Source: Lachnospiraceae bacterium
GTDB lineage: Bacteria; Bacillota; Clostridia; Lachnospirales; Lachnospiraceae
Assembly (NCBI GenBank): GCA_024405115.1
Contig: JAKSPD010000011.1
Coordinates: 1 to 47,480, forward strand
Reading direction: 5' to 3'
Length of the DNA stretch: 47,480 nucleotides
Below the pieces are notes generated by a model. That model made no database searches. It was not told where the DNA came from and worked only from the letters and a program-made list of their open reading frames with translations. The position numbers and the translations under genes are program-made. Shown here piece after piece: positions 1 to 47,480 of this stretch. Position 1 is the stretch's first letter. Every line of letters begins with the position of its first letter.

Positions 1-143
<143 letters not shown>

Positions 144-167
144 TAGGACATCAGTTCAAAAATGTTA

Positions 168-196
168 TGGACATTACGGTATTATTGTGTTATACT
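168..196 (+). promoter_or_regulatory. Sigma-A type promoter for cvfB-like gene
   Basis: The sequence shows TGGACA (168-173), a 17-nt spacer and TATACT (191-196). The expected transcription start is near 203, so the cvfB-like reading frame cannot begin at the upstream ATG at 162, and the ATG at 237 is chosen. The same two hexamers at the same spacing occur upstream of secA at 37299-37327. Confidence 0.7.
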
Positions 197-236
197 CCGC
201 AGGTCTAAAAAAAAGAAAGATCAGGACGGAAAGACC

Positions 237-1481
237 ATGGAATCGGAGAGATATTACCCTTTTGAACACAAAAATGAAAAGAAAAATGACAGCGTTGTGA
301 ATGAAAATGCCGCAGCGTCTTCTTCTGTTACGGGAAAAGGCAGACGTGGAGGCAATTCTGCGGCGTCAATAGTTGTCCATTCAGGAAAAACCACTGAAAG
401 GGCCGAAAGCTACGCCAGAAGGCATTCTGAGGAGAACAGGACACCTGGCGACAGGAAAAGCTTCTCACGCGACAGGAAAGATGATTTCCACCAGGACAGG
501 AAGGATGATTTTCACCGTGGCAGGAGAGATGACTTCCACCGGGACAGAAGGGATGATTTCCAGCGCGATGGAAAAGAAGGCTTCAGACATGACAGAAAAG
601 ATGATTTTCATCGCGAAAGAACATCAGATGTCAATGCCGGCAGAAGAATGACGCTTACGGTTATTGAAAACACTGAATATGGCAGCTTCTTAAAGCTCAC
701 GGAAGATAAAAAGGTGCTTCTCCCGTTTGCTGAGATGACTGAAAGGCCTTCAGTGGGAGACGAAATCAGTGTTACCCTTTACGAGGACAAGGGAAACCGC
801 CTTACGGCTACCATGAGGACTCCCATTTTAAAGGAGGGCGAAACAGGCGTACTCAGTGTGGCAGCTGTTACAAAGATCGGTGTTTTTGTTGATAACGGAA
901 TGCCGAAGCAGATACTTATACCCTTCAGGGAGCTTCTGCATACTCCTTCAGTGGGCGATGAGGTGCTTGTTTATCTTTATACTGATAAATCTGGCCGTGA
1001 GGCCGGAACCATGCGTGTATACAGACATCTTCTTCGCGAAAGCGGATACACTGAAGGCGATCGCGTAGAAGGTTTTGTATATGAGATAAACGATGACCTC
1101 GGGGTTTTTGTGGCAGTTGATTATAAGTATTACGGACTTATCCCCAAGGCCGAATATTTTGGAAACCTTAAGTACGGTGACAGGGTAGAGGCAAGGGTAT
1201 CCAAAATAAGAAGTGACGGGAAAATGGACCTTCTTATGCGCGAAAAGCTTCACATGACCACCAACAGGGATGCGAACCTTATACTGGAAGAACTTAAAAA
1301 GCAGGGAGGAACCCTTCCGTATGCTGACAAAGCTGATGCGGATACAGTGAAGGAGGCTTTCTCGATGAGTAAGAACCAGTTTAAGAGGGCTCTGGGCTGC
1401 CTCTATAAAAAGCGGCTGGTTGAAATAGACAGGGAGAATGATACGGTAAAGCTGATCATCCGGTTTAAGACAGAGGGGTGA
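237..1481 (+). CDS. cvfB: CvfB/YitL-like S1-domain RNA-binding protein with N-terminal octapeptide repeats
   Basis: This 414-residue protein has three S1-like OB folds at about residues 138-200, 200-265 and 268-338, and a winged-helix-like C-terminus at about 345-410 (DANLILEELKKQGG...). This is the architecture of the CvfB/YitL family, cytoplasmic RNA-binding proteins that affect virulence-gene expression in Staphylococcus and Streptococcus. The usual family length is near 280-300, so roughly the first 130 residues here are an added, highly charged extension containing six octapeptide repeats (471-614). The start at 237 is chosen because a promoter lies at 168-196 and a purine-rich stretch precedes this ATG. 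It is followed 2 nt later by mntP, probably in one transcript. The family assignment is firm; the role of the extension is unknown. Confidence 0.8.
   Translation: MESERYYPFEHKNEKKNDSVVNENAAASSSVTGKGRRGGNSAASIVVHSGKTTERAESYARRHSEENRTPGDRKSFSRDRKDDFHQDRKDDFHRGRRDDFHRDRRDDFQRDGKEGFRHDRKDDFHRERTSDVNAGRRMTLTVIENTEYGSFLKLTEDKKVLLPFAEMTERPSVGDEISVTLYEDKGNRLTATMRTPILKEGETGVLSVAAVTKIGVFVDNGMPKQILIPFRELLHTPSVGDEVLVYLYTDKSGREAGTMRVYRHLLRESGYTEGDRVEGFVYEINDDLGVFVAVDYKYYGLIPKAEYFGNLKYGDRVEARVSKIRSDGKMDLLMREKLHMTTNRDANLILEELKKQGGTLPYADKADADTVKEAFSMSKNQFKRALGCLYKKRLVEIDRENDTVKLIIRFKTEG
471..614 (+). repeat. Six 24-bp coding repeats (octapeptide DRKDDFHR-like)
   Basis: Six in-frame units of 24 bp encode DRKDDFHQ, DRKDDFHR, GRRDDFHR, DRRDDFQR, DGKEGFRH and DRKDDFHR, residues 79-126 of the cvfB-like protein. 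A degenerate unit (ERTSDVNA) follows and a related heptapeptide precedes. The mixed Arg/Asp/Phe/His composition suggests a disordered nucleic-acid-binding or condensate-prone segment. That reading is an inference. Confidence 0.9.
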
Positions 1482-1483
1482 TT

Positions 1484-2068
1484 ATGGAGTGGAATCTTTT
1501 ATTCTTTCTTAACAGCGTGCTTTTCGGAATAGGGCTGGCAATGGATGCTTTTTCCGTTTCAATGGCAAACGGGCTGAACGAACCGAAAATGCATCTTAAG
1601 AGGGAAATGCTGATAGCCGGGACGTTCTGCTTTTACCAGATAATAATGCCTCTTATCGGATGGTTCTGCGTAAGGTCCGTGGCAAGCCTTTTTGAGTCTT
1701 TCCAGAAATTCATTCCGTGGATAGCGCTGCTTCTTCTTCTGTATATTGGCGGAAAAATGCTGATAGAAGGAATCAGGAATAAGGCTGAAGTGGAAGAGGC
1801 CGCTGCCGTGGGATTCGGCGGTCTTATGATACAGGGAATAGCAACATCAATAGATGCGCTTTCCGTCGGATTTACTATTGCAGACCTTAACGCCGTCATG
1901 GCTGTTACGGAAGCTGTAATCATCGGAGTAGTGACTTTTTTTATCTGTATGGCCGGTCTTAGGATAGGAAAGGCATGTGGGACAAAGCTTTCCGGAAAAG
2001 CCTCCATTCTCGGGGGTGTAATACTTATCGCTATCGGCATTGAGATTTTTATAAAAGGTGTTTTCTAA
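1484..2068 (+). CDS. mntP: Manganese efflux pump MntP
   Basis: This 194-residue integral membrane protein exports Mn(II) from the cytoplasm. It has the six-helix, two-repeat architecture of the MntP (DUF204) family. The two conserved acidic motifs are MDAFSVSMANG (Asp21) in the first repeat and SIDALSVGF (Asp124) in the second, matching the essential intramembrane aspartates of E. coli MntP. The ATG at 1484 is preferred over the in-frame GTG at 1478 because GAGGGG lies just upstream with normal spacing. It is the second gene of the cvfB-mntP transcript. There is no yybP-ykoY-type Mn riboswitch immediately upstream, because the preceding DNA is coding, so regulation by Mn is not visible here. 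Confidence 0.92.
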   Translation: MEWNLLFFLNSVLFGIGLAMDAFSVSMANGLNEPKMHLKREMLIAGTFCFYQIIMPLIGWFCVRSVASLFESFQKFIPWIALLLLLYIGGKMLIEGIRNKAEVEEAAAVGFGGLMIQGIATSIDALSVGFTIADLNAVMAVTEAVIIGVVTFFICMAGLRIGKACGTKLSGKASILGGVILIAIGIEIFIKGVF

Positions 2069-2074
2069 AACTAT

Positions 2075-2168
2075 TGCACAAATATCATTAACGTTTTTTA
2101 GCTATTTTACGCAAAGGTTGTTGCAATTCGTGTGAAATCGTTATAAAATGCAAAAAGATATTTGTGCA
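2075..2168. promoter_or_regulatory. 12-bp inverted repeat flanking the cdaR-like promoter (candidate operator pair)
   Basis: TGCACAAATATC at 2075-2086 and its exact reverse complement GATATTTGTGCA at 2157-2168 are separated by 70 nt. The right arm sits just downstream of the predicted -10 box and the left arm about 35 bp upstream of the -35 box. This arrangement fits a repressor that binds both arms and loops the DNA, most simply the adjacent PucR/CdaR-type regulator acting on itself. The repeat is seen directly; the function is inferred. Confidence 0.55.
2121..2149 (+). promoter_or_regulatory. Predicted promoter of the cdaR-ftsEX operon
   Basis: TTGCAA (2121-2126), a 17-nt spacer and TAAAAT (2144-2149) lie in the 138-nt gap after mntP. 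The predicted start is near 2156, immediately before the right arm of the inverted repeat. Confidence 0.5.
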
Positions 2169-2206
2169 TTTTTTATAATTATCGTTCGATAGAAACGGAG
2201 GATGTT

Positions 2207-3292
2207 ATGTTATCAGGGCAGATACTGCAGAGTACATTAGAGGATATTGCTTCCATTACCGGAGCTGGGGCTGCAATTTATGACGGTTCCGGAAAACAGG
2301 TTGGAATCAGTCAGGGATGCAGGGATATTCCGGAAAAAAGAATCCAGTCATTCTACAGGTCAGGACTTCGTGAACTTAAGGAATCCGATTTCTGTTTTGC
2401 TGCTTCAGTTGATGAGGCAGATACCATCTATACGGTGGCGGCAGATCTTGCAACCCCCAATGCAGAGATGACCCTGCGCCTTGTGACAAAGGAGCTTGAT
2501 GCGCTCATTGTCGCTTACAGGGAAAGGCTTGACAGGGACAATTTCATAAAGAACCTTATCCTTGATAACCTTCTTCAGATTGATATTTATAACAGGGCGA
2601 AGAAGCTCCATATAGACTTCAACGTAAAGAGGGCTGTCCTCATTGCGGAGTCAGAGGGCCATGAAAATACTGTCGGCGACATTGTAAGACAGTATACAGC
2701 CGGCTATTCAGGGGATTTTTATACGGCGGTTGATGAGAATAACATGGTCATTGTCCATGAAATTAAGGATGCGGAGAATTCCGCGGCTGAACTTGCCAGG
2801 TATGCCGGCGGAATCAGGAAACAGCTTGCGGACCTCGGGCTTTCACTGCGTGTGTCTTATGGTGCCGTAGTGGATGAAATCAAGGAGGTTTCAAAGTCAT
2901 TCAAGGAGGCAAAGCTTGCCCTTGATGTCGGAAAGATCTTCTACGAGGATAAGGATGTTGTCGCGTTCAACAACCTTGGAATCGGACGTCTTATTTACCA
3001 GCTTCCCCTCAATCTTTGCCGTATGTTCATAAAAGAGATATTCGGCGAGAAGACACCTGACCAGTTTGATAAGGAGACTCTTGTCACCATCAATAAGTTC
3101 TTTGAGAATAACCTTAATGTTTCAGAGACTTCAAGGCAGCTGTTCATTCACAGAAACACGCTGGTTTACCGTCTTGACAAGATCCAGAAGACCACGGGAC
3201 TTGATCTTCGGGCTTTTGACGATGCCATTACATTCAAGATTGCGCTTATGGTAGTCAAGTACATGGACTACATGAAGAAAATAGATTACTGA
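2207..3292 (+). CDS. PucR/CdaR-family transcriptional regulator
   Basis: This 361-residue protein has the order of domains seen in CdaR (sugar diacid) and PucR regulators. It has an N-terminal sensory region (about 1-130), a degenerate GGDEF-like middle (about 150-275) and a C-terminal helix-turn-helix of the PucR type at about 300-355. The HTH includes NVSETSRQLFIHRNTLVYRL, whose HRNTLxYRL core is diagnostic. The ATG at 2207 follows GGAGG at normal spacing. Its TGA overlaps the ATG of ftsE by one base, so it is the first gene of a division operon. The inducer is not evident, and a sugar-diacid function should not be assumed in this context. Autoregulation through the inverted repeat at 2075/2157 is plausible. 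Confidence 0.8.
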   Translation: MLSGQILQSTLEDIASITGAGAAIYDGSGKQVGISQGCRDIPEKRIQSFYRSGLRELKESDFCFAASVDEADTIYTVAADLATPNAEMTLRLVTKELDALIVAYRERLDRDNFIKNLILDNLLQIDIYNRAKKLHIDFNVKRAVLIAESEGHENTVGDIVRQYTAGYSGDFYTAVDENNMVIVHEIKDAENSAAELARYAGGIRKQLADLGLSLRVSYGAVVDEIKEVSKSFKEAKLALDVGKIFYEDKDVVAFNNLGIGRLIYQLPLNLCRMFIKEIFGEKTPDQFDKETLVTINKFFENNLNVSETSRQLFIHRNTLVYRLDKIQKTTGLDLRAFDDAITFKIALMVVKYMDYMKKIDY

Positions 3293-4062
3293 TGATCAGA
3301 TTCAGAAATGTAAGTAAAACATATGAAACAGGTTCGAGGGCTGTAAAAAACCTCTGCCTGACCATTGATGACGGGGAATTCGTATTCATAGCCGGTAAAT
3401 CCGGCTCAGGGAAGTCCACCGTCATTAAACTTATTACCGGGGAACTTAAGGCCACGGAAGGAATAATCGAAGTTAACGGAACTAATCTTCTTACTATAAA
3501 AAAAAGGGACATCCCGCAGTATAGAAGACATCTCGGCGTCGTTTTTCAGGATTTCAGGTTACTCAATGACAGAAATGTATATGAAAACATTGCTTTTGCG
3601 CAGCGTGTCATAGGTGCGTCTAATTCTGAAATAAAAAAGAACGTGGCTGACATGCTCAGGCTTACGGGACTTTCTGCAAAGTATCAGAACATGCCATATG
3701 AACTGTCAGGCGGTGAGCAGCAGCGCACGGCCATAGCCAGGGCTCTCATCAACAGACCGGACATCATACTTGCTGATGAGCCCACCGGAAATCTTGATGA
3801 GCAGAATTCCGAAGAGATAATGAAGCTCCTTTACAGGATCAACAGGATGGGCACGACGGTGATCGTCGTGACGCATTCAAGGAAGATCATTGAAACCAGT
3901 GGAAAGCGTGTCATATATATGGACCGTGGTACGATAGTTGACGATATTCCCGGGGAGGAAGGTCATATTTACGGAATGTATGACCCGCTGCCACAGGAAA
4001 AAAAGAGAGGGCGTTCAAGAAGAAGACCTCAGGACGAGGATGAGTCAGGAGGTCTTTCGTGA
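3292..4062 (+). CDS. ftsE: Cell-division ABC ATPase FtsE
   Basis: FtsE is the cytoplasmic ATPase of the FtsEX complex, which uses ATP hydrolysis to switch on peptidoglycan hydrolases at the septum. The protein shows Walker [10 protein letters not shown] (residues 35-43), the ABC signature LSGGEQQR, Walker B with ADEPTGNLD, and a switch histidine in VVVTHS. At 256 residues it is about 28 longer than a typical FtsE. The extra part is a charged C-terminal tail ([18 protein letters not shown]) of unknown role. The gene begins on the last base of the upstream regulator stop codon and overlaps ftsX by 4 nt, so the two are translationally coupled. Confidence 0.95.
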
Positions 4063-4982
4063 ATACTTTTATTTACTGCATCAAACAGGGCTTCCGCAAT
4101 TTCTTCAGGAACTCGATTTTCTCCATTGCATCGGTGGCAACCGTAAGCGCCTGCATTTTCCTTTTCTGCATGTTCCTTGCCCTGGCGGAGAATCTTCAGA
4201 GCATCGTAAGGAAGGCTGAGACTAATGTGGGAATTACGGTTTTCTTTAAGGAAAGCATGACTGAATCTGAAAAGAAAGCGCTTAGGGAACGCATTTCCGA
4301 AAGGGAAGGCGTCGGTGAGGTTCGCTATATTTCTGCCGATGAGGCATGGGAAAGCTTCCAGAAGGAGTATTTCGGAGACAGGGCTTCTGAACTTTCGGAT
4401 GCTTTTAACGGCGATAATCCGCTTGCGGATTCAGATTCTTTTGAAATTTTCATGAAGAACATCGAGGATCAGGACGGGATGGTGGCGTTTCTTTCGGAAC
4501 TTCCTGAGATAAGGGACATTAATTACGCAAATACTGTTGTTAATGCACTCAAAAAGGTAAACCGTGGAATCTACGGACTGTCCGCGATAATAATCGGCAT
4601 CCTGTTCGCCGTTTCCATTTTCCTCATAAGCAACACAATAAGCGTCGCTGCTGCAATGAGGCGCAGGGAAAACGAAATCATGCGTCTTATAGGCGCAACA
4701 AATTACATGATAAGGTCTCCATTTGTCGTTGAAGGCGTCATAATAGGAACCCTGGGCGCACTCATACCGCTGGCCGGGATATACTATACATATAAAAGGG
4801 TCACGGAATGGATGCTTTCACAGGTAAGCGCAATTTCCTCCTCAGGGGCTTTCAAGGAGATAATGGATCTTATACCGGTTTCGGAAATCTTTCCGACCAT
4901 GCTCTGTGCAGGTCTTATACTGGGAGTACTGATGGGATTTATCGTCTCAAGAATTACGATAAGGAAGCACTTAAAGGTATGA
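4059..4982 (+). CDS. ftsX: Cell-division permease-like protein FtsX
   Basis: FtsX is the membrane partner of FtsE and passes the conformational signal across the membrane to an extracellular cell-wall hydrolase. The 307-residue protein has an N-terminal transmembrane helix (about 21-44), a large extracellular loop (about 50-165) and three C-terminal helices (about 172-195, 220-245 and 272-298), the standard FtsX topology. The start codon is GTG inside the end of ftsE (4-nt overlap). Its own stop overlaps the ATG of the M23 peptidase by 4 nt. The tight coupling with a coiled-coil hydrolase supports a direct functional link. Confidence 0.95.
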   Translation: MNTFIYCIKQGFRNFFRNSIFSIASVATVSACIFLFCMFLALAENLQSIVRKAETNVGITVFFKESMTESEKKALRERISEREGVGEVRYISADEAWESFQKEYFGDRASELSDAFNGDNPLADSDSFEIFMKNIEDQDGMVAFLSELPEIRDINYANTVVNALKKVNRGIYGLSAIIIGILFAVSIFLISNTISVAAAMRRRENEIMRLIGATNYMIRSPFVVEGVIIGTLGALIPLAGIYYTYKRVTEWMLSQVSAISSSGAFKEIMDLIPVSEIFPTMLCAGLILGVLMGFIVSRITIRKHLKV

Positions 4983-6235
4983 CGGGACGGAATCTGAAAA
5001 AGAAAATCTGTGTCATTCTTCTTTCGGGAGCTGTTATCTGTACTGTCGGAAGTTTTCCGGGCATGGCCGTCAATTCGGAAATAGCGGCTTCCCAGCAGAA
5101 AATCAGCAGCAATAAGGAAAAAATTGCCGCCCTGCAGCAGAAGGAGTCAGACCTCAAAAACAGGGTGTCTGAGCTTAAAAACCTGAAAAACGATGCCGCT
5201 GCATATATCGAGGAGCTTGACAGGGAACAGGACGAACTGACGGAAAGCATAATCTCCCTGGAAGAGGACATTAAAAAGACACAGGAAGAGATTACAATAA
5301 CGGAAAATGAACTTGAGGAGGCAACTGATCTTCTGAGAGGACAGTATGCATCCATGAAGCTCCGTATCAGGTACATGTATGAATCAGGAAATTCTGATTT
5401 TCTTGATTCACTTCTCGGAGCCGGTTCAGTTGCTGATATCCTGAATTCAGTGGAGTATGTGCAGAAGGTAACTGCATATGACCGTGCCAAACTTGAGAGC
5501 TTTGCTGAGGCCAAAAAGGCCGTAGAGGAGAAAAAAGAGGAACTGTCCACGGAACTTCTGCTCCTAAACGAACAGGAGGCCGCACTTAACGGTGAGAAGG
5601 CACAGGTGGAGGAACTTCTTGCAGCCAAGTCCTCTGAACTGCAGGCATATGAGGCAAAGATAGATGCTGCTAAGAATGAGATAAACGCGATTGAGGTGGA
5701 TGCGGCAGCATTACAGAAAGCAATCAAACAGGAAGAGAACAATATTGCCGCCATAGAGGCAGAACTGAGAAGAAAAGAGGAAGAGGCGAAAAAGAAAGCT
5801 GAAAGCGAAGGACGGACTTACGAGACTAAATCGATCGGAAACATCAGTTTCATGTGGCCGGTTCCCTCTTCGGGAAGGGTGACTTCCTACTTCGGGAGCC
5901 GTGAGGCGCCCGTAGCCGGGGCTTCGACCTCGCACAAGGGAATAGACATCGGGGCAGGCAGCGGAAGTGACATCAAGGCTGCAGCGGGAGGATCGGTAGT
6001 TATCGCAACATATTCCTCATCAGCCGGAAATTACATAATGATCAGTCATGGAGGCGGTGTGTACACTGTGTACATGCACATGAAATCCATGGCGGTCAGC
6101 GAAGGGGATGAGGTCTCAAAAGGACAGGTCATCGGATACGTGGGAAGTACCGGCTATTCGACAGGCCCGCACCTTCATTTTGGAATCCGTGTCGACGGAA
6201 GCTACGTTGATCCTTTGGATTACGTTTCACCCTAA
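4979..6235 (+). CDS. Secreted coiled-coil M23 (LytM) peptidoglycan endopeptidase, probable FtsEX effector
   Basis: This 418-residue exported protein resembles EnvC and other FtsEX-controlled hydrolases. It has an N-terminal signal peptide (about 1-30, KKKICVILLSGAVICTVGSF), a long coiled coil rich in Glu, Lys and Ala (about 35-275) and a C-terminal M23 domain (about 295-418). The zinc ligands are present: HKGID gives His319 and Asp323, and HLHFG gives His398 and His400, so unlike EnvC this domain should be catalytically competent. The ATG at 4979 overlaps the ftsX stop and is directly followed by the signal peptide, so upstream in-frame starts inside ftsX are rejected. The coiled coil probably docks on the FtsX loop and holds the enzyme in check. 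That control is inferred from family knowledge. Confidence 0.9.
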   Translation: MTGRNLKKKICVILLSGAVICTVGSFPGMAVNSEIAASQQKISSNKEKIAALQQKESDLKNRVSELKNLKNDAAAYIEELDREQDELTESIISLEEDIKKTQEEITITENELEEATDLLRGQYASMKLRIRYMYESGNSDFLDSLLGAGSVADILNSVEYVQKVTAYDRAKLESFAEAKKAVEEKKEELSTELLLLNEQEAALNGEKAQVEELLAAKSSELQAYEAKIDAAKNEINAIEVDAAALQKAIKQEENNIAAIEAELRRKEEEAKKKAESEGRTYETKSIGNISFMWPVPSSGRVTSYFGSREAPVAGASTSHKGIDIGAGSGSDIKAAAGGSVVIATYSSSAGNYIMISHGGGVYTVYMHMKSMAVSEGDEVSKGQVIGYVGSTGYSTGPHLHFGIRVDGSYVDPLDYVSP

Positions 6236-6240
6236 GGAAT

Positions 6241-7578
6241 ATGGAAGAAATCAAAGAAAAGAAACATAACTGGAAATTCTTTGCGGGCATTGCAATCGGC
6301 ATGGTGCTGATGGTGGCCGGATGGTTTTTGTATAAGGGATATTACACCGTGAACCTTCCCATAGTAGGCATGGTGACAGTAAAGCTTCCGACTTATTCGC
6401 TGTTTCACAATGATGATCCTGAAAAGATAGACCAGAAGGAACTGATAAGGAAGGTCGATGAAATCGAGCATTACCTTGACAGTGAATACATTTATGAACG
6501 TGATTCAAAGAAACTTCTGGATGCAGCCTGCGAGGGCATCTTTAACGAACTTAAAGGAGAGGACCCTTATGCCGATTATTATTCTGCAGAAGAATATAAG
6601 TCATCACTTGAAAGCTGGCAGGGTAAATATAAGGGAATCGGTGTTTATATAACAAAGGATGAAGTGACCGGGGGAATGCAGGTGGTGCGCCCCATACCCG
6701 GGGGACCTGCGGAAGAAGCCGGAATCAGGAATGGTGACATCATAATCAAGGCTGATGATTTTGACATTCGCGGCCTTTCGCTTGACGACGCTGCTGATAA
6801 TCACATTAAGGGCGAAGTCGGTACGTCGGTAAAGCTTACAATCCTTCGTGGAACCGAAGAGATAGAGATGATGGTGGAACGCCGTGAACTGGACAGTGAA
6901 ACGGTATTTCCGTCCGTGATCGAATATGACGGCAGGACTTACGGATACGTATACATAAGCCAGTTTGAGGGTTCGACGTACGGTAACTTCATTAAGACGG
7001 TCGACAGCTTTACAGGGAAGTCAGTTGACGGAATGGTCATCGATCTCCGTGACAACCCGGGCGGTGACATGAACGTATGCCTGAACATGGCTGACTACCT
7101 TCTTCCTGACGACATCGGAACATATACCGGAAGCGAGGCCTCAACCCTTAAGACGGGAAGAACGCTGCTGCTTACAATAAGGACGAAGACGTCAGGTGAT
7201 TCATGCTATTATGGTATTGACGGGCATTCTAATGACATCCCCGTAATAGTACTGGTAAATGAGAATTCTGCCTCGGCATCCGAGATATTTACCGGCGTCA
7301 TGATGAGCTACGGGTATCCCTCCCTTGGAAAGATCACTTATGGAAAAGGTATTGTGCAAACTGTAAGAATGCTTTATGATATGTCCGGAATAAAGTATAC
7401 TTCGGGAGAATACATACTGCCTGATTCTTCAAGAATCCACGGAAAAGGTATCACTCCTGAGTTTATCGTGGAGGAATCCGAGGAGTTCCTGGAAAAGGGA
7501 GCAGATGCGGAGAATCCGGATCCTGAAATCGATAATCAGCTTTGCGAAGCTTTGAAAATATTGGGAGAAAAGAAATGA
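6241..7578 (+). CDS. ctpA: Membrane-anchored S41 C-terminal processing protease
   Basis: This 445-residue protein is a CtpA/CtpB-type serine protease. A single N-terminal transmembrane helix (about 12-32) anchors it with the catalytic part outside. It has a helical N-domain, a PDZ domain (about 115-200, with GGMQVVRPIPGGPAEEAGI) and an S41 core. The catalytic Ser345 lies in ENSASASEIF and the Lys369 general base in YGKGIVQT, the normal pair for this family. It sits 6 nt after the M23 peptidase and overlaps hisS by 4 nt. In other bacteria Ctp proteases process or degrade cell-wall hydrolases, so a role in limiting the adjacent M23 enzyme is an attractive inference. AAGGA precedes the ATG. Confidence 0.9.
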   Translation: MEEIKEKKHNWKFFAGIAIGMVLMVAGWFLYKGYYTVNLPIVGMVTVKLPTYSLFHNDDPEKIDQKELIRKVDEIEHYLDSEYIYERDSKKLLDAACEGIFNELKGEDPYADYYSAEEYKSSLESWQGKYKGIGVYITKDEVTGGMQVVRPIPGGPAEEAGIRNGDIIIKADDFDIRGLSLDDAADNHIKGEVGTSVKLTILRGTEEIEMMVERRELDSETVFPSVIEYDGRTYGYVYISQFEGSTYGNFIKTVDSFTGKSVDGMVIDLRDNPGGDMNVCLNMADYLLPDDIGTYTGSEASTLKTGRTLLLTIRTKTSGDSCYYGIDGHSNDIPVIVLVNENSASASEIFTGVMMSYGYPSLGKITYGKGIVQTVRMLYDMSGIKYTSGEYILPDSSRIHGKGITPEFIVEESEEFLEKGADAENPDPEIDNQLCEALKILGEKK

Positions 7579-8894
7579 CATTTATCAAGAAACCTGTAAC
7601 AGGAATGAGGGACATACTTCCGGGAGAGATGGAAGTAAGGAGTGCCCTCATGAACATAATTAGGGATACATACCGTCTTTACGGTTTCACGGAAATTGAG
7701 ACCCCTATTGTTGAACATATTGAAAATCTGACCTCCAAACAGGGCGGTGATAATGAAAAACTTATTTTCAAGGTTCTTAAAAGAGGTGAGAAGCTCATAA
7801 AGGCGGTTGAAGACCTTAAGGCTTCAGGGACCGTATCCGTAGAAGACGGTGAAGAGATAACCGGAGCCGGCTGCCTGACTGAGGAAGGACTAAGATACGA
7901 TCTTACACTTCCGCTGTCGAGATATTATTCAGCAAATGCAGCCACCCTGCCACAGCCGTTTAAGGCCCTCCAGATGGGAAACGTTTTCCGTGCGGACCGT
8001 CCACAGAAAGGCCGGTTCCGTCAGTTCATGCAGTGTGACATAGATATACTGGGTGACGGCACAAACCTTGCAGAAAAGGAACTTATCCTTGCAACTACCG
8101 AAGCACTGGATAAGATGGGATTTGGAAAGTACAATTACTACATAGTCATCAATGACCGCCGTATACTCATGGAACTTGTAAAGTATGCGGGAATGCCTGA
8201 AGAGGATGCCGATAAGATTCTTGTCATTTTGGACAAGTCTGACAAGATTGGTGCCGAAGGCGTGGATGCAGAGCTTCTTTCATGCGGGTACAGTGAGGAA
8301 TCGGTACGGAAGCTGAGACTTCTCATGACAGGATTTGGAACTGATGCCGAAGGTACAAGGCAGTTCACTGAAAAGATTGGAACCGATGCCGCCAGGGAAG
8401 CAGGAGAAAACGTCGCGGACATCATGGAGACTGTTACCGGTGTTCCGGGAAGAAACATAAAGGTATGCTTCGATCCAACCCTGGTAAGGGGCATGGGCTA
8501 CTACACGGGAACAATCTTTGAGATTAAGCTTGCAGCCTTCTCATCATCTGTGGGCGGTGGCGGACGCTACGACAGGATGGTTGGAAAGTTCACCGGAAAA
8601 GATGTTCCGGCGGTCGGCTTCTCAATCGGATTTGAGAGGATCATGACCCTCCTTATGGATGACGGTACGGAAGGACTCATTAAGGGAAGTAAGAAGACCG
8701 CATGGCTCATAGAAAAAGGAGTGGATGAGGGTAAGCTTACCGGCATATTTGCTGAAGCCGTAAAGGAACGTGCAGCCGGAAACCAGATTCTTATGGTATG
8801 GATGGCAAAGAACAAGAAGTTCCAGAAGGATAACCTTGCTTTAAACGGATATACGGAGTTTAAGGAATTCTATAAAGAAGATTTCAGGAGATAA
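7575..8894 (+). CDS. hisS: Histidyl-tRNA synthetase with short atypical C-terminal domain
   Basis: HisRS charges tRNA-His with histidine. The 439-residue protein has the class II core: motif 2 in FRADRPQKGRFRQF, the histidine-A signature RGMGYYTGTIFE and motif 3 in GFSIGFERI. After motif 3 only about 75 residues remain, of which about 67 look like a domain. The end (MAKNKKFQKDNLALNGYTEFKEFY) does not resemble the usual roughly 90-residue HisRS anticodon-binding fold. I recall similar tails in Lachnospiraceae HisRS, so this looks like a lineage subtype and not a frameshift. The catalytic signatures rule out a HisZ-like paralogue. The ATG at 7575 overlaps the protease stop by 4 nt. Confidence 0.93.
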   Translation: MTFIKKPVTGMRDILPGEMEVRSALMNIIRDTYRLYGFTEIETPIVEHIENLTSKQGGDNEKLIFKVLKRGEKLIKAVEDLKASGTVSVEDGEEITGAGCLTEEGLRYDLTLPLSRYYSANAATLPQPFKALQMGNVFRADRPQKGRFRQFMQCDIDILGDGTNLAEKELILATTEALDKMGFGKYNYYIVINDRRILMELVKYAGMPEEDADKILVILDKSDKIGAEGVDAELLSCGYSEESVRKLRLLMTGFGTDAEGTRQFTEKIGTDAAREAGENVADIMETVTGVPGRNIKVCFDPTLVRGMGYYTGTIFEIKLAAFSSSVGGGGRYDRMVGKFTGKDVPAVGFSIGFERIMTLLMDDGTEGLIKGSKKTAWLIEKGVDEGKLTGIFAEAVKERAAGNQILMVWMAKNKKFQKDNLALNGYTEFKEFYKEDFRR

Positions 8895-8898
8895 AGAC

Positions 8899-10704
8899 AT
8901 GGCAGAGAGTATGGAAGGTCTCAAAAGGACCGCAAGATGTGCAGAATTTACTGTAGAAGACATTGGAAAAGAAGTTGTAATAATGGGATGGGTCCAGAAG
9001 TCAAGAAATAAGGGCGGACTCATTTTCACTGACGTAAGGGACAGAAGCGGAATCCTTCAGGTCATTTTTGAAGAGGATATCTGCGGCAGCGAGGTATTTG
9101 AAAAGGCTGCCACACTTCATAACGAGTACTGTGTGGCAGTTACAGGAAACATCCGTTCAAGAGGAAAGGATGCAAACACTGAACTTGCAACCGGTGCAAT
9201 TGAGGTTGAGGCTACCGCGCTTCGAATTCTTTCGGAGGCGGCAACACTTCCGTTCCAGATTGAGGCTGATACGAACACGCGTGAGGAACTCCGCCTTAAG
9301 TACAGATACCTTGACTTAAGACGTCCGCCGTTACAGAAGAATATTTTCCTTCGTCACAAGCTCTGCATCGCCGTAAGGAACTACATGGATGAGCAGGGAT
9401 TTTTAGAGATAGAGACTCCTACATTTGTAAAGTCAACACCTGAAGGAGCAAGGGACTACCTGGTACCTTCAAGAGTTCATCAGGGTGAGTTCTATGCACT
9501 TCCCCAGTCACCCCAGCTTTTAAAGCAGCTTCTCATGTGCTCAGGCTTCGACCGTTATTTCCAGCTTGCACGCTGCTACCGCGATGAGGACTTAAGGGCT
9601 GACAGACAGCCTGAGTTCACCCAGATAGACATGGAGCTTTCATTTGCTGATGTTGATGACGTAATTGCAGTAAACGAAGGCCTTATCAAGAGAATATGGA
9701 AGGAAGTCCTGGGTGTTGACATTAAGACTCCTATAGAGCGCATGACCTGGCAGACTGCAATAGATAAGTACGGTTCAGATAAGCCTGACCTCCGTTTTGA
9801 TCTTCCCATCGAGGATATCTCCGATGTTGTTAAGGACTGCGGTTTTTCAGTATTTAAGGACACCGTGGCCGATGGCGGAATGGTAAGGGGTATCCGTGTT
9901 CCGGGTGAGGGACACATGCCCAGAAAGAAAATTGACGCACTTACGGAAGTTGCAAAGTATTATGGCGGAAAGGGACTTGCATATCTCTGCGTGGGCTGTG
10001 CTGATGACGGAAGCCATAAGTGCTCATTCGGAAAGTTCATGACCGATGAGGAACTCGAAGCCATCATCAAGGCAATGGGAGCAGAAAAGGGAGACCTTCT
10101 TCTCTTTGCTGCAGACAAGTTCACAAAGGTCTGCGCAGTACTTGGAAACGTAAGGCTTGCACTTGGAAAGCAGCTTGACCTTATTGATAAGAGTGCATGG
10201 AGATTCCTCTGGATAACAGAGTTCCCGCTTCTGGAGTGGAGTGAGGAAGAGAACCGCTTCATGGCAATGCATCACCCCTTCACATCCCCGATGGATGAGG
10301 ACTGGCAGTATATTGATTCTGATCCCGGACGCGTACGTGCAAAGGCTTATGACATCGTTCTTAACGGAACCGAACTTGGAGGCGGATCAGTACGTATTCA
10401 CAGGGCTGACGTTCAGGAGAAGATGTTTGAGGTTCTCGGTTTCACACCTGAAAGAGCTTATGAACAGTTTGGTTTCCTGCTTGATGCATTCAAGTACGGA
10501 GTTCCGCCACACGCAGGACTTGCATACGGCCTTGACAGGGTTGCAATGTGGATGGCAGGTGCGGAAAGCATCCGTGACGTAATGGCATTCCCGAAGATTA
10601 AGGATGCCTCAGACCTTATGATGGGGGCACCTTCATTTGTTGATGAACAGCAGCTCAAGGACCTTGCAATAAAGATCGACACAGAAACTATTGAGGCAAA
10701 ATGA
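8899..10704 (+). CDS. aspS: Aspartyl-tRNA synthetase
   Basis: AspRS joins aspartate to tRNA-Asp, or also to tRNA-Asn in bacteria that make Asn-tRNA by transamidation. The 601-residue length and domain order are those of the bacterial type. There is an N-terminal OB-fold anticodon domain (about 1-115, with VIMGWVQKSRNKGGLIFTDV), a class II catalytic core with motif 2 (FQLARCYRDEDLRADRQPEFTQ), the bacterial GAD insertion (about 300-420), and motif 3 near GLAYGLDRVAMW. It lies 4 nt after hisS, and the pairing of hisS with aspS is common in Firmicutes. GGAGAT upstream serves the ATG at 8899. Whether it also charges tRNA-Asn cannot be judged because gatCAB is not in the window. Confidence 0.97.
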   Translation: MAESMEGLKRTARCAEFTVEDIGKEVVIMGWVQKSRNKGGLIFTDVRDRSGILQVIFEEDICGSEVFEKAATLHNEYCVAVTGNIRSRGKDANTELATGAIEVEATALRILSEAATLPFQIEADTNTREELRLKYRYLDLRRPPLQKNIFLRHKLCIAVRNYMDEQGFLEIETPTFVKSTPEGARDYLVPSRVHQGEFYALPQSPQLLKQLLMCSGFDRYFQLARCYRDEDLRADRQPEFTQIDMELSFADVDDVIAVNEGLIKRIWKEVLGVDIKTPIERMTWQTAIDKYGSDKPDLRFDLPIEDISDVVKDCGFSVFKDTVADGGMVRGIRVPGEGHMPRKKIDALTEVAKYYGGKGLAYLCVGCADDGSHKCSFGKFMTDEELEAIIKAMGAEKGDLLLFAADKFTKVCAVLGNVRLALGKQLDLIDKSAWRFLWITEFPLLEWSEEENRFMAMHHPFTSPMDEDWQYIDSDPGRVRAKAYDIVLNGTELGGGSVRIHRADVQEKMFEVLGFTPERAYEQFGFLLDAFKYGVPPHAGLAYGLDRVAMWMAGAESIRDVMAFPKIKDASDLMMGAPSFVDEQQLKDLAIKIDTETIEAK

Positions 10705-11222
10705 CAAAACACGAATACATTGAGAAGCTCCGGGAGTATCTTTCGTATGAACTTCCGGAACGGCTCGTGAAAAAGAACACGGACTATTATTCTGAATATT
10801 TTGATGAGCAGTTAAAGCTTGGAAAGGATGCGGAAGAAATATGTGATGAGCTGGGGGACCCCCAGCTTATTGCCCGTTCGTGCATTGATGTGGAGAAGGC
10901 CGGTGAGGACGGTATTCCGCTTTCAGGCGATGAGCCCGACTTCCAAGAGGAAATATACGGAAACAGTTCTGGTTCAGAAAGCCAGACAAGGTATGGCGGC
11001 AATGATGACCCCGAAGAAAAAAGCAGAAAGAGCTTCAGTATAAACGGCAGGGAAATCGGCTGTGGCGGATGTCTTCTGATAATCCTTATCGTGGCCGGTG
11101 TGATGGGACTGGCTTCCGTCTTCTTTTCCACACTGTTTGCTGCCAGCGGCAGTTCCGTAATAGCGGTCATACTTCTTGTTATTCTTGCATCGGTTGTAGC
11201 AGAGTATTTCAGGAGGAGATGA
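10701..11222 (+). CDS. DUF1700 (HAAS-type) membrane protein
   Basis: The first 60 or so residues match the HAAS/DUF1700 module. A short helical segment (YIEKLREYLSYELPE) is followed by the typical dipping motif of acidic residues and ELGDPQLIA. After a Gly/Ser/Asp-rich linker (about 70-115), residues 118-168 form two predicted transmembrane helices ending in a basic tail (EYFRRR). Family members often sit beside PadR regulators and act in membrane-stress or signalling circuits, but no PadR gene is adjacent here. It overlaps aspS by 4 nt and precedes the YfcE-like gene by 1 nt. Specific function is unknown. Confidence 0.75.
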   Translation: MTKHEYIEKLREYLSYELPERLVKKNTDYYSEYFDEQLKLGKDAEEICDELGDPQLIARSCIDVEKAGEDGIPLSGDEPDFQEEIYGNSSGSESQTRYGGNDDPEEKSRKSFSINGREIGCGGCLLIILIVAGVMGLASVFFSTLFAASGSSVIAVILLVILASVVAEYFRRR

Positions 11223-11223
11223 G

Positions 11224-11796
11224 ATGAACGGTACTTTTTTTATAGCCTCGGATATTCACGGATCAGCTTACTGGTGTGAAAAAATGCTCAGTAAGTTCCA
11301 TGAATCGGGTGCCGGAAAGCTTCTGCTTCTTGGCGATCTTCTTTATCATGGACCGAGGAACGAACTCCCCAGGGATTACGACACAAAAAAAGTGACGGCA
11401 TTTTTAAATGCTGAAAAGGAAAATATCATCGCCGTACGTGGTAACTGTGACGCCGAGGTGGATCAGATGGTCCTTTCTTTTCCGATAATGGCCGATTTCG
11501 CCTGGCTTAGTGTTAATGAAAGGAACATATTTGCCACCCACGGACATGTATATAATGATGAGGAAGAGGGAAAGATGCCTCTTCTTTCAGATGGTGACGC
11601 GCTTCTGCACGGGCATATTCATCTTCCTGTGGCAGAGAAGAAGGAACTTCCCTGCGGCGGGTATTACTATCTTTTAAATCCGGGTTCGGTCAGCCTTCCT
11701 AAGGGCGGGAATCCCAACAGCTACGCGGTACTTTCCGGCAACAGGTATCAGATATTTGATTTTGACGGAAACGTGCTTAAGGAAATCAATTTATGA
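11224..11796 (+). CDS. yfcE: YfcE-like metallophosphoesterase
   Basis: This 190-residue cytoplasmic enzyme has the calcineurin-type dimetal motifs in order: SDIHGS, LLLGDLLYHG, RGNCD, THGH and HGHIH, plus the family end LNPGSVSLPKGG. This matches the YfcE/MJ0936 phosphodiesterases, which hydrolyse simple phosphodiesters in vitro. The physiological substrate is unsettled across the family. AGGAGATG upstream gives a strong ribosome-binding site for the ATG at 11224. The gene ends with a 4-nt overlap into the methyltransferase gene. Confidence 0.88.
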   Translation: MNGTFFIASDIHGSAYWCEKMLSKFHESGAGKLLLLGDLLYHGPRNELPRDYDTKKVTAFLNAEKENIIAVRGNCDAEVDQMVLSFPIMADFAWLSVNERNIFATHGHVYNDEEEGKMPLLSDGDALLHGHIHLPVAEKKELPCGGYYYLLNPGSVSLPKGGNPNSYAVLSGNRYQIFDFDGNVLKEINL

Positions 11797-12950
11797 ATTA
11801 TGAACTTATGGCACCCTGCCATTTCGGGCTGGAGGTGTGTACCAAAAGGGAAATTACTGATCTCGGCTGCCGGGTCACGGAAGTGACCGACGGCCGTGTG
11901 TCATTTACAGGCGATGAATCTGCCATTTGCCGTGCCAACATGTTCATGCGCACCACGGAAAGAATCCTTCTCAAGGCGGCGGAGTTCAAGGCCGTGACCT
12001 GGGACGAACTTTTTGAGAAGACGCGTGCAATCAGCTGGGAGGACTATATTCCGTGGGACGGTCATTTTTATGTGGCCAAGGCGTCAAGCATCAAGTCACA
12101 GCTGTTCTCACCACGTGATTTTCAGACGATAATCCAGAAAGCAATAATAAAGCGTCTTCAGGCGCATTATAAAAGAGAGGGTGAGCGCCTTCCGATGACC
12201 GGGGGTGATTATGTACTGAGGGTCACCGCACTTAAGGATAAGATAACCATTGGAATGGACACAAGCGGAGAATCACTTCATAAGCGCGGCTACAGGAGGA
12301 TGACCGCAAAGGCGCCGATAACGGAAACACTGGCAGCTTCACTGATAATGCTGACACCGTGGAACCGTGAAAGGATACTTGTTGATCCGTTCTGCGGCTC
12401 GGGTACATTCTGTATAGAGGCGGCCATGATGGCTGCAAAAATCGCCCCCGGGCTTAAAAGGGATTTTGCGGCTACCTCATGGGATAACCTGATTGACAGA
12501 AAGTACTGGTATGCCGCTTATGATGAGGCTTATTCACTTCATGAGGAGGTGGATATGGAGAGCCTTAAAAAAGAGCTGGACATCCAGGGATACGATATAG
12601 ATAACGACGTTCTTTATGCGGCAAGAAGCAATGCGGAGGACGCCGGTGTACGTAACCTGATTCATTTCCAGCAGAGGGACGTGGCGGAACTGTCACACCC
12701 CAAAAAATACGGGTTCATTATCACAAACCCGCCATACGGGGAGAGACTTGAGGAGAAGGAAAACCTTCCTGCCCTTTACAGGACCCTGGGTGAACGTTAT
12801 GAGGCACTCCCTGACTGGTCAATGTATCTGATAACCGCCTGGGATGAGGCGGAAAAAAACATCGGCCGTAAGGCGGATAAAAACAGGAAGATCTATAACG
12901 GAATGATGAAAACATATTTCCTTTCGTATATGGGGGCAAAGCCGACATGA
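11793..12950 (+). CDS. THUMP-domain class I RNA methyltransferase (RlmL/YpsC type)
   Basis: This 385-residue SAM-dependent enzyme has an N-terminal ferredoxin-like/THUMP region (about 1-155) that binds RNA and a Rossmann methyltransferase domain (about 165-385). Motif I is DPFCGSGTFCIEAAMMA and the catalytic N6/N2-type motif IV is ITNPPYGERL. The closest named relatives are B. subtilis YpsC and the N-terminal half of E. coli RlmL, which methylates guanosine N2 in 23S rRNA. The target is likely to be an exocyclic amine in rRNA, but the exact base is not established from sequence. It overlaps both neighbours by 4 nt. Confidence 0.88.
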   Translation: MNYELMAPCHFGLEVCTKREITDLGCRVTEVTDGRVSFTGDESAICRANMFMRTTERILLKAAEFKAVTWDELFEKTRAISWEDYIPWDGHFYVAKASSIKSQLFSPRDFQTIIQKAIIKRLQAHYKREGERLPMTGGDYVLRVTALKDKITIGMDTSGESLHKRGYRRMTAKAPITETLAASLIMLTPWNRERILVDPFCGSGTFCIEAAMMAAKIAPGLKRDFAATSWDNLIDRKYWYAAYDEAYSLHEEVDMESLKKELDIQGYDIDNDVLYAARSNAEDAGVRNLIHFQQRDVAELSHPKKYGFIITNPPYGERLEEKENLPALYRTLGERYEALPDWSMYLITAWDEAEKNIGRKADKNRKIYNGMMKTYFLSYMGAKPT

Positions 12951-13567
12951 AACGTATAGTTTTTGCAACAAATAATGCGGGAAAGGCCCGCGAGGTCAGG
13001 AGGATCCTTAAGGATACAGATGCGGAGGTCTTTGTCCTTAAAGATATAAAACTGACCTCTGATCCGGTTGAGAACGGTGCGACATTTGCAGAAAATGCAC
13101 GCATAAAGGCACTTGACGTGTATAACCGGCTTAAGGAAAAGGATGACCTTGAAAACACGATTGTCATGGCCGATGATTCAGGGCTTACCATAGACTGTCT
13201 GAACGGTGCACCAGGGGTCCATTCTGCAAGATTCATGGGGCACGATACTTCATATGAGCTTAAAAACAGGGCGATACTTGAACTGATGGAATTTGTGCCT
13301 GAAGAAAAAAGGGGGGCGGCCTTCGTCTGCCATATCTGTGCAATAAATGAGGATGGCAGGATCTTTGACGAGGAGGCGGAATTCCGGGGTGCCATTGCCT
13401 ATGAACCGGACGGAAACGGCGGTTTCGGATATGACCCGATCTTCTGGCTTCCTGAACTTGGATGCACCTCGGGATCCCTTACCGAGGATGAAAAGAACAG
13501 CATTTCACACCGTGGGAAGGTACTGAGAAAAATAAAGGAGACCTTATGTCAGAATCAGCTTCTCTGA
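12947..13567 (+). CDS. rdgB: XTP/dITP diphosphatase (RdgB/HAM1)
   Basis: RdgB removes deaminated purine nucleoside triphosphates (XTP, dITP, ITP) by cleaving pyrophosphate, keeping them out of nucleic acids. The 206-residue protein has the family landmarks FATNNAGKAREV at the start, GATFAENARIKA, MADDSGLTID with the catalytic acidic residues, PGVHSARF, and GGFGYDPIFW. Its coding region runs 22 nt into rmuC in another frame, so the two are probably translationally coupled. Confidence 0.95.
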   Translation: MKRIVFATNNAGKAREVRRILKDTDAEVFVLKDIKLTSDPVENGATFAENARIKALDVYNRLKEKDDLENTIVMADDSGLTIDCLNGAPGVHSARFMGHDTSYELKNRAILELMEFVPEEKRGAAFVCHICAINEDGRIFDEEAEFRGAIAYEPDGNGGFGYDPIFWLPELGCTSGSLTEDEKNSISHRGKVLRKIKETLCQNQLL

Positions 13568-14901
13568 TAATCATACTTCTTCTCGTGCTCATTTTGGCCA
13601 TGTCCGTGGTGCTTCTCATTCTTCTGATCTTAAGGACGGGATCATCAAGGGAGGAACGTGTTGTGGATGACATTGAAAACCTCCTGGACGAAACAGAAGA
13701 CCATGTGACGGAAAGGGTGGGCCACAGGATATCCGATATCAAGAATGACATAGGAAGGTGGCTTCAGCAGGATTCTGAAGAAAACCGTAAAAACCGCATG
13801 GAACTCTCCGGCATGATAAGGCAGTCCTCGGCATCCCAGACAGAAGCACTCGACAAGATAAATGACCGCATGGAGCGGAAGCTGAGCCTTATGCAGCAGG
13901 AGCAGAACACGCGCCTGACTGAACACAGGGAAAAGACTGAGGCAGTTTTGAAATCATCCATAGCGGAACTTGTAGACACGAACAGAAAGAAGCTTGATGA
14001 GATTCAGACGGGCATAAATGAACGTCTTGACGTGAGTCTTAATGAACGCCTTGACCAGAGCTTTAAGTCAGTAGGGGAACAGCTTAACAGGCTTTACGTG
14101 TCACTGGGAGAGCTTTCAAAGCTCGAGAGCGGGGTGAATTCGTTAAACAGGACGCTCACAAATGTAAAGACACGTGGTGTATTTGGAGAAACACAGCTTG
14201 AAAACATTCTTGCCAACATCCTGAACCCATCCCTTTATGACCGTAATGTCGTGACAAAGGTGAGTGAGGGCGCAAACCGTGACGCAGTAGAGTTTGCCGT
14301 CAAGATACCTGATAAGGAGACGGCGGGAGAATTCATGTATCTCCCGATAGACTCAAAGTTCCCTGCAGATGTTTTTGACAGGATAAGGAAGGCCTCCGAG
14401 GAGGGTAATGCCGAGTCGTTAAAGGCGGCCGTAAAGGAACTTGAGATAAGAATCAGACAGGAGGCCAGGGACATACAGCAGAAATACCTCGATCCCCCGC
14501 ATACCACTGACTTTGCAATAATGTTCCTCCCGACGGAGGCGCTTTATGCCGAAGTCCTGAGGGTGCCGGGCCTTACTGAAGAGATCCAGAAGAAAAACCA
14601 TATCGTTGTAACCGGGCCCACGACGGTGGCAGCACTTCTGAATTCCCTGAGCATAGGATTCAGGTACATGGCAGTGAACCGTGACAGCCAGAACATACTG
14701 AAACTGCTTTCAGCCATTAAGAGTCAGTATGGTACACTGAGCGAGCTTATTGAAACTGCCGACAAGAGAATGGAGATGGCCAGAAAGGCGACAACTGAGC
14801 TTCAGCACAGAACTGAAATAATAAATAAAAAACTCTCAGCCGTGGAGGAGATAGATCCTCTTGAGGCTCAGAGTTTACTGGGAATCACGGAAAAGGACTG
14901 A
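13546..14901 (+). CDS. rmuC: RmuC family protein
   Basis: RmuC proteins are restriction-nuclease-like and limit inversions at short inverted repeats; the biochemical activity is poorly defined. This 451-residue version has an N-terminal transmembrane helix (about 7-29), a long coiled coil (about 35-195) and the RmuC domain (about 200-440, beginning KTRGVFGETQLENIL and including PIDSKFP). GGAGACC before the ATG at 13546 supports the start within the end of rdgB. The TGA abuts the TAA of the oppositely transcribed yerC, and a terminator hairpin covers both stop codons. Confidence 0.93.
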   Translation: MSESASLIIILLLVLILAMSVVLLILLILRTGSSREERVVDDIENLLDETEDHVTERVGHRISDIKNDIGRWLQQDSEENRKNRMELSGMIRQSSASQTEALDKINDRMERKLSLMQQEQNTRLTEHREKTEAVLKSSIAELVDTNRKKLDEIQTGINERLDVSLNERLDQSFKSVGEQLNRLYVSLGELSKLESGVNSLNRTLTNVKTRGVFGETQLENILANILNPSLYDRNVVTKVSEGANRDAVEFAVKIPDKETAGEFMYLPIDSKFPADVFDRIRKASEEGNAESLKAAVKELEIRIRQEARDIQQKYLDPPHTTDFAIMFLPTEALYAEVLRVPGLTEEIQKKNHIVVTGPTTVAALLNSLSIGFRYMAVNRDSQNILKLLSAIKSQYGTLSELIETADKRMEMARKATTELQHRTEIINKKLSAVEEIDPLEAQSLLGITEKD

Positions 14902-14920
14902 TTACTTTTCCGTGTTTTTT
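14886..14920 (+). terminator. Rho-independent terminator spanning the rmuC/yerC junction
   Basis: CACGGAAAAG (14886-14895) pairs perfectly with CTTTTCCGTG (14905-14914) around a 9-nt loop, followed by TTTTTT (14915-14920). It terminates rmuC transcription. The left arm encodes the last rmuC codons, and the right arm and T-tract encode the last yerC codons on the other strand. No T-tract follows in the minus direction, so it should be one-way. Confidence 0.88.
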
Positions 14921-15204
14921 ATTCCAAGGCGTTCAAATGCCATTGCATAACCGTCCTCACCGAATACAAGTGAACGGTTGACACGGCTGATGGTGGCCGT
15001 GGATGCACCGGTCTGTGCCGCTATATCGAGATAGGTCATTTTCTTGTCGAGAAGAAGTGCCACCTCATAACGCTGTGCCATTGCAAGCAGCTCCTTTATC
15101 GTACATACATCTTCGAAAAATTTATAACAGTCTTCTTTAGTTTTAAGGGTGAGTACCGCATCAAAAAGATGATCAACGGAATCTGTCTTTAATTTTGAAT
15201 TCAT
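14902..15204 (-). CDS. yerC: YerC/TrpR-superfamily DNA-binding protein
   Basis: This 100-residue protein belongs to the YerC/YecD family of TrpR-like helix-turn-helix proteins found widely in Firmicutes. The central region (CTIKELLAMAQRYEVALLL) and the HTH (MTYLDIAAQTGASTATISRV) are typical. It lacks evident tryptophan-pocket evidence, so the ligand is unknown. The ATG at 15204 is preceded by GGAGGG at good spacing, which is why the upstream TTG at 15216 is not used. A promoter and a palindrome lie directly upstream (15220-15279), consistent with autoregulation. Confidence 0.88.
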   Translation of the reverse strand: MNSKLKTDSVDHLFDAVLTLKTKEDCYKFFEDVCTIKELLAMAQRYEVALLLDKKMTYLDIAAQTGASTATISRVNRSLVFGEDGYAMAFERLGIKNTEK

Positions 15205-15219
15205 AACGCCCTCCAATGC

Positions 15220-15233
15220 TTTAACACGTTAAA
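15220..15233. promoter_or_regulatory. Palindromic operator candidate TTTAAC-AC-GTTAAA
   Basis: A perfect 6-bp dyad with a 2-nt centre lies between the predicted yerC promoter and its ribosome-binding site. Its GTTAA half-sites recall TrpR-type operators. A single half-site (GTTAAA) recurs at 15282-15287. A role in yerC autoregulation is inferred. Confidence 0.45.
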
Positions 15234-15250
15234 TTTATAGATTAAAAGCT

Positions 15251-15279
15251 ATTTTAGTACTGTAAAGTGTAAAATTCAA
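15251..15279 (-). promoter_or_regulatory. Predicted yerC promoter
   Basis: On the minus strand, TTGAAT (15279-15274), a 17-nt spacer and TAAAAT (15256-15251) form a good sigma-A promoter reading toward yerC. No equally convincing promoter was found for the divergent deacetylase gene in the same 214-nt gap. Confidence 0.5.
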
Positions 15280-15418
15280 CTGTTAAATCATACAAAAGGC
15301 TTTTTGCTATTTTGTTCAAACTGACGAGACATAAGTTTAAGATGTTGTTAAGGTTTATAAAACCGTAATTGTGATAAAATCGTATCTGTGAATTTATCGA
15401 TTTATACAGAGGTTCAAA

Positions 15419-17032
15419 ATGACATCAGATGAAAGAAGAGACAGAATAAACAGGGCGATGAGTTCTGATTACAGTACAGGAACGAGAAGAACTTCCTCTT
15501 CCATAAGAGGTGGCTCTTCTTCGCGGTCACGCAGTTCATATTCGTCAGGACGTTCGGCTTCTGCAAGGCGCAGGAGAAGGAGAAGAAGGGGCGGAATCAA
15601 CTGGGGACAGGTGATCGTTGCCATTCTGATCTCTGCACTTATTATTTTTGGCGCAATCCTTCTTTTAAAGAAGTTTGTCGGCACGGGCGGTGGAGAAAAA
15701 CCTGAGGAAACAACAGAGGCGGTAGTGGAGACATCCGAGGAAGAGGTTACTGAAACAGAACCTGAAACGACGGAACCTGCCAGGGAGGCCGTGGAGGTCC
15801 TTGAAAAGGCACGTCTTCTTGCGGCACAGTATGATTATGACGGGGCACTTGAACTGATTGACAGGGAACCATCAATAAAGGAACTTGATTCGGTCAGGGA
15901 ATTCATCGCATCCGTTGAGGAAACAAAATCGACTCTTGTAAAACAGGATGTCACGAAGATCACTCATGTCTTCTTCCACATCCTCATGGTGGATACTGAT
16001 AATGCCTTAAGCATTGACAGATGGGGTGAAAAGCAGGCCGGTGGTTATAACTCGCTCATGACAACGATCCCTGAGTTTGAGAGGATTCTTCAGGCAATGT
16101 ATGACAAGGGATTTGTGCTTGTCTCCCTTCATGACATGGGACACATGGAGAAGCAGGATGACGGTACCGAGAAGATGGTAAAGGGGGAAATAATGCTTCC
16201 TCCCGGAAAACAGGCATTCGTCATGAGTGAAGATGACGTATGCTACTATGAGTACATGGTGGGTGCAGGCTTTGCTGACAAGATGATAATCGGTGAGGAC
16301 GGAAGGCCCACGACCCACTATACGGACAAGGACGGAAACGAATCGGTAGGCGACTATGATCTGGTTCCTCTTCTTGATAAGTTTATTGATGAGCATCCTG
16401 ATTTTTCCTATCACGGCCACAAGGCCTGTCTGGTATTTACCGGTTATAACGGTGTTCTTGGTTACAGGACTGATGAAACATACCTTCCTGAAAACTATAA
16501 GGAGCATAAGGTTGAAGGCGGACACGATGTGGAGGCTGAAAGGGCTGAGGCAGTAAAAGTCCTCAAGGCACTTTATGATGACGGTTATGATCTCGGGTCC
16601 CACTCATGGGGTCACAGGGATATGGGCGGAATGTCCTTTGAAAACCTTAAGATTGATTCCGACAAATGGGAAAAGAACGTAAACTCACTTATACGTGAGG
16701 CTACAGGCCAGGGAGCCGATATCCTCATTTATCCGAAGGGAGCTGATATCGGTGACTGGAGAGGCTATAATTCATCTGACCAGAAAAAGGAAGGATGTCT
16801 TCAGAAGTTCAATTACCTCTATGACCTTGGATTCAGGTATTACTGCAATGTTGATTCAACCCAGTACTGGGTACAGGTGGGAGACACTTACATAAGGACC
16901 GGAAGAAGGGCGCTTGACGGCTATAACTTCTGGTATGAGATAGAGAACAACAAGGGCCGTTTCACGGATCTCTGGGATGACACTTCAAAGATTTTCGACT
17001 ATAAGCGCTGGACTCCGGTTCCGGCATATTAA
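15419..17032 (+). CDS. Membrane-anchored polysaccharide deacetylase-like protein
   Basis: This 537-residue protein has a Ser/Arg-rich cytoplasmic head ending in eight consecutive arginines (residues 50-57), one transmembrane helix (about 64-84), a Thr/Glu-rich linker (about 90-125) and a large extracellular domain. The domain resembles NodB-type deacetylases. FVMSEDDVCYY replaces the usual TFDDG motif but keeps two aspartates, and GSHSWGHRDMG supplies the metal-binding HxxxH motif. The later IYPKGADIGDW resembles the RxPxG region with the arginine lost. It may deacetylate a cell-wall or capsule polymer, or be a diverged relative. It precedes ruvA by 6 nt. AGAGG precedes the ATG. Confidence 0.75.
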   Translation: MTSDERRDRINRAMSSDYSTGTRRTSSSIRGGSSSRSRSSYSSGRSASARRRRRRRRGGINWGQVIVAILISALIIFGAILLLKKFVGTGGGEKPEETTEAVVETSEEEVTETEPETTEPAREAVEVLEKARLLAAQYDYDGALELIDREPSIKELDSVREFIASVEETKSTLVKQDVTKITHVFFHILMVDTDNALSIDRWGEKQAGGYNSLMTTIPEFERILQAMYDKGFVLVSLHDMGHMEKQDDGTEKMVKGEIMLPPGKQAFVMSEDDVCYYEYMVGAGFADKMIIGEDGRPTTHYTDKDGNESVGDYDLVPLLDKFIDEHPDFSYHGHKACLVFTGYNGVLGYRTDETYLPENYKEHKVEGGHDVEAERAEAVKVLKALYDDGYDLGSHSWGHRDMGGMSFENLKIDSDKWEKNVNSLIREATGQGADILIYPKGADIGDWRGYNSSDQKKEGCLQKFNYLYDLGFRYYCNVDSTQYWVQVGDTYIRTGRRALDGYNFWYEIENNKGRFTDLWDDTSKIFDYKRWTPVPAY

Positions 17033-17037
17033 AAGAA

Positions 17038-17658
17038 ATGTACAGTTATATTAAAGGCGTTCTGGCCGAGATTTCCGAAAATGAAATAGTAATTGAGGCA
17101 GCAGGCGCAGGCTATTCAATTAATGTTCCTGCCTCGGTTTTGGGAGAACTTCCCCCGCAGGGAACCGAGTTGAAGATTTATACGCATTTTTCCGTAAAGG
17201 AAGATGAGCAGACGCTTTATGGCTTTCTTTATAAGGAAGACCGTGAGATGTTCAGGCAGCTTATTACAGTAAGCGGTATCGGACCGAAAGGCGCCCTTGC
17301 CATTTTAAGCGTGCTCAGTCCTTCCGACCTGAGGATGGCCATTGCAACCGGTGATTCAAAATCAATAAGCATGGCGCAGGGAATAGGAAAGAAGACCGCT
17401 GAAAGAGTCATTCTGGAACTTCGTGACAAGGTCACGAAGATGTCTGACTTTGAAGGCATGCTCACAAAGGAATCCGGAAGGGGTGCCGTGACGCAGAATG
17501 CACGAAACGCCGGACCGGTATCCGAAGCCATTGATGCCCTCACTGTTCTGGGATACAGCCGTATGGAAGCGGGCAGGGCCGTCGGAATGGTAAACCTTAC
17601 GGAGGACATGACCACTGAAGACGTGCTTAAGGCCGCATTGAAAACTATCAGGGTATGA
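17038..17658 (+). CDS. ruvA: Holliday junction branch-migration subunit RuvA
   Basis: RuvA binds four-way DNA junctions as a tetramer and loads the RuvB motor. The 206-residue length is normal. Domain I is an OB fold (about 1-63, MYSYIKGVLAEISENEIVIEA), domain II carries two helix-hairpin-helix motifs (about 70-140, including GIGPKGALAIL and GIGKKTAERVILEL), and domain III (about 155-206, EAIDALTVLGYSR) contacts RuvB. ruvB lies about 3 kb downstream, separated by apbE, a yprB-like gene and a lysR gene, which is unusual. It overlaps apbE by 4 nt. Confidence 0.97.
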   Translation: MYSYIKGVLAEISENEIVIEAAGAGYSINVPASVLGELPPQGTELKIYTHFSVKEDEQTLYGFLYKEDREMFRQLITVSGIGPKGALAILSVLSPSDLRMAIATGDSKSISMAQGIGKKTAERVILELRDKVTKMSDFEGMLTKESGRGAVTQNARNAGPVSEAIDALTVLGYSRMEAGRAVGMVNLTEDMTTEDVLKAALKTIRV

Positions 17659-18647
17659 ATGAAAAGAAAGGAAAAAGCATAACAGCAGTATTAGCATCGG
17701 TGGCGCTTGTCGCCGGTGCTTTTTTTGCAGAAAAGACTTTTTCCGAAAAAAACACATACCCCATGACGGCAGATGCCTTTTTTCTTGATACCTACTGTAC
17801 CATGACCATCTATAAGGGCGGTGACAGTGAGACTCTTGAAATTGCAAAGGAAGAACTTAAAAGATATGATGCCCTTTTTTCCACAGAAAACCCAAAATCC
17901 GATATTTACAGGATAAACAGCAGGACTTCTGATACTGTGGAAATAAGTGCTGAGACTGCCGGAATGCTTGAAATGGCCATGGAAATGCAGGAAATAAGTG
18001 ACGGGGCCCTGTGGCCGGCCATAAGGCCGCTTACGCAGCTTTGGGACATTAAAAACCGGAAGACTAAACCGGGAGATGACGAGGTTTCGGAAGCACTTAA
18101 GCGCTCACAGGACGCTTCATGGAAAATTGAGGACCTCGGTTCGGACGGCTGGTGTTTTAAGGCCCTGAACCCTGACACAAAGATTGAGGACGGTGCCTTC
18201 GCAAAGGGTTACATTGCTGACAGGCTTAAGGAAATCTTCCTGGAAAGAGGCGTTAAGTCAGCAATAATAGACCTCGGGGGAAATGTCCATACGATCGGTA
18301 AAAATACTGACGGTACTCCCTTCCGTATAGGAATAAAGGATCCAAAAGGCAATGAGGCATATGTTTCAATAGTTGAGGCGGAAGACGAGTCAGTCGTGAC
18401 CGCCGGAAGCTATGAAAGGTATTTTGAGGAAAACGGCATACGGTATCATCATATACTGGATCCGGCGACAGGGTACCCGGCGGACAGCGGCCTTATAAGT
18501 GTTACGATAAAAGGGCAGTCGTCCTTTGTGTGTGACGCATTGGCGACAGCCTGCTTTGTCCTTGGGGAGGAAAAAGGAAATTCGCTTATTGCAGAGTTCA
18601 ATAATGAAAACGGAACACATTACGAAGGAATATTCATAAAGGAATGA
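17655..18647 (+). CDS. apbE: FAD:protein FMN transferase (ApbE)
   Basis: ApbE attaches FMN covalently to Thr or Ser of extracytoplasmic flavoproteins, such as NqrB/NqrC, RnfD/RnfG and flavin-linked reductases. The 330-residue protein begins with an export or anchor helix (about 9-27) without a lipobox cysteine. It then shows LDTYCTMTIYKGG, DGAFAKGYIADRL, LGGNVHTIG, VVTAGSYERYF and HHILDPATGYPA, the ApbE core motifs including the Mg/FAD-binding region. No flavoprotein substrate gene lies nearby. It overlaps ruvA and the next gene by 4 nt each. Confidence 0.94.
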   Translation: MNEKKGKSITAVLASVALVAGAFFAEKTFSEKNTYPMTADAFFLDTYCTMTIYKGGDSETLEIAKEELKRYDALFSTENPKSDIYRINSRTSDTVEISAETAGMLEMAMEMQEISDGALWPAIRPLTQLWDIKNRKTKPGDDEVSEALKRSQDASWKIEDLGSDGWCFKALNPDTKIEDGAFAKGYIADRLKEIFLERGVKSAIIDLGGNVHTIGKNTDGTPFRIGIKDPKGNEAYVSIVEAEDESVVTAGSYERYFEENGIRYHHILDPATGYPADSGLISVTIKGQSSFVCDALATACFVLGEEKGNSLIAEFNNENGTHYEGIFIKE

Positions 18648-19813
18648 TAAAGGTCAACAGAAAAATCGATATAGAACCTGGTTTTGACATGGGGCTTATT
18701 GCACCGCCCGAAAGGCTTATATTCTTCGACATTGAAACAACGGGGCTGAAGGCCGGGCAGTCTTCCTTGTATCTGATAGGTACGGTCGACTTTCATGAAG
18801 GTTTATGGTGGCTCAGCCAGTTTTTTGCTGAAGACCCGTCTGAAGAGCCGGCGCTTCTTTCAGCCTTTTCAGATATCATTTCGGAAAAAAAGAAGGGACA
18901 GGATCATGTGATACTTGTTTCCTTTAACGGTGACACGTTTGACATCCCCTATATCAGGGAAGTGGAAAGGCAGTACGGAAAGCCTTCATCATTCCGCGAC
19001 ACGGTAAGCCTTGACCTTTTAAAGGAGATAAGACCGTTTAAAAAACTTACAGGCCTTCCGAACCTCAGACTTAAGACGGTGGAGAAACTCTTTGGTGTCA
19101 TGAGGGAAGACGTTTATTCAGGCGGGGAACTGATCTATGTTTATGAGGAATACCTGAGGCTTTCACATATCCTTAAGGGGGGCTGTGAAGATACTGAACT
19201 TAATGAGGCACTCCGTAATAAATGTCTCGACTGCCTCCTGCTCCACAACGCTGAGGATATAGCTGATATGCCCTTATGCATGGGAATCCTTTCATACAGG
19301 CTCTTAAAGGACGGGGAATTCACGCTGAGAAAGGCTGAGGTAACAAAGGACCCGGTTTCAGGCGGAGAAATATATGACGCGGTATTTTCACTGAAGGCAC
19401 CGCTCCCCAAAGGCGTATACTACGAAGATGAAAACTTTGTCCTTTCTGTTTCTGAAGACGGCTCCAGTCTGATGGAAGTCACTGCAAGGCTTGTAAATAC
19501 CGAAATGAGGTATTATTTTCAGGATTTTAAGAATTATTACTACCTTCCGTTTGAGGATTACGCCATACATAAATCCGTCGGCGAATTTGTTGACCGGAAA
19601 AACAGAAGGCAGGCAACGGCTCAGACATGCTATACGAAAAAGGAGGGACTTTTCATTCCTGAACCTGAACCGGTTTTTACACCGGTGTTTTACAGGACCT
19701 ACAAAGGGATGAAATATGCAGAATTCTGTGAAGAAATGTTAAAAGATACTGGAAAAATCAAAGAATATGTACTTTCTGTTCTTGATATGTCCATAAACGC
19801 GGGTTATAATTGA
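18644..19813 (+). CDS. YprB-like RNase H-fold exonuclease
   Basis: This 389-residue protein has a DEDD-type RNase H-like exonuclease domain in its first 200 or so residues. Exo I is FFDIETTGL, Exo II lies in VSFNGDTFDIPYI, and a late acidic motif is in HNAEDIADM. The C-terminal half is a family-specific extension without a recognised motif. The nearest named relative is B. subtilis YprB, a partner of the YprA helicase whose MrfA/MrfB pair repairs mitomycin C lesions. No YprA-type helicase is in this window, so the repair role is inferred from homology. The last codons contain the promoter of the following lysR gene. Confidence 0.82.
   Translation: MIKVNRKIDIEPGFDMGLIAPPERLIFFDIETTGLKAGQSSLYLIGTVDFHEGLWWLSQFFAEDPSEEPALLSAFSDIISEKKKGQDHVILVSFNGDTFDIPYIREVERQYGKPSSFRDTVSLDLLKEIRPFKKLTGLPNLRLKTVEKLFGVMREDVYSGGELIYVYEEYLRLSHILKGGCEDTELNEALRNKCLDCLLLHNAEDIADMPLCMGILSYRLLKDGEFTLRKAEVTKDPVSGGEIYDAVFSLKAPLPKGVYYEDENFVLSVSEDGSSLMEVTARLVNTEMRYYFQDFKNYYYLPFEDYAIHKSVGEFVDRKNRRQATAQTCYTKKEGLFIPEPEPVFTPVFYRTYKGMKYAEFCEEMLKDTGKIKEYVLSVLDMSINAGYN
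19782..19810 (+). promoter_or_regulatory. Near-consensus promoter for lysR inside the upstream gene
   Basis: TTGATA (19782-19787), an exact 17-nt spacer and TATAAT (19805-19810) lie in the last codons of the yprB-like gene. The predicted start near 19817 leaves about 17 nt of leader before the lysR ATG. A second TATAAT follows at 19815-19820 without a fitting -35. Confidence 0.75.
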
Positions 19814-19833
19814 TTATAATTGAGGTGATGAAT

Positions 19834-20715
19834 ATGGAACAGAGTCTGACTTCTTACAAAGCTTTTTACGAGACAGCCCGTGAAGGGAACATTTCAAAGG
19901 CGGCAGCGAACCTCGGGGTTACACAGCCTGCCGTTTCAAGGGCCATTACAAAACTTGAACAGAATTTTGGGACAAAGCTTTTCAGCAGGACCCAGCGCGG
20001 TGTTTCACTTACACCTGAAGGAGATGTACTGTATGAACATCTCCAGCAGGCTTTTTATGATATTGAGAGGGGAGAGGAGGAACTGAAGCGCCTTCGTGAT
20101 TATGAATACGGTCATCTTAAGATAGGTTCCTCATCAACGCTGTGCAAGTTCTTCCTTATGTCGTACCTTAAGGATTTCTTTGATGCATATCCTTACGTGA
20201 AGCTCACGATTGAAAATGCGTCCACTTTCGCCACAATCAACAGGATAGTAAACCATAAGCTTGACGTGGGAGCAGTAATGCTTTCCAAAAAAAATCCTGA
20301 CGTGATTTTCGAAAAGGTAATGGACATAGAGGACATTTTTGTCTGCACTCCGCTTTACATGAAGCGCCTTAAGGAAGTTTACGGGGAAGATGTTGACATT
20401 TTTGAAAAGGCAAACATCATTCTGCTTGACCGTGAGCATATGACCAGAAAATATATCGACGAGTACCTGAGAACTGAGGGAATCAACCCGAAGCGGCTCC
20501 TGGAATTCCCCACAATGGACCTTGTCATCGACATGGCGAAGATAAACATGGGAGTTTCATCAGTAATAAGGGAATTTGTAAGCATGGAATTAAAGGAAGG
20601 CACGCTTATTGAGATACCGCTTAAGCGCAGGATTCCAAAACGTCAGGCGGGATTTGCATATCTTGAGTCAAATCATAATCCGTCACTTCTTAAATTCCTT
20701 AACAGTATCAGGTAA
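19834..20715 (+). CDS. LysR-family transcriptional regulator
   Basis: This 293-residue protein has the LysR winged helix-turn-helix at its N-terminus (about 3-62, with [25 protein letters not shown] and [15 protein letters not shown]) and a two-lobed effector-binding domain (about 90-293). The ATG at 19834 is chosen over ATG 19828 because GAGGTG (19822-19827) is correctly spaced only for the later one. It carries its own strong promoter and ends 5 nt before ruvB, so that promoter may also drive ruvB, zapA and the U32 genes. LysR proteins often control a divergent neighbour, but no divergent gene is present. Target and ligand are unknown. Confidence 0.93.
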
Positions 20716-20720
20716 TAAGA

Positions 20721-21734
20721 ATGCCGCGAATCATTAACACAGAAGTAACTGAAGAAGAAAAGAAGCTTGAAACTTCATTGCGTCCGCAGATGCTTGACGA
20801 TTATATAGGCCAGTCAAGGATCAAGGAAATGATGAAGGTATATATCGCTGCCGCAAGGTCAAGGGGTGAGTCAATGGACCACGTCCTGTTCTACGGACCG
20901 CCCGGACTTGGAAAGACCACCCTGTCAGGCATAATTGCAAATGAGATGGGCGTGAACATGAAGGTGACAAGCGGACCTGCAATAGAGAAGCCTGCAGAGA
21001 TGGCAGCCATACTGAATAACCTTCAGCAGGGAGATGTACTTTTCATTGATGAGATACACAGGCTGAACCGCCAGGTTGAGGAAGTCTTATATCCGGCCAT
21101 GGAGGATTTTGCCATTGACATAATGCTTGGAAAGGAAGCATCTGCAAGAAGCATAAGGCTTGAGCTTCCAAGGTTCACCCTTGTGGGGGCCACTACACGT
21201 GCAGGCCTTCTGACAGCACCTTTAAGGGACCGTTTCGGAATAGTCCAGAAGATGGATTTCTACACGACCTCGGAACTTAAGGCAATCGTCAAGAGGAGTG
21301 CAGGGGTGCTTGGAGTAAAGATAGACGACGAGGGAGCGGAGAGGATAGCAAGAAGGTCACGTGGAACGCCGCGTCTTGCAAACCGCCTTCTAAAGAGGGT
21401 AAGGGACTTTGCCGAGGTTAAATATGACGGCAATATCACCAGTGAGGTTTCAGACTACGCGCTTGACGTTCTGGATGTTGATAAGCTGGGACTTGACCAG
21501 AATGACCGTGAGTATCTTCTCACGATAATTGAGAAGTTTAACGGAGGACCGGTAGGTATTGATACGATAGCTGCCTCACTGTCGGAGGATTCAGGAACAC
21601 TTGAGGATGTAATTGAGCCTTATCTTCTCATGAACGGCCTCATCCAGAGGACCCCGAGGGGAAGGGTGGCCACGGAAGGAGCATACAGGCATCTGGGAAT
21701 TGAATTCCTGGGGCAGCAGAGTCTTTTACTGTAA
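20721..21734 (+). CDS. ruvB: Holliday junction branch-migration helicase RuvB
   Basis: RuvB is the hexameric AAA+ motor that drives branch migration with RuvA. The 337-residue protein shows Walker A GPPGLGKT (residues 59-66), Walker [10 protein letters not shown], sensor 1/arginine-finger region VGATTRAG and the C-terminal winged helix (about 255-330, ending [18 protein letters not shown]). The gene lies 5 nt after lysR and 13 nt before zapA. Its distance from ruvA is discussed in the findings. Confidence 0.98.
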
Positions 21735-21747
21735 AAGGAGATCTCAA

Positions 21748-22152
21748 ATGGCAGAAAAAAGAAGCGGGACGGAAGTTCTTATCGGCGGCAAGGTATACAG
21801 TCTTGCAGGGGCAGATGCCTCTTATCTCCAGAAGGTATCGGGATATCTTAATTCAAAAATTGCAGAGGTAAAGACTGCACCGGGTTACAGAAGCCTTGAT
21901 GCCGATTACAGGGCACTTCTTCTGAACCTGAATATAGCTGACGATTATTTTAAGGCCCAGGCGGAAAAGGAAGGGTATCAGAAGAAGGCTGAGGAGCTGG
22001 AAAAAGAACTTTATGCCGCGCGTCATGATATCGTGAGCACAAAGCTGAAACTGGAAAACAGTCTGAAGCAGCAGGATGTTCTAGAGGCAAGGGCTTTGGA
22101 ATGGAAGGAAAAGTACCAGAGTCTTGCAGGAAGCATGGGTGGTGATTATTAA
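21748..22152 (+). CDS. zapA: Cell-division protein ZapA
   Basis: ZapA bundles FtsZ filaments and stabilises the Z-ring. The 134-residue protein has the ZapA N-terminal beta-hairpin domain (TEVLIGGKVYSLAGADASYLQKVSGYLNSKI) and a C-terminal coiled coil (about 65-125) that mediates tetramer formation. AAGGAG precedes ATG 21748, so the earlier in-frame start inside ruvB is rejected. Its last base overlaps the A of the U32 start codon. Confidence 0.88.
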   Translation: MAEKRSGTEVLIGGKVYSLAGADASYLQKVSGYLNSKIAEVKTAPGYRSLDADYRALLLNLNIADDYFKAQAEKEGYQKKAEELEKELYAARHDIVSTKLKLENSLKQQDVLEARALEWKEKYQSLAGSMGGDY

Positions 22153-23477
22153 TGGAACTTCTCGCACCTGCCGGCTCGTTTGAGTGCGCCAAGGCAGCCG
22201 TATCGGCGGGAGCCGATGCCATATATATGGGAGGACCGCTTTTTTCGGCCCGCGCATACGCAGAGAGCAGCATTGACGGCGGCAATAATGAAATCAAACA
22301 GGGGGATCCAGAAACGGATCCCCTTATGAAATCCATAAAGTTCTGTCATCTCCACAATGTAAAGGTGTACATGACGGTGAATACCCTCATGAAGGACAGG
22401 GAAATGGAGGATATCGCAAGCTATCTCCGTCCGTATGTCGATTTGCATGTGGATGCTTTTATAGTGCAGGATCTGGGACTTCTGTCAGAACTGAAGAAGT
22501 CATTTCCGGATATACCCATTCATATGAGCACACAGGCCGCCGTCACCGGCAGAAGATATGCCGGAAGGCTTCTTGAAATGGGAGTGAGCCGTGTGGTGCC
22601 TGCCAGGGAACTTTCTTTAAAAGAACTTAAGGAAATAGCAGACACCGGCATCGAGGTGGAGGCATTCATACACGGTGCCCTCTGTTACAGTTATTCAGGA
22701 CAGTGTCTGATGAGTTCGTTTTTAGGCGGAAGATCCGGAAACCGTGGGCGCTGTGCCGGGCCGTGCCGTCTGCCATATGAGGTGTATGATGAAAACTTAA
22801 GGCGCATGGGCCTTCCTGAGGAGCAGTACGTTCTTTCAATGAAGGACTTATGTACTCTGCCGCGTCTTTCTGAGCTTGAAGAGGCCGGGGTATGTTCACT
22901 TAAGATCGAAGGCAGGATGAAGTCTCCCGTTTATGTTGCGGGAGTGACGTCAATCTACAGAAAATGGCTGGACGGGAAATATGACGGGGCCACGATGGAA
23001 AATGACCTGGCCGGACTTCGCGGTATATTTGACCGCGGAGGGTTTACCGATAAGTATCTTGATTCGCATAACGGAAGGGACATGATTACCCTTTATGAAA
23101 AAGAGGAACGGAAACCTTCAGAAATGGAAATTGCCGAGGAGATAAAGGAACGTTTCGTGGGCAACGATGAGAAGAAAAAAATCACCGTTTCCGCATTCAT
23201 TTCTATCGGAAATGCCGCCATGCTGACGCTTAAGACTGATGACGGCAGGTATTCCGTGACCGTTTCCGGACCGGTGGTTTCTGAGGCTTCAAAACGTCCC
23301 ATAACGAAGGAAGATGTCAAGGATAAGATAATGGCTTTTGGAAACACTTCATTTGAACCGGTAGGTGAGGACATATATGTGGAGGAGGGAGCTTTCCTTC
23401 CTGTTTCAGCATTAAAAGAACTCAGGAGGAATGCAGCGGATGAACTTGAAAAACGCATACTTGAGAGTTTCGGTTGA
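22152..23477 (+). CDS. U32-family protein (TrhP/YrrO-like)
   Basis: U32 proteins are annotated as collagenase-like peptidases, but characterised members (TrhP, RlhA, YrrN/YrrO) act in tRNA or rRNA hydroxylation, which in B. subtilis makes 5-hydroxyuridine at tRNA U34. This 441-residue protein has the TIM-barrel start ELLAPAGSFECAKAAVSAGADAIYMGG and the U32 signature EAFIHGALCYSYSGQC followed by the cysteine cluster GNRGRCAGPCRLPYEV. Length and motifs fit YrrO. Between AYA and the HLHNVKVYMTVNTL strand there are about a dozen extra residues, encoded partly by a perfect DNA hairpin at 22302-22323. It overlaps the second U32 gene, suggesting a heteromeric enzyme. Confidence 0.85.
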   Translation: MELLAPAGSFECAKAAVSAGADAIYMGGPLFSARAYAESSIDGGNNEIKQGDPETDPLMKSIKFCHLHNVKVYMTVNTLMKDREMEDIASYLRPYVDLHVDAFIVQDLGLLSELKKSFPDIPIHMSTQAAVTGRRYAGRLLEMGVSRVVPARELSLKELKEIADTGIEVEAFIHGALCYSYSGQCLMSSFLGGRSGNRGRCAGPCRLPYEVYDENLRRMGLPEEQYVLSMKDLCTLPRLSELEEAGVCSLKIEGRMKSPVYVAGVTSIYRKWLDGKYDGATMENDLAGLRGIFDRGGFTDKYLDSHNGRDMITLYEKEERKPSEMEIAEEIKERFVGNDEKKKITVSAFISIGNAAMLTLKTDDGRYSVTVSGPVVSEASKRPITKEDVKDKIMAFGNTSFEPVGEDIYVEEGAFLPVSALKELRRNAADELEKRILESFG

Positions 23478-24267
23478 GACAAATGAACAGCTTTCATGCT
23501 GCTGCAGGGTTCCGAAAGTCGATCTTATATATATTGATGCCGGATATTTTCCACCCGAAAGCTGGAAAGAAGCGGTCAGGGCCATTCATAAGGGAGTCGG
23601 CGGTATCGGTAAGATGGCCGGAATCCGGCTGCCGCATATTTTCAGGACCGAGGCAGATGAATTTCTCAGAAAAAACAAAGAGCTGCTTCTGGATGCGGGA
23701 TTTGACTGCTACCTTATAAGAAATGCAGAGTCCGCGCTCTGGTTAAGGGAGGAATCAGAGGAGCTGTCGGAGGATTCCGTGATTTTTGATCATACGATGT
23801 ATTCCTTTAATTCAGCCACCGACGAACAGCTCTCGGTGCTGACGGGATTTGAAAGCTTTACCGGAACGTACTCACTTGAACTTTCAGATAAGGAAATAAG
23901 GTCTGTGACGCGGATTCCTGAAATTAAAAAGGAACTGGTTGTTTACGGACGTGCACCGATGATGGTGACTGCACAGTGTGTGCGCAGGACATCCTTAAGA
24001 TGTGACAGGCGTATGTGTGTGATGAAGCTTAAGGACCGGACCGGTGCATTCATGCCGGTGAAAAACTGCTGCACGTTCTGTTACAACACAATCTACAACA
24101 GCGTTCCGACATGTATAAATGACCTTACGGATGACATTATGGAGATTTCCCCTGATTTCATAAGGTATGAGTTTACCGTAGAGAGGGAACAGGACATAAA
24201 AAACATTTTCCTGGGGAAGAATCCTTCGAACTTCACACGCGGCCATTTCCGAAAAAGTGTCCTTTAA
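23440..24267 (+). CDS. Second U32-like protein (YrrN-like partner)
   Basis: This 275-residue protein overlaps the preceding U32 gene by 38 nt in another frame. Its fold appears to follow the U32 TIM barrel without the HGALCYS signature. The C-terminus instead carries a cysteine-rich motif (TAQCVRRTSLRCDRR ... NCCTFCYN ... PTC) that could bind an iron-sulfur cluster or zinc. The arrangement resembles the B. subtilis yrrN/yrrO pair, whose products are both implicated in tRNA hydroxylation. The ATG at 23440 is chosen because AGGAGG at 23424-23429 is 10 nt upstream, whereas the ATG at 23431 is too close. Some relatives are single long polypeptides, so this may be a natural split. Confidence 0.75.
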   Translation: MNLKNAYLRVSVETNEQLSCCCRVPKVDLIYIDAGYFPPESWKEAVRAIHKGVGGIGKMAGIRLPHIFRTEADEFLRKNKELLLDAGFDCYLIRNAESALWLREESEELSEDSVIFDHTMYSFNSATDEQLSVLTGFESFTGTYSLELSDKEIRSVTRIPEIKKELVVYGRAPMMVTAQCVRRTSLRCDRRMCVMKLKDRTGAFMPVKNCCTFCYNTIYNSVPTCINDLTDDIMEISPDFIRYEFTVEREQDIKNIFLGKNPSNFTRGHFRKSVL

Positions 24268-24315
24268 GTCCCAGAAAACGATATAAAAATGCAAAAATAA
24301 TACAGTTTTGAATTA

Positions 24316-24349
24316 TTGATGATGACTTTTGAAATTATATATGTATAAT
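24316..24349 (+). promoter_or_regulatory. Probable promoter of the opp operon
   Basis: A consensus TATAAT lies at 24344-24349, 32 nt before oppB. TTGATG at 24316-24321 pairs better with TATATG at 24338-24343 (16-nt spacer) than with TATAAT, so the exact -35 is uncertain. The surrounding 114 nt are AT-rich and contain no convincing terminator for the U32 genes. Confidence 0.45.
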
Positions 24350-24381
24350 GGTCTTATAACAAATTAGGATGGTAAAGTGTT

Positions 24382-25293
24382 ATGTGGAAATACATTCTGA
24401 AAAGAGTGCTTCTTGCAATACTTACGGTACTGCTGATCTGCATCATCACCTTCTTTCTGATGAATGCGATTCCAGGAGGCCCATTTAATAAGGAAAAGGC
24501 TTTAAGCCAGGCAACCATCGAGGCATTGAATGCCCGATACAATCTTGACAAGCCTGTCTTCACACAGTTCCTTCTTTACATGAAGAACCTGCTTCACGGC
24601 GATTTCGGTGTGAGCTTAAAGAACGGCAGGGAAATCAAGGACATAATCTCAGATTCTTTCCCAATCTCATGCAGGCTCGGTCTGACTGCAGTTACAATTG
24701 CGCTGATTTTTGGCACGATTTTCGGAAGCCTTGCGGCACTTATGAGAAATAAGCTGCCTGACAGAATCATAGTATTTTTAAGTACGCTGTTCACCGCGGT
24801 GCCCAGTTTCGTTCTGGCGACACTTCTTCTTCTGGTATTCAGTATCGAGCTTGGATGGGTTCCTGTCTGGAGTGCCACCGAGACACATTACACACTTCCC
24901 GTAATTGCACTCTGTGCGTATCCGATGGCTTATGTTACAAGGCTCGCAAAGACCAGTATGCTCGATGCCCTTAGTCAGGACTATATCCGTACTGCAAAGG
25001 CAAAGGGCGTTAAGAAGAGTCTTATCATCTTTAAGCATGCGCTCCGTAACTCACTGCTTCCGGTCATCACATATGCCGGACCTGAGATTGCATATATCAT
25101 TACAGGTTCCATGGTTGTTGAGACCGTATTCACGGTCGGTGGAATCGGTTCCAAGTTCGTATCCGCCATTTCAAACAGGGACTATACGATGATCATGGCA
25201 ACAACGATTTTCCTTGCTACCCTCATGGTAGTTGCAAACCTGATCTGTGACCTTCTCTATAAGGTCGTAGACCCCAGGATCAAGTACGATTAA
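24382..25293 (+). CDS. oppB: Oligopeptide ABC transporter permease OppB
   Basis: OppB is one of two membrane permeases of the oligopeptide importer. The 303-residue protein begins with the family motif YILKRVLLAILTVLLI and RxPGGPF-like AIPGGPF. It has six predicted helices and the BPD_transp_1 EAA-loop sequence DYIRTAKAKGVKKSLIIFKHALRNSLLPVIT near residues 195-225, which contacts the ATPases. It is the first gene of oppBCDF-A, with the binding protein unusually last. The spacing to oppC is 10 nt. Confidence 0.94.
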   Translation: MWKYILKRVLLAILTVLLICIITFFLMNAIPGGPFNKEKALSQATIEALNARYNLDKPVFTQFLLYMKNLLHGDFGVSLKNGREIKDIISDSFPISCRLGLTAVTIALIFGTIFGSLAALMRNKLPDRIIVFLSTLFTAVPSFVLATLLLLVFSIELGWVPVWSATETHYTLPVIALCAYPMAYVTRLAKTSMLDALSQDYIRTAKAKGVKKSLIIFKHALRNSLLPVITYAGPEIAYIITGSMVVETVFTVGGIGSKFVSAISNRDYTMIMATTIFLATLMVVANLICDLLYKVVDPRIKYD

Positions 25294-25303
25294 GGAGGCG
25301 GAC

Positions 25304-26380
25304 ATGGAGAATTATGATGTAAACAAGATGCCGAAGAAACAGTTTCTGAGCGCACAGATAGACTTAAGTAAGTTTGAGAAGGCAACCGATGAGGAAAAGC
25401 AGCAACAGGACATAATGGGCGAAAGCACCACGTTCTTTAAGGACGGAATGAAGAAGCTCTTAAAGAACCCGCTTGCAGTCGCATCCATGATAGTGCTGCT
25501 CTTTGTAATAACAGTCATCATCGTGGCACCCATGATCGTGCCCTACAGCTACGAGGAGATCCTTACCGTTAACGGAAAGAGGGACAAGGGTGCAAAAAAC
25601 CTCAAGCCCTTCACCTACAGTAAGGAGGAGCAGAAATTTATAGCCAACGGAGGAGAGCGTTTCCCGCACATCATGGGAACTGACGAGCAGTGCCGTGACT
25701 ATTTCATCCGTGTCGTTTACGGAACCAGGGTATCGCTTATAGTCGGTTTCTTCGCAAGTATCATCGTTCTTATCATCGGAATGATATACGGAAGCATTTC
25801 CGGTTATGCAGGCGGAAGGGTGGACCTTTTCATGATGCGTGTGGTAGACCTGATATACTCACTGCCTGACATGCTCGTTATAATCCTTCTGTCCGTCGTG
25901 TTCACGAACGTGCTTTCATTTAAGAGCGGTTCGTTCCTGGCCGCACTCGGTACAAACATGGTTTCAATGTTCATGGTATTCGGACTTCTGTACTGGGTTA
26001 CCATGGCAAGACTTATACGTGCTGAAATTCTTTCAATAAAGGAAAATGACTACATTCTGGCAGCAAAGTCGGTGGGAGCAAGCCCGGTGAGCATCATCAA
26101 AAAGCATATCCTTCCGAACTGCCTTTCAGTCATCATCATTTCAACTGCACTGCAGATTCCTTCAGCCATCTTTACGGAAAGCTATTTAAGCTTCGTAGGA
26201 CTGGGTGTTCAGGCACCCATGCCTTCACTCGGAAGCCTTGCAAACGCGGCAAGGGAAGGCCTGCAGTCATATCCCTATAAGCTTGTGTTCCCGGCACTTA
26301 TGATCTGTCTCATCGTGCTGAGCCTTAACCTCATCGGCGACGGCTTAAGGGATGCGTTTGACCCGAAGCTTAAGAGGTGA
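25304..26380 (+). CDS. oppC: Oligopeptide ABC transporter permease OppC
   Basis: OppC pairs with OppB to form the translocation pore. The 358-residue protein has the long cytoplasmic N-terminus of OppC proteins, a first helix near 66-86, an extracellular loop with HIMGTDEQCRDYFIRVVYGTRVSL, and the EAA loop DYILAAKSVGASPVSIIKKHILPN near 248-270. The end DGLRDAFDPKLKR is typical. AAGGAGG lies upstream of the ATG at 25304. It ends close to oppD and reads in the same operon. Confidence 0.95.
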   Translation: MENYDVNKMPKKQFLSAQIDLSKFEKATDEEKQQQDIMGESTTFFKDGMKKLLKNPLAVASMIVLLFVITVIIVAPMIVPYSYEEILTVNGKRDKGAKNLKPFTYSKEEQKFIANGGERFPHIMGTDEQCRDYFIRVVYGTRVSLIVGFFASIIVLIIGMIYGSISGYAGGRVDLFMMRVVDLIYSLPDMLVIILLSVVFTNVLSFKSGSFLAALGTNMVSMFMVFGLLYWVTMARLIRAEILSIKENDYILAAKSVGASPVSIIKKHILPNCLSVIIISTALQIPSAIFTESYLSFVGLGVQAPMPSLGSLANAAREGLQSYPYKLVFPALMICLIVLSLNLIGDGLRDAFDPKLKR

Positions 26381-26385
26381 TTGAT

Positions 26386-27372
26386 ATGAGTGAGACTATT
26401 TTATCAGTACAGAACCTTCATACAACATTTACGACTAATGCCGGCACGGTTACGGCAGTGAACGGCGTCAGCTTTAACCTTGATAAAGGCGAAATCCTTG
26501 GCATCGTTGGAGAGTCCGGTTCGGGCAAATCCGTAACGGCTTATTCCATCATGCAGATCCTTGCAGAAAACGGCCGCATTTCAGAAGGAAAGATCTTCTA
26601 TAAGGGTGAGGATCTTACCACCTGGGATGAAAGCAGGATGCGTTCCTTCCGTGGAAAGTGCTGCTCCATCATCTTCCAGGACCCAATGACCTCACTTAAC
26701 CCCGTATATACCGCGGGCAGTCAGATAGTGGAGGCAATTGAGCTTCATACCGATAAACGCGGTGATGCTGCAAAAAAGCGTGCGCTTGAAATGCTGGACC
26801 TTGTCGGCATTAACGAGCCCGAGCGTCGTTTTAAGCAGTATCCGTTCGAGCTTTCAGGCGGCATGCGTCAGAGGATAATGATAGCCATGGCACTTGCCTG
26901 CGAACCTGACATCCTTATTGCCGATGAACCCACCACAGCGCTTGACGTTACCATTCAGGCACAGATCCTTGAGGAAATCCAGAACCTGCAGAAGAAGATG
27001 GGAATGTCCGTAATAATGGTTACGCATGACCTGGGAGTCATCGCAAGCCTCTGTGACAACATAATTGTCATGTACGGCGGCAGCATATGTGAAAGAGGAA
27101 CCGCGGATGAAATCTTCTACAATCCGCGTCACGAGTATACAAAGGGCCTGCTCCGTTCAATTCCCAGCATCAACAACATGAAGAAAAAGCTGGTACCCAT
27201 TGCCGGATCACCTGTAAATATGCTCAACCTGCCTGCAGGCTGTGCGTTCTGCACGAGGTGCGATGAGGCAATGAAGATCTGCCTTACAGATAAACCGGAA
27301 GAAATACAGATCAACGAAAATCATCTGGCAAGCTGCTGGATGAATGTAAAGGAGGGACTTACCAATGGCTGA
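26386..27372 (+). CDS. oppD: Oligopeptide ABC transporter ATPase OppD
   Basis: OppD is one of two nucleotide-binding subunits. The 328-residue protein has Walker A GESGSGKS, signature LSGGMRQR, Walker B with ADEPTTALD, and the oligopeptide-type C-terminal extension with the cysteine motif around [14 protein letters not shown], which in relatives can hold an iron-sulfur cluster. The ATG at 26386 is preferred over the in-frame GTG at 26377 because AGAGGTG is well placed before it. It overlaps oppF by 8 nt. Confidence 0.95.
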
Positions 27373-28321
27373 ACCGCTCGTAAAGGTTGAAGACCTGAAA
27401 CAGTATTTCCCCATCCGTAATGGCCTTAAGGTCAACTGGTTAAAGGCTGTCGACGGAGTATCCTTTGAAATCAATGCCTCTGAAACACTTGGACTTGTAG
27501 GAGAGTCAGGCTGTGGAAAGACAACCGTCGGAAGGAGCATGCTCAGGCTCTATGAGCCCACAGGCGGAAAGGTTACCTTTGACGGCACTGAAATCACAAA
27601 AAGCAACATCCAGCAGATGCGTAAGGAAATGCAGATGGTTTTCCAGGATCCTTACTCATCGCTTGATCCGAGAATGACGGTTGAGGATATCATCGGTGAA
27701 CCGCTGGACGTACACCACCTGTATGCGAATAAGGCGGAGCGCCATGAGAAGGTGCTTGACCTCATGGACCAGGTAGGACTTAAGGCAGACCATGCGGCAC
27801 GTTATGCGCATGAATTCTCCGGCGGACAGCGCCAGAGGATCGGCATAGCGAGGGCACTTGCCGTAAATCCCGGATTTATCGTCTGCGATGAGCCTGTATC
27901 GGCACTGGATGTTTCAATTCAGGCACAGGTAATCAACATGTTTGAGGAACTCCAGAATAAGCTTGGTGTGGCATATCTTTTCATCGCACATGACCTTTTA
28001 GTTGTAAGGCACATTTCAAAGAGGATTGCCGTAATGTACCTTGGAAGGATAGTGGAGGTGGCTGACGCCGATGAACTCTGTGACGAGCCGCAGCACCCGT
28101 ATTCACAGTCGCTTCTTTCCGCAGTTCCCATTCCGGATCCGAAGATTGCAAGAGAGAGAAAGCGTATAGTCCTTGAAGGCGACGTTCCGTCACCGCTTCA
28201 CATGCCGAGCGGATGCCCATTCAGGACCAGATGCCGCTATGCCACGGAAAAGTGCGCACTGGAACGTCCGGAGCTTACAGACAGGGGCGGAGACCACTTC
28301 GTTGCCTGCTGGAACAAATGA
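27365..28321 (+). CDS. oppF: Oligopeptide ABC transporter ATPase OppF
   Basis: OppF is the second nucleotide-binding subunit and works as a heterodimer with OppD. The 318-residue protein starts VKVEDLKQYFPIRNG and contains Walker A GESGCGKT, signature FSGGQRQR, Walker B with CDEPVSALD and the H-loop FIAHD. The C-terminal region has a cysteine cluster (CPFRTRCRYATEKC) like its partner. AAGGAGGG before the ATG lies within the end of oppD. oppA follows after 54 nt. Confidence 0.95.
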   Translation: MAEPLVKVEDLKQYFPIRNGLKVNWLKAVDGVSFEINASETLGLVGESGCGKTTVGRSMLRLYEPTGGKVTFDGTEITKSNIQQMRKEMQMVFQDPYSSLDPRMTVEDIIGEPLDVHHLYANKAERHEKVLDLMDQVGLKADHAARYAHEFSGGQRQRIGIARALAVNPGFIVCDEPVSALDVSIQAQVINMFEELQNKLGVAYLFIAHDLLVVRHISKRIAVMYLGRIVEVADADELCDEPQHPYSQSLLSAVPIPDPKIARERKRIVLEGDVPSPLHMPSGCPFRTRCRYATEKCALERPELTDRGGDHFVACWNK

Positions 28322-28375
28322 TGAATGAAAATGCATAGTGCATTTCAGATATTATTAAAGGAGGAAAAATAGTTT

Positions 28376-30202
28376 ATGAAGAAACTCATGGCACTCATGC
28401 TTGCAGCAGCTATGGTTGTTTCACTTGCAGCATGCGCTTCGCAGCCTGCAGCAACAACTGCAGCTCCCGCAACAGAAGCAGCAACAACAGCAGCTGCAAC
28501 TCAGGCAGCAACAACAGCAGCAACTGAAGCTGCAACAAAGGCTTCAACCGTAACCACCAATACCGTGGAAGTTGACCCCGCACTTGCTCAGGCACTTGTA
28601 TCAAAGGCTTTCATCGACCCCGTTAAGGACTGGGCAAAGTATGATGATATGATCGCGCAGATCAAGTCAGAGACAGATTATGCAAAGAGAACACAGCTCA
28701 TGCACGATGCAGAAGACGTTCTTATGTCAAACTACTGCGTAATCCCGCTTTACTACTACAACGACGTATATCTTCAGAAGCCCTACGTAAGCGGCGTTTA
28801 TTCAAACCCCTTCGCAACAAAGTTCTGGATGTATGCAAAGCTTGACAATGGTTCAGACACATTCCGTCTTAACCTTGCTTCAGAACCCGACTATCTTGAT
28901 CCCGCCCTTAACTCTTCTGTAGACGGTGCGTGCCTTGCAGCAAACTCTTTCTCAGGTCTCTACACCTATAATGCAGAAGGAAAGACAACTCCCGCATGTG
29001 CAGAAGGTTATGAGATGAGTGCTGACGGACTTAAGTACACCGTAACCCTTAAGAAAGACCTTAAGTGGTCAGACGGAACAGCACTTACAGCTAAGGATTT
29101 CGAGTATTCATGGAAGAGAGCAGTTGCTCCCGAGACAGCAGCAGACTACGAGTACATGTTCTCAGGCTTCAAGGGATATGAGGAAGGCGACCTTGCTGTT
29201 ACAGCAGTTGACGACACAACCCTTGAGTTCGAGCTTATCGCTCCCTGCGCTTACATGGAAGACCTTATGGCATTCCCGACATTCTACCCCGTTCCGCAGG
29301 CATATGTTGAGGCAAACTCAACAGCTGATGAGCCCGGTGCTTGGTGCCAGGAAGCAGGATTCCCCTCAAACGGTGCATTCATCTGCACAGCTTGGAACCA
29401 CGACGTATCTATGACATATGAAAAGAACCCCAACTGGTTCGATGCTGACAAGGTTACCATCAACAAGGTAGAGTTCATGCTTTCAGCTGATGATACAGCT
29501 ATTTACGCAGCATATAATGCAGGCGACATCGACTTCGCTGACTCTGTTCCCACAGACGAAATCGCTAGTCTTCTCAGCAATCCTGAGTTCTTCATCGTTG
29601 ATGAGCTTGGAACATACTACGTGGCATTCAACTGCAAGTCATCACTGTTCGACGGAAAGACACCCGAGCAGGCAGCTACAATGAGAGAGGCATTCTCAAT
29701 GCTTATCGACCGTGACTACATCTGCGAGAACATCGGACAGACCGGACAGGTTGCAGCTAACGCATACCTCCCGCTTGGCATGGCAGACGGCAACGGCGGC
29801 ATCTTCAAGAAGTCAGCTATTGATGAAGGTTACTATGATCCCTACGCAATCAACAACGATTATGAAGGAACCGTGGCAAAGGCTATCGAGCTTCTTGAGG
29901 CAGCAGGCTATGTATTCGAGGATGGAAAGCTTTCAGCAGAAACCCCCATCGTTATCGAATACCTTACCAACCAGTCATCAGGACATATTGCAGTTGCTGA
30001 GTCAATGCAGCAGGACTTCGGTGCCATCGGTATTGAGATGAGCATTCAGGTTCAGGACTGGAACGTATTCCTTGAGGAACGTAAGCAGGGTAATTTCGAC
30101 ATCGCACGTGAAGGCTGGATTGCTGACTTCAACGACCCGATCAACATGCTTGAGATGTGGACCACAACATCAGGTAACAACGACTGCCAGTACGGCAGAT
30201 AA
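28376..30202 (+). CDS. oppA: Oligopeptide-binding lipoprotein OppA, apparently circularly permuted
   Basis: This 608-residue solute-binding protein family 5 lipoprotein should capture peptides for OppBCDF. A signal peptide ends in the lipobox LAAC (Cys20), followed by a low-complexity Ala/Thr linker (about 21-62). The normal mature domain starts only at about residue 162 (FRLNLASEPDYLDPALN) and contains LKWSDGTALTAKDFEYSW. The protein stops at GNNDCQYGR, where family members normally continue with roughly 70-100 residues. That missing end (YDDMIAQIKSETDYAKR, AEDVLMS, PLYYYNDVYLQKPYVSGV) is present instead at residues 86-153, before the domain. This reads as a circular permutation. AAAGGAGG precedes the ATG. 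A terminator follows at 30238. Confidence 0.9.
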   Translation: MKKLMALMLAAAMVVSLAACASQPAATTAAPATEAATTAAATQAATTAATEAATKASTVTTNTVEVDPALAQALVSKAFIDPVKDWAKYDDMIAQIKSETDYAKRTQLMHDAEDVLMSNYCVIPLYYYNDVYLQKPYVSGVYSNPFATKFWMYAKLDNGSDTFRLNLASEPDYLDPALNSSVDGACLAANSFSGLYTYNAEGKTTPACAEGYEMSADGLKYTVTLKKDLKWSDGTALTAKDFEYSWKRAVAPETAADYEYMFSGFKGYEEGDLAVTAVDDTTLEFELIAPCAYMEDLMAFPTFYPVPQAYVEANSTADEPGAWCQEAGFPSNGAFICTAWNHDVSMTYEKNPNWFDADKVTINKVEFMLSADDTAIYAAYNAGDIDFADSVPTDEIASLLSNPEFFIVDELGTYYVAFNCKSSLFDGKTPEQAATMREAFSMLIDRDYICENIGQTGQVAANAYLPLGMADGNGGIFKKSAIDEGYYDPYAINNDYEGTVAKAIELLEAAGYVFEDGKLSAETPIVIEYLTNQSSGHIAVAESMQQDFGAIGIEMSIQVQDWNVFLEERKQGNFDIAREGWIADFNDPINMLEMWTTTSGNNDCQYGR

Positions 30203-30237
30203 TTGTCCGGTTAGAAAAACAGAGGCTTAGACCTTAA

Positions 30238-30275
30238 AGCCGATCTGCTGATTTATCAGCAGGTCGGCTCTTTTT
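30238..30275 (+). terminator. Rho-independent terminator of the opp operon
   Basis: GCCGATCTGCTGA (30239-30251) pairs with TCAGCAGGTCGGC (30256-30268) around a 4-nt loop, with one G-T wobble, followed by TCTTTTT. It closes the oppBCDF-A transcript. Confidence 0.92.
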
Positions 30276-30290
30276 AACCTGTTAATTCCA

Positions 30291-30319
30291 TTTACGATTA
30301 AATAAAAAAGATGTATAAT
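30291..30319 (+). promoter_or_regulatory. Promoter for the nudix-copA-chr-uvrA gene group
   Basis: TTTACG (30291-30296), a 17-nt spacer and consensus TATAAT (30314-30319) lie just after the opp terminator. The predicted start near 30326 leaves a 50-nt leader before the Nudix gene. No copper-repressor site could be recognised by eye. Confidence 0.65.
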
Positions 30320-30375
30320 ACACACCAAAGGGGCTTTCGGCATGAACCGGGGGCGGAAAGAGTGAGGTATCGCAT

Positions 30376-30813
30376 ATGATAGAGGCGGTAAGCTGCGGTG
30401 GCGTGGTTATTTTCAGGGGCAAAATTCTTTTGCTCTACAAAAACTTCAAGAACAGATATGAAGGCTGGGTGCTTCCGAAAGGAACCGTGGAACCCGGCGA
30501 GACCCATGAACAGACAGCATTAAGGGAAGTAAAAGAGGAATCAGGGGCTGACGCCGATATCATCGAGTATGTGGGCTGCAATTCCTATTCTTTTATTGTG
30601 CCTGAGGACAAGGTCGAGAAAGACGTGCACTGGTACCTTATGAAGGGGCGTTCCTACTATTCTAAGCCTCAGACGGAGGAATACTTTAAGGACAGCGGGT
30701 ATTACAAGTATCACGAAGCCATACATCTCCTCAAGTTCCAGAATGAGCGGGAAATGCTTATAAAGGCATATGAACGTTATACCGCCTTGAGAAGGGAAGG
30801 GAATTGGGATTAA
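30376..30813 (+). CDS. Nudix hydrolase
   Basis: This 145-residue protein has the full Nudix box: G-x5-E-x7-REVKEESGA, read in GTVEPGETHEQTALREVKEESGA at about residues 36-58 (the glutamates coordinate Mg). The start VSCGGVVIFRGKILLLYKN and WVLPKGTVEPGE resemble the Ap4A hydrolase/diphosphoinositol branch, but the substrate cannot be fixed from sequence. Its TAA is directly followed by the GTG of copA with no gap, so the two are coupled. A link between a Nudix enzyme and copper export is not obvious and may be coincidental. Confidence 0.85.
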   Translation: MIEAVSCGGVVIFRGKILLLYKNFKNRYEGWVLPKGTVEPGETHEQTALREVKEESGADADIIEYVGCNSYSFIVPEDKVEKDVHWYLMKGRSYYSKPQTEEYFKDSGYYKYHEAIHLLKFQNEREMLIKAYERYTALRREGNWD

Positions 30814-33261
30814 GTGAAGTTTAAGGTTACCGGAATGAGTTGTGCCGCATGCAGCGCCAGGGTTGAAAAGGCAGTATCCCAGACCCCGGGCGTTGTTTCG
30901 TGCGCGGTAAACCTTCTTACCGGTGATCTTTCCGTATCCGGTGACGTAAGTCCGGAACTTATAATCTCGGCTGTAACCGATGCAGGATATGGATGCACGG
31001 AAGGTGACAATGAAAAAACAGCCAAAGACGCGCCTGACATTAACTATGAAACGGAAAAGCTTCTGAAAAAAAGTCTTACAGCGTCTGTCTGCATCCTTAT
31101 ACCCCTCATGTATGTTTCGATGGGGATAGTGATGTGGCATTTTCCTGCACCCTTGTTTCTTAAGGATAATCCCGTGGGAACGGCAATGATTGAGCTTCTG
31201 CTTTCCGCTTCATGCATGATCATTAATAAAAGATTCTTTATAAATGGGTTTAAGGGACTCCTTCACAGGGCACCAAACATGGACACCCTTGTGGCAATGG
31301 GGTCATCCGCCTCATGGGTATATTCACTTGTGCTTACATTCATGATGACCGTGGAGCCCTCAAACGCTTCCGGTTATCTTCACGGACTTTATTATGAGTC
31401 AGCCGCCATGATTCTTACCCTGATCACCGTCGGAAAAATGCTTGAGGCAGGGTCCAGGGGAAAAACCACAGATGCGGTAAGAGGCCTCATGAAGCTTAAG
31501 CCGGATACGGCAAGGCTTTATGACGGAGAAAAGGAGACAACGGTTTCTGCCTCCATGTTAAAGGCCGGTGACATGTTTTCATTAAGGCCCGGAGACGCAG
31601 TACCTGCGGATGGTGAGGTAATATCCGGTGAAAGCACAGTTGACGAATCGGCGCTTACCGGAGAAAGCATTCCCTCGGAAAAGTACCAGGGTTCCCCTGT
31701 CTATGCCGCAACGATAAATAAGGGTGGGCACCTTATCTGCCGTGCCGTAAAAACCGGTGAGGATACGACGCTTTCAAAAATCATTGACATGATGAACGAT
31801 GCCGCTGCCACAAAGGCACCCATTGCCCGTCTTGCCGACAAGGTCTCCGGGGTGTTTGTGCCGCTTGTAATGGGCATAGCAACGGTGACTTTCCTCATAT
31901 GGTTCATTTCCGGGGAGAGCGTGGGCTTTTCCCTTGCAAGGGCCATTTCCGTATTGGTGATAAGCTGTCCGTGTGCACTTGGACTGGCCACTCCGGTAGC
32001 CATAATGGTAGGAAATGGTACTGCGGCACGAAAAGGCATACTTTTTAAGACTTCGGAAGCCCTTGAACAGACCGGAAAGATAAAATTTGCCGCGTTTGAC
32101 AAGACAGGGACCGTGACAGTGGGAAAGTCTGCCGTTACCGATGTTTATGCGGTTTCAGATGAAAATGAGCTTCTTACCTTTGCAGCGTCCATTGAAAGGC
32201 AGTCTGAACATCCGCTGGCTGAAGCCATCAGTGACTACTGCAGTAAGCTCTCCATAAATGCACTCCCCGTCACAGGCTTTAACGCAACGGGAAGCCTTGT
32301 CAGCTGCTGCTGCAACGGTTCCCTGATCAAGGGAGGAAGCAGGAAGGCCGTAATAGATTTTGCAGTTCCTTCGGAGCTGTTAGAAAAAGAAAAAGAGTTT
32401 TCTGCTGCAGGAAAAACACCCCTTTACTTTACATGTGACAGCAGGTGCCTTGGAATCATAGCACTTTCTGATACGTTAAGGGAAACAAGTGCCTTAGCCG
32501 TAAATGAAATAAAGGAACTTGGAATAACCCCTGTAATGATTACCGGTGATAACGAGGTGACCGCGGGATTCATTGCCGCAAAGGCGGGTATCGAAAGAAT
32601 ATACGCTGGCGTTCTTCCTGGTGAGAAGGCGGGAATCATAGAAGAGCTTAAAAAAGAAGGACTCACCATGATGGTGGGAGACGGTATTAATGATGCCGTC
32701 GCCTTGAAGACCGCGGATATAGGAATGGCCATAGGTGCCGGAGCGGACGTGGCACTTGATGCCGCGGACGTGGTGCTCATAAGGTCTGATCTTCAGGATG
32801 CCGTCATGGCAGTTTCACTAAGCCGGAAGGTCCTTAAGAACATAAAGGAAAACCTGTTCTGGGCATTCTTTTACAACTGCCTGTGCATACCGCTTGCGGC
32901 AGGGGCTTTCATAAAACCCTTCGGGCTGATGATCACGCCCATGTTCGGGGCCGCTGCAATGAGTCTTTCAAGCCTTTTTGTCGTGACGAACGCCTTAAGG
33001 CTCAGAAATTTCAAAAAAGAAGATAAAAACCGGATAATTGAGGAAAATATAGAGGAGAAAAAGGAAATGACAGTTACGCTTAATATTGAAGGAATGATGT
33101 GCACTCACTGTGAGGCAAGGGTAAAGAAGGCACTTGAGAGCGTTGCCGGCGTTACTGAGGCAGTTGTTTCACATGTCGAAGGGACTGCTGTCGTGACAGG
33201 CAGTGCCTCAGAGGAAGCACTTAAAAAAGCAGTAATTGATGCAGGCTATGAGGTAAAATGA
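30814..33261 (+). CDS. copA: Cu(I)-exporting P1B-type ATPase CopA with N- and C-terminal metal-binding domains
   Basis: CopA pumps Cu(I) out of the cytoplasm. The 815-residue protein has an N-terminal HMA domain (Cys10 and Cys13 in GMSCAAC), TGES (282-285) in the actuator domain, the intramembrane CPC (385-387), the phosphorylated DKTG (Asp429) and GDGIND (622-627). YN in FFYNCLCIP and MSLSS in the last helices fit the Cu(I)-specific class. Unusually a second HMA domain sits at the C-terminus (residues 752-815, Cys763 and Cys766). That part begins with a methionine preceded by GAGGAG, so it may also be made alone as a CopZ-like chaperone. The start codon is GTG. Confidence 0.95.
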   Translation: MKFKVTGMSCAACSARVEKAVSQTPGVVSCAVNLLTGDLSVSGDVSPELIISAVTDAGYGCTEGDNEKTAKDAPDINYETEKLLKKSLTASVCILIPLMYVSMGIVMWHFPAPLFLKDNPVGTAMIELLLSASCMIINKRFFINGFKGLLHRAPNMDTLVAMGSSASWVYSLVLTFMMTVEPSNASGYLHGLYYESAAMILTLITVGKMLEAGSRGKTTDAVRGLMKLKPDTARLYDGEKETTVSASMLKAGDMFSLRPGDAVPADGEVISGESTVDESALTGESIPSEKYQGSPVYAATINKGGHLICRAVKTGEDTTLSKIIDMMNDAAATKAPIARLADKVSGVFVPLVMGIATVTFLIWFISGESVGFSLARAISVLVISCPCALGLATPVAIMVGNGTAARKGILFKTSEALEQTGKIKFAAFDKTGTVTVGKSAVTDVYAVSDENELLTFAASIERQSEHPLAEAISDYCSKLSINALPVTGFNATGSLVSCCCNGSLIKGGSRKAVIDFAVPSELLEKEKEFSAAGKTPLYFTCDSRCLGIIALSDTLRETSALAVNEIKELGITPVMITGDNEVTAGFIAAKAGIERIYAGVLPGEKAGIIEELKKEGLTMMVGDGINDAVALKTADIGMAIGAGADVALDAADVVLIRSDLQDAVMAVSLSRKVLKNIKENLFWAFFYNCLCIPLAAGAFIKPFGLMITPMFGAAAMSLSSLFVVTNALRLRNFKKEDKNRIIEENIEEKKEMTVTLNIEGMMCTHCEARVKKALESVAGVTEAVVSHVEGTAVVTGSASEEALKKAVIDAGYEVK
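33067..33261 (+). CDS. copZ: Possible internal start producing a free CopZ-like chaperone (64 aa)
   Basis: This is an in-frame alternative product from the 3' end of copA. ATG 33067 is preceded by GAGGAG at 33052-33057 (9 nt away) and AAGGAA closer in. The sequence before it (about residues 733-751) is a charged, low-complexity linker. The 64-residue product MTVTLNIEGMMCTHC... is a complete HMA domain with a length close to a normal CopZ. E. coli is known to make a free copper chaperone from copA by frameshifting, so the idea has precedent by a different mechanism. Use of this start is an inference. Confidence 0.45.
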   Translation: MTVTLNIEGMMCTHCEARVKKALESVAGVTEAVVSHVEGTAVVTGSASEEALKKAVIDAGYEVK

Positions 33262-33264
33262 TCC

Positions 33265-33852
33265 ATGTCCGATGAAGAAAAAAGGATTCCCGGATCTTCT
33301 GATGCAGGGCTTTCTGACCTGTTTATCACATTTGCAAAAATCGGGGTAATGACCTTTGGAGGCGGTGCGGCCATGCTGCCCATGCTCCAGAGGGAAGTGA
33401 TTGATAATAAAAACTGGGTTGCCGAGGAGGAACTCATCGACTATTACGCAATCGGCCAGTGTACTCCGGGAATAATAGCCGTTAATACCGCAACGTTCGT
33501 AGGCTACAGAAAACGCGGGATAGCCGGCGGCATAATTGCCACACTTGGAGTTATATTCCCGTCACTTGTGATAATCACCCTTCTCGCGGGACTTATCCAG
33601 AATTTTGCTGACCTTCCAGTGGTCAAAAGCGCTTTCGCGGGGATAAGGGTATGTGTATGCGTCCTGATCCTTAACGCGGTTTTAAAGCTTCTGAAAAAGT
33701 CAGTCATTGATAAGGTGACTGTCATCATTTTTATTCTTGTGCTTGCCGGAAGCTGTTTTCTTGACTTGAGCCCCATTATATTCGTGGTCGTATCAGCGGC
33801 TGCAGGACTTATTCTAAAGGCTCTTTCTGAAAAAAAGGGAGGTGAACAGTAA
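33265..33852 (+). CDS. chrA: Chromate transporter, first half-size subunit
   Basis: This 195-residue membrane protein is a single CHR domain, as in the short-chain chromate ion transporters that function as pairs. Signatures are FAKIGVMTFGGGAAMLPMLQ, the CTPGIIAVNTATFVGY motif and a run of about six hydrophobic helices. The substrate may be chromate or sulfate-like anions; chromate resistance is not shown for most members. It begins 3 nt after copA and ends on the first base of the next chr gene. Confidence 0.88.
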   Translation: MSDEEKRIPGSSDAGLSDLFITFAKIGVMTFGGGAAMLPMLQREVIDNKNWVAEEELIDYYAIGQCTPGIIAVNTATFVGYRKRGIAGGIIATLGVIFPSLVIITLLAGLIQNFADLPVVKSAFAGIRVCVCVLILNAVLKLLKKSVIDKVTVIIFILVLAGSCFLDLSPIIFVVVSAAAGLILKALSEKKGGEQ

Positions 33853-34412
33853 TGAACATCCTCCTTATGCTTTACTGGGAATTTTTCAAGACCGGACTTT
33901 TTTCCATCGGCGGAGGTATGGCCACGATACCGTTCCTTAAAAGGATGGGCGAAAGCACAGGGTGGTTTACGAATGCGGATCTCATGAACATGCTTGCTGT
34001 TTCCGAATCGACCCCCGGCCCCATCGGAATCAACATGGCCACCTACGTGGGATTTACTGTAAAGGGTATCCCCGGAGTACTTGCTGCAACAATAGGTGAA
34101 GTGACGCCCTCGGTGATCATCATCCTGCTGATTGCTGCGGCACTCAGCAAGTTCAGGAACAACAGGTACGTTAATAACGCGCTGTACGGGATAAGGCCGG
34201 CATCGACAGGACTTATCGGCGCAGCCGGTCTCTCAATCATAGTGACGATACTTTTTATGGCTGACGGTAGTTTTAAGGTTAACTGTCAGGGACTTATACT
34301 CGCAGTTGTCATTTTCATTTTCAGTAATTACGTAAAAAAGACAAAGAAGCTTCATCCCATTATTTTCATAGCCTTTTCGGCAGTTATCGGAATTATATTC
34401 AGGTGGCAGTAA
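33852..34412 (+). CDS. chrA: Chromate transporter, second half-size subunit
   Basis: This 186-residue protein is the antiparallel partner of the preceding CHR subunit. It has [21 protein letters not shown] and [18 protein letters not shown], the same motif pair in diverged form. The two genes overlap by one base (stop TAA, start ATG), supporting a fixed one-to-one complex. It is followed after 4 nt by uvrA. Confidence 0.88.
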
Positions 34413-34416
34413 GTCA

Positions 34417-37296
34417 ATGAAGGAATACATTAAGATCCGCGGGGCAGCGGAACACAACTTAAAAGAGGTTGACCTGGACATCCCGAGAAATGAGCTCGTG
34501 GTGTTTACAGGGCTTTCAGGCAGCGGAAAATCCTCACTTGCGTTTGATACGATTTATGCGGAAGGACAGCGCCGTTACATGGAATCGCTTTCATCCTACG
34601 CAAGGCAGTTCCTGGGTCAGATGGAAAAACCGAAGGTGAAAAGCATAGAAGGACTTTCACCTGCCATTTCCATTGACCAGAAATCCACTAACCATAACCC
34701 GCGCTCGACGGTAGGAACGGTGACAGAGATATACGACCATTTAAGGCTTCTGTATGCCCGTATCGGTATACCCCACTGCCCGGAATGCGGAAGGGAGATA
34801 AAGCGCCAGACCGTTGATGAAATGGTTGACGCAATTTTAAGGTTTCCGGAAGGGACCAGGATACAGCTTTTAAGCCCCGTCGTGCGCGGAAGAAAGGGTA
34901 CCCATGAAAAGCTTCTTGAAAGCGGAAGGCGTTCAGGATACGTTCGTGTCAGGATAGACGGAAGCCTTTATGATCTTTCCGAGGAGATAAAGCTTGACAA
35001 GAACTTAAAGCACGACATTGAGATAGTTGTGGACAGGCTCATCATGAGGGACGGGCTGACCCAGAGACTTACGGATTCAGTCGAGAACGTCCTGAAACTT
35101 TCAGGCGGTCTCATGGTGGTTGACATAATTCGTGTCGGGGAGATTACGGATGCCTCACCTGAAAATGTCAACAGGACGATAAAGGACGGGGACCAGCTGA
35201 GCTTCTCACAGAATTTTGCATGCCCGGACTGCGGGGTGAGCATCGAGGAGATTGAACCAAGGTCTTTCTCATTCAACAACCCTTACGGTGCCTGCCCGGA
35301 GTGTTTCGGACTCGGATACCGCATGGAATTTGACATACGCCTCATGATTCCTGACACGTCCCTTTCGATAAATCAGGGTGCCATCCAGGTGACAGGCTGG
35401 CAGTCTTCAGGAAAACAGGGCAGCTATTCACATGCAATGCTTCTGGCTCTCGCCGATGAATATGGTTTCTCACTTGACACTCCGTACTGCGAGCTGTCAC
35501 CGGAAGTACGCAACGTGATTGAGTACGGAACGGGCAGCAGGACCGTAAAGGTATACTATGAGTCAAAGTACGGATTTGGTAAGTCTGTTCACGAGGTCAC
35601 CTTTGAGGGGCTTATTGAGAATACCCGCCGCCGTTACCGGGAGGCTTTTTCACAGGATCAGAAGACAAGCTACGAGGAATACATGCGGACGGACATGTGC
35701 CCGGTATGTAAGGGACAGCGTCTTAAAAAGACATCACTTGCCGTTACCATTGACGGGGAAAACATACATGAATTTTCAACACATCCGATAGGTGTGCTAT
35801 CTGAAAAGGTAAGGAACATAAAGTTATCAGATTACCAGAAGACGGTCGGTGCGGCAATTCTGAAGGAAATCGGCGCAAGACTCAGTTTCCTTACGGATGT
35901 GGGACTTGACTATCTTACACTGTCACGTGCAACAGCCAGCCTGTCAGGAGGTGAGTCACAGAGGATACGTCTCGCCACGCAGATAGGCTCAGGCCTCGTG
36001 GGGGTGGCATACATACTTGACGAGCCTTCCATAGGCCTTCATCAGAGGGATAACGAAAAGCTTCTGGCAACTCTCAAAAACCTTCGTGATCTCGGAAACA
36101 CTGTCATAGTTGTCGAACATGACGAGGACACGATGCGTGCATCGGACTTCCTGGTGGACATAGGACCGGGAGCCGGGGAGCATGGAGGAAGGATAGTGGC
36201 CGCGGGAAGTGTTGAGGACATCATAAACTGTCCGGAATCCATAACAGGGAAATATTTAAGCGGTGAGCTTAAAATAGAGGTTCCGAAGGTACGTCGTGCG
36301 CCGAAGGGATGGCTCACAATTCACGGTGCCTCTGAGAATAACTTAAAGCACATCGATGTGAGTATTCCGACAGGGGTTTTCACCTGTATTACCGGCGTGT
36401 CCGGAAGCGGAAAATCATCACTCATAAATGAAATACTTTATAAGGAACTTGCCAGGAGATTAAACCGTGCCAAGACGATTCCCGGAAAGTTTGACTCGAT
36501 TGAAGGGGTTGGACAGCTGGACAAGATAATCTGCATAGACCAGAGCCCCATAGGACGTTCCCCGAGAAGTAACCCTGCCACGTATACAGGAGTGTTTGAC
36601 CTCATCAGGGACCTCTTTGCAAAGACACAGGATGCAAAGGTCCGCGGTTATGACAAGGGAAGGTTCTCCTTCAATGTAAAGGGCGGGCGCTGTGAGGCCT
36701 GCTCCGGTGACGGAATAATAAAGATTGAGATGCATTTCCTGCCGGATGTTTATGTTCCATGCGAAGTGTGTCACGGTAAACGTTATAACAGGGAGACTCT
36801 TGAGGTAAAGTACAAGGGTAAATCAATCTACGACGTCCTTAACATGACCGTTGAGGAGGCTGTTGATTTCTTCAGGCCCATTGAACAGATATACAGGAAA
36901 ATCAAAACGCTTTATGACGTGGGACTTTCCTACTTAAGGCTGGGACAGCCGAGTACCGAGCTTTCAGGTGGAGAGGCGCAGAGAATAAAGCTTGCTACGG
37001 AGCTTTCAAGAAGGGCCACGGGCAAGACCGTCTATGTGCTCGATGAACCCACGACGGGACTTCATTTTGCCGATGTGCACAAGCTTACTGACATTCTTCA
37101 GAGACTTACGGAAAGCGGCAACACGGTGACAGTCATCGAGCATAACCTTGATGTGATAAAGACGGCGGATTACATCATCGACATGGGACCTGAAGGCGGT
37201 GACAGGGGAGGAACTGTGGTTGCTGAGGGGACACCCGAAGAGGTATGTAAGGTGCCTGAAAGCTATACCGGAAAATTCCTGAAACCATATCTATGA
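34417..37296 (+). CDS. uvrA: UvrABC excinuclease subunit A
   Basis: UvrA recognises bulky DNA lesions and loads UvrB for nucleotide excision repair. The 959-residue protein has two ABC ATPase units: Walker [10 protein letters not shown] (residues 32-40) and a second GVSGSGKSS near 665, with signatures SGGESQR and SGGEAQR and Walker B regions [10 protein letters not shown] and [10 protein letters not shown]. Zinc modules include CPDCG ... CPECFGLG and CEACSGDG ... CEVCHGK. Length is standard. It is read in the same direction as copA and chr, and a new promoter for secA follows directly. Confidence 0.98.
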
Positions 37297-37298
37297 GA

Positions 37299-37327
37299 TG
37301 GACAAAAGTATGGTCCCGTGCTATACT
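37299..37327 (+). promoter_or_regulatory. Promoter of secA-prfB
   Basis: TGGACA (37299-37304), a 17-nt spacer and TATACT (37322-37327) form a good sigma-A promoter, with both hexamers identical to those upstream of the cvfB-like gene. The predicted start near 37334 gives a leader of about 65 nt containing a hairpin. Confidence 0.72.
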
Positions 37328-37346
37328 AAATTGATTTTGTATGTTC

Positions 37347-37366
37347 TGCCCGCTGAAAAGTGGGCA
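37347..37366 (+). other. Hairpin with GAAA tetraloop in the secA leader
   Basis: TGCCCGCT (37347-37354) pairs with AGTGGGCA (37359-37366) with one G-T wobble, closed by a GAAA loop. There is no T-tract, so it is not an intrinsic terminator. It sits 32 nt before the secA start in the predicted 5' untranslated region and could stabilise the mRNA or bind a regulator. Confidence 0.6.
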
Positions 37367-37398
37367 TAAAGTTGTGAAATAAAATAGGAGCAGTTTGA

Positions 37399-40014
37399 AT
37401 GGCCAATCTTATCGAGAAAATATTCGGTACACACAGTGAAAGAGAACTTAAGCAGATCATGCCCATAGTGGACAGTATCGAGGCACTTGCCGACAGATAT
37501 CAGGCAATGAGTGACGAGGAACTCAGAAACCAGACCAGGCTCTTTAAGGAACGTCTCAGTGCCGGAGAAACGCTGGATGACATACTCCCGGAGGCATTTG
37601 CGGTTGTACGTGAGGCTGCTACCAGGGTGCTTGGAATGCGTCACTTCCGTGTACAGCTTATAGGTGGTATCGTACTTCATCAGGGCAGGATCGCGGAGAT
37701 GCGTACCGGTGAAGGAAAGACCCTCGTTTCAACGTGTCCGGCATATCTGAATGCGCTGACCGGACGCGGGGTTCATATTGTGACAGTCAATGATTACCTC
37801 GCAAAACGAGATGCTGAGTGGATGGGTAAGGTACATGAATTCCTGGGCCTTACCGTCGGATGTGTATTGAACTCAATGGACGGTGATGAGAGGAAGAAGG
37901 CATACGCCTGTGATATTACTTATGTTACGAATAATGAGCTTGGTTTCGACTACCTTCGTGACAACATGGCAATTTACAAGGAGGAACTTGTTTTAAGGGA
38001 TCTTACCTATGCCATCATCGACGAGGTTGACTCTGTCCTCATTGACGAGGCAAGAACGCCCCTCATCATTTCAGGACAGTCAGGAAAGAGCACAAAGCTT
38101 TACGAGGCCTGTGACATACTTGCAAAGCAGCTTCAGCGTGGTGAGGCCAGCGCCGAGTTCTCAAAGCTTGATGCAATCATGGGTGAGGAAATTGAAGAGA
38201 CCGGTGATTTCATCGTTGAGGAAAAGGAAAAGAGCATCAACCTTACCGAACAGGGTGTTGAAAAGGTAGAGCAGTTCTTCCATATCGACAACCTTGCTGA
38301 TTCTGAAAACCTGGAGATCCAGCACTGCATAATTCTTGCATTAAGGGCCAATTACCTTATGCACAAGGATCAGGATTATGTGGTAAAGGATAATGAGGTA
38401 CTTATCGTCGATGAGTTTACCGGACGTATCATGCCCGGAAGACGTTACTCAGACGGTCTCCATCAGGCAATAGAGGCAAAGGAACATGTAAACGTACGCC
38501 GTGAAAGCCGTACGCTTGCAACAATCACCTTCCAGAACTTCTTTAATAAGTTTGAAAAGAAGGCCGGCATGACCGGTACTGCCCAGACTGAAGAAAAGGA
38601 ATTCCGCGCAATCTACGGAATGGACGTAATAGTAATCCCTACCAACGTCCCCGTTATCAGAAAGGACCTTGATGACGCCGTTTACAAGACAAAGAAGGAA
38701 AAGTTTGAGGCAGTATGTGACGCGGTTGTGGAAGCATATCACCGCGGACAACCCGTCCTTGTAGGTACGATTAACATTGATACTTCGGAGCTTATCTCCG
38801 GAATGCTCCGTCGTCGCGGCGTTCCGCATAAGGTTCTTAACGCGAAATTCCATGAAATGGAAGCAGAGATAGTGGCTGATGCAGGAAAGCACGGTGCCGT
38901 GACGATAGCAACCAACATGGCAGGTCGTGGTACCGATATCAAGCTTGATGCTGAGGCAAAGGCTGCCGGAGGACTTAAAATAGTCGGTACGGAGCGTCAT
39001 GAATCAAGACGTATCGATAACCAGCTCCGTGGACGTTCAGGACGTCAGGGAGACCCGGGTGAGTCAAAGTTCTATCTTTCACTTGAGGATGATCTTTTAA
39101 GGCTTTTCGGTTCTGAAAACCTTATGAACGTTTTTAACCGCCTTGGCGTTGAGGAAGGTGAGGAAATCCATCACAAGATGCTTTCAAATGCCATTGAGGG
39201 TGCCCAGAAGAAGATCGAGTCAAATAACTTCGCAATAAGGGAGAACCTCTTAAAGTATGACGAGGTGAATAATGAGCAGCGTGATGTTGTATATGCCCAG
39301 CGCCGTCAGGTACTTGATGGAAAGAACATGCGTGACCTTGTCATCAGCTATATACAGGACATAGTTGACCATGCAGTTGACATGACCATCACGGAGGATG
39401 CGTCACCCACTGACTGGGACATTGCAGCCCTCACAAACATGCTTTTCCCCATCATTCCGCTTTCACCCATAAAACTGACTGAAGAGCAGTATAAGTCAAT
39501 GAGAAGGGATGAACTCAAGCAGATGCTCAAGATGGAGGCAATGAGGCTTTACGAGCGTAAGGAGTCAGAGTTCCCGGATTCAGAACAGATGCGAGAAGTG
39601 GAGCGCGTCATCCTTCTTAAGGTCATTGATAACAAGTGGATGAACCACATAGATGACATGACACAGCTTCGTGAAGGTGTAACGATGGTTTCCTATGGCC
39701 AGAAGGATCCCCTTGTTGAATATAAGTCAGAGGGATATGACATGTTCGAGACCATGGCGGCCAGCATCAAGGAAGATACTGTACGTACACTTTACCGCAT
39801 CCATGTTGAGCAGAGAATTGAACGTGAGCAGCAGGCAAAGATAACCGGAACGAACCGTGATGACACTGTTCAGAAGGGCCCTGTAAAGCGTGCGGCTAAA
39901 AAGATTTACCCCAATGACCCCTGCCCCTGCGGTTCGGGAAAGAAATTCAAACAGTGCCACGGCCGTGATTTAAAGCCCGGCGACAAGGTGGACTTTACAA
40001 AACCGGCAGTTTAA
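37399..40014 (+). CDS. secA: Preprotein translocase ATPase SecA
   Basis: SecA drives unfolded preproteins through SecYEG. The 871-residue protein has Walker A MRTGEGKT (101-108), Walker B with IIDEVDSVLIDEA (206-218), the GRSGRQGDPG helicase motif and the C-terminal zinc module CPCGSGKKFKQCH (Cys842, Cys844, Cys853, His854) that binds SecB or the ribosome. No SecM-like upstream open frame is present. Downstream, prfB starts 13 nt later, so both are likely cotranscribed. GGAGCAG precedes the ATG at 37399. Confidence 0.98.
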   Translation: MANLIEKIFGTHSERELKQIMPIVDSIEALADRYQAMSDEELRNQTRLFKERLSAGETLDDILPEAFAVVREAATRVLGMRHFRVQLIGGIVLHQGRIAEMRTGEGKTLVSTCPAYLNALTGRGVHIVTVNDYLAKRDAEWMGKVHEFLGLTVGCVLNSMDGDERKKAYACDITYVTNNELGFDYLRDNMAIYKEELVLRDLTYAIIDEVDSVLIDEARTPLIISGQSGKSTKLYEACDILAKQLQRGEASAEFSKLDAIMGEEIEETGDFIVEEKEKSINLTEQGVEKVEQFFHIDNLADSENLEIQHCIILALRANYLMHKDQDYVVKDNEVLIVDEFTGRIMPGRRYSDGLHQAIEAKEHVNVRRESRTLATITFQNFFNKFEKKAGMTGTAQTEEKEFRAIYGMDVIVIPTNVPVIRKDLDDAVYKTKKEKFEAVCDAVVEAYHRGQPVLVGTINIDTSELISGMLRRRGVPHKVLNAKFHEMEAEIVADAGKHGAVTIATNMAGRGTDIKLDAEAKAAGGLKIVGTERHESRRIDNQLRGRSGRQGDPGESKFYLSLEDDLLRLFGSENLMNVFNRLGVEEGEEIHHKMLSNAIEGAQKKIESNNFAIRENLLKYDEVNNEQRDVVYAQRRQVLDGKNMRDLVISYIQDIVDHAVDMTITEDASPTDWDIAALTNMLFPIIPLSPIKLTEEQYKSMRRDELKQMLKMEAMRLYERKESEFPDSEQMREVERVILLKVIDNKWMNHIDDMTQLREGVTMVSYGQKDPLVEYKSEGYDMFETMAASIKEDTVRTLYRIHVEQRIEREQQAKITGTNRDDTVQKGPVKRAAKKIYPNDPCPCGSGKKFKQCHGRDLKPGDKVDFTKPAV

Positions 40015-40027
40015 GGATGGAACGGAT

Positions 40028-41173
40028 ATGGCAATAGTAGATTTAGACAATTACAGATATGAACTTAATTCCTTAAAGGAACCGCTTGCAGAGATAGGTG
40101 CCTCTTTGGACCTTGAAAACAAAAAGCAGAGGATAGTGGAACTCGAAAGGAGCATGGAAGAGCCTGATTTCTGGGACGATCCCAAGAAATCGGCCAAGAC
40201 TGTCAAAGAGTTAAAGGATATGAAGGATTCCGTCGCTAAGTTTGCATCTCTCAACAGTGAGGTTGAGGATATGGAAACCCTGATTGAGATGGGCGTTGAA
40301 GAGGACGGGGATGAGGAGATATGTGCTGAGGTCCTTGAAAGTCTTACCACGTTCAAGGAAGAACTTGAAATCATGAGGACATCCCTCCTTCTTTCCGGAG
40401 AGTATGACGGAAACAATGCCATCATAGCCCTTTCAGCCGGAACCGGCGGTGTTGAGGCAATGGACTTTAACGGAATGCTTTACCGCATGTATACAAGATG
40501 GTGTGAGCGTCACGGCATGAAGGTTACCGTACTTGATTATCAGGAGGGTGATGAAGCCGGAATCAAGGGTGTTACATTTACCGTCGAGGGTGAGAATGCA
40601 TACGGTCTCTTAAAATCGGAAATGGGTGTTCACCGTCTCGTGCGTATATCCCCGTTCAATGCCCAGGGTAAGCGCCAGACTTCATTTGCTTCATGCGATG
40701 TAATGCCTGAGCTTGATGATTCAATTGAAATTGACATCGATCCCTCAGACCTTAAGGTGGATTACTACCGTTCATCAGGTGCCGGCGGACAGCATATCAA
40801 TAAGACATCATCCGCCGTACGTATTACGCATATACCCACAGGTATCGTGTGTGCATGTCAGGAGGAGAGAAGCCAGTTCCAGAATAAGGACAAGGCCATG
40901 GCAATGCTTAAGTCAAAGCTTTACACCCTTATGCAGCAGGCGCATGCCGAAAAGCTTTCTGACATCCGTGGTGATGTAATGCAGATTGCCTGGGGAAGCC
41001 AGATAAGAAACTACGTGCTTCAGCCTTATACGATGGTAAAGGACGTCCGCACAGGCGAAGAGACCGGCAATGCACAGGCTGTACTTGACGGTGAGATAGA
41101 CAACTTTATTTCTGCTTATCTAAAGTGGGTTCAGCTCGGAAAGCCTGACCGTAAGGTAATGATGAGCGATTAA
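40028..41173 (+). CDS. prfB: Peptide chain release factor 2, no programmed frameshift
   Basis: RF2 releases finished proteins at UGA and UAA. The 381-residue protein shows the stop-recognition tripeptide SPF (208-210) and the catalytic GGQ loop (253-255) in SSGAGGQHINKT. Many bacteria interrupt prfB with an in-frame UGA around codon 25 and need a +1 frameshift. Here the reading frame runs through that region (LAEIGASLDLENKKQR) without a stop, so the autoregulatory frameshift is absent. AAGGATGGAACGG lies before the ATG at 40028. Its stop codon overlaps the stop of the convergent small membrane gene. Confidence 0.97.
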   Translation: MAIVDLDNYRYELNSLKEPLAEIGASLDLENKKQRIVELERSMEEPDFWDDPKKSAKTVKELKDMKDSVAKFASLNSEVEDMETLIEMGVEEDGDEEICAEVLESLTTFKEELEIMRTSLLLSGEYDGNNAIIALSAGTGGVEAMDFNGMLYRMYTRWCERHGMKVTVLDYQEGDEAGIKGVTFTVEGENAYGLLKSEMGVHRLVRISPFNAQGKRQTSFASCDVMPELDDSIEIDIDPSDLKVDYYRSSGAGGQHINKTSSAVRITHIPTGIVCACQEERSQFQNKDKAMAMLKSKLYTLMQQAHAEKLSDIRGDVMQIAWGSQIRNYVLQPYTMVKDVRTGEETGNAQAVLDGEIDNFISAYLKWVQLGKPDRKVMMSD

Positions 41174-41544
41174 CGAAGACGCAGCGCGGAAATGAAGCTT
41201 TCAAAGCTGACTCCGTAGCTGCCGAGAAACTCCGAAAGGAATGAGATCATCTGATCAGATGTTTCAGGATCGGATACAAGTGAATAGAAATTGTAAAAGG
41301 AGCAGAAAAGCATGACGCAGATAAGTATGCCGATTATTCCGGTTATCCTTCCAGCCTTGGCTGCGGTATGTTTTTTCCTGTCCTGATTAGCCAGTATGGA
41401 AAGCGTCACTGCCGCGATCCCGAATATAAATCCTGAAAAAATGCCGTTTGGATAATCAATAAACGGCATAAGGATACTAAACACCCCGCAGAACAGGCTG
41501 TATCGGGAAAACATTGTATACTGGTCAACTATCATTACTTTCAT
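41170..41544 (-). CDS. Small membrane protein of unknown function
   Basis: This 124-residue protein has about three hydrophobic segments (near 17-32, 34-52 and 66-86), a basic loop between the second and third (NQDRKKHTAAKAGR), and a C-terminal soluble tail (about 90-124). The layout resembles short DUF4190-like membrane proteins, but the match is not secure. No Shine-Dalgarno is visible before ATG 41544. The predicted -10 box ends only 8 nt upstream, so the mRNA may be leaderless. A second in-frame ATG lies at 41535. The gene is convergent with prfB (4-nt stop overlap) and divergent from tsaE. Confidence 0.6.
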   Translation of the reverse strand: MKVMIVDQYTMFSRYSLFCGVFSILMPFIDYPNGIFSGFIFGIAAVTLSILANQDRKKHTAAKAGRITGIIGILICVMLFCSFYNFYSLVSDPETSDQMISFLSEFLGSYGVSFESFISALRLR

Positions 41545-41552
41545 AATTCAGC

Positions 41553-41581
41553 ATAATAGCATTAATCCGGTTTTAATGCAA
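41553..41581 (-). promoter_or_regulatory. Promoter of the small membrane gene
   Basis: On the minus strand, TTGCAT (41581-41576), a 17-nt spacer and TATTAT (41558-41553) read toward the gene ending at 41170. The predicted transcription start falls at or next to its ATG. Confidence 0.55.
41559..41579. promoter_or_regulatory. Dyad GCATTAA-N7-TTAATGC in the divergent region
   Basis: Perfect 7-bp arms (41559-41565 and 41573-41579) fill the spacer and overlap the -35 of the minus-strand promoter, in the 53-nt gap before tsaE. A protein bound here would block that promoter and could affect both genes. Function is inferred. Confidence 0.45.
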
Positions 41582-41597
41582 TAAGCAAAGGTTCATT

Positions 41598-42017
41598 ATG
41601 ACTATAGATTCATTCTGTGAAGAAGATACAAAAGCCCTTGCCATGATGACGGCCAAGGAAGCAAAAAAGGGTGACATCATCTGTCTTGACGGTGACCTGG
41701 GCGCCGGCAAGACTGTTTTTGCAAAGGGATTTGCCGAAGGACTTGGAATCAGGGAACCCATAACAAGTCCGACCTTTAACATTCTCAAGGAATATAAGGA
41801 CGGTCGTCTTCCCCTTTATCATTTTGATGTCTACAGGATCGAGGACCCGGATGAAATGTATGCCATCGGGTTTGAGGATTACTTTTACGGAGACGGTATC
41901 TGTCTTATCGAATGGAGTGAACTTATTGAGGAGCTCATCCCTGAAGATGCGATACGTGTTAAAATCAGGCGTGTGCCTGAAGAAGGCGATGATTACAGGA
42001 GTATAGATTTCGACTGA
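41598..42017 (+). CDS. tsaE: tRNA t6A biosynthesis ATPase TsaE
   Basis: TsaE is the ATPase that regenerates the TsaB-TsaD complex during N6-threonylcarbamoyl-adenosine (t6A37) synthesis on ANN-decoding tRNAs. The 139-residue protein has the P-loop GDLGAGKT (32-39), the TSPTFNIL switch region and the Walker B-like LIEWSE. AAAGG lies 6 nt before ATG 41598. Its stop shares a base with the tsaB start, and the operon continues to ispD. Confidence 0.95.
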   Translation: MTIDSFCEEDTKALAMMTAKEAKKGDIICLDGDLGAGKTVFAKGFAEGLGIREPITSPTFNILKEYKDGRLPLYHFDVYRIEDPDEMYAIGFEDYFYGDGICLIEWSELIEELIPEDAIRVKIRRVPEEGDDYRSIDFD

Positions 42018-42817
42018 TGAAGATACTTGCTATTGAGTCCTCTGGCCTTACCGCCGGTTGTGCGTACCTTGAGGACGGAGTTTTAAAAAGCGAATACTAT
42101 ATCAATAACAAACTGACCCATTCCCGGACGCTTCTCCCCATGATCGAGGAAATGTCGAAGCTTTCGGGAATTACGTTCTCTGAGCTTACGGCCGTGGCAG
42201 TTTCTGCAGGGCCGGGTTCGTTTACCGGGCTCAGGATAGGTGCAGCTACCGCAAAGGGGCTTACCCTTCCTTTTGATATTCCTATTGTAAAGGTTTCATC
42301 CCTAAAGGGACTTGCGGCCCTCATACCTTCAGCAGGAACCCTCATCTGCCCCATCATGGATGCAAGGAGGGGCGAGGTATACTGTGCCGCATACATATGC
42401 AGTGATGACGGAGAGGGTAATTACGGATACGTTCCCTTAATTGAGGATTCAGCCATGTCCATCGATGATTTTCTTTCCATGGTTGAAAATCTCATGAATG
42501 ATAAAGGAATCGGCGTGAGCCTCTTTACAGGGGACGGCGTGCCGGTACATAAGGCACTTATCAAGGGACGCCTTTGTGAAAAAGCCTCTTTTGCACCAGA
42601 AGGCCTATCAAGGCAGCGTGCGGCATCGATTGCGGTTTTGGGAGCACAGGAGCTTGAAATGGGGAACGTGGTTTCCTCTGATGATTTTGTGCCGGATTAT
42701 TTAAGGAGACCCCTTGCTGAAAAGGAAAAGGAAGAGGGAATCCTTGAGGATCCCGGAACGCATTCCTTAAAGAAGATACAGAAGGGTGAGTTTAAAAGGA
42801 CGAGGCATCCGTTATGA
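42017..42817 (+). CDS. tsaB: tRNA t6A biosynthesis protein TsaB
   Basis: TsaB is the noncatalytic ASKHA-fold scaffold that pairs with TsaD. The 266-residue protein starts with ILAIESSGLTAGCAYLEDG and has the family motif AVSAGPGSFTGLRIGAATAKGL and the conserved MDARRGEVYCAAY. The C-terminal tail (about 240-266) is charged and longer than in E. coli. It overlaps tsaE and rimI at the stop/start junctions. Confidence 0.95.
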   Translation: MKILAIESSGLTAGCAYLEDGVLKSEYYINNKLTHSRTLLPMIEEMSKLSGITFSELTAVAVSAGPGSFTGLRIGAATAKGLTLPFDIPIVKVSSLKGLAALIPSAGTLICPIMDARRGEVYCAAYICSDDGEGNYGYVPLIEDSAMSIDDFLSMVENLMNDKGIGVSLFTGDGVPVHKALIKGRLCEKASFAPEGLSRQRAASIAVLGAQELEMGNVVSSDDFVPDYLRRPLAEKEKEEGILEDPGTHSLKKIQKGEFKRTRHPL

Positions 42818-43239
42818 TAGAAATTACTGAACTTACTGAGGAATACCTTGATGCAGTGACCCTGCTTGATGCCGCTGTTTTCCCGGACAGTCCCTGGGGA
42901 AGGGATTCCTTTAAAAACAACATTATCAATGATTATGATTATCCCGTTGTTGCATTAACCGACGGGAATGTTGTCGGATATGGAATCATACGGCAGATTG
43001 ACGCCGGTGAGATACTGCTGATCGGCGTAAGCCCTGAAGAAAGAAGAAAGGGAATCGGAAGGATGATAACCAATGAACTTCTTTCATGGGCAAACAGGGG
43101 AGAGAACATCTTTCTTGAGGTAAGGGAAGGAAACACTGCCGCAAGAAAGCTCTATGAATCGGCGGGCTTTACTGAGATAGCGAGAAGAAGAAACTATTAC
43201 AGAGATCCTGTCGAGGATGCGATAATAATGATGTGTTAA
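42814..43239 (+). CDS. rimI: Ribosomal-protein N-acetyltransferase RimI (GNAT)
   Basis: RimI-type GNAT enzymes transfer acetyl from acetyl-CoA to N-terminal alanine of ribosomal protein S18 and related substrates. The 141-residue protein has PEERRKGIGRMI for acetyl-CoA binding and the RimI-typical EVREGNTAARKLYESAGFTEIARRRNYY. Its place between tsaB and tsaD is the conserved Firmicute arrangement. The exact substrate is not proven by sequence. Confidence 0.93.
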   Translation: MIEITELTEEYLDAVTLLDAAVFPDSPWGRDSFKNNIINDYDYPVVALTDGNVVGYGIIRQIDAGEILLIGVSPEERRKGIGRMITNELLSWANRGENIFLEVREGNTAARKLYESAGFTEIARRRNYYRDPVEDAIIMMC

Positions 43240-43248
43240 AGGTATCAT

Positions 43249-44172
43249 ATGTTGGATTTATGTCTTCTTGGCACGGGCGGTATGACGCCCATGCCAAACC
43301 GCTGGCTCACGTCCCTTATGGTAAGGTGCGAGGGCTCCGACATTTTAATAGACTGTGGTGAGGGTACACAGGTGGCAATGAAGGAGGTGGGATGGTCCCC
43401 GAAATCCATTGACATCATGTGTTTTACTCATATGCATGCGGATCATATATCAGGACTTCCGGGTATGCTTCTTAACATTGCAAATGCCGACAGGACGGAC
43501 CCGATAGTCATGATAGGCCCGAAGGGACTTTTCAATGTGACAAAGTCATTAAAGTGCATTGCACCGGATCTTCCGTACGAACTTCGCTTCATTGAGCTTG
43601 ACCAGGAGACCGAGGAGTATAAGATAGGGCCGTATGTAATCAGCTGCTTTAGGGTGAAACACAACCTTACCTGTTACGGCTATAGCTTTTCAGTCCTTCG
43701 GAAGGGACGGTTTGACGTGGAAAACGCCAGGGCACTTGGGATACCGCTTGAGTACTGGTCAAGGCTTCAGAAGGGTGAAACCATTACCGACAGGAAGCTT
43801 GCCAGGACCTTTACGCCTCAGATGGTCATGGGACCTGAGAGGAAAGGACTGAAGGTGACTTACTGTACTGATACCAGACCTTGTGAAAACATAGTGAAAG
43901 CAGCCTCGGGAGCGGATGTCTTCATCTGTGAAGGAATGTACGGTGAGGAAGGAAGCGAGGCAAAGGCAATTGAGCACAGGCACATGACGATGCGTGAGGG
44001 TGCCATGCTTGCGGCTAAGGCAGATCCCCAGCCTGGCGAACTCATTTTCACCCATTACAGCCCGTCAATGATAAAGCCCAAAATGTACATTGACGAAATA
44101 AAGGAGATCTTCCCGAATGCGACCTGCGGAAAAGACGGGCTCATAAGGGAACTTGCATTTACAGAAGAATGA
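43249..44172 (+). CDS. rnz: Ribonuclease Z
   Basis: RNase Z cuts tRNA precursors after the discriminator base when CCA is not encoded. The 307-residue metallo-beta-lactamase protein has HMHADH (61-66) as the zinc motif, [16 protein letters not shown] at the start and the late metal histidines in [11 protein letters not shown] and FTHYSP. The tRNA-Ser in this window has no encoded CCA, consistent with a need for this enzyme. It is inserted between rimI and tsaD, joining t6A synthesis with 3'-end maturation, and overlaps tsaD by 4 nt. Confidence 0.92.
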
Positions 44173-45179
44173 AAGACATAACTATTCTTGGAATTGAATC
44201 ATCATGTGACGAAACGGCAGCCGCGGTCGTAAGGAACGGCCGGGAGGTGCTTTCCAATATCATAAGTTCGCAGATAGACATACACACCGTCTATGGCGGC
44301 GTAGTGCCGGAAATTGCGTCACGGCTTCACTGTGAGAATATCAACGGCGTAATACGGCTTGCCCTTTCAGAGGCCGGCATGACTTTTGATGACATTGATG
44401 CTATTGCCGTCACATCAGGCCCCGGACTTGTGGGCGCACTCCTGATCGGCGTTTCTGAGGCTAAGGCCTTAAGCTATGCACTCCAGAAGCCGCTTATCGG
44501 TGTTAACCATATAAGGGGACATGTGGCAGCTAACTACATTTCGCATAAGGAACTGGAGCCTCCGTTTGTTTGCCTTATAGTGTCGGGCGGTCATACACAC
44601 CTTACTATTGTCAAGGATCACAGGGATTTCATGATAATCGGAAAGAGTCTCGACGATGCAGCGGGCGAATGCTATGATAAGGTTGCGCGCGCCGTCGGGC
44701 TTGGATATCCCGGGGGACCAAAGGTCGACAGGGCTTCAAAGGGCGGTGATCCGTATGCAATCACGTTCCCGAAGGGGGAGGTAAAGGACAGACCCTATGA
44801 TTTTACCTTTTCAGGTCTTAAGAGTGCAGTGCTCAACTACATTAATAAGGCTAACATGCAGGGTGCCATGATAAATGTCCCTGACCTGTGTGCTTCTTTC
44901 CAGAATGCCGTAGTTGAACCTTTAGTGGAACGTACAATGAAATGCGCTAAGGCATATGGGATAAAGAATGTGGCACTGGCAGGCGGAGTGAGCGCTAATT
45001 CAGCTTTACGTGCTGCCATGAAGAAGGCCTGCGATGAAAACGGTTTTAACTGTTATTATCCGGAGCCGGTTTTCTGTACAGATAATGCCGCCATGATAGC
45101 GGCAGCAGGTTATTATGATTTCCTGGCGGGCTGTACTGCTGATACGTCCTTAAATGCAGACCCGTCACTCAAACTCTGA
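44169..45179 (+). CDS. tsaD: tRNA N6-threonylcarbamoyl transferase TsaD
   Basis: TsaD transfers the threonylcarbamoyl group to A37 of tRNA. The 336-residue protein has [14 protein letters not shown] at the N-terminus, the metal-binding histidines in [10 protein letters not shown] (His114 and His118), VSGGHTHLT and the end segment [11 protein letters not shown]. Along with TsaB and TsaE it supplies three of the four bacterial proteins. TsaC/Sua5, which makes the threonylcarbamoyl-adenylate, is not in this window. It ends 2 nt before ispD. Confidence 0.97.
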
Positions 45180-45181
45180 TT

Positions 45182-45898
45182 ATGGCTGAAAGACTTAAAA
45201 TTGCTGCGATTGTTCTTGCAGCCGGAAGCGGTTCAAGGATGAATTCACAGGAAAAGAAACAGTTCATGGACCTTAACGGACTCCCGGTACTTGCCTGGAG
45301 TCTTCTTGCATTTGAAGAAAATCCGGCTGTGGATGATGTGATACTGGTAACCGGTGAAGAGGATCTTGAAAAGGCACTGAAGATATGCCTTAGTCTCAAG
45401 CTTTCAAAGGTGAAAAACATTGTTGCAGGCGGAGACCTGAGGTTCAGGTCAGTATATAACGGCCTGCTGGCCCTGTCTCCTGAAACGGATTATGTTCTTA
45501 TCCATGATGCCGCCCGTCCGCTTATTACGCAGGAGATAATACGTAACTGCATAAAGGGCGCCGTAATGAAACGTGCCTGCGTTGCGGCTGTAAAGGAAAA
45601 AAATACAATTAAGAAGGTCGATGAGAAAGGGTACGCCATAGAGACCATAGACCGGTCATCTTTGTATGAAATACAGACCCCGCAGGCGTTCGATTACAAA
45701 CTCATTCTCCGTGCCTACTATAACCTGAAGAAAACCATAGAGGAGTACCATCCTGATGTTTCAAAGATTACGGATGATGCAGTAATCGTTGAGAACATGA
45801 CGGACTGCCGTGTGTCCATGGTGGAGGGTGATTATAAGAACATTAAGATTACCACACCTGAGGATCTCGTCATCGCCAGGGCGCTCATGCATACATGA
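45182..45898 (+). CDS. ispD: 2-C-methyl-D-erythritol 4-phosphate cytidylyltransferase IspD
   Basis: IspD makes CDP-methylerythritol in the non-mevalonate isoprenoid pathway. The 238-residue protein has the CTP-binding glycine-rich start VLAAGSGSRMNSQEKKQFM, the IHDAARPLIT motif and the QTPQAFDYKLIL motif, followed by TDDAVIVE. It is the last gene of the tsa operon and is followed by a strong terminator. No other MEP-pathway gene is present here. Confidence 0.95.
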   Translation: MAERLKIAAIVLAAGSGSRMNSQEKKQFMDLNGLPVLAWSLLAFEENPAVDDVILVTGEEDLEKALKICLSLKLSKVKNIVAGGDLRFRSVYNGLLALSPETDYVLIHDAARPLITQEIIRNCIKGAVMKRACVAAVKEKNTIKKVDEKGYAIETIDRSSLYEIQTPQAFDYKLILRAYYNLKKTIEEYHPDVSKITDDAVIVENMTDCRVSMVEGDYKNIKITTPEDLVIARALMHT

Positions 45899-45937
45899 TC
45901 ATATATTTGATTTTCTAAATTTTTAATATAAGCATTT

Positions 45938-45981
45938 AACCGCAGAAGCATTCAAATGAATGACCTGCGGTTGTTTTTTTT
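45938..45981 (+). terminator. Terminator of the tsaE-ispD operon
   Basis: AACCGCAG (45938-45945) pairs with CTGCGGTT (45965-45972), with an inner CATTC/GAATG stem, then a run of eight T residues. The AACCGC arm is a motif that recurs in the repeats and hairpins downstream. Confidence 0.9.
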
Positions 45982-46039
45982 GCTTGACCAATGAAAAAAA
46001 AAGTTAAATTAACCGCCAGCAGTATAATTAATGCTATTT

Positions 46040-46283
46040 GCGGTCAATGGCAGGGTTGAAAATAACCGCGGAACGTAATATAAGGCCGCCTGGCGGTCAA
46101 TGGCAGGGCTGGACATAACCGCGGAATGTAATATAAGGCCGCCTGGCGGTCAATGGCAGGGTTGAAAATAACCGCGGAATGTAATATAAGGCCGCCTGGC
46201 GGTCAATGGCAGGGTTGAAAATAACCGCGGAACGTAATATAAGGCCGCCTGGCGGTCAATGGTAGAACTGCAATAACCGCGAA
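46040..46283. repeat. 53-bp tandem repeat array (four full copies and a diverged fifth)
   Basis: Units begin at 46040, 46093, 46146, 46199 and 46252, each exactly 53 bp apart. The first four are nearly identical, starting GCGGTCAATGGCAGGG and ending GGCCGCCTG. The second (GCTGGACAT for GTTGAAAAT) and the fourth differ at few positions, and the fifth diverges after about 10 bases. Each unit contains GCGGT and ATAACCGC, which can pair with each other, and unit borders form CCGCC-T-GGCGG. There are no spacers of variable sequence, so it is not a CRISPR. No open reading frame fits. The stretch 45982-46694 carries no recognisable gene. Confidence 0.92.
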
Positions 46284-46308
46284 TCGTCGCAAGACGTAGC
46301 CTCGCGGT
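46276..46308 (+). other. Two-tier hairpin with GCAA tetraloop at the end of the repeat array
   Basis: ACCGCGA (46276-46282) pairs with TCGCGGT (46302-46308). Inside, CGTC (46285-46288) pairs with GACG (46293-46296) around GCAA. The outer arms continue the AACCGC/GCGGT theme of the array. The regular stem and GNRA loop suggest a structured RNA, but no promoter was identified. Confidence 0.6.
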
Positions 46309-46402
46309 CAGTAAGGGAGAAATGATATTTGAATTATGTGTAAATAGTAGAATAAAAATGTCCGCACCTCCCACACCACGCTCCAGTTTGGGGAAAATAA
46401 AA

Positions 46403-46419
46403 ATGTAGGATTCCTACAT
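46403..46419. repeat. 17-bp near-perfect palindrome ATGTAGGA-T-TCCTACAT
   Basis: Two exact 8-bp arms flank a single central T in noncoding DNA between the repeat array and the TnpB relic. It could be an operator, a protein-binding site or a relic of mobile-element target DNA. No neighbouring gene tells which. Confidence 0.6.
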
Positions 46420-46440
46420 AATTTATACTGACTTTTATAA

Positions 46441-46465
46441 AAATAACCGCAGGTGCCGGTTATTT
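46441..46465. repeat. Inverted repeat AAATAACCG-N7-CGGTTATTT
   Basis: Perfect 9-bp arms (46441-46449 and 46457-46465) again contain the ATAACCG motif found in the 53-bp units and, in part, the ispD terminator. No T-tract follows, so termination is unlikely. Confidence 0.6.
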
Positions 46466-46694
46466 AACTGTTCTTAGTTAAATGAACATGATTCGAAAGG
46501 ATTTGTTAAAACGAAAGTTTGGAGAGGGAAGCATGTTGTGTGGCGTTAAAAGATTTGTTTAATAATGGTTACGCCGTTTTAAGTTTTTTGTTGCAAACGC
46601 CCAACAAACAGTGTAATATATAGTTGCCTGGAGGTCAGCGCAAAGATCAAATGTTGCATTTGGTTTACTTGCAGTACTGAAAGGAATGGTATGA

Positions 46695-46994
46695 AAAATC
46701 AATCGTAAGGATATGGCGCAGGGGCTGCACCTCTCGAAGGCGACAAATGACAACGGATTCGGGCAGTTCAGGACATTCCTTGCATATAAGGCTGAAAGAG
46801 CAGGAAAGAAGCTTATCACGATAGACAAGTGGTATGCTTCATCAAAGATCTGTTCGGTATGCGGGGAAAAGAAGGAGGACCTGACACTGAAAGACAGGGA
46901 GTGGACCTGTCCCTGCTGCGGAACGCATCATGACAGAGATGTGAATGCCGCAGTAAATATCAGAAACGAAGGCCTGAGGATGCTGGCCATGTAA
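46695..46994 (+). pseudogene. tnpB: TnpB (IS200/IS605 OrfB) C-terminal remnant
   Basis: The readable frame runs from just after an in-frame stop at 46692 to the TAA at 46992-46994, encoding about 99 residues. It aligns by eye with the C-terminus of TnpB: ATNDNGFGQFRTFLAYKAERAG, the WYASSKICSVCG ... WTCPCCG zinc ribbon, and HDRDVNAAVNI carrying the last RuvC aspartate. The other RuvC catalytic motifs and the N-terminal domain are missing, and the first possible ATG is 46713. It is therefore a decayed element and cannot be an active nuclease. The right-end structured DNA is retained immediately downstream. No left end or TnpA was found upstream. Confidence 0.85.
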
Positions 46995-47101
46995 AAGCAT
47001 TCGGAACCGTGGGGCACACGGGGATAGCTCATTTATGCTTGACGCATGAGCGTCATCGAGTGAGAAGCCCCCACTTCAAATGCGAAGCATTAAGTGGTGG
47101 G
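46995..47101 (+). ncRNA. Probable omega-RNA/right-end structure of the TnpB element
   Basis: Downstream of the remnant are ACCGTG...CACGGG and GGGGATAGCTC, sequences I recognise from Firmicute IS605-type right ends. GACGC/GCGTC follows with an ATGA loop, flanked by GCTT/AAGC. A final hairpin has CCACTT (47071-47076) pairing with AAGTGG (47092-47097), topped by AATGC-GAA-GCATT. CTCA (47028-47031) could pair with TGAG (47061-47064) as a pseudoknot. In active systems this RNA guides TnpB, and the guide begins where the element ends. Whether it is still transcribed is unknown. Confidence 0.6.
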
Positions 47102-47163
47102 AGTATGTCACGAGAGTTATAAAGTCCGTTTTTCTATAAAAATGCCAAGCCGGCGGAAAACAA

Positions 47164-47184
47164 CCCGGCGATTGAATTGCCGGG
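47164..47184. repeat. Inverted repeat CCCGGC-N9-GCCGGG
   Basis: Perfect 6-bp GC-rich arms at 47164-47169 and 47179-47184 lie between the TnpB right end and the tRNA gene. An alternative pairing with CCGGC/GCCGG slightly upstream (47157) is possible. No T-tract follows on either strand close enough to call a terminator. Confidence 0.4.
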
Positions 47185-47222
47185 GATTCCCGCTTCTGTC
47201 CAAAAAAAATAGGAATAGAACG

Positions 47223-47253
47223 AAAAAAGGATCTTCTCATTGAAGATCCTTTT
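47223..47253 (-). terminator. Terminator of the tRNA-Ser gene
   Basis: On the minus strand, a 12-bp perfect stem (AAAAGGATCTTC, loop of 5, GAAGATCCTTTT) is followed by a T-run. It lies 3 nt beyond the tRNA 3' end. On the plus strand the same sequence lacks a T-tail after the stem. Confidence 0.85.
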
Positions 47254-47256
47254 AAG

Positions 47257-47342
47257 CGGAAAGGATGGGATTCGAACCCATGTGCCCTTGCGGACAAACG
47301 GTTTTCAAGACCGCCTCGTTATGACCACTTCGATACCTTTCC
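47257..47342 (-). tRNA. tRNA-Ser (anticodon UGA)
   Basis: Read on the minus strand, the 86-nt gene starts GGAAAGG and its acceptor stem closes with CCTTTCC followed by discriminator G, as expected for serine tRNA. The anticodon loop CTTGAAA gives anticodon TGA (47305-47307 on the plus strand as TCA), decoding UCN codons chiefly UCA. A long variable arm (about TTTGTCCGCAAGGGCAC) and the T-loop GGTTCGAATCC complete a class II tRNA. CCA is not encoded, so RNase Z and CCA-adding enzyme are required. A terminator and promoter flank it. Confidence 0.97.
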
Positions 47343-47373
47343 ATACACAACCCTAAATAAGGCGCGCTCAAGT

Positions 47374-47402
47374 ATAATAAAATATTCTAAATGCTTTGTC
47401 AA
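47374..47402 (-). promoter_or_regulatory. Promoter of tRNA-Ser
   Basis: On the minus strand, consensus TTGACA (47402-47397), a 17-nt spacer and TATTAT (47379-47374) read toward the tRNA, leaving about 25 nt of 5' leader. Confidence 0.8.
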
Positions 47403-47447
47403 GCGAAAAATAGTAAAATGTACTTGACGTGAAGTGAAAAGTTTATT

Positions 47448-47472
47448 TCCACTTTGAAGGGGGCAAAGTGGA
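47448..47472. promoter_or_regulatory. Inverted repeat TCCACTTTG-N7-CAAAGTGGA at the window edge
   Basis: Perfect 9-bp arms (47448-47456 and 47464-47472) lie upstream of whatever plus-strand gene begins beyond 47480. A TTGACG at 47424-47429 could be its -35. AAAGTGG resembles the repeats bound by MraZ ahead of cell-division clusters, but only one is visible, so this is a weak suggestion. Confidence 0.4.
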
Positions 47473-47480
47473 TTTTAGTC

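Follow-up and report, generated by a model that had tools for sequence, protein, structure and literature searches.

The window, a stretch of 47,480 nucleotides from the genome of a Lachnospiraceae bacterium, carries next to its oppBCDF genes a family 5 solute-binding protein (SBP) gene whose product has a circularly permuted chain. We read the product, with high confidence, as the SBP lipoprotein of an ordinary OppABCDF importer, permuted and switching its chain order in place in the operon. The permutation is a recurrent state of the family and not a one-off. Below, L numbers denote loci, G numbers genomes, and types A to E cut points, type A being that of the window.

Chain order of the window protein and its operon

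The open reading frame (ORF) at 28376-30202 on the + strand starts with ATG and encodes 608 amino acids in a single clean frame. The sequence-only reading of this DNA had proposed a naturally circularly permuted OppA, with the usual C-terminal segment, put there at residues 86-153, standing before the mature fold. The features are as follows.

24382..25293, + strand: oppB permease (NCBIfam Opp3B, E 4e-94, below curated cut-off)
25304..26380, + strand: oppC permease (NCBIfam Opp3C, E 6e-88, below cut-off)
26377..27372, + strand: oppD ATPase (NCBIfam OppD, E 7e-114, below cut-off)
27365..28321, + strand: oppF ATPase (NCBIfam OppF, E 8e-121, below cut-off)
28376..28435, + strand: signal peptide of the permuted OppA with lipobox Cys20 (LAAC), read from the sequence
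28436..28633, + strand: Ala/Thr-rich linker, residues 21-86, ending ...FIDPVKDW (sequence; dN/dS against L051)
28634..28846, + strand: moved segment, residues 87-157, the usual C-terminal end of family 5 SBPs (profile columns 444-514; unpermuted profile, E 9.7e-26)
28847..28849, + strand: residue 158, joint between the natural C-end and the natural N-start of the mature fold (...FWMYAKLDNGSDTFRLNL...; profile alignment)
28850..30199, + strand: body, residues 159-608, profile columns 8-442, last residues GNNDCQYGR (Pfam and profile)
30116..30127, + strand: W581-x-x-D584, likely site for the peptide amino terminus (pattern; role by comparison with W498/D501 of AliD, as given in PMC11192437)

When the protein was compared with PDB sequences by phmmer, the three best chains (OppA 8are, DppE 8ay0, and OppA 9rd1) each aligned as two swapped stretches, query residues ~157-606 with chain residues ~15-450 and query residues 88-146 with ~446-510; the second DppE stretch has an independent E-value of 4e-9. 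On a profile of 515 columns made from 58 unpermuted relatives, the protein matches columns 444-514 (E 9.7e-26) and then, with residues 159-607, columns 8-442 (E 1.4e-164), both E-values being for a one-sequence search. Column 443, where the chain is cut, and columns 1-7 and 515, which belong to the natural ends, are the only ones left unmatched. As both stretches are matched in swapped order, the protein is complete and merely rotated, which bears out the proposed permutation and moves the segment's limits to residues 87-157. Each segment is present once, in rotated order, and the two are joined at the natural termini.

The end has been moved and not lost, as the sequence-only reading held: the profile is complete in rotated order, and the flanks hold no leftover copy. 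For 154 permuted ORFs including the window's, some of which are the same gene in two loci, up to 800 bases after the stop and up to 600 bases before the ORF showed no further copy of the moved segment; 13 of the 154 gave weak matches only (E 0.001-0.05), the window not being among these 13. The next ORF on the same strand is Nudix-like and starts at 30376. Judged by alignment, a natural circular permutation of a family 5 SBP with nothing lost or duplicated is confirmed.

Family 5 membership is supported by Pfam PF00496, which matches the body only (residues 204-602, E 4e-78, 263.5 bits against a cut-off of 32.4). The protein departs from the normal chain order of the family, which sets it apart as a variant and leaves its homology unaffected. 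Since Pfam sees only the body, annotation by profiles conceals rearrangements of this kind in what is a very large family of transporters. By reading, the LAAC lipobox with Cys20 makes the product a predicted lipoprotein.

The genes at 24382-28321 encode two permeases and two ATPases, an Opp/Dpp-type set of partners, with NCBIfam matches below the cut-offs. All four partners are near by for 108 of the 125 SBP genes in loci of at least 6 kb; the 17 SBPs without all four were left out. The window protein carries GWIADFNDP with the W-x-x-D at 581-584, and the pattern W-x-x-D-[YFW], its position not enforced, is present in all 128 distinct permuted ORFs and in 104 of the 113 distinct unpermuted ones. 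With oppBCDF adjoining and this signature present, the protein most likely works as a normal OppA, the peptide-binding subunit.

Farther along the window, 30814-33261 encodes a copper-type P-type ATPase with an N-terminal metal-binding domain and a C-terminus (residues 755-814) that matches the CopZ metallochaperone model, and two short adjoining genes at 33265-34412 correspond to the two halves of chromate-efflux transporters, below curated cut-offs.

Switching of chain order in one operon lineage

In the loci compared, type A and unpermuted orthologues occupy the same operon position, and the order oppB-C-D-F-SBP is common to permuted and unpermuted loci; G371, with its SBP gene upstream of oppB, is the exception. 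The SBP of G362 (permuted, L131/L278) is 84% identical in common order to that of G922 (unpermuted, L235/L288) and 69-73% identical to the four permuted relatives compared. At the DNA level, the G362 and G922 operons are 75-78% identical, the body 80.2%, and the moved segment 79.5%, in swapped order. Likewise, the SBP of G412 (permuted, L132) is 74% identical to that of G302 (unpermuted, L276; DNA identity 73.5% in the body and 78.2% in the moved segment) and at most 59% identical to the other permuted representatives in that comparison; G1685, of the same genus, has a permuted near-copy of the G412 gene (96% identical). The type C protein of L160 is 73% identical to the unpermuted one of L273 and at most 49% identical to any other permutant.

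Gene conversion of the body alone was rejected as an explanation, as body and moved segment give like identities in the pairs checked (L132/L149, 0.70 and 0.72; L160/L273, 0.72 and 0.72; L219/L146, 0.68 and 0.62; L144/L162, 0.67 and 0.61). The single best partner differs between body and moved segment in several rows, including L219 and L143.

We compared an SBP tree of 67 rows, from which the columns of cut and join had been removed, with a tree of OppBCDF (55 rows, 1325 columns) that contains no SBP sequence. The SBP tree needs six changes of the type A label, at least four of them forced by well supported branches, and the OppBCDF tree needs five, all forced by such branches. A single type A clade was rejected on both (p-AU 0.0005 for the SBP tree and 2e-5 for the OppBCDF tree). 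Near-identical rows were removed by identity thresholds; the OppBCDF tree was built with a simple model, gave long-branch warnings for L283/L284 and L196, and omits L112_WT, L052_WT, and L052_A, which have a partial gene or two operons per locus.

Both orders also occur within one genus. Of 62 genomes in the genus of G412, 14 carry a close relative; two of these are permuted (G412 and G1685) and 12 unpermuted, and over the body three of the 12 are 71-73% identical to G412. The genus of G362 gave matches in 14 of 79 genomes, every one of them permuted, with one cut by a contig end. In a denser tree (51 rows), the permuted gene of G843 (L219) stands alone among 15 unpermuted ones, and the unpermuted (WT) label needs seven changes, five of them forced; L341, at a contig end, was labelled x, which inflates the type A count. 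The unpermuted genes of two genera (L149/L150 and L354-L356) intermix in this tree, so operon transfer plays a part, and the lineages are those of the operon and not of the species.

At the site of cut A, ordinary family 5 SBPs read like GNNDAQWSNAEYDKLI, and in the unpermuted members of the clade roughly 8-12 residues are inserted there (QLGKGSSSAAPDWKAYDEKI). Permuted members mostly finish at QLGK, QFGR, or QYGR, and their fold starts with, e.g., SAAPEWSAYDALI. Most simply, the flexible inserted loop would be the older feature and would have been opened again and again; the insert may instead be a scar of reversion.

Models of chain order fitted to the OppBCDF tree reached log likelihoods of -18.78 (two-way), -19.66 (gains only), and -21.67 (reversion only), which favours new permutation. 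In the fitted models the 46-row operon clade goes back to a permuted ancestor (P unpermuted 0.02-0.03), and in the two-way fit a 12-row, mostly unpermuted group goes back to an unpermuted one (P 0.91-0.93), so that reversion is likely too and probably explains some of the switching. It is unlikely, in our view, that one ancient permutation at site A was followed by reversions only, all unpermuted clade members having returned to the normal order. The permuted basal ancestor agrees with such a history, and the Ser/Ala/Pro-rich insert (such as QLGK-GSSSAAPDW-KAYDEKI) that sits exactly at the cut in unpermuted members could be a remnant of a lipoprotein linker; however, reversion only is the worst of the three fits, L219 is the sole permuted row in its 16-row clade, and the sister group L192-L194/L273, unpermuted save for the type C L160, already has a longer insert at the site.

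As to the route, tandem duplication followed by trimming appears the likeliest. No tandem-fused intermediates were found among the relatives searched, and open frames of 1052-1085 amino acids taken as candidate fusions are actually separate tandem genes of ~540 amino acids (L266-L268). Some genomes in the phylum of Treponema bryantii have many family 5 SBP genes, with up to 11 scored matches per genome and two to three in tandem in the three stretches fetched (L266-L268); such tandem genes in relatives make duplication plausible as a source. Microhomology between linker and site A loop was also considered as the cause of recurrence and found no support: in the 24 of 25 unpermuted genes that were parsed, the DNA words shared were mostly not longer than those of control windows (median fraction 0.62, one below 0.05).

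In the mechanism we propose, the natural N- and C-termini, both in domain I, are joined and the chain opens in a presumably exposed loop of domain III (OppA ~441/~446). The protein is expected to take the usual fold of a cluster C SBP, to close around peptides, and to engage OppBC, with only the entry point of linker and lipid anchor changed, from lobe 1 to lobe 2. Chain order changes within the operon without the gene moving, probably through tandem duplication, in-frame fusion, and loss of the outer parts. It has done so at least five times in this lineage, each time at the one inserted loop; new permutation is the favoured direction, some reversion is likely as well, and other lineages are cut elsewhere.

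Cut points and membrane anchor

Relatives of the window protein are cut at five different points, and the join always runs from the natural C-end to the natural N-start, linking columns 505-514 to columns 2-10 in permuted ORFs. Because this join is common to every permutant, the junction query also retrieved the other cut types. The domain boundaries of OppA were used beside those of AliD to place the cuts. In PMC11192437, the AliD boundaries are given as 29-63, 191-296, and 583-617 for domain I, 64-190 for domain II, and 297-582 for domain III, which places both natural termini of this fold in domain I, or lobe 1.

Cut A (window type): profile columns 442 and 444; OppA 9rd1 ~441-446; domain III
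Cut B (L143-L145): profile columns 120 and 122-126; OppA 9rd1 ~123-132; domain II
Cut C (L160, L189-L191): profile columns 274 and 274-277; OppA 9rd1 ~281-284; start of domain III
Cut D (L168-L170, L179, L180, L185-L187): profile columns 357 and 357; OppA 9rd1 ~353-357; domain III
Cut E (L311/L333, genome G1575): profile columns 403 and 406; OppA 9rd1 ~404-408; domain III
D-like cut (L334, G1422): profile columns 354 and 359

By this mapping, none of the five cuts would fall in domain I, which holds both natural termini. The D-like order also occurs in G1569 (L332), where the N-terminal part is out of frame. Among ORFs with at least 420 profile columns in loci up to L310, 113 distinct ones are unpermuted, 112 are type A, eight type D, five type C, and three type B. 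A homologue with both N- and C-terminal copies of the moved part, the arrangement that the sequence-only reading had named as speaking against permutation, was found neither among 193 ORFs in a two-module scan nor among 241 distinct ORFs by profile coverage.

What looked like a duplicated remnant in L133/L134, with columns 432-447 at either end, was not upheld on reading, and the high coverage of L127 is due to a coiled-coil-like spacer. L306-L308, which are partial junction matches, and L310 proved unpermuted when fetched, as did L335; L334, also a partial junction match, proved permuted.

The sequence-only reading had further supposed that the new tether attaches the protein through the lobe that normally carries the C-terminus. 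This was wrong, since both natural termini belong to domain I/lobe 1 and the new termini map, by alignment to OppA, to domain III/lobe 2. It is improbable that the relocation of the anchor was itself selected because a tether on lobe 2 changes docking on OppBC. Most type A proteins do look like lipoproteins (87 of 112 by pattern), and anchoring is proposed as a possible reason for the permutation of TpMglB-2 in PMC4990184. However, 23 of the 112 have a signal peptide without a lipobox (the last two were not parsed), and all eight type D proteins lack the pattern, so a changed tether cannot be the general reason. The linkers are also variable and weakly constrained in most pairs, and where a permuted and an unpermuted SBP are sisters, their permeases are so too, which means that no class of partner goes with chain order.

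Some permuted SBPs have unusual N-termini. That of L117 (metagenome-assembled genome [MAG] RUI026, L117:527-2422), which has no lipobox pattern, carries at residues 34-84 of the new N-terminus a dockerin-like segment (Dockerin_1, 22.4 bits, cut-off 22.9), hinting at another way of attachment. That of L127 (MAG RUG11948, 5440-7728) has an Ala/Glu/Val-rich spacer of ~200 residues between signal and fold. The genome G818 has two permuted copies.

Occurrence, selection, and relation to known systems

Scanning a genome collection confirmed 446 relatives among 455 candidate stretches. The order of the window protein is found in all 80 loci kept from this collection. Among them are Treponema bryantii XBD1002 and MAGs titled Lachnospiraceae, Oscillospiraceae, Spirochaetales, Sphaerochaetaceae, and Chloroflexi, and most of the 80 named records are MAGs. 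Scans for sequences crossing the junction matched at least 19 of the 392 genomes from the window's order, 11 of 398 from the phylum, and 25 of 348 from the family, each count including the window's own genome. In the phylum to which T. bryantii belongs at least 4 of 296 genomes matched, and in that of G818 (titled Chloroflexi) 3 of 201, with a fourth, G1422, recognised on reading. E-value thresholds were used in all five scans, and the counts include interrupted genes, namely G793 (phylum scan) and G384 (family scan, and also the order scan, its stop lying outside the matched stretch). The interrupted permuted genes are L234/L309 (G384), with an in-frame TAG, L172 (G793, type D), with an in-frame TGA, and L332 (G1569), with its frame-shifted N-terminal part.

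In T. bryantii XBD1002 (L056), identity to the proteins of the window's genome is 76-84% for OppB, OppD, and OppF and, over its best piece, 84% for OppC. Such values suggest a transfer between gut phyla.

Purifying selection acts on the moved segment as it does on the body. Between the window gene and L051, dN/dS is 0.055 for the moved segment, 0.089 for the body, and 0.34 for the linker. The moved segment gives 0.00-0.08 in seven of the eight usable pairs and 0.45 in the eighth, the barely diverged G412/G1685; the pair of the window with L052 was left out, having been formed with the unpermuted SBP that neighbours the permuted one in that locus. That the gene is a decaying pseudogene or non-functional variant is therefore very hard to credit: the in-frame stops of G384 and of the type D G793 point that way, but selection acts on both parts, every permuted ORF has the W-x-x-D pattern, and oppBCDF adjoin the gene. 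We give practically no weight to an assembly artefact or a chimera of two oppA genes, even though the window's genome is a 65-contig assembly, 78.5% complete, since it is refuted by the same order at 57-85% identity in 80 loci from other records, an isolate among them, and in the single-contig genomes G412, G371, and G384; had tandem genes been collapsed, a stop codon and a signal peptide should also remain where the two parts meet.

A wider reading, on which we are evenly divided, is that the gene of this gut and rumen peptide-binding subunit is topologically fluid, with at least five in-place switches, in either direction, in one operon lineage, and with the family cut at at least five places, while its sequence, partners, and presumably function stay unchanged. 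If true, circular permutations would here form a natural series of exceptional density, and a large protein of two lobes could change its chain order almost neutrally, by the opening of an inserted loop that was already there.

OppA (8are, 9rd1, and 1b05) and DppE (8ay0), which we take to be from B. subtilis, E. coli, and Salmonella, share with the window protein the same segments, the W-x-x-D signature, the type of operon partner, and the fold length, and differ in that their last ~70 residues come first in the window protein. Among the matches listed (60 of the 93 PDB chains matching the junction fragment), none has its best stretch across the permuted join. The unpermuted orthologues (G922/L288, G302/L276, and G025/L195) have the same operon order and differ by the normal chain order and the site A insert.

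Among the matches listed in the open PMC literature, from which subscription papers are mostly absent, there was no report of a permuted family 5 protein or OppA or of orthologues switching order, and the CIRPIN preprint (PMC12667903) does not contain the words "solute," "periplasmic," "oligopeptide," or "transporter." The nearest known case is TpMglB-2 (Tp0684) of Treponema pallidum, described in the accessible part of PMC4990184 as a structurally solved, glucose-binding, circularly permuted cluster B lipoprotein of "Type Ic / cluster Bc." It too is a natural circular permutation in an SBP lipoprotein, found in treponemes and Gram-positive bacteria, with ligand binding kept. In contrast to the window protein, which belongs to family 5 and not to the cluster B sugar-binding family, it has strands of the N-lobe moved to the end, and that part of the paper describes neither switching among orthologues nor further cut points. 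By CPSARST, glycine betaine- and molybdate-binding proteins and CysB are related by circular permutation, according to PMC2395249; these cases share the permutation among SBP-fold proteins and differ in having been found by structure, at <24% identity.

Permuted SBPs as such are thus already known. Natural circular permutations are usually inferred between remote relatives, and the family 5 case is unusual for its recurrence and for the closeness of its permuted and unpermuted pairs, which differ by as little as 16% of residues in the same operon. Such close pairs in one operon make the origin, cost, and reversibility of a permutation directly testable with matched natural proteins.
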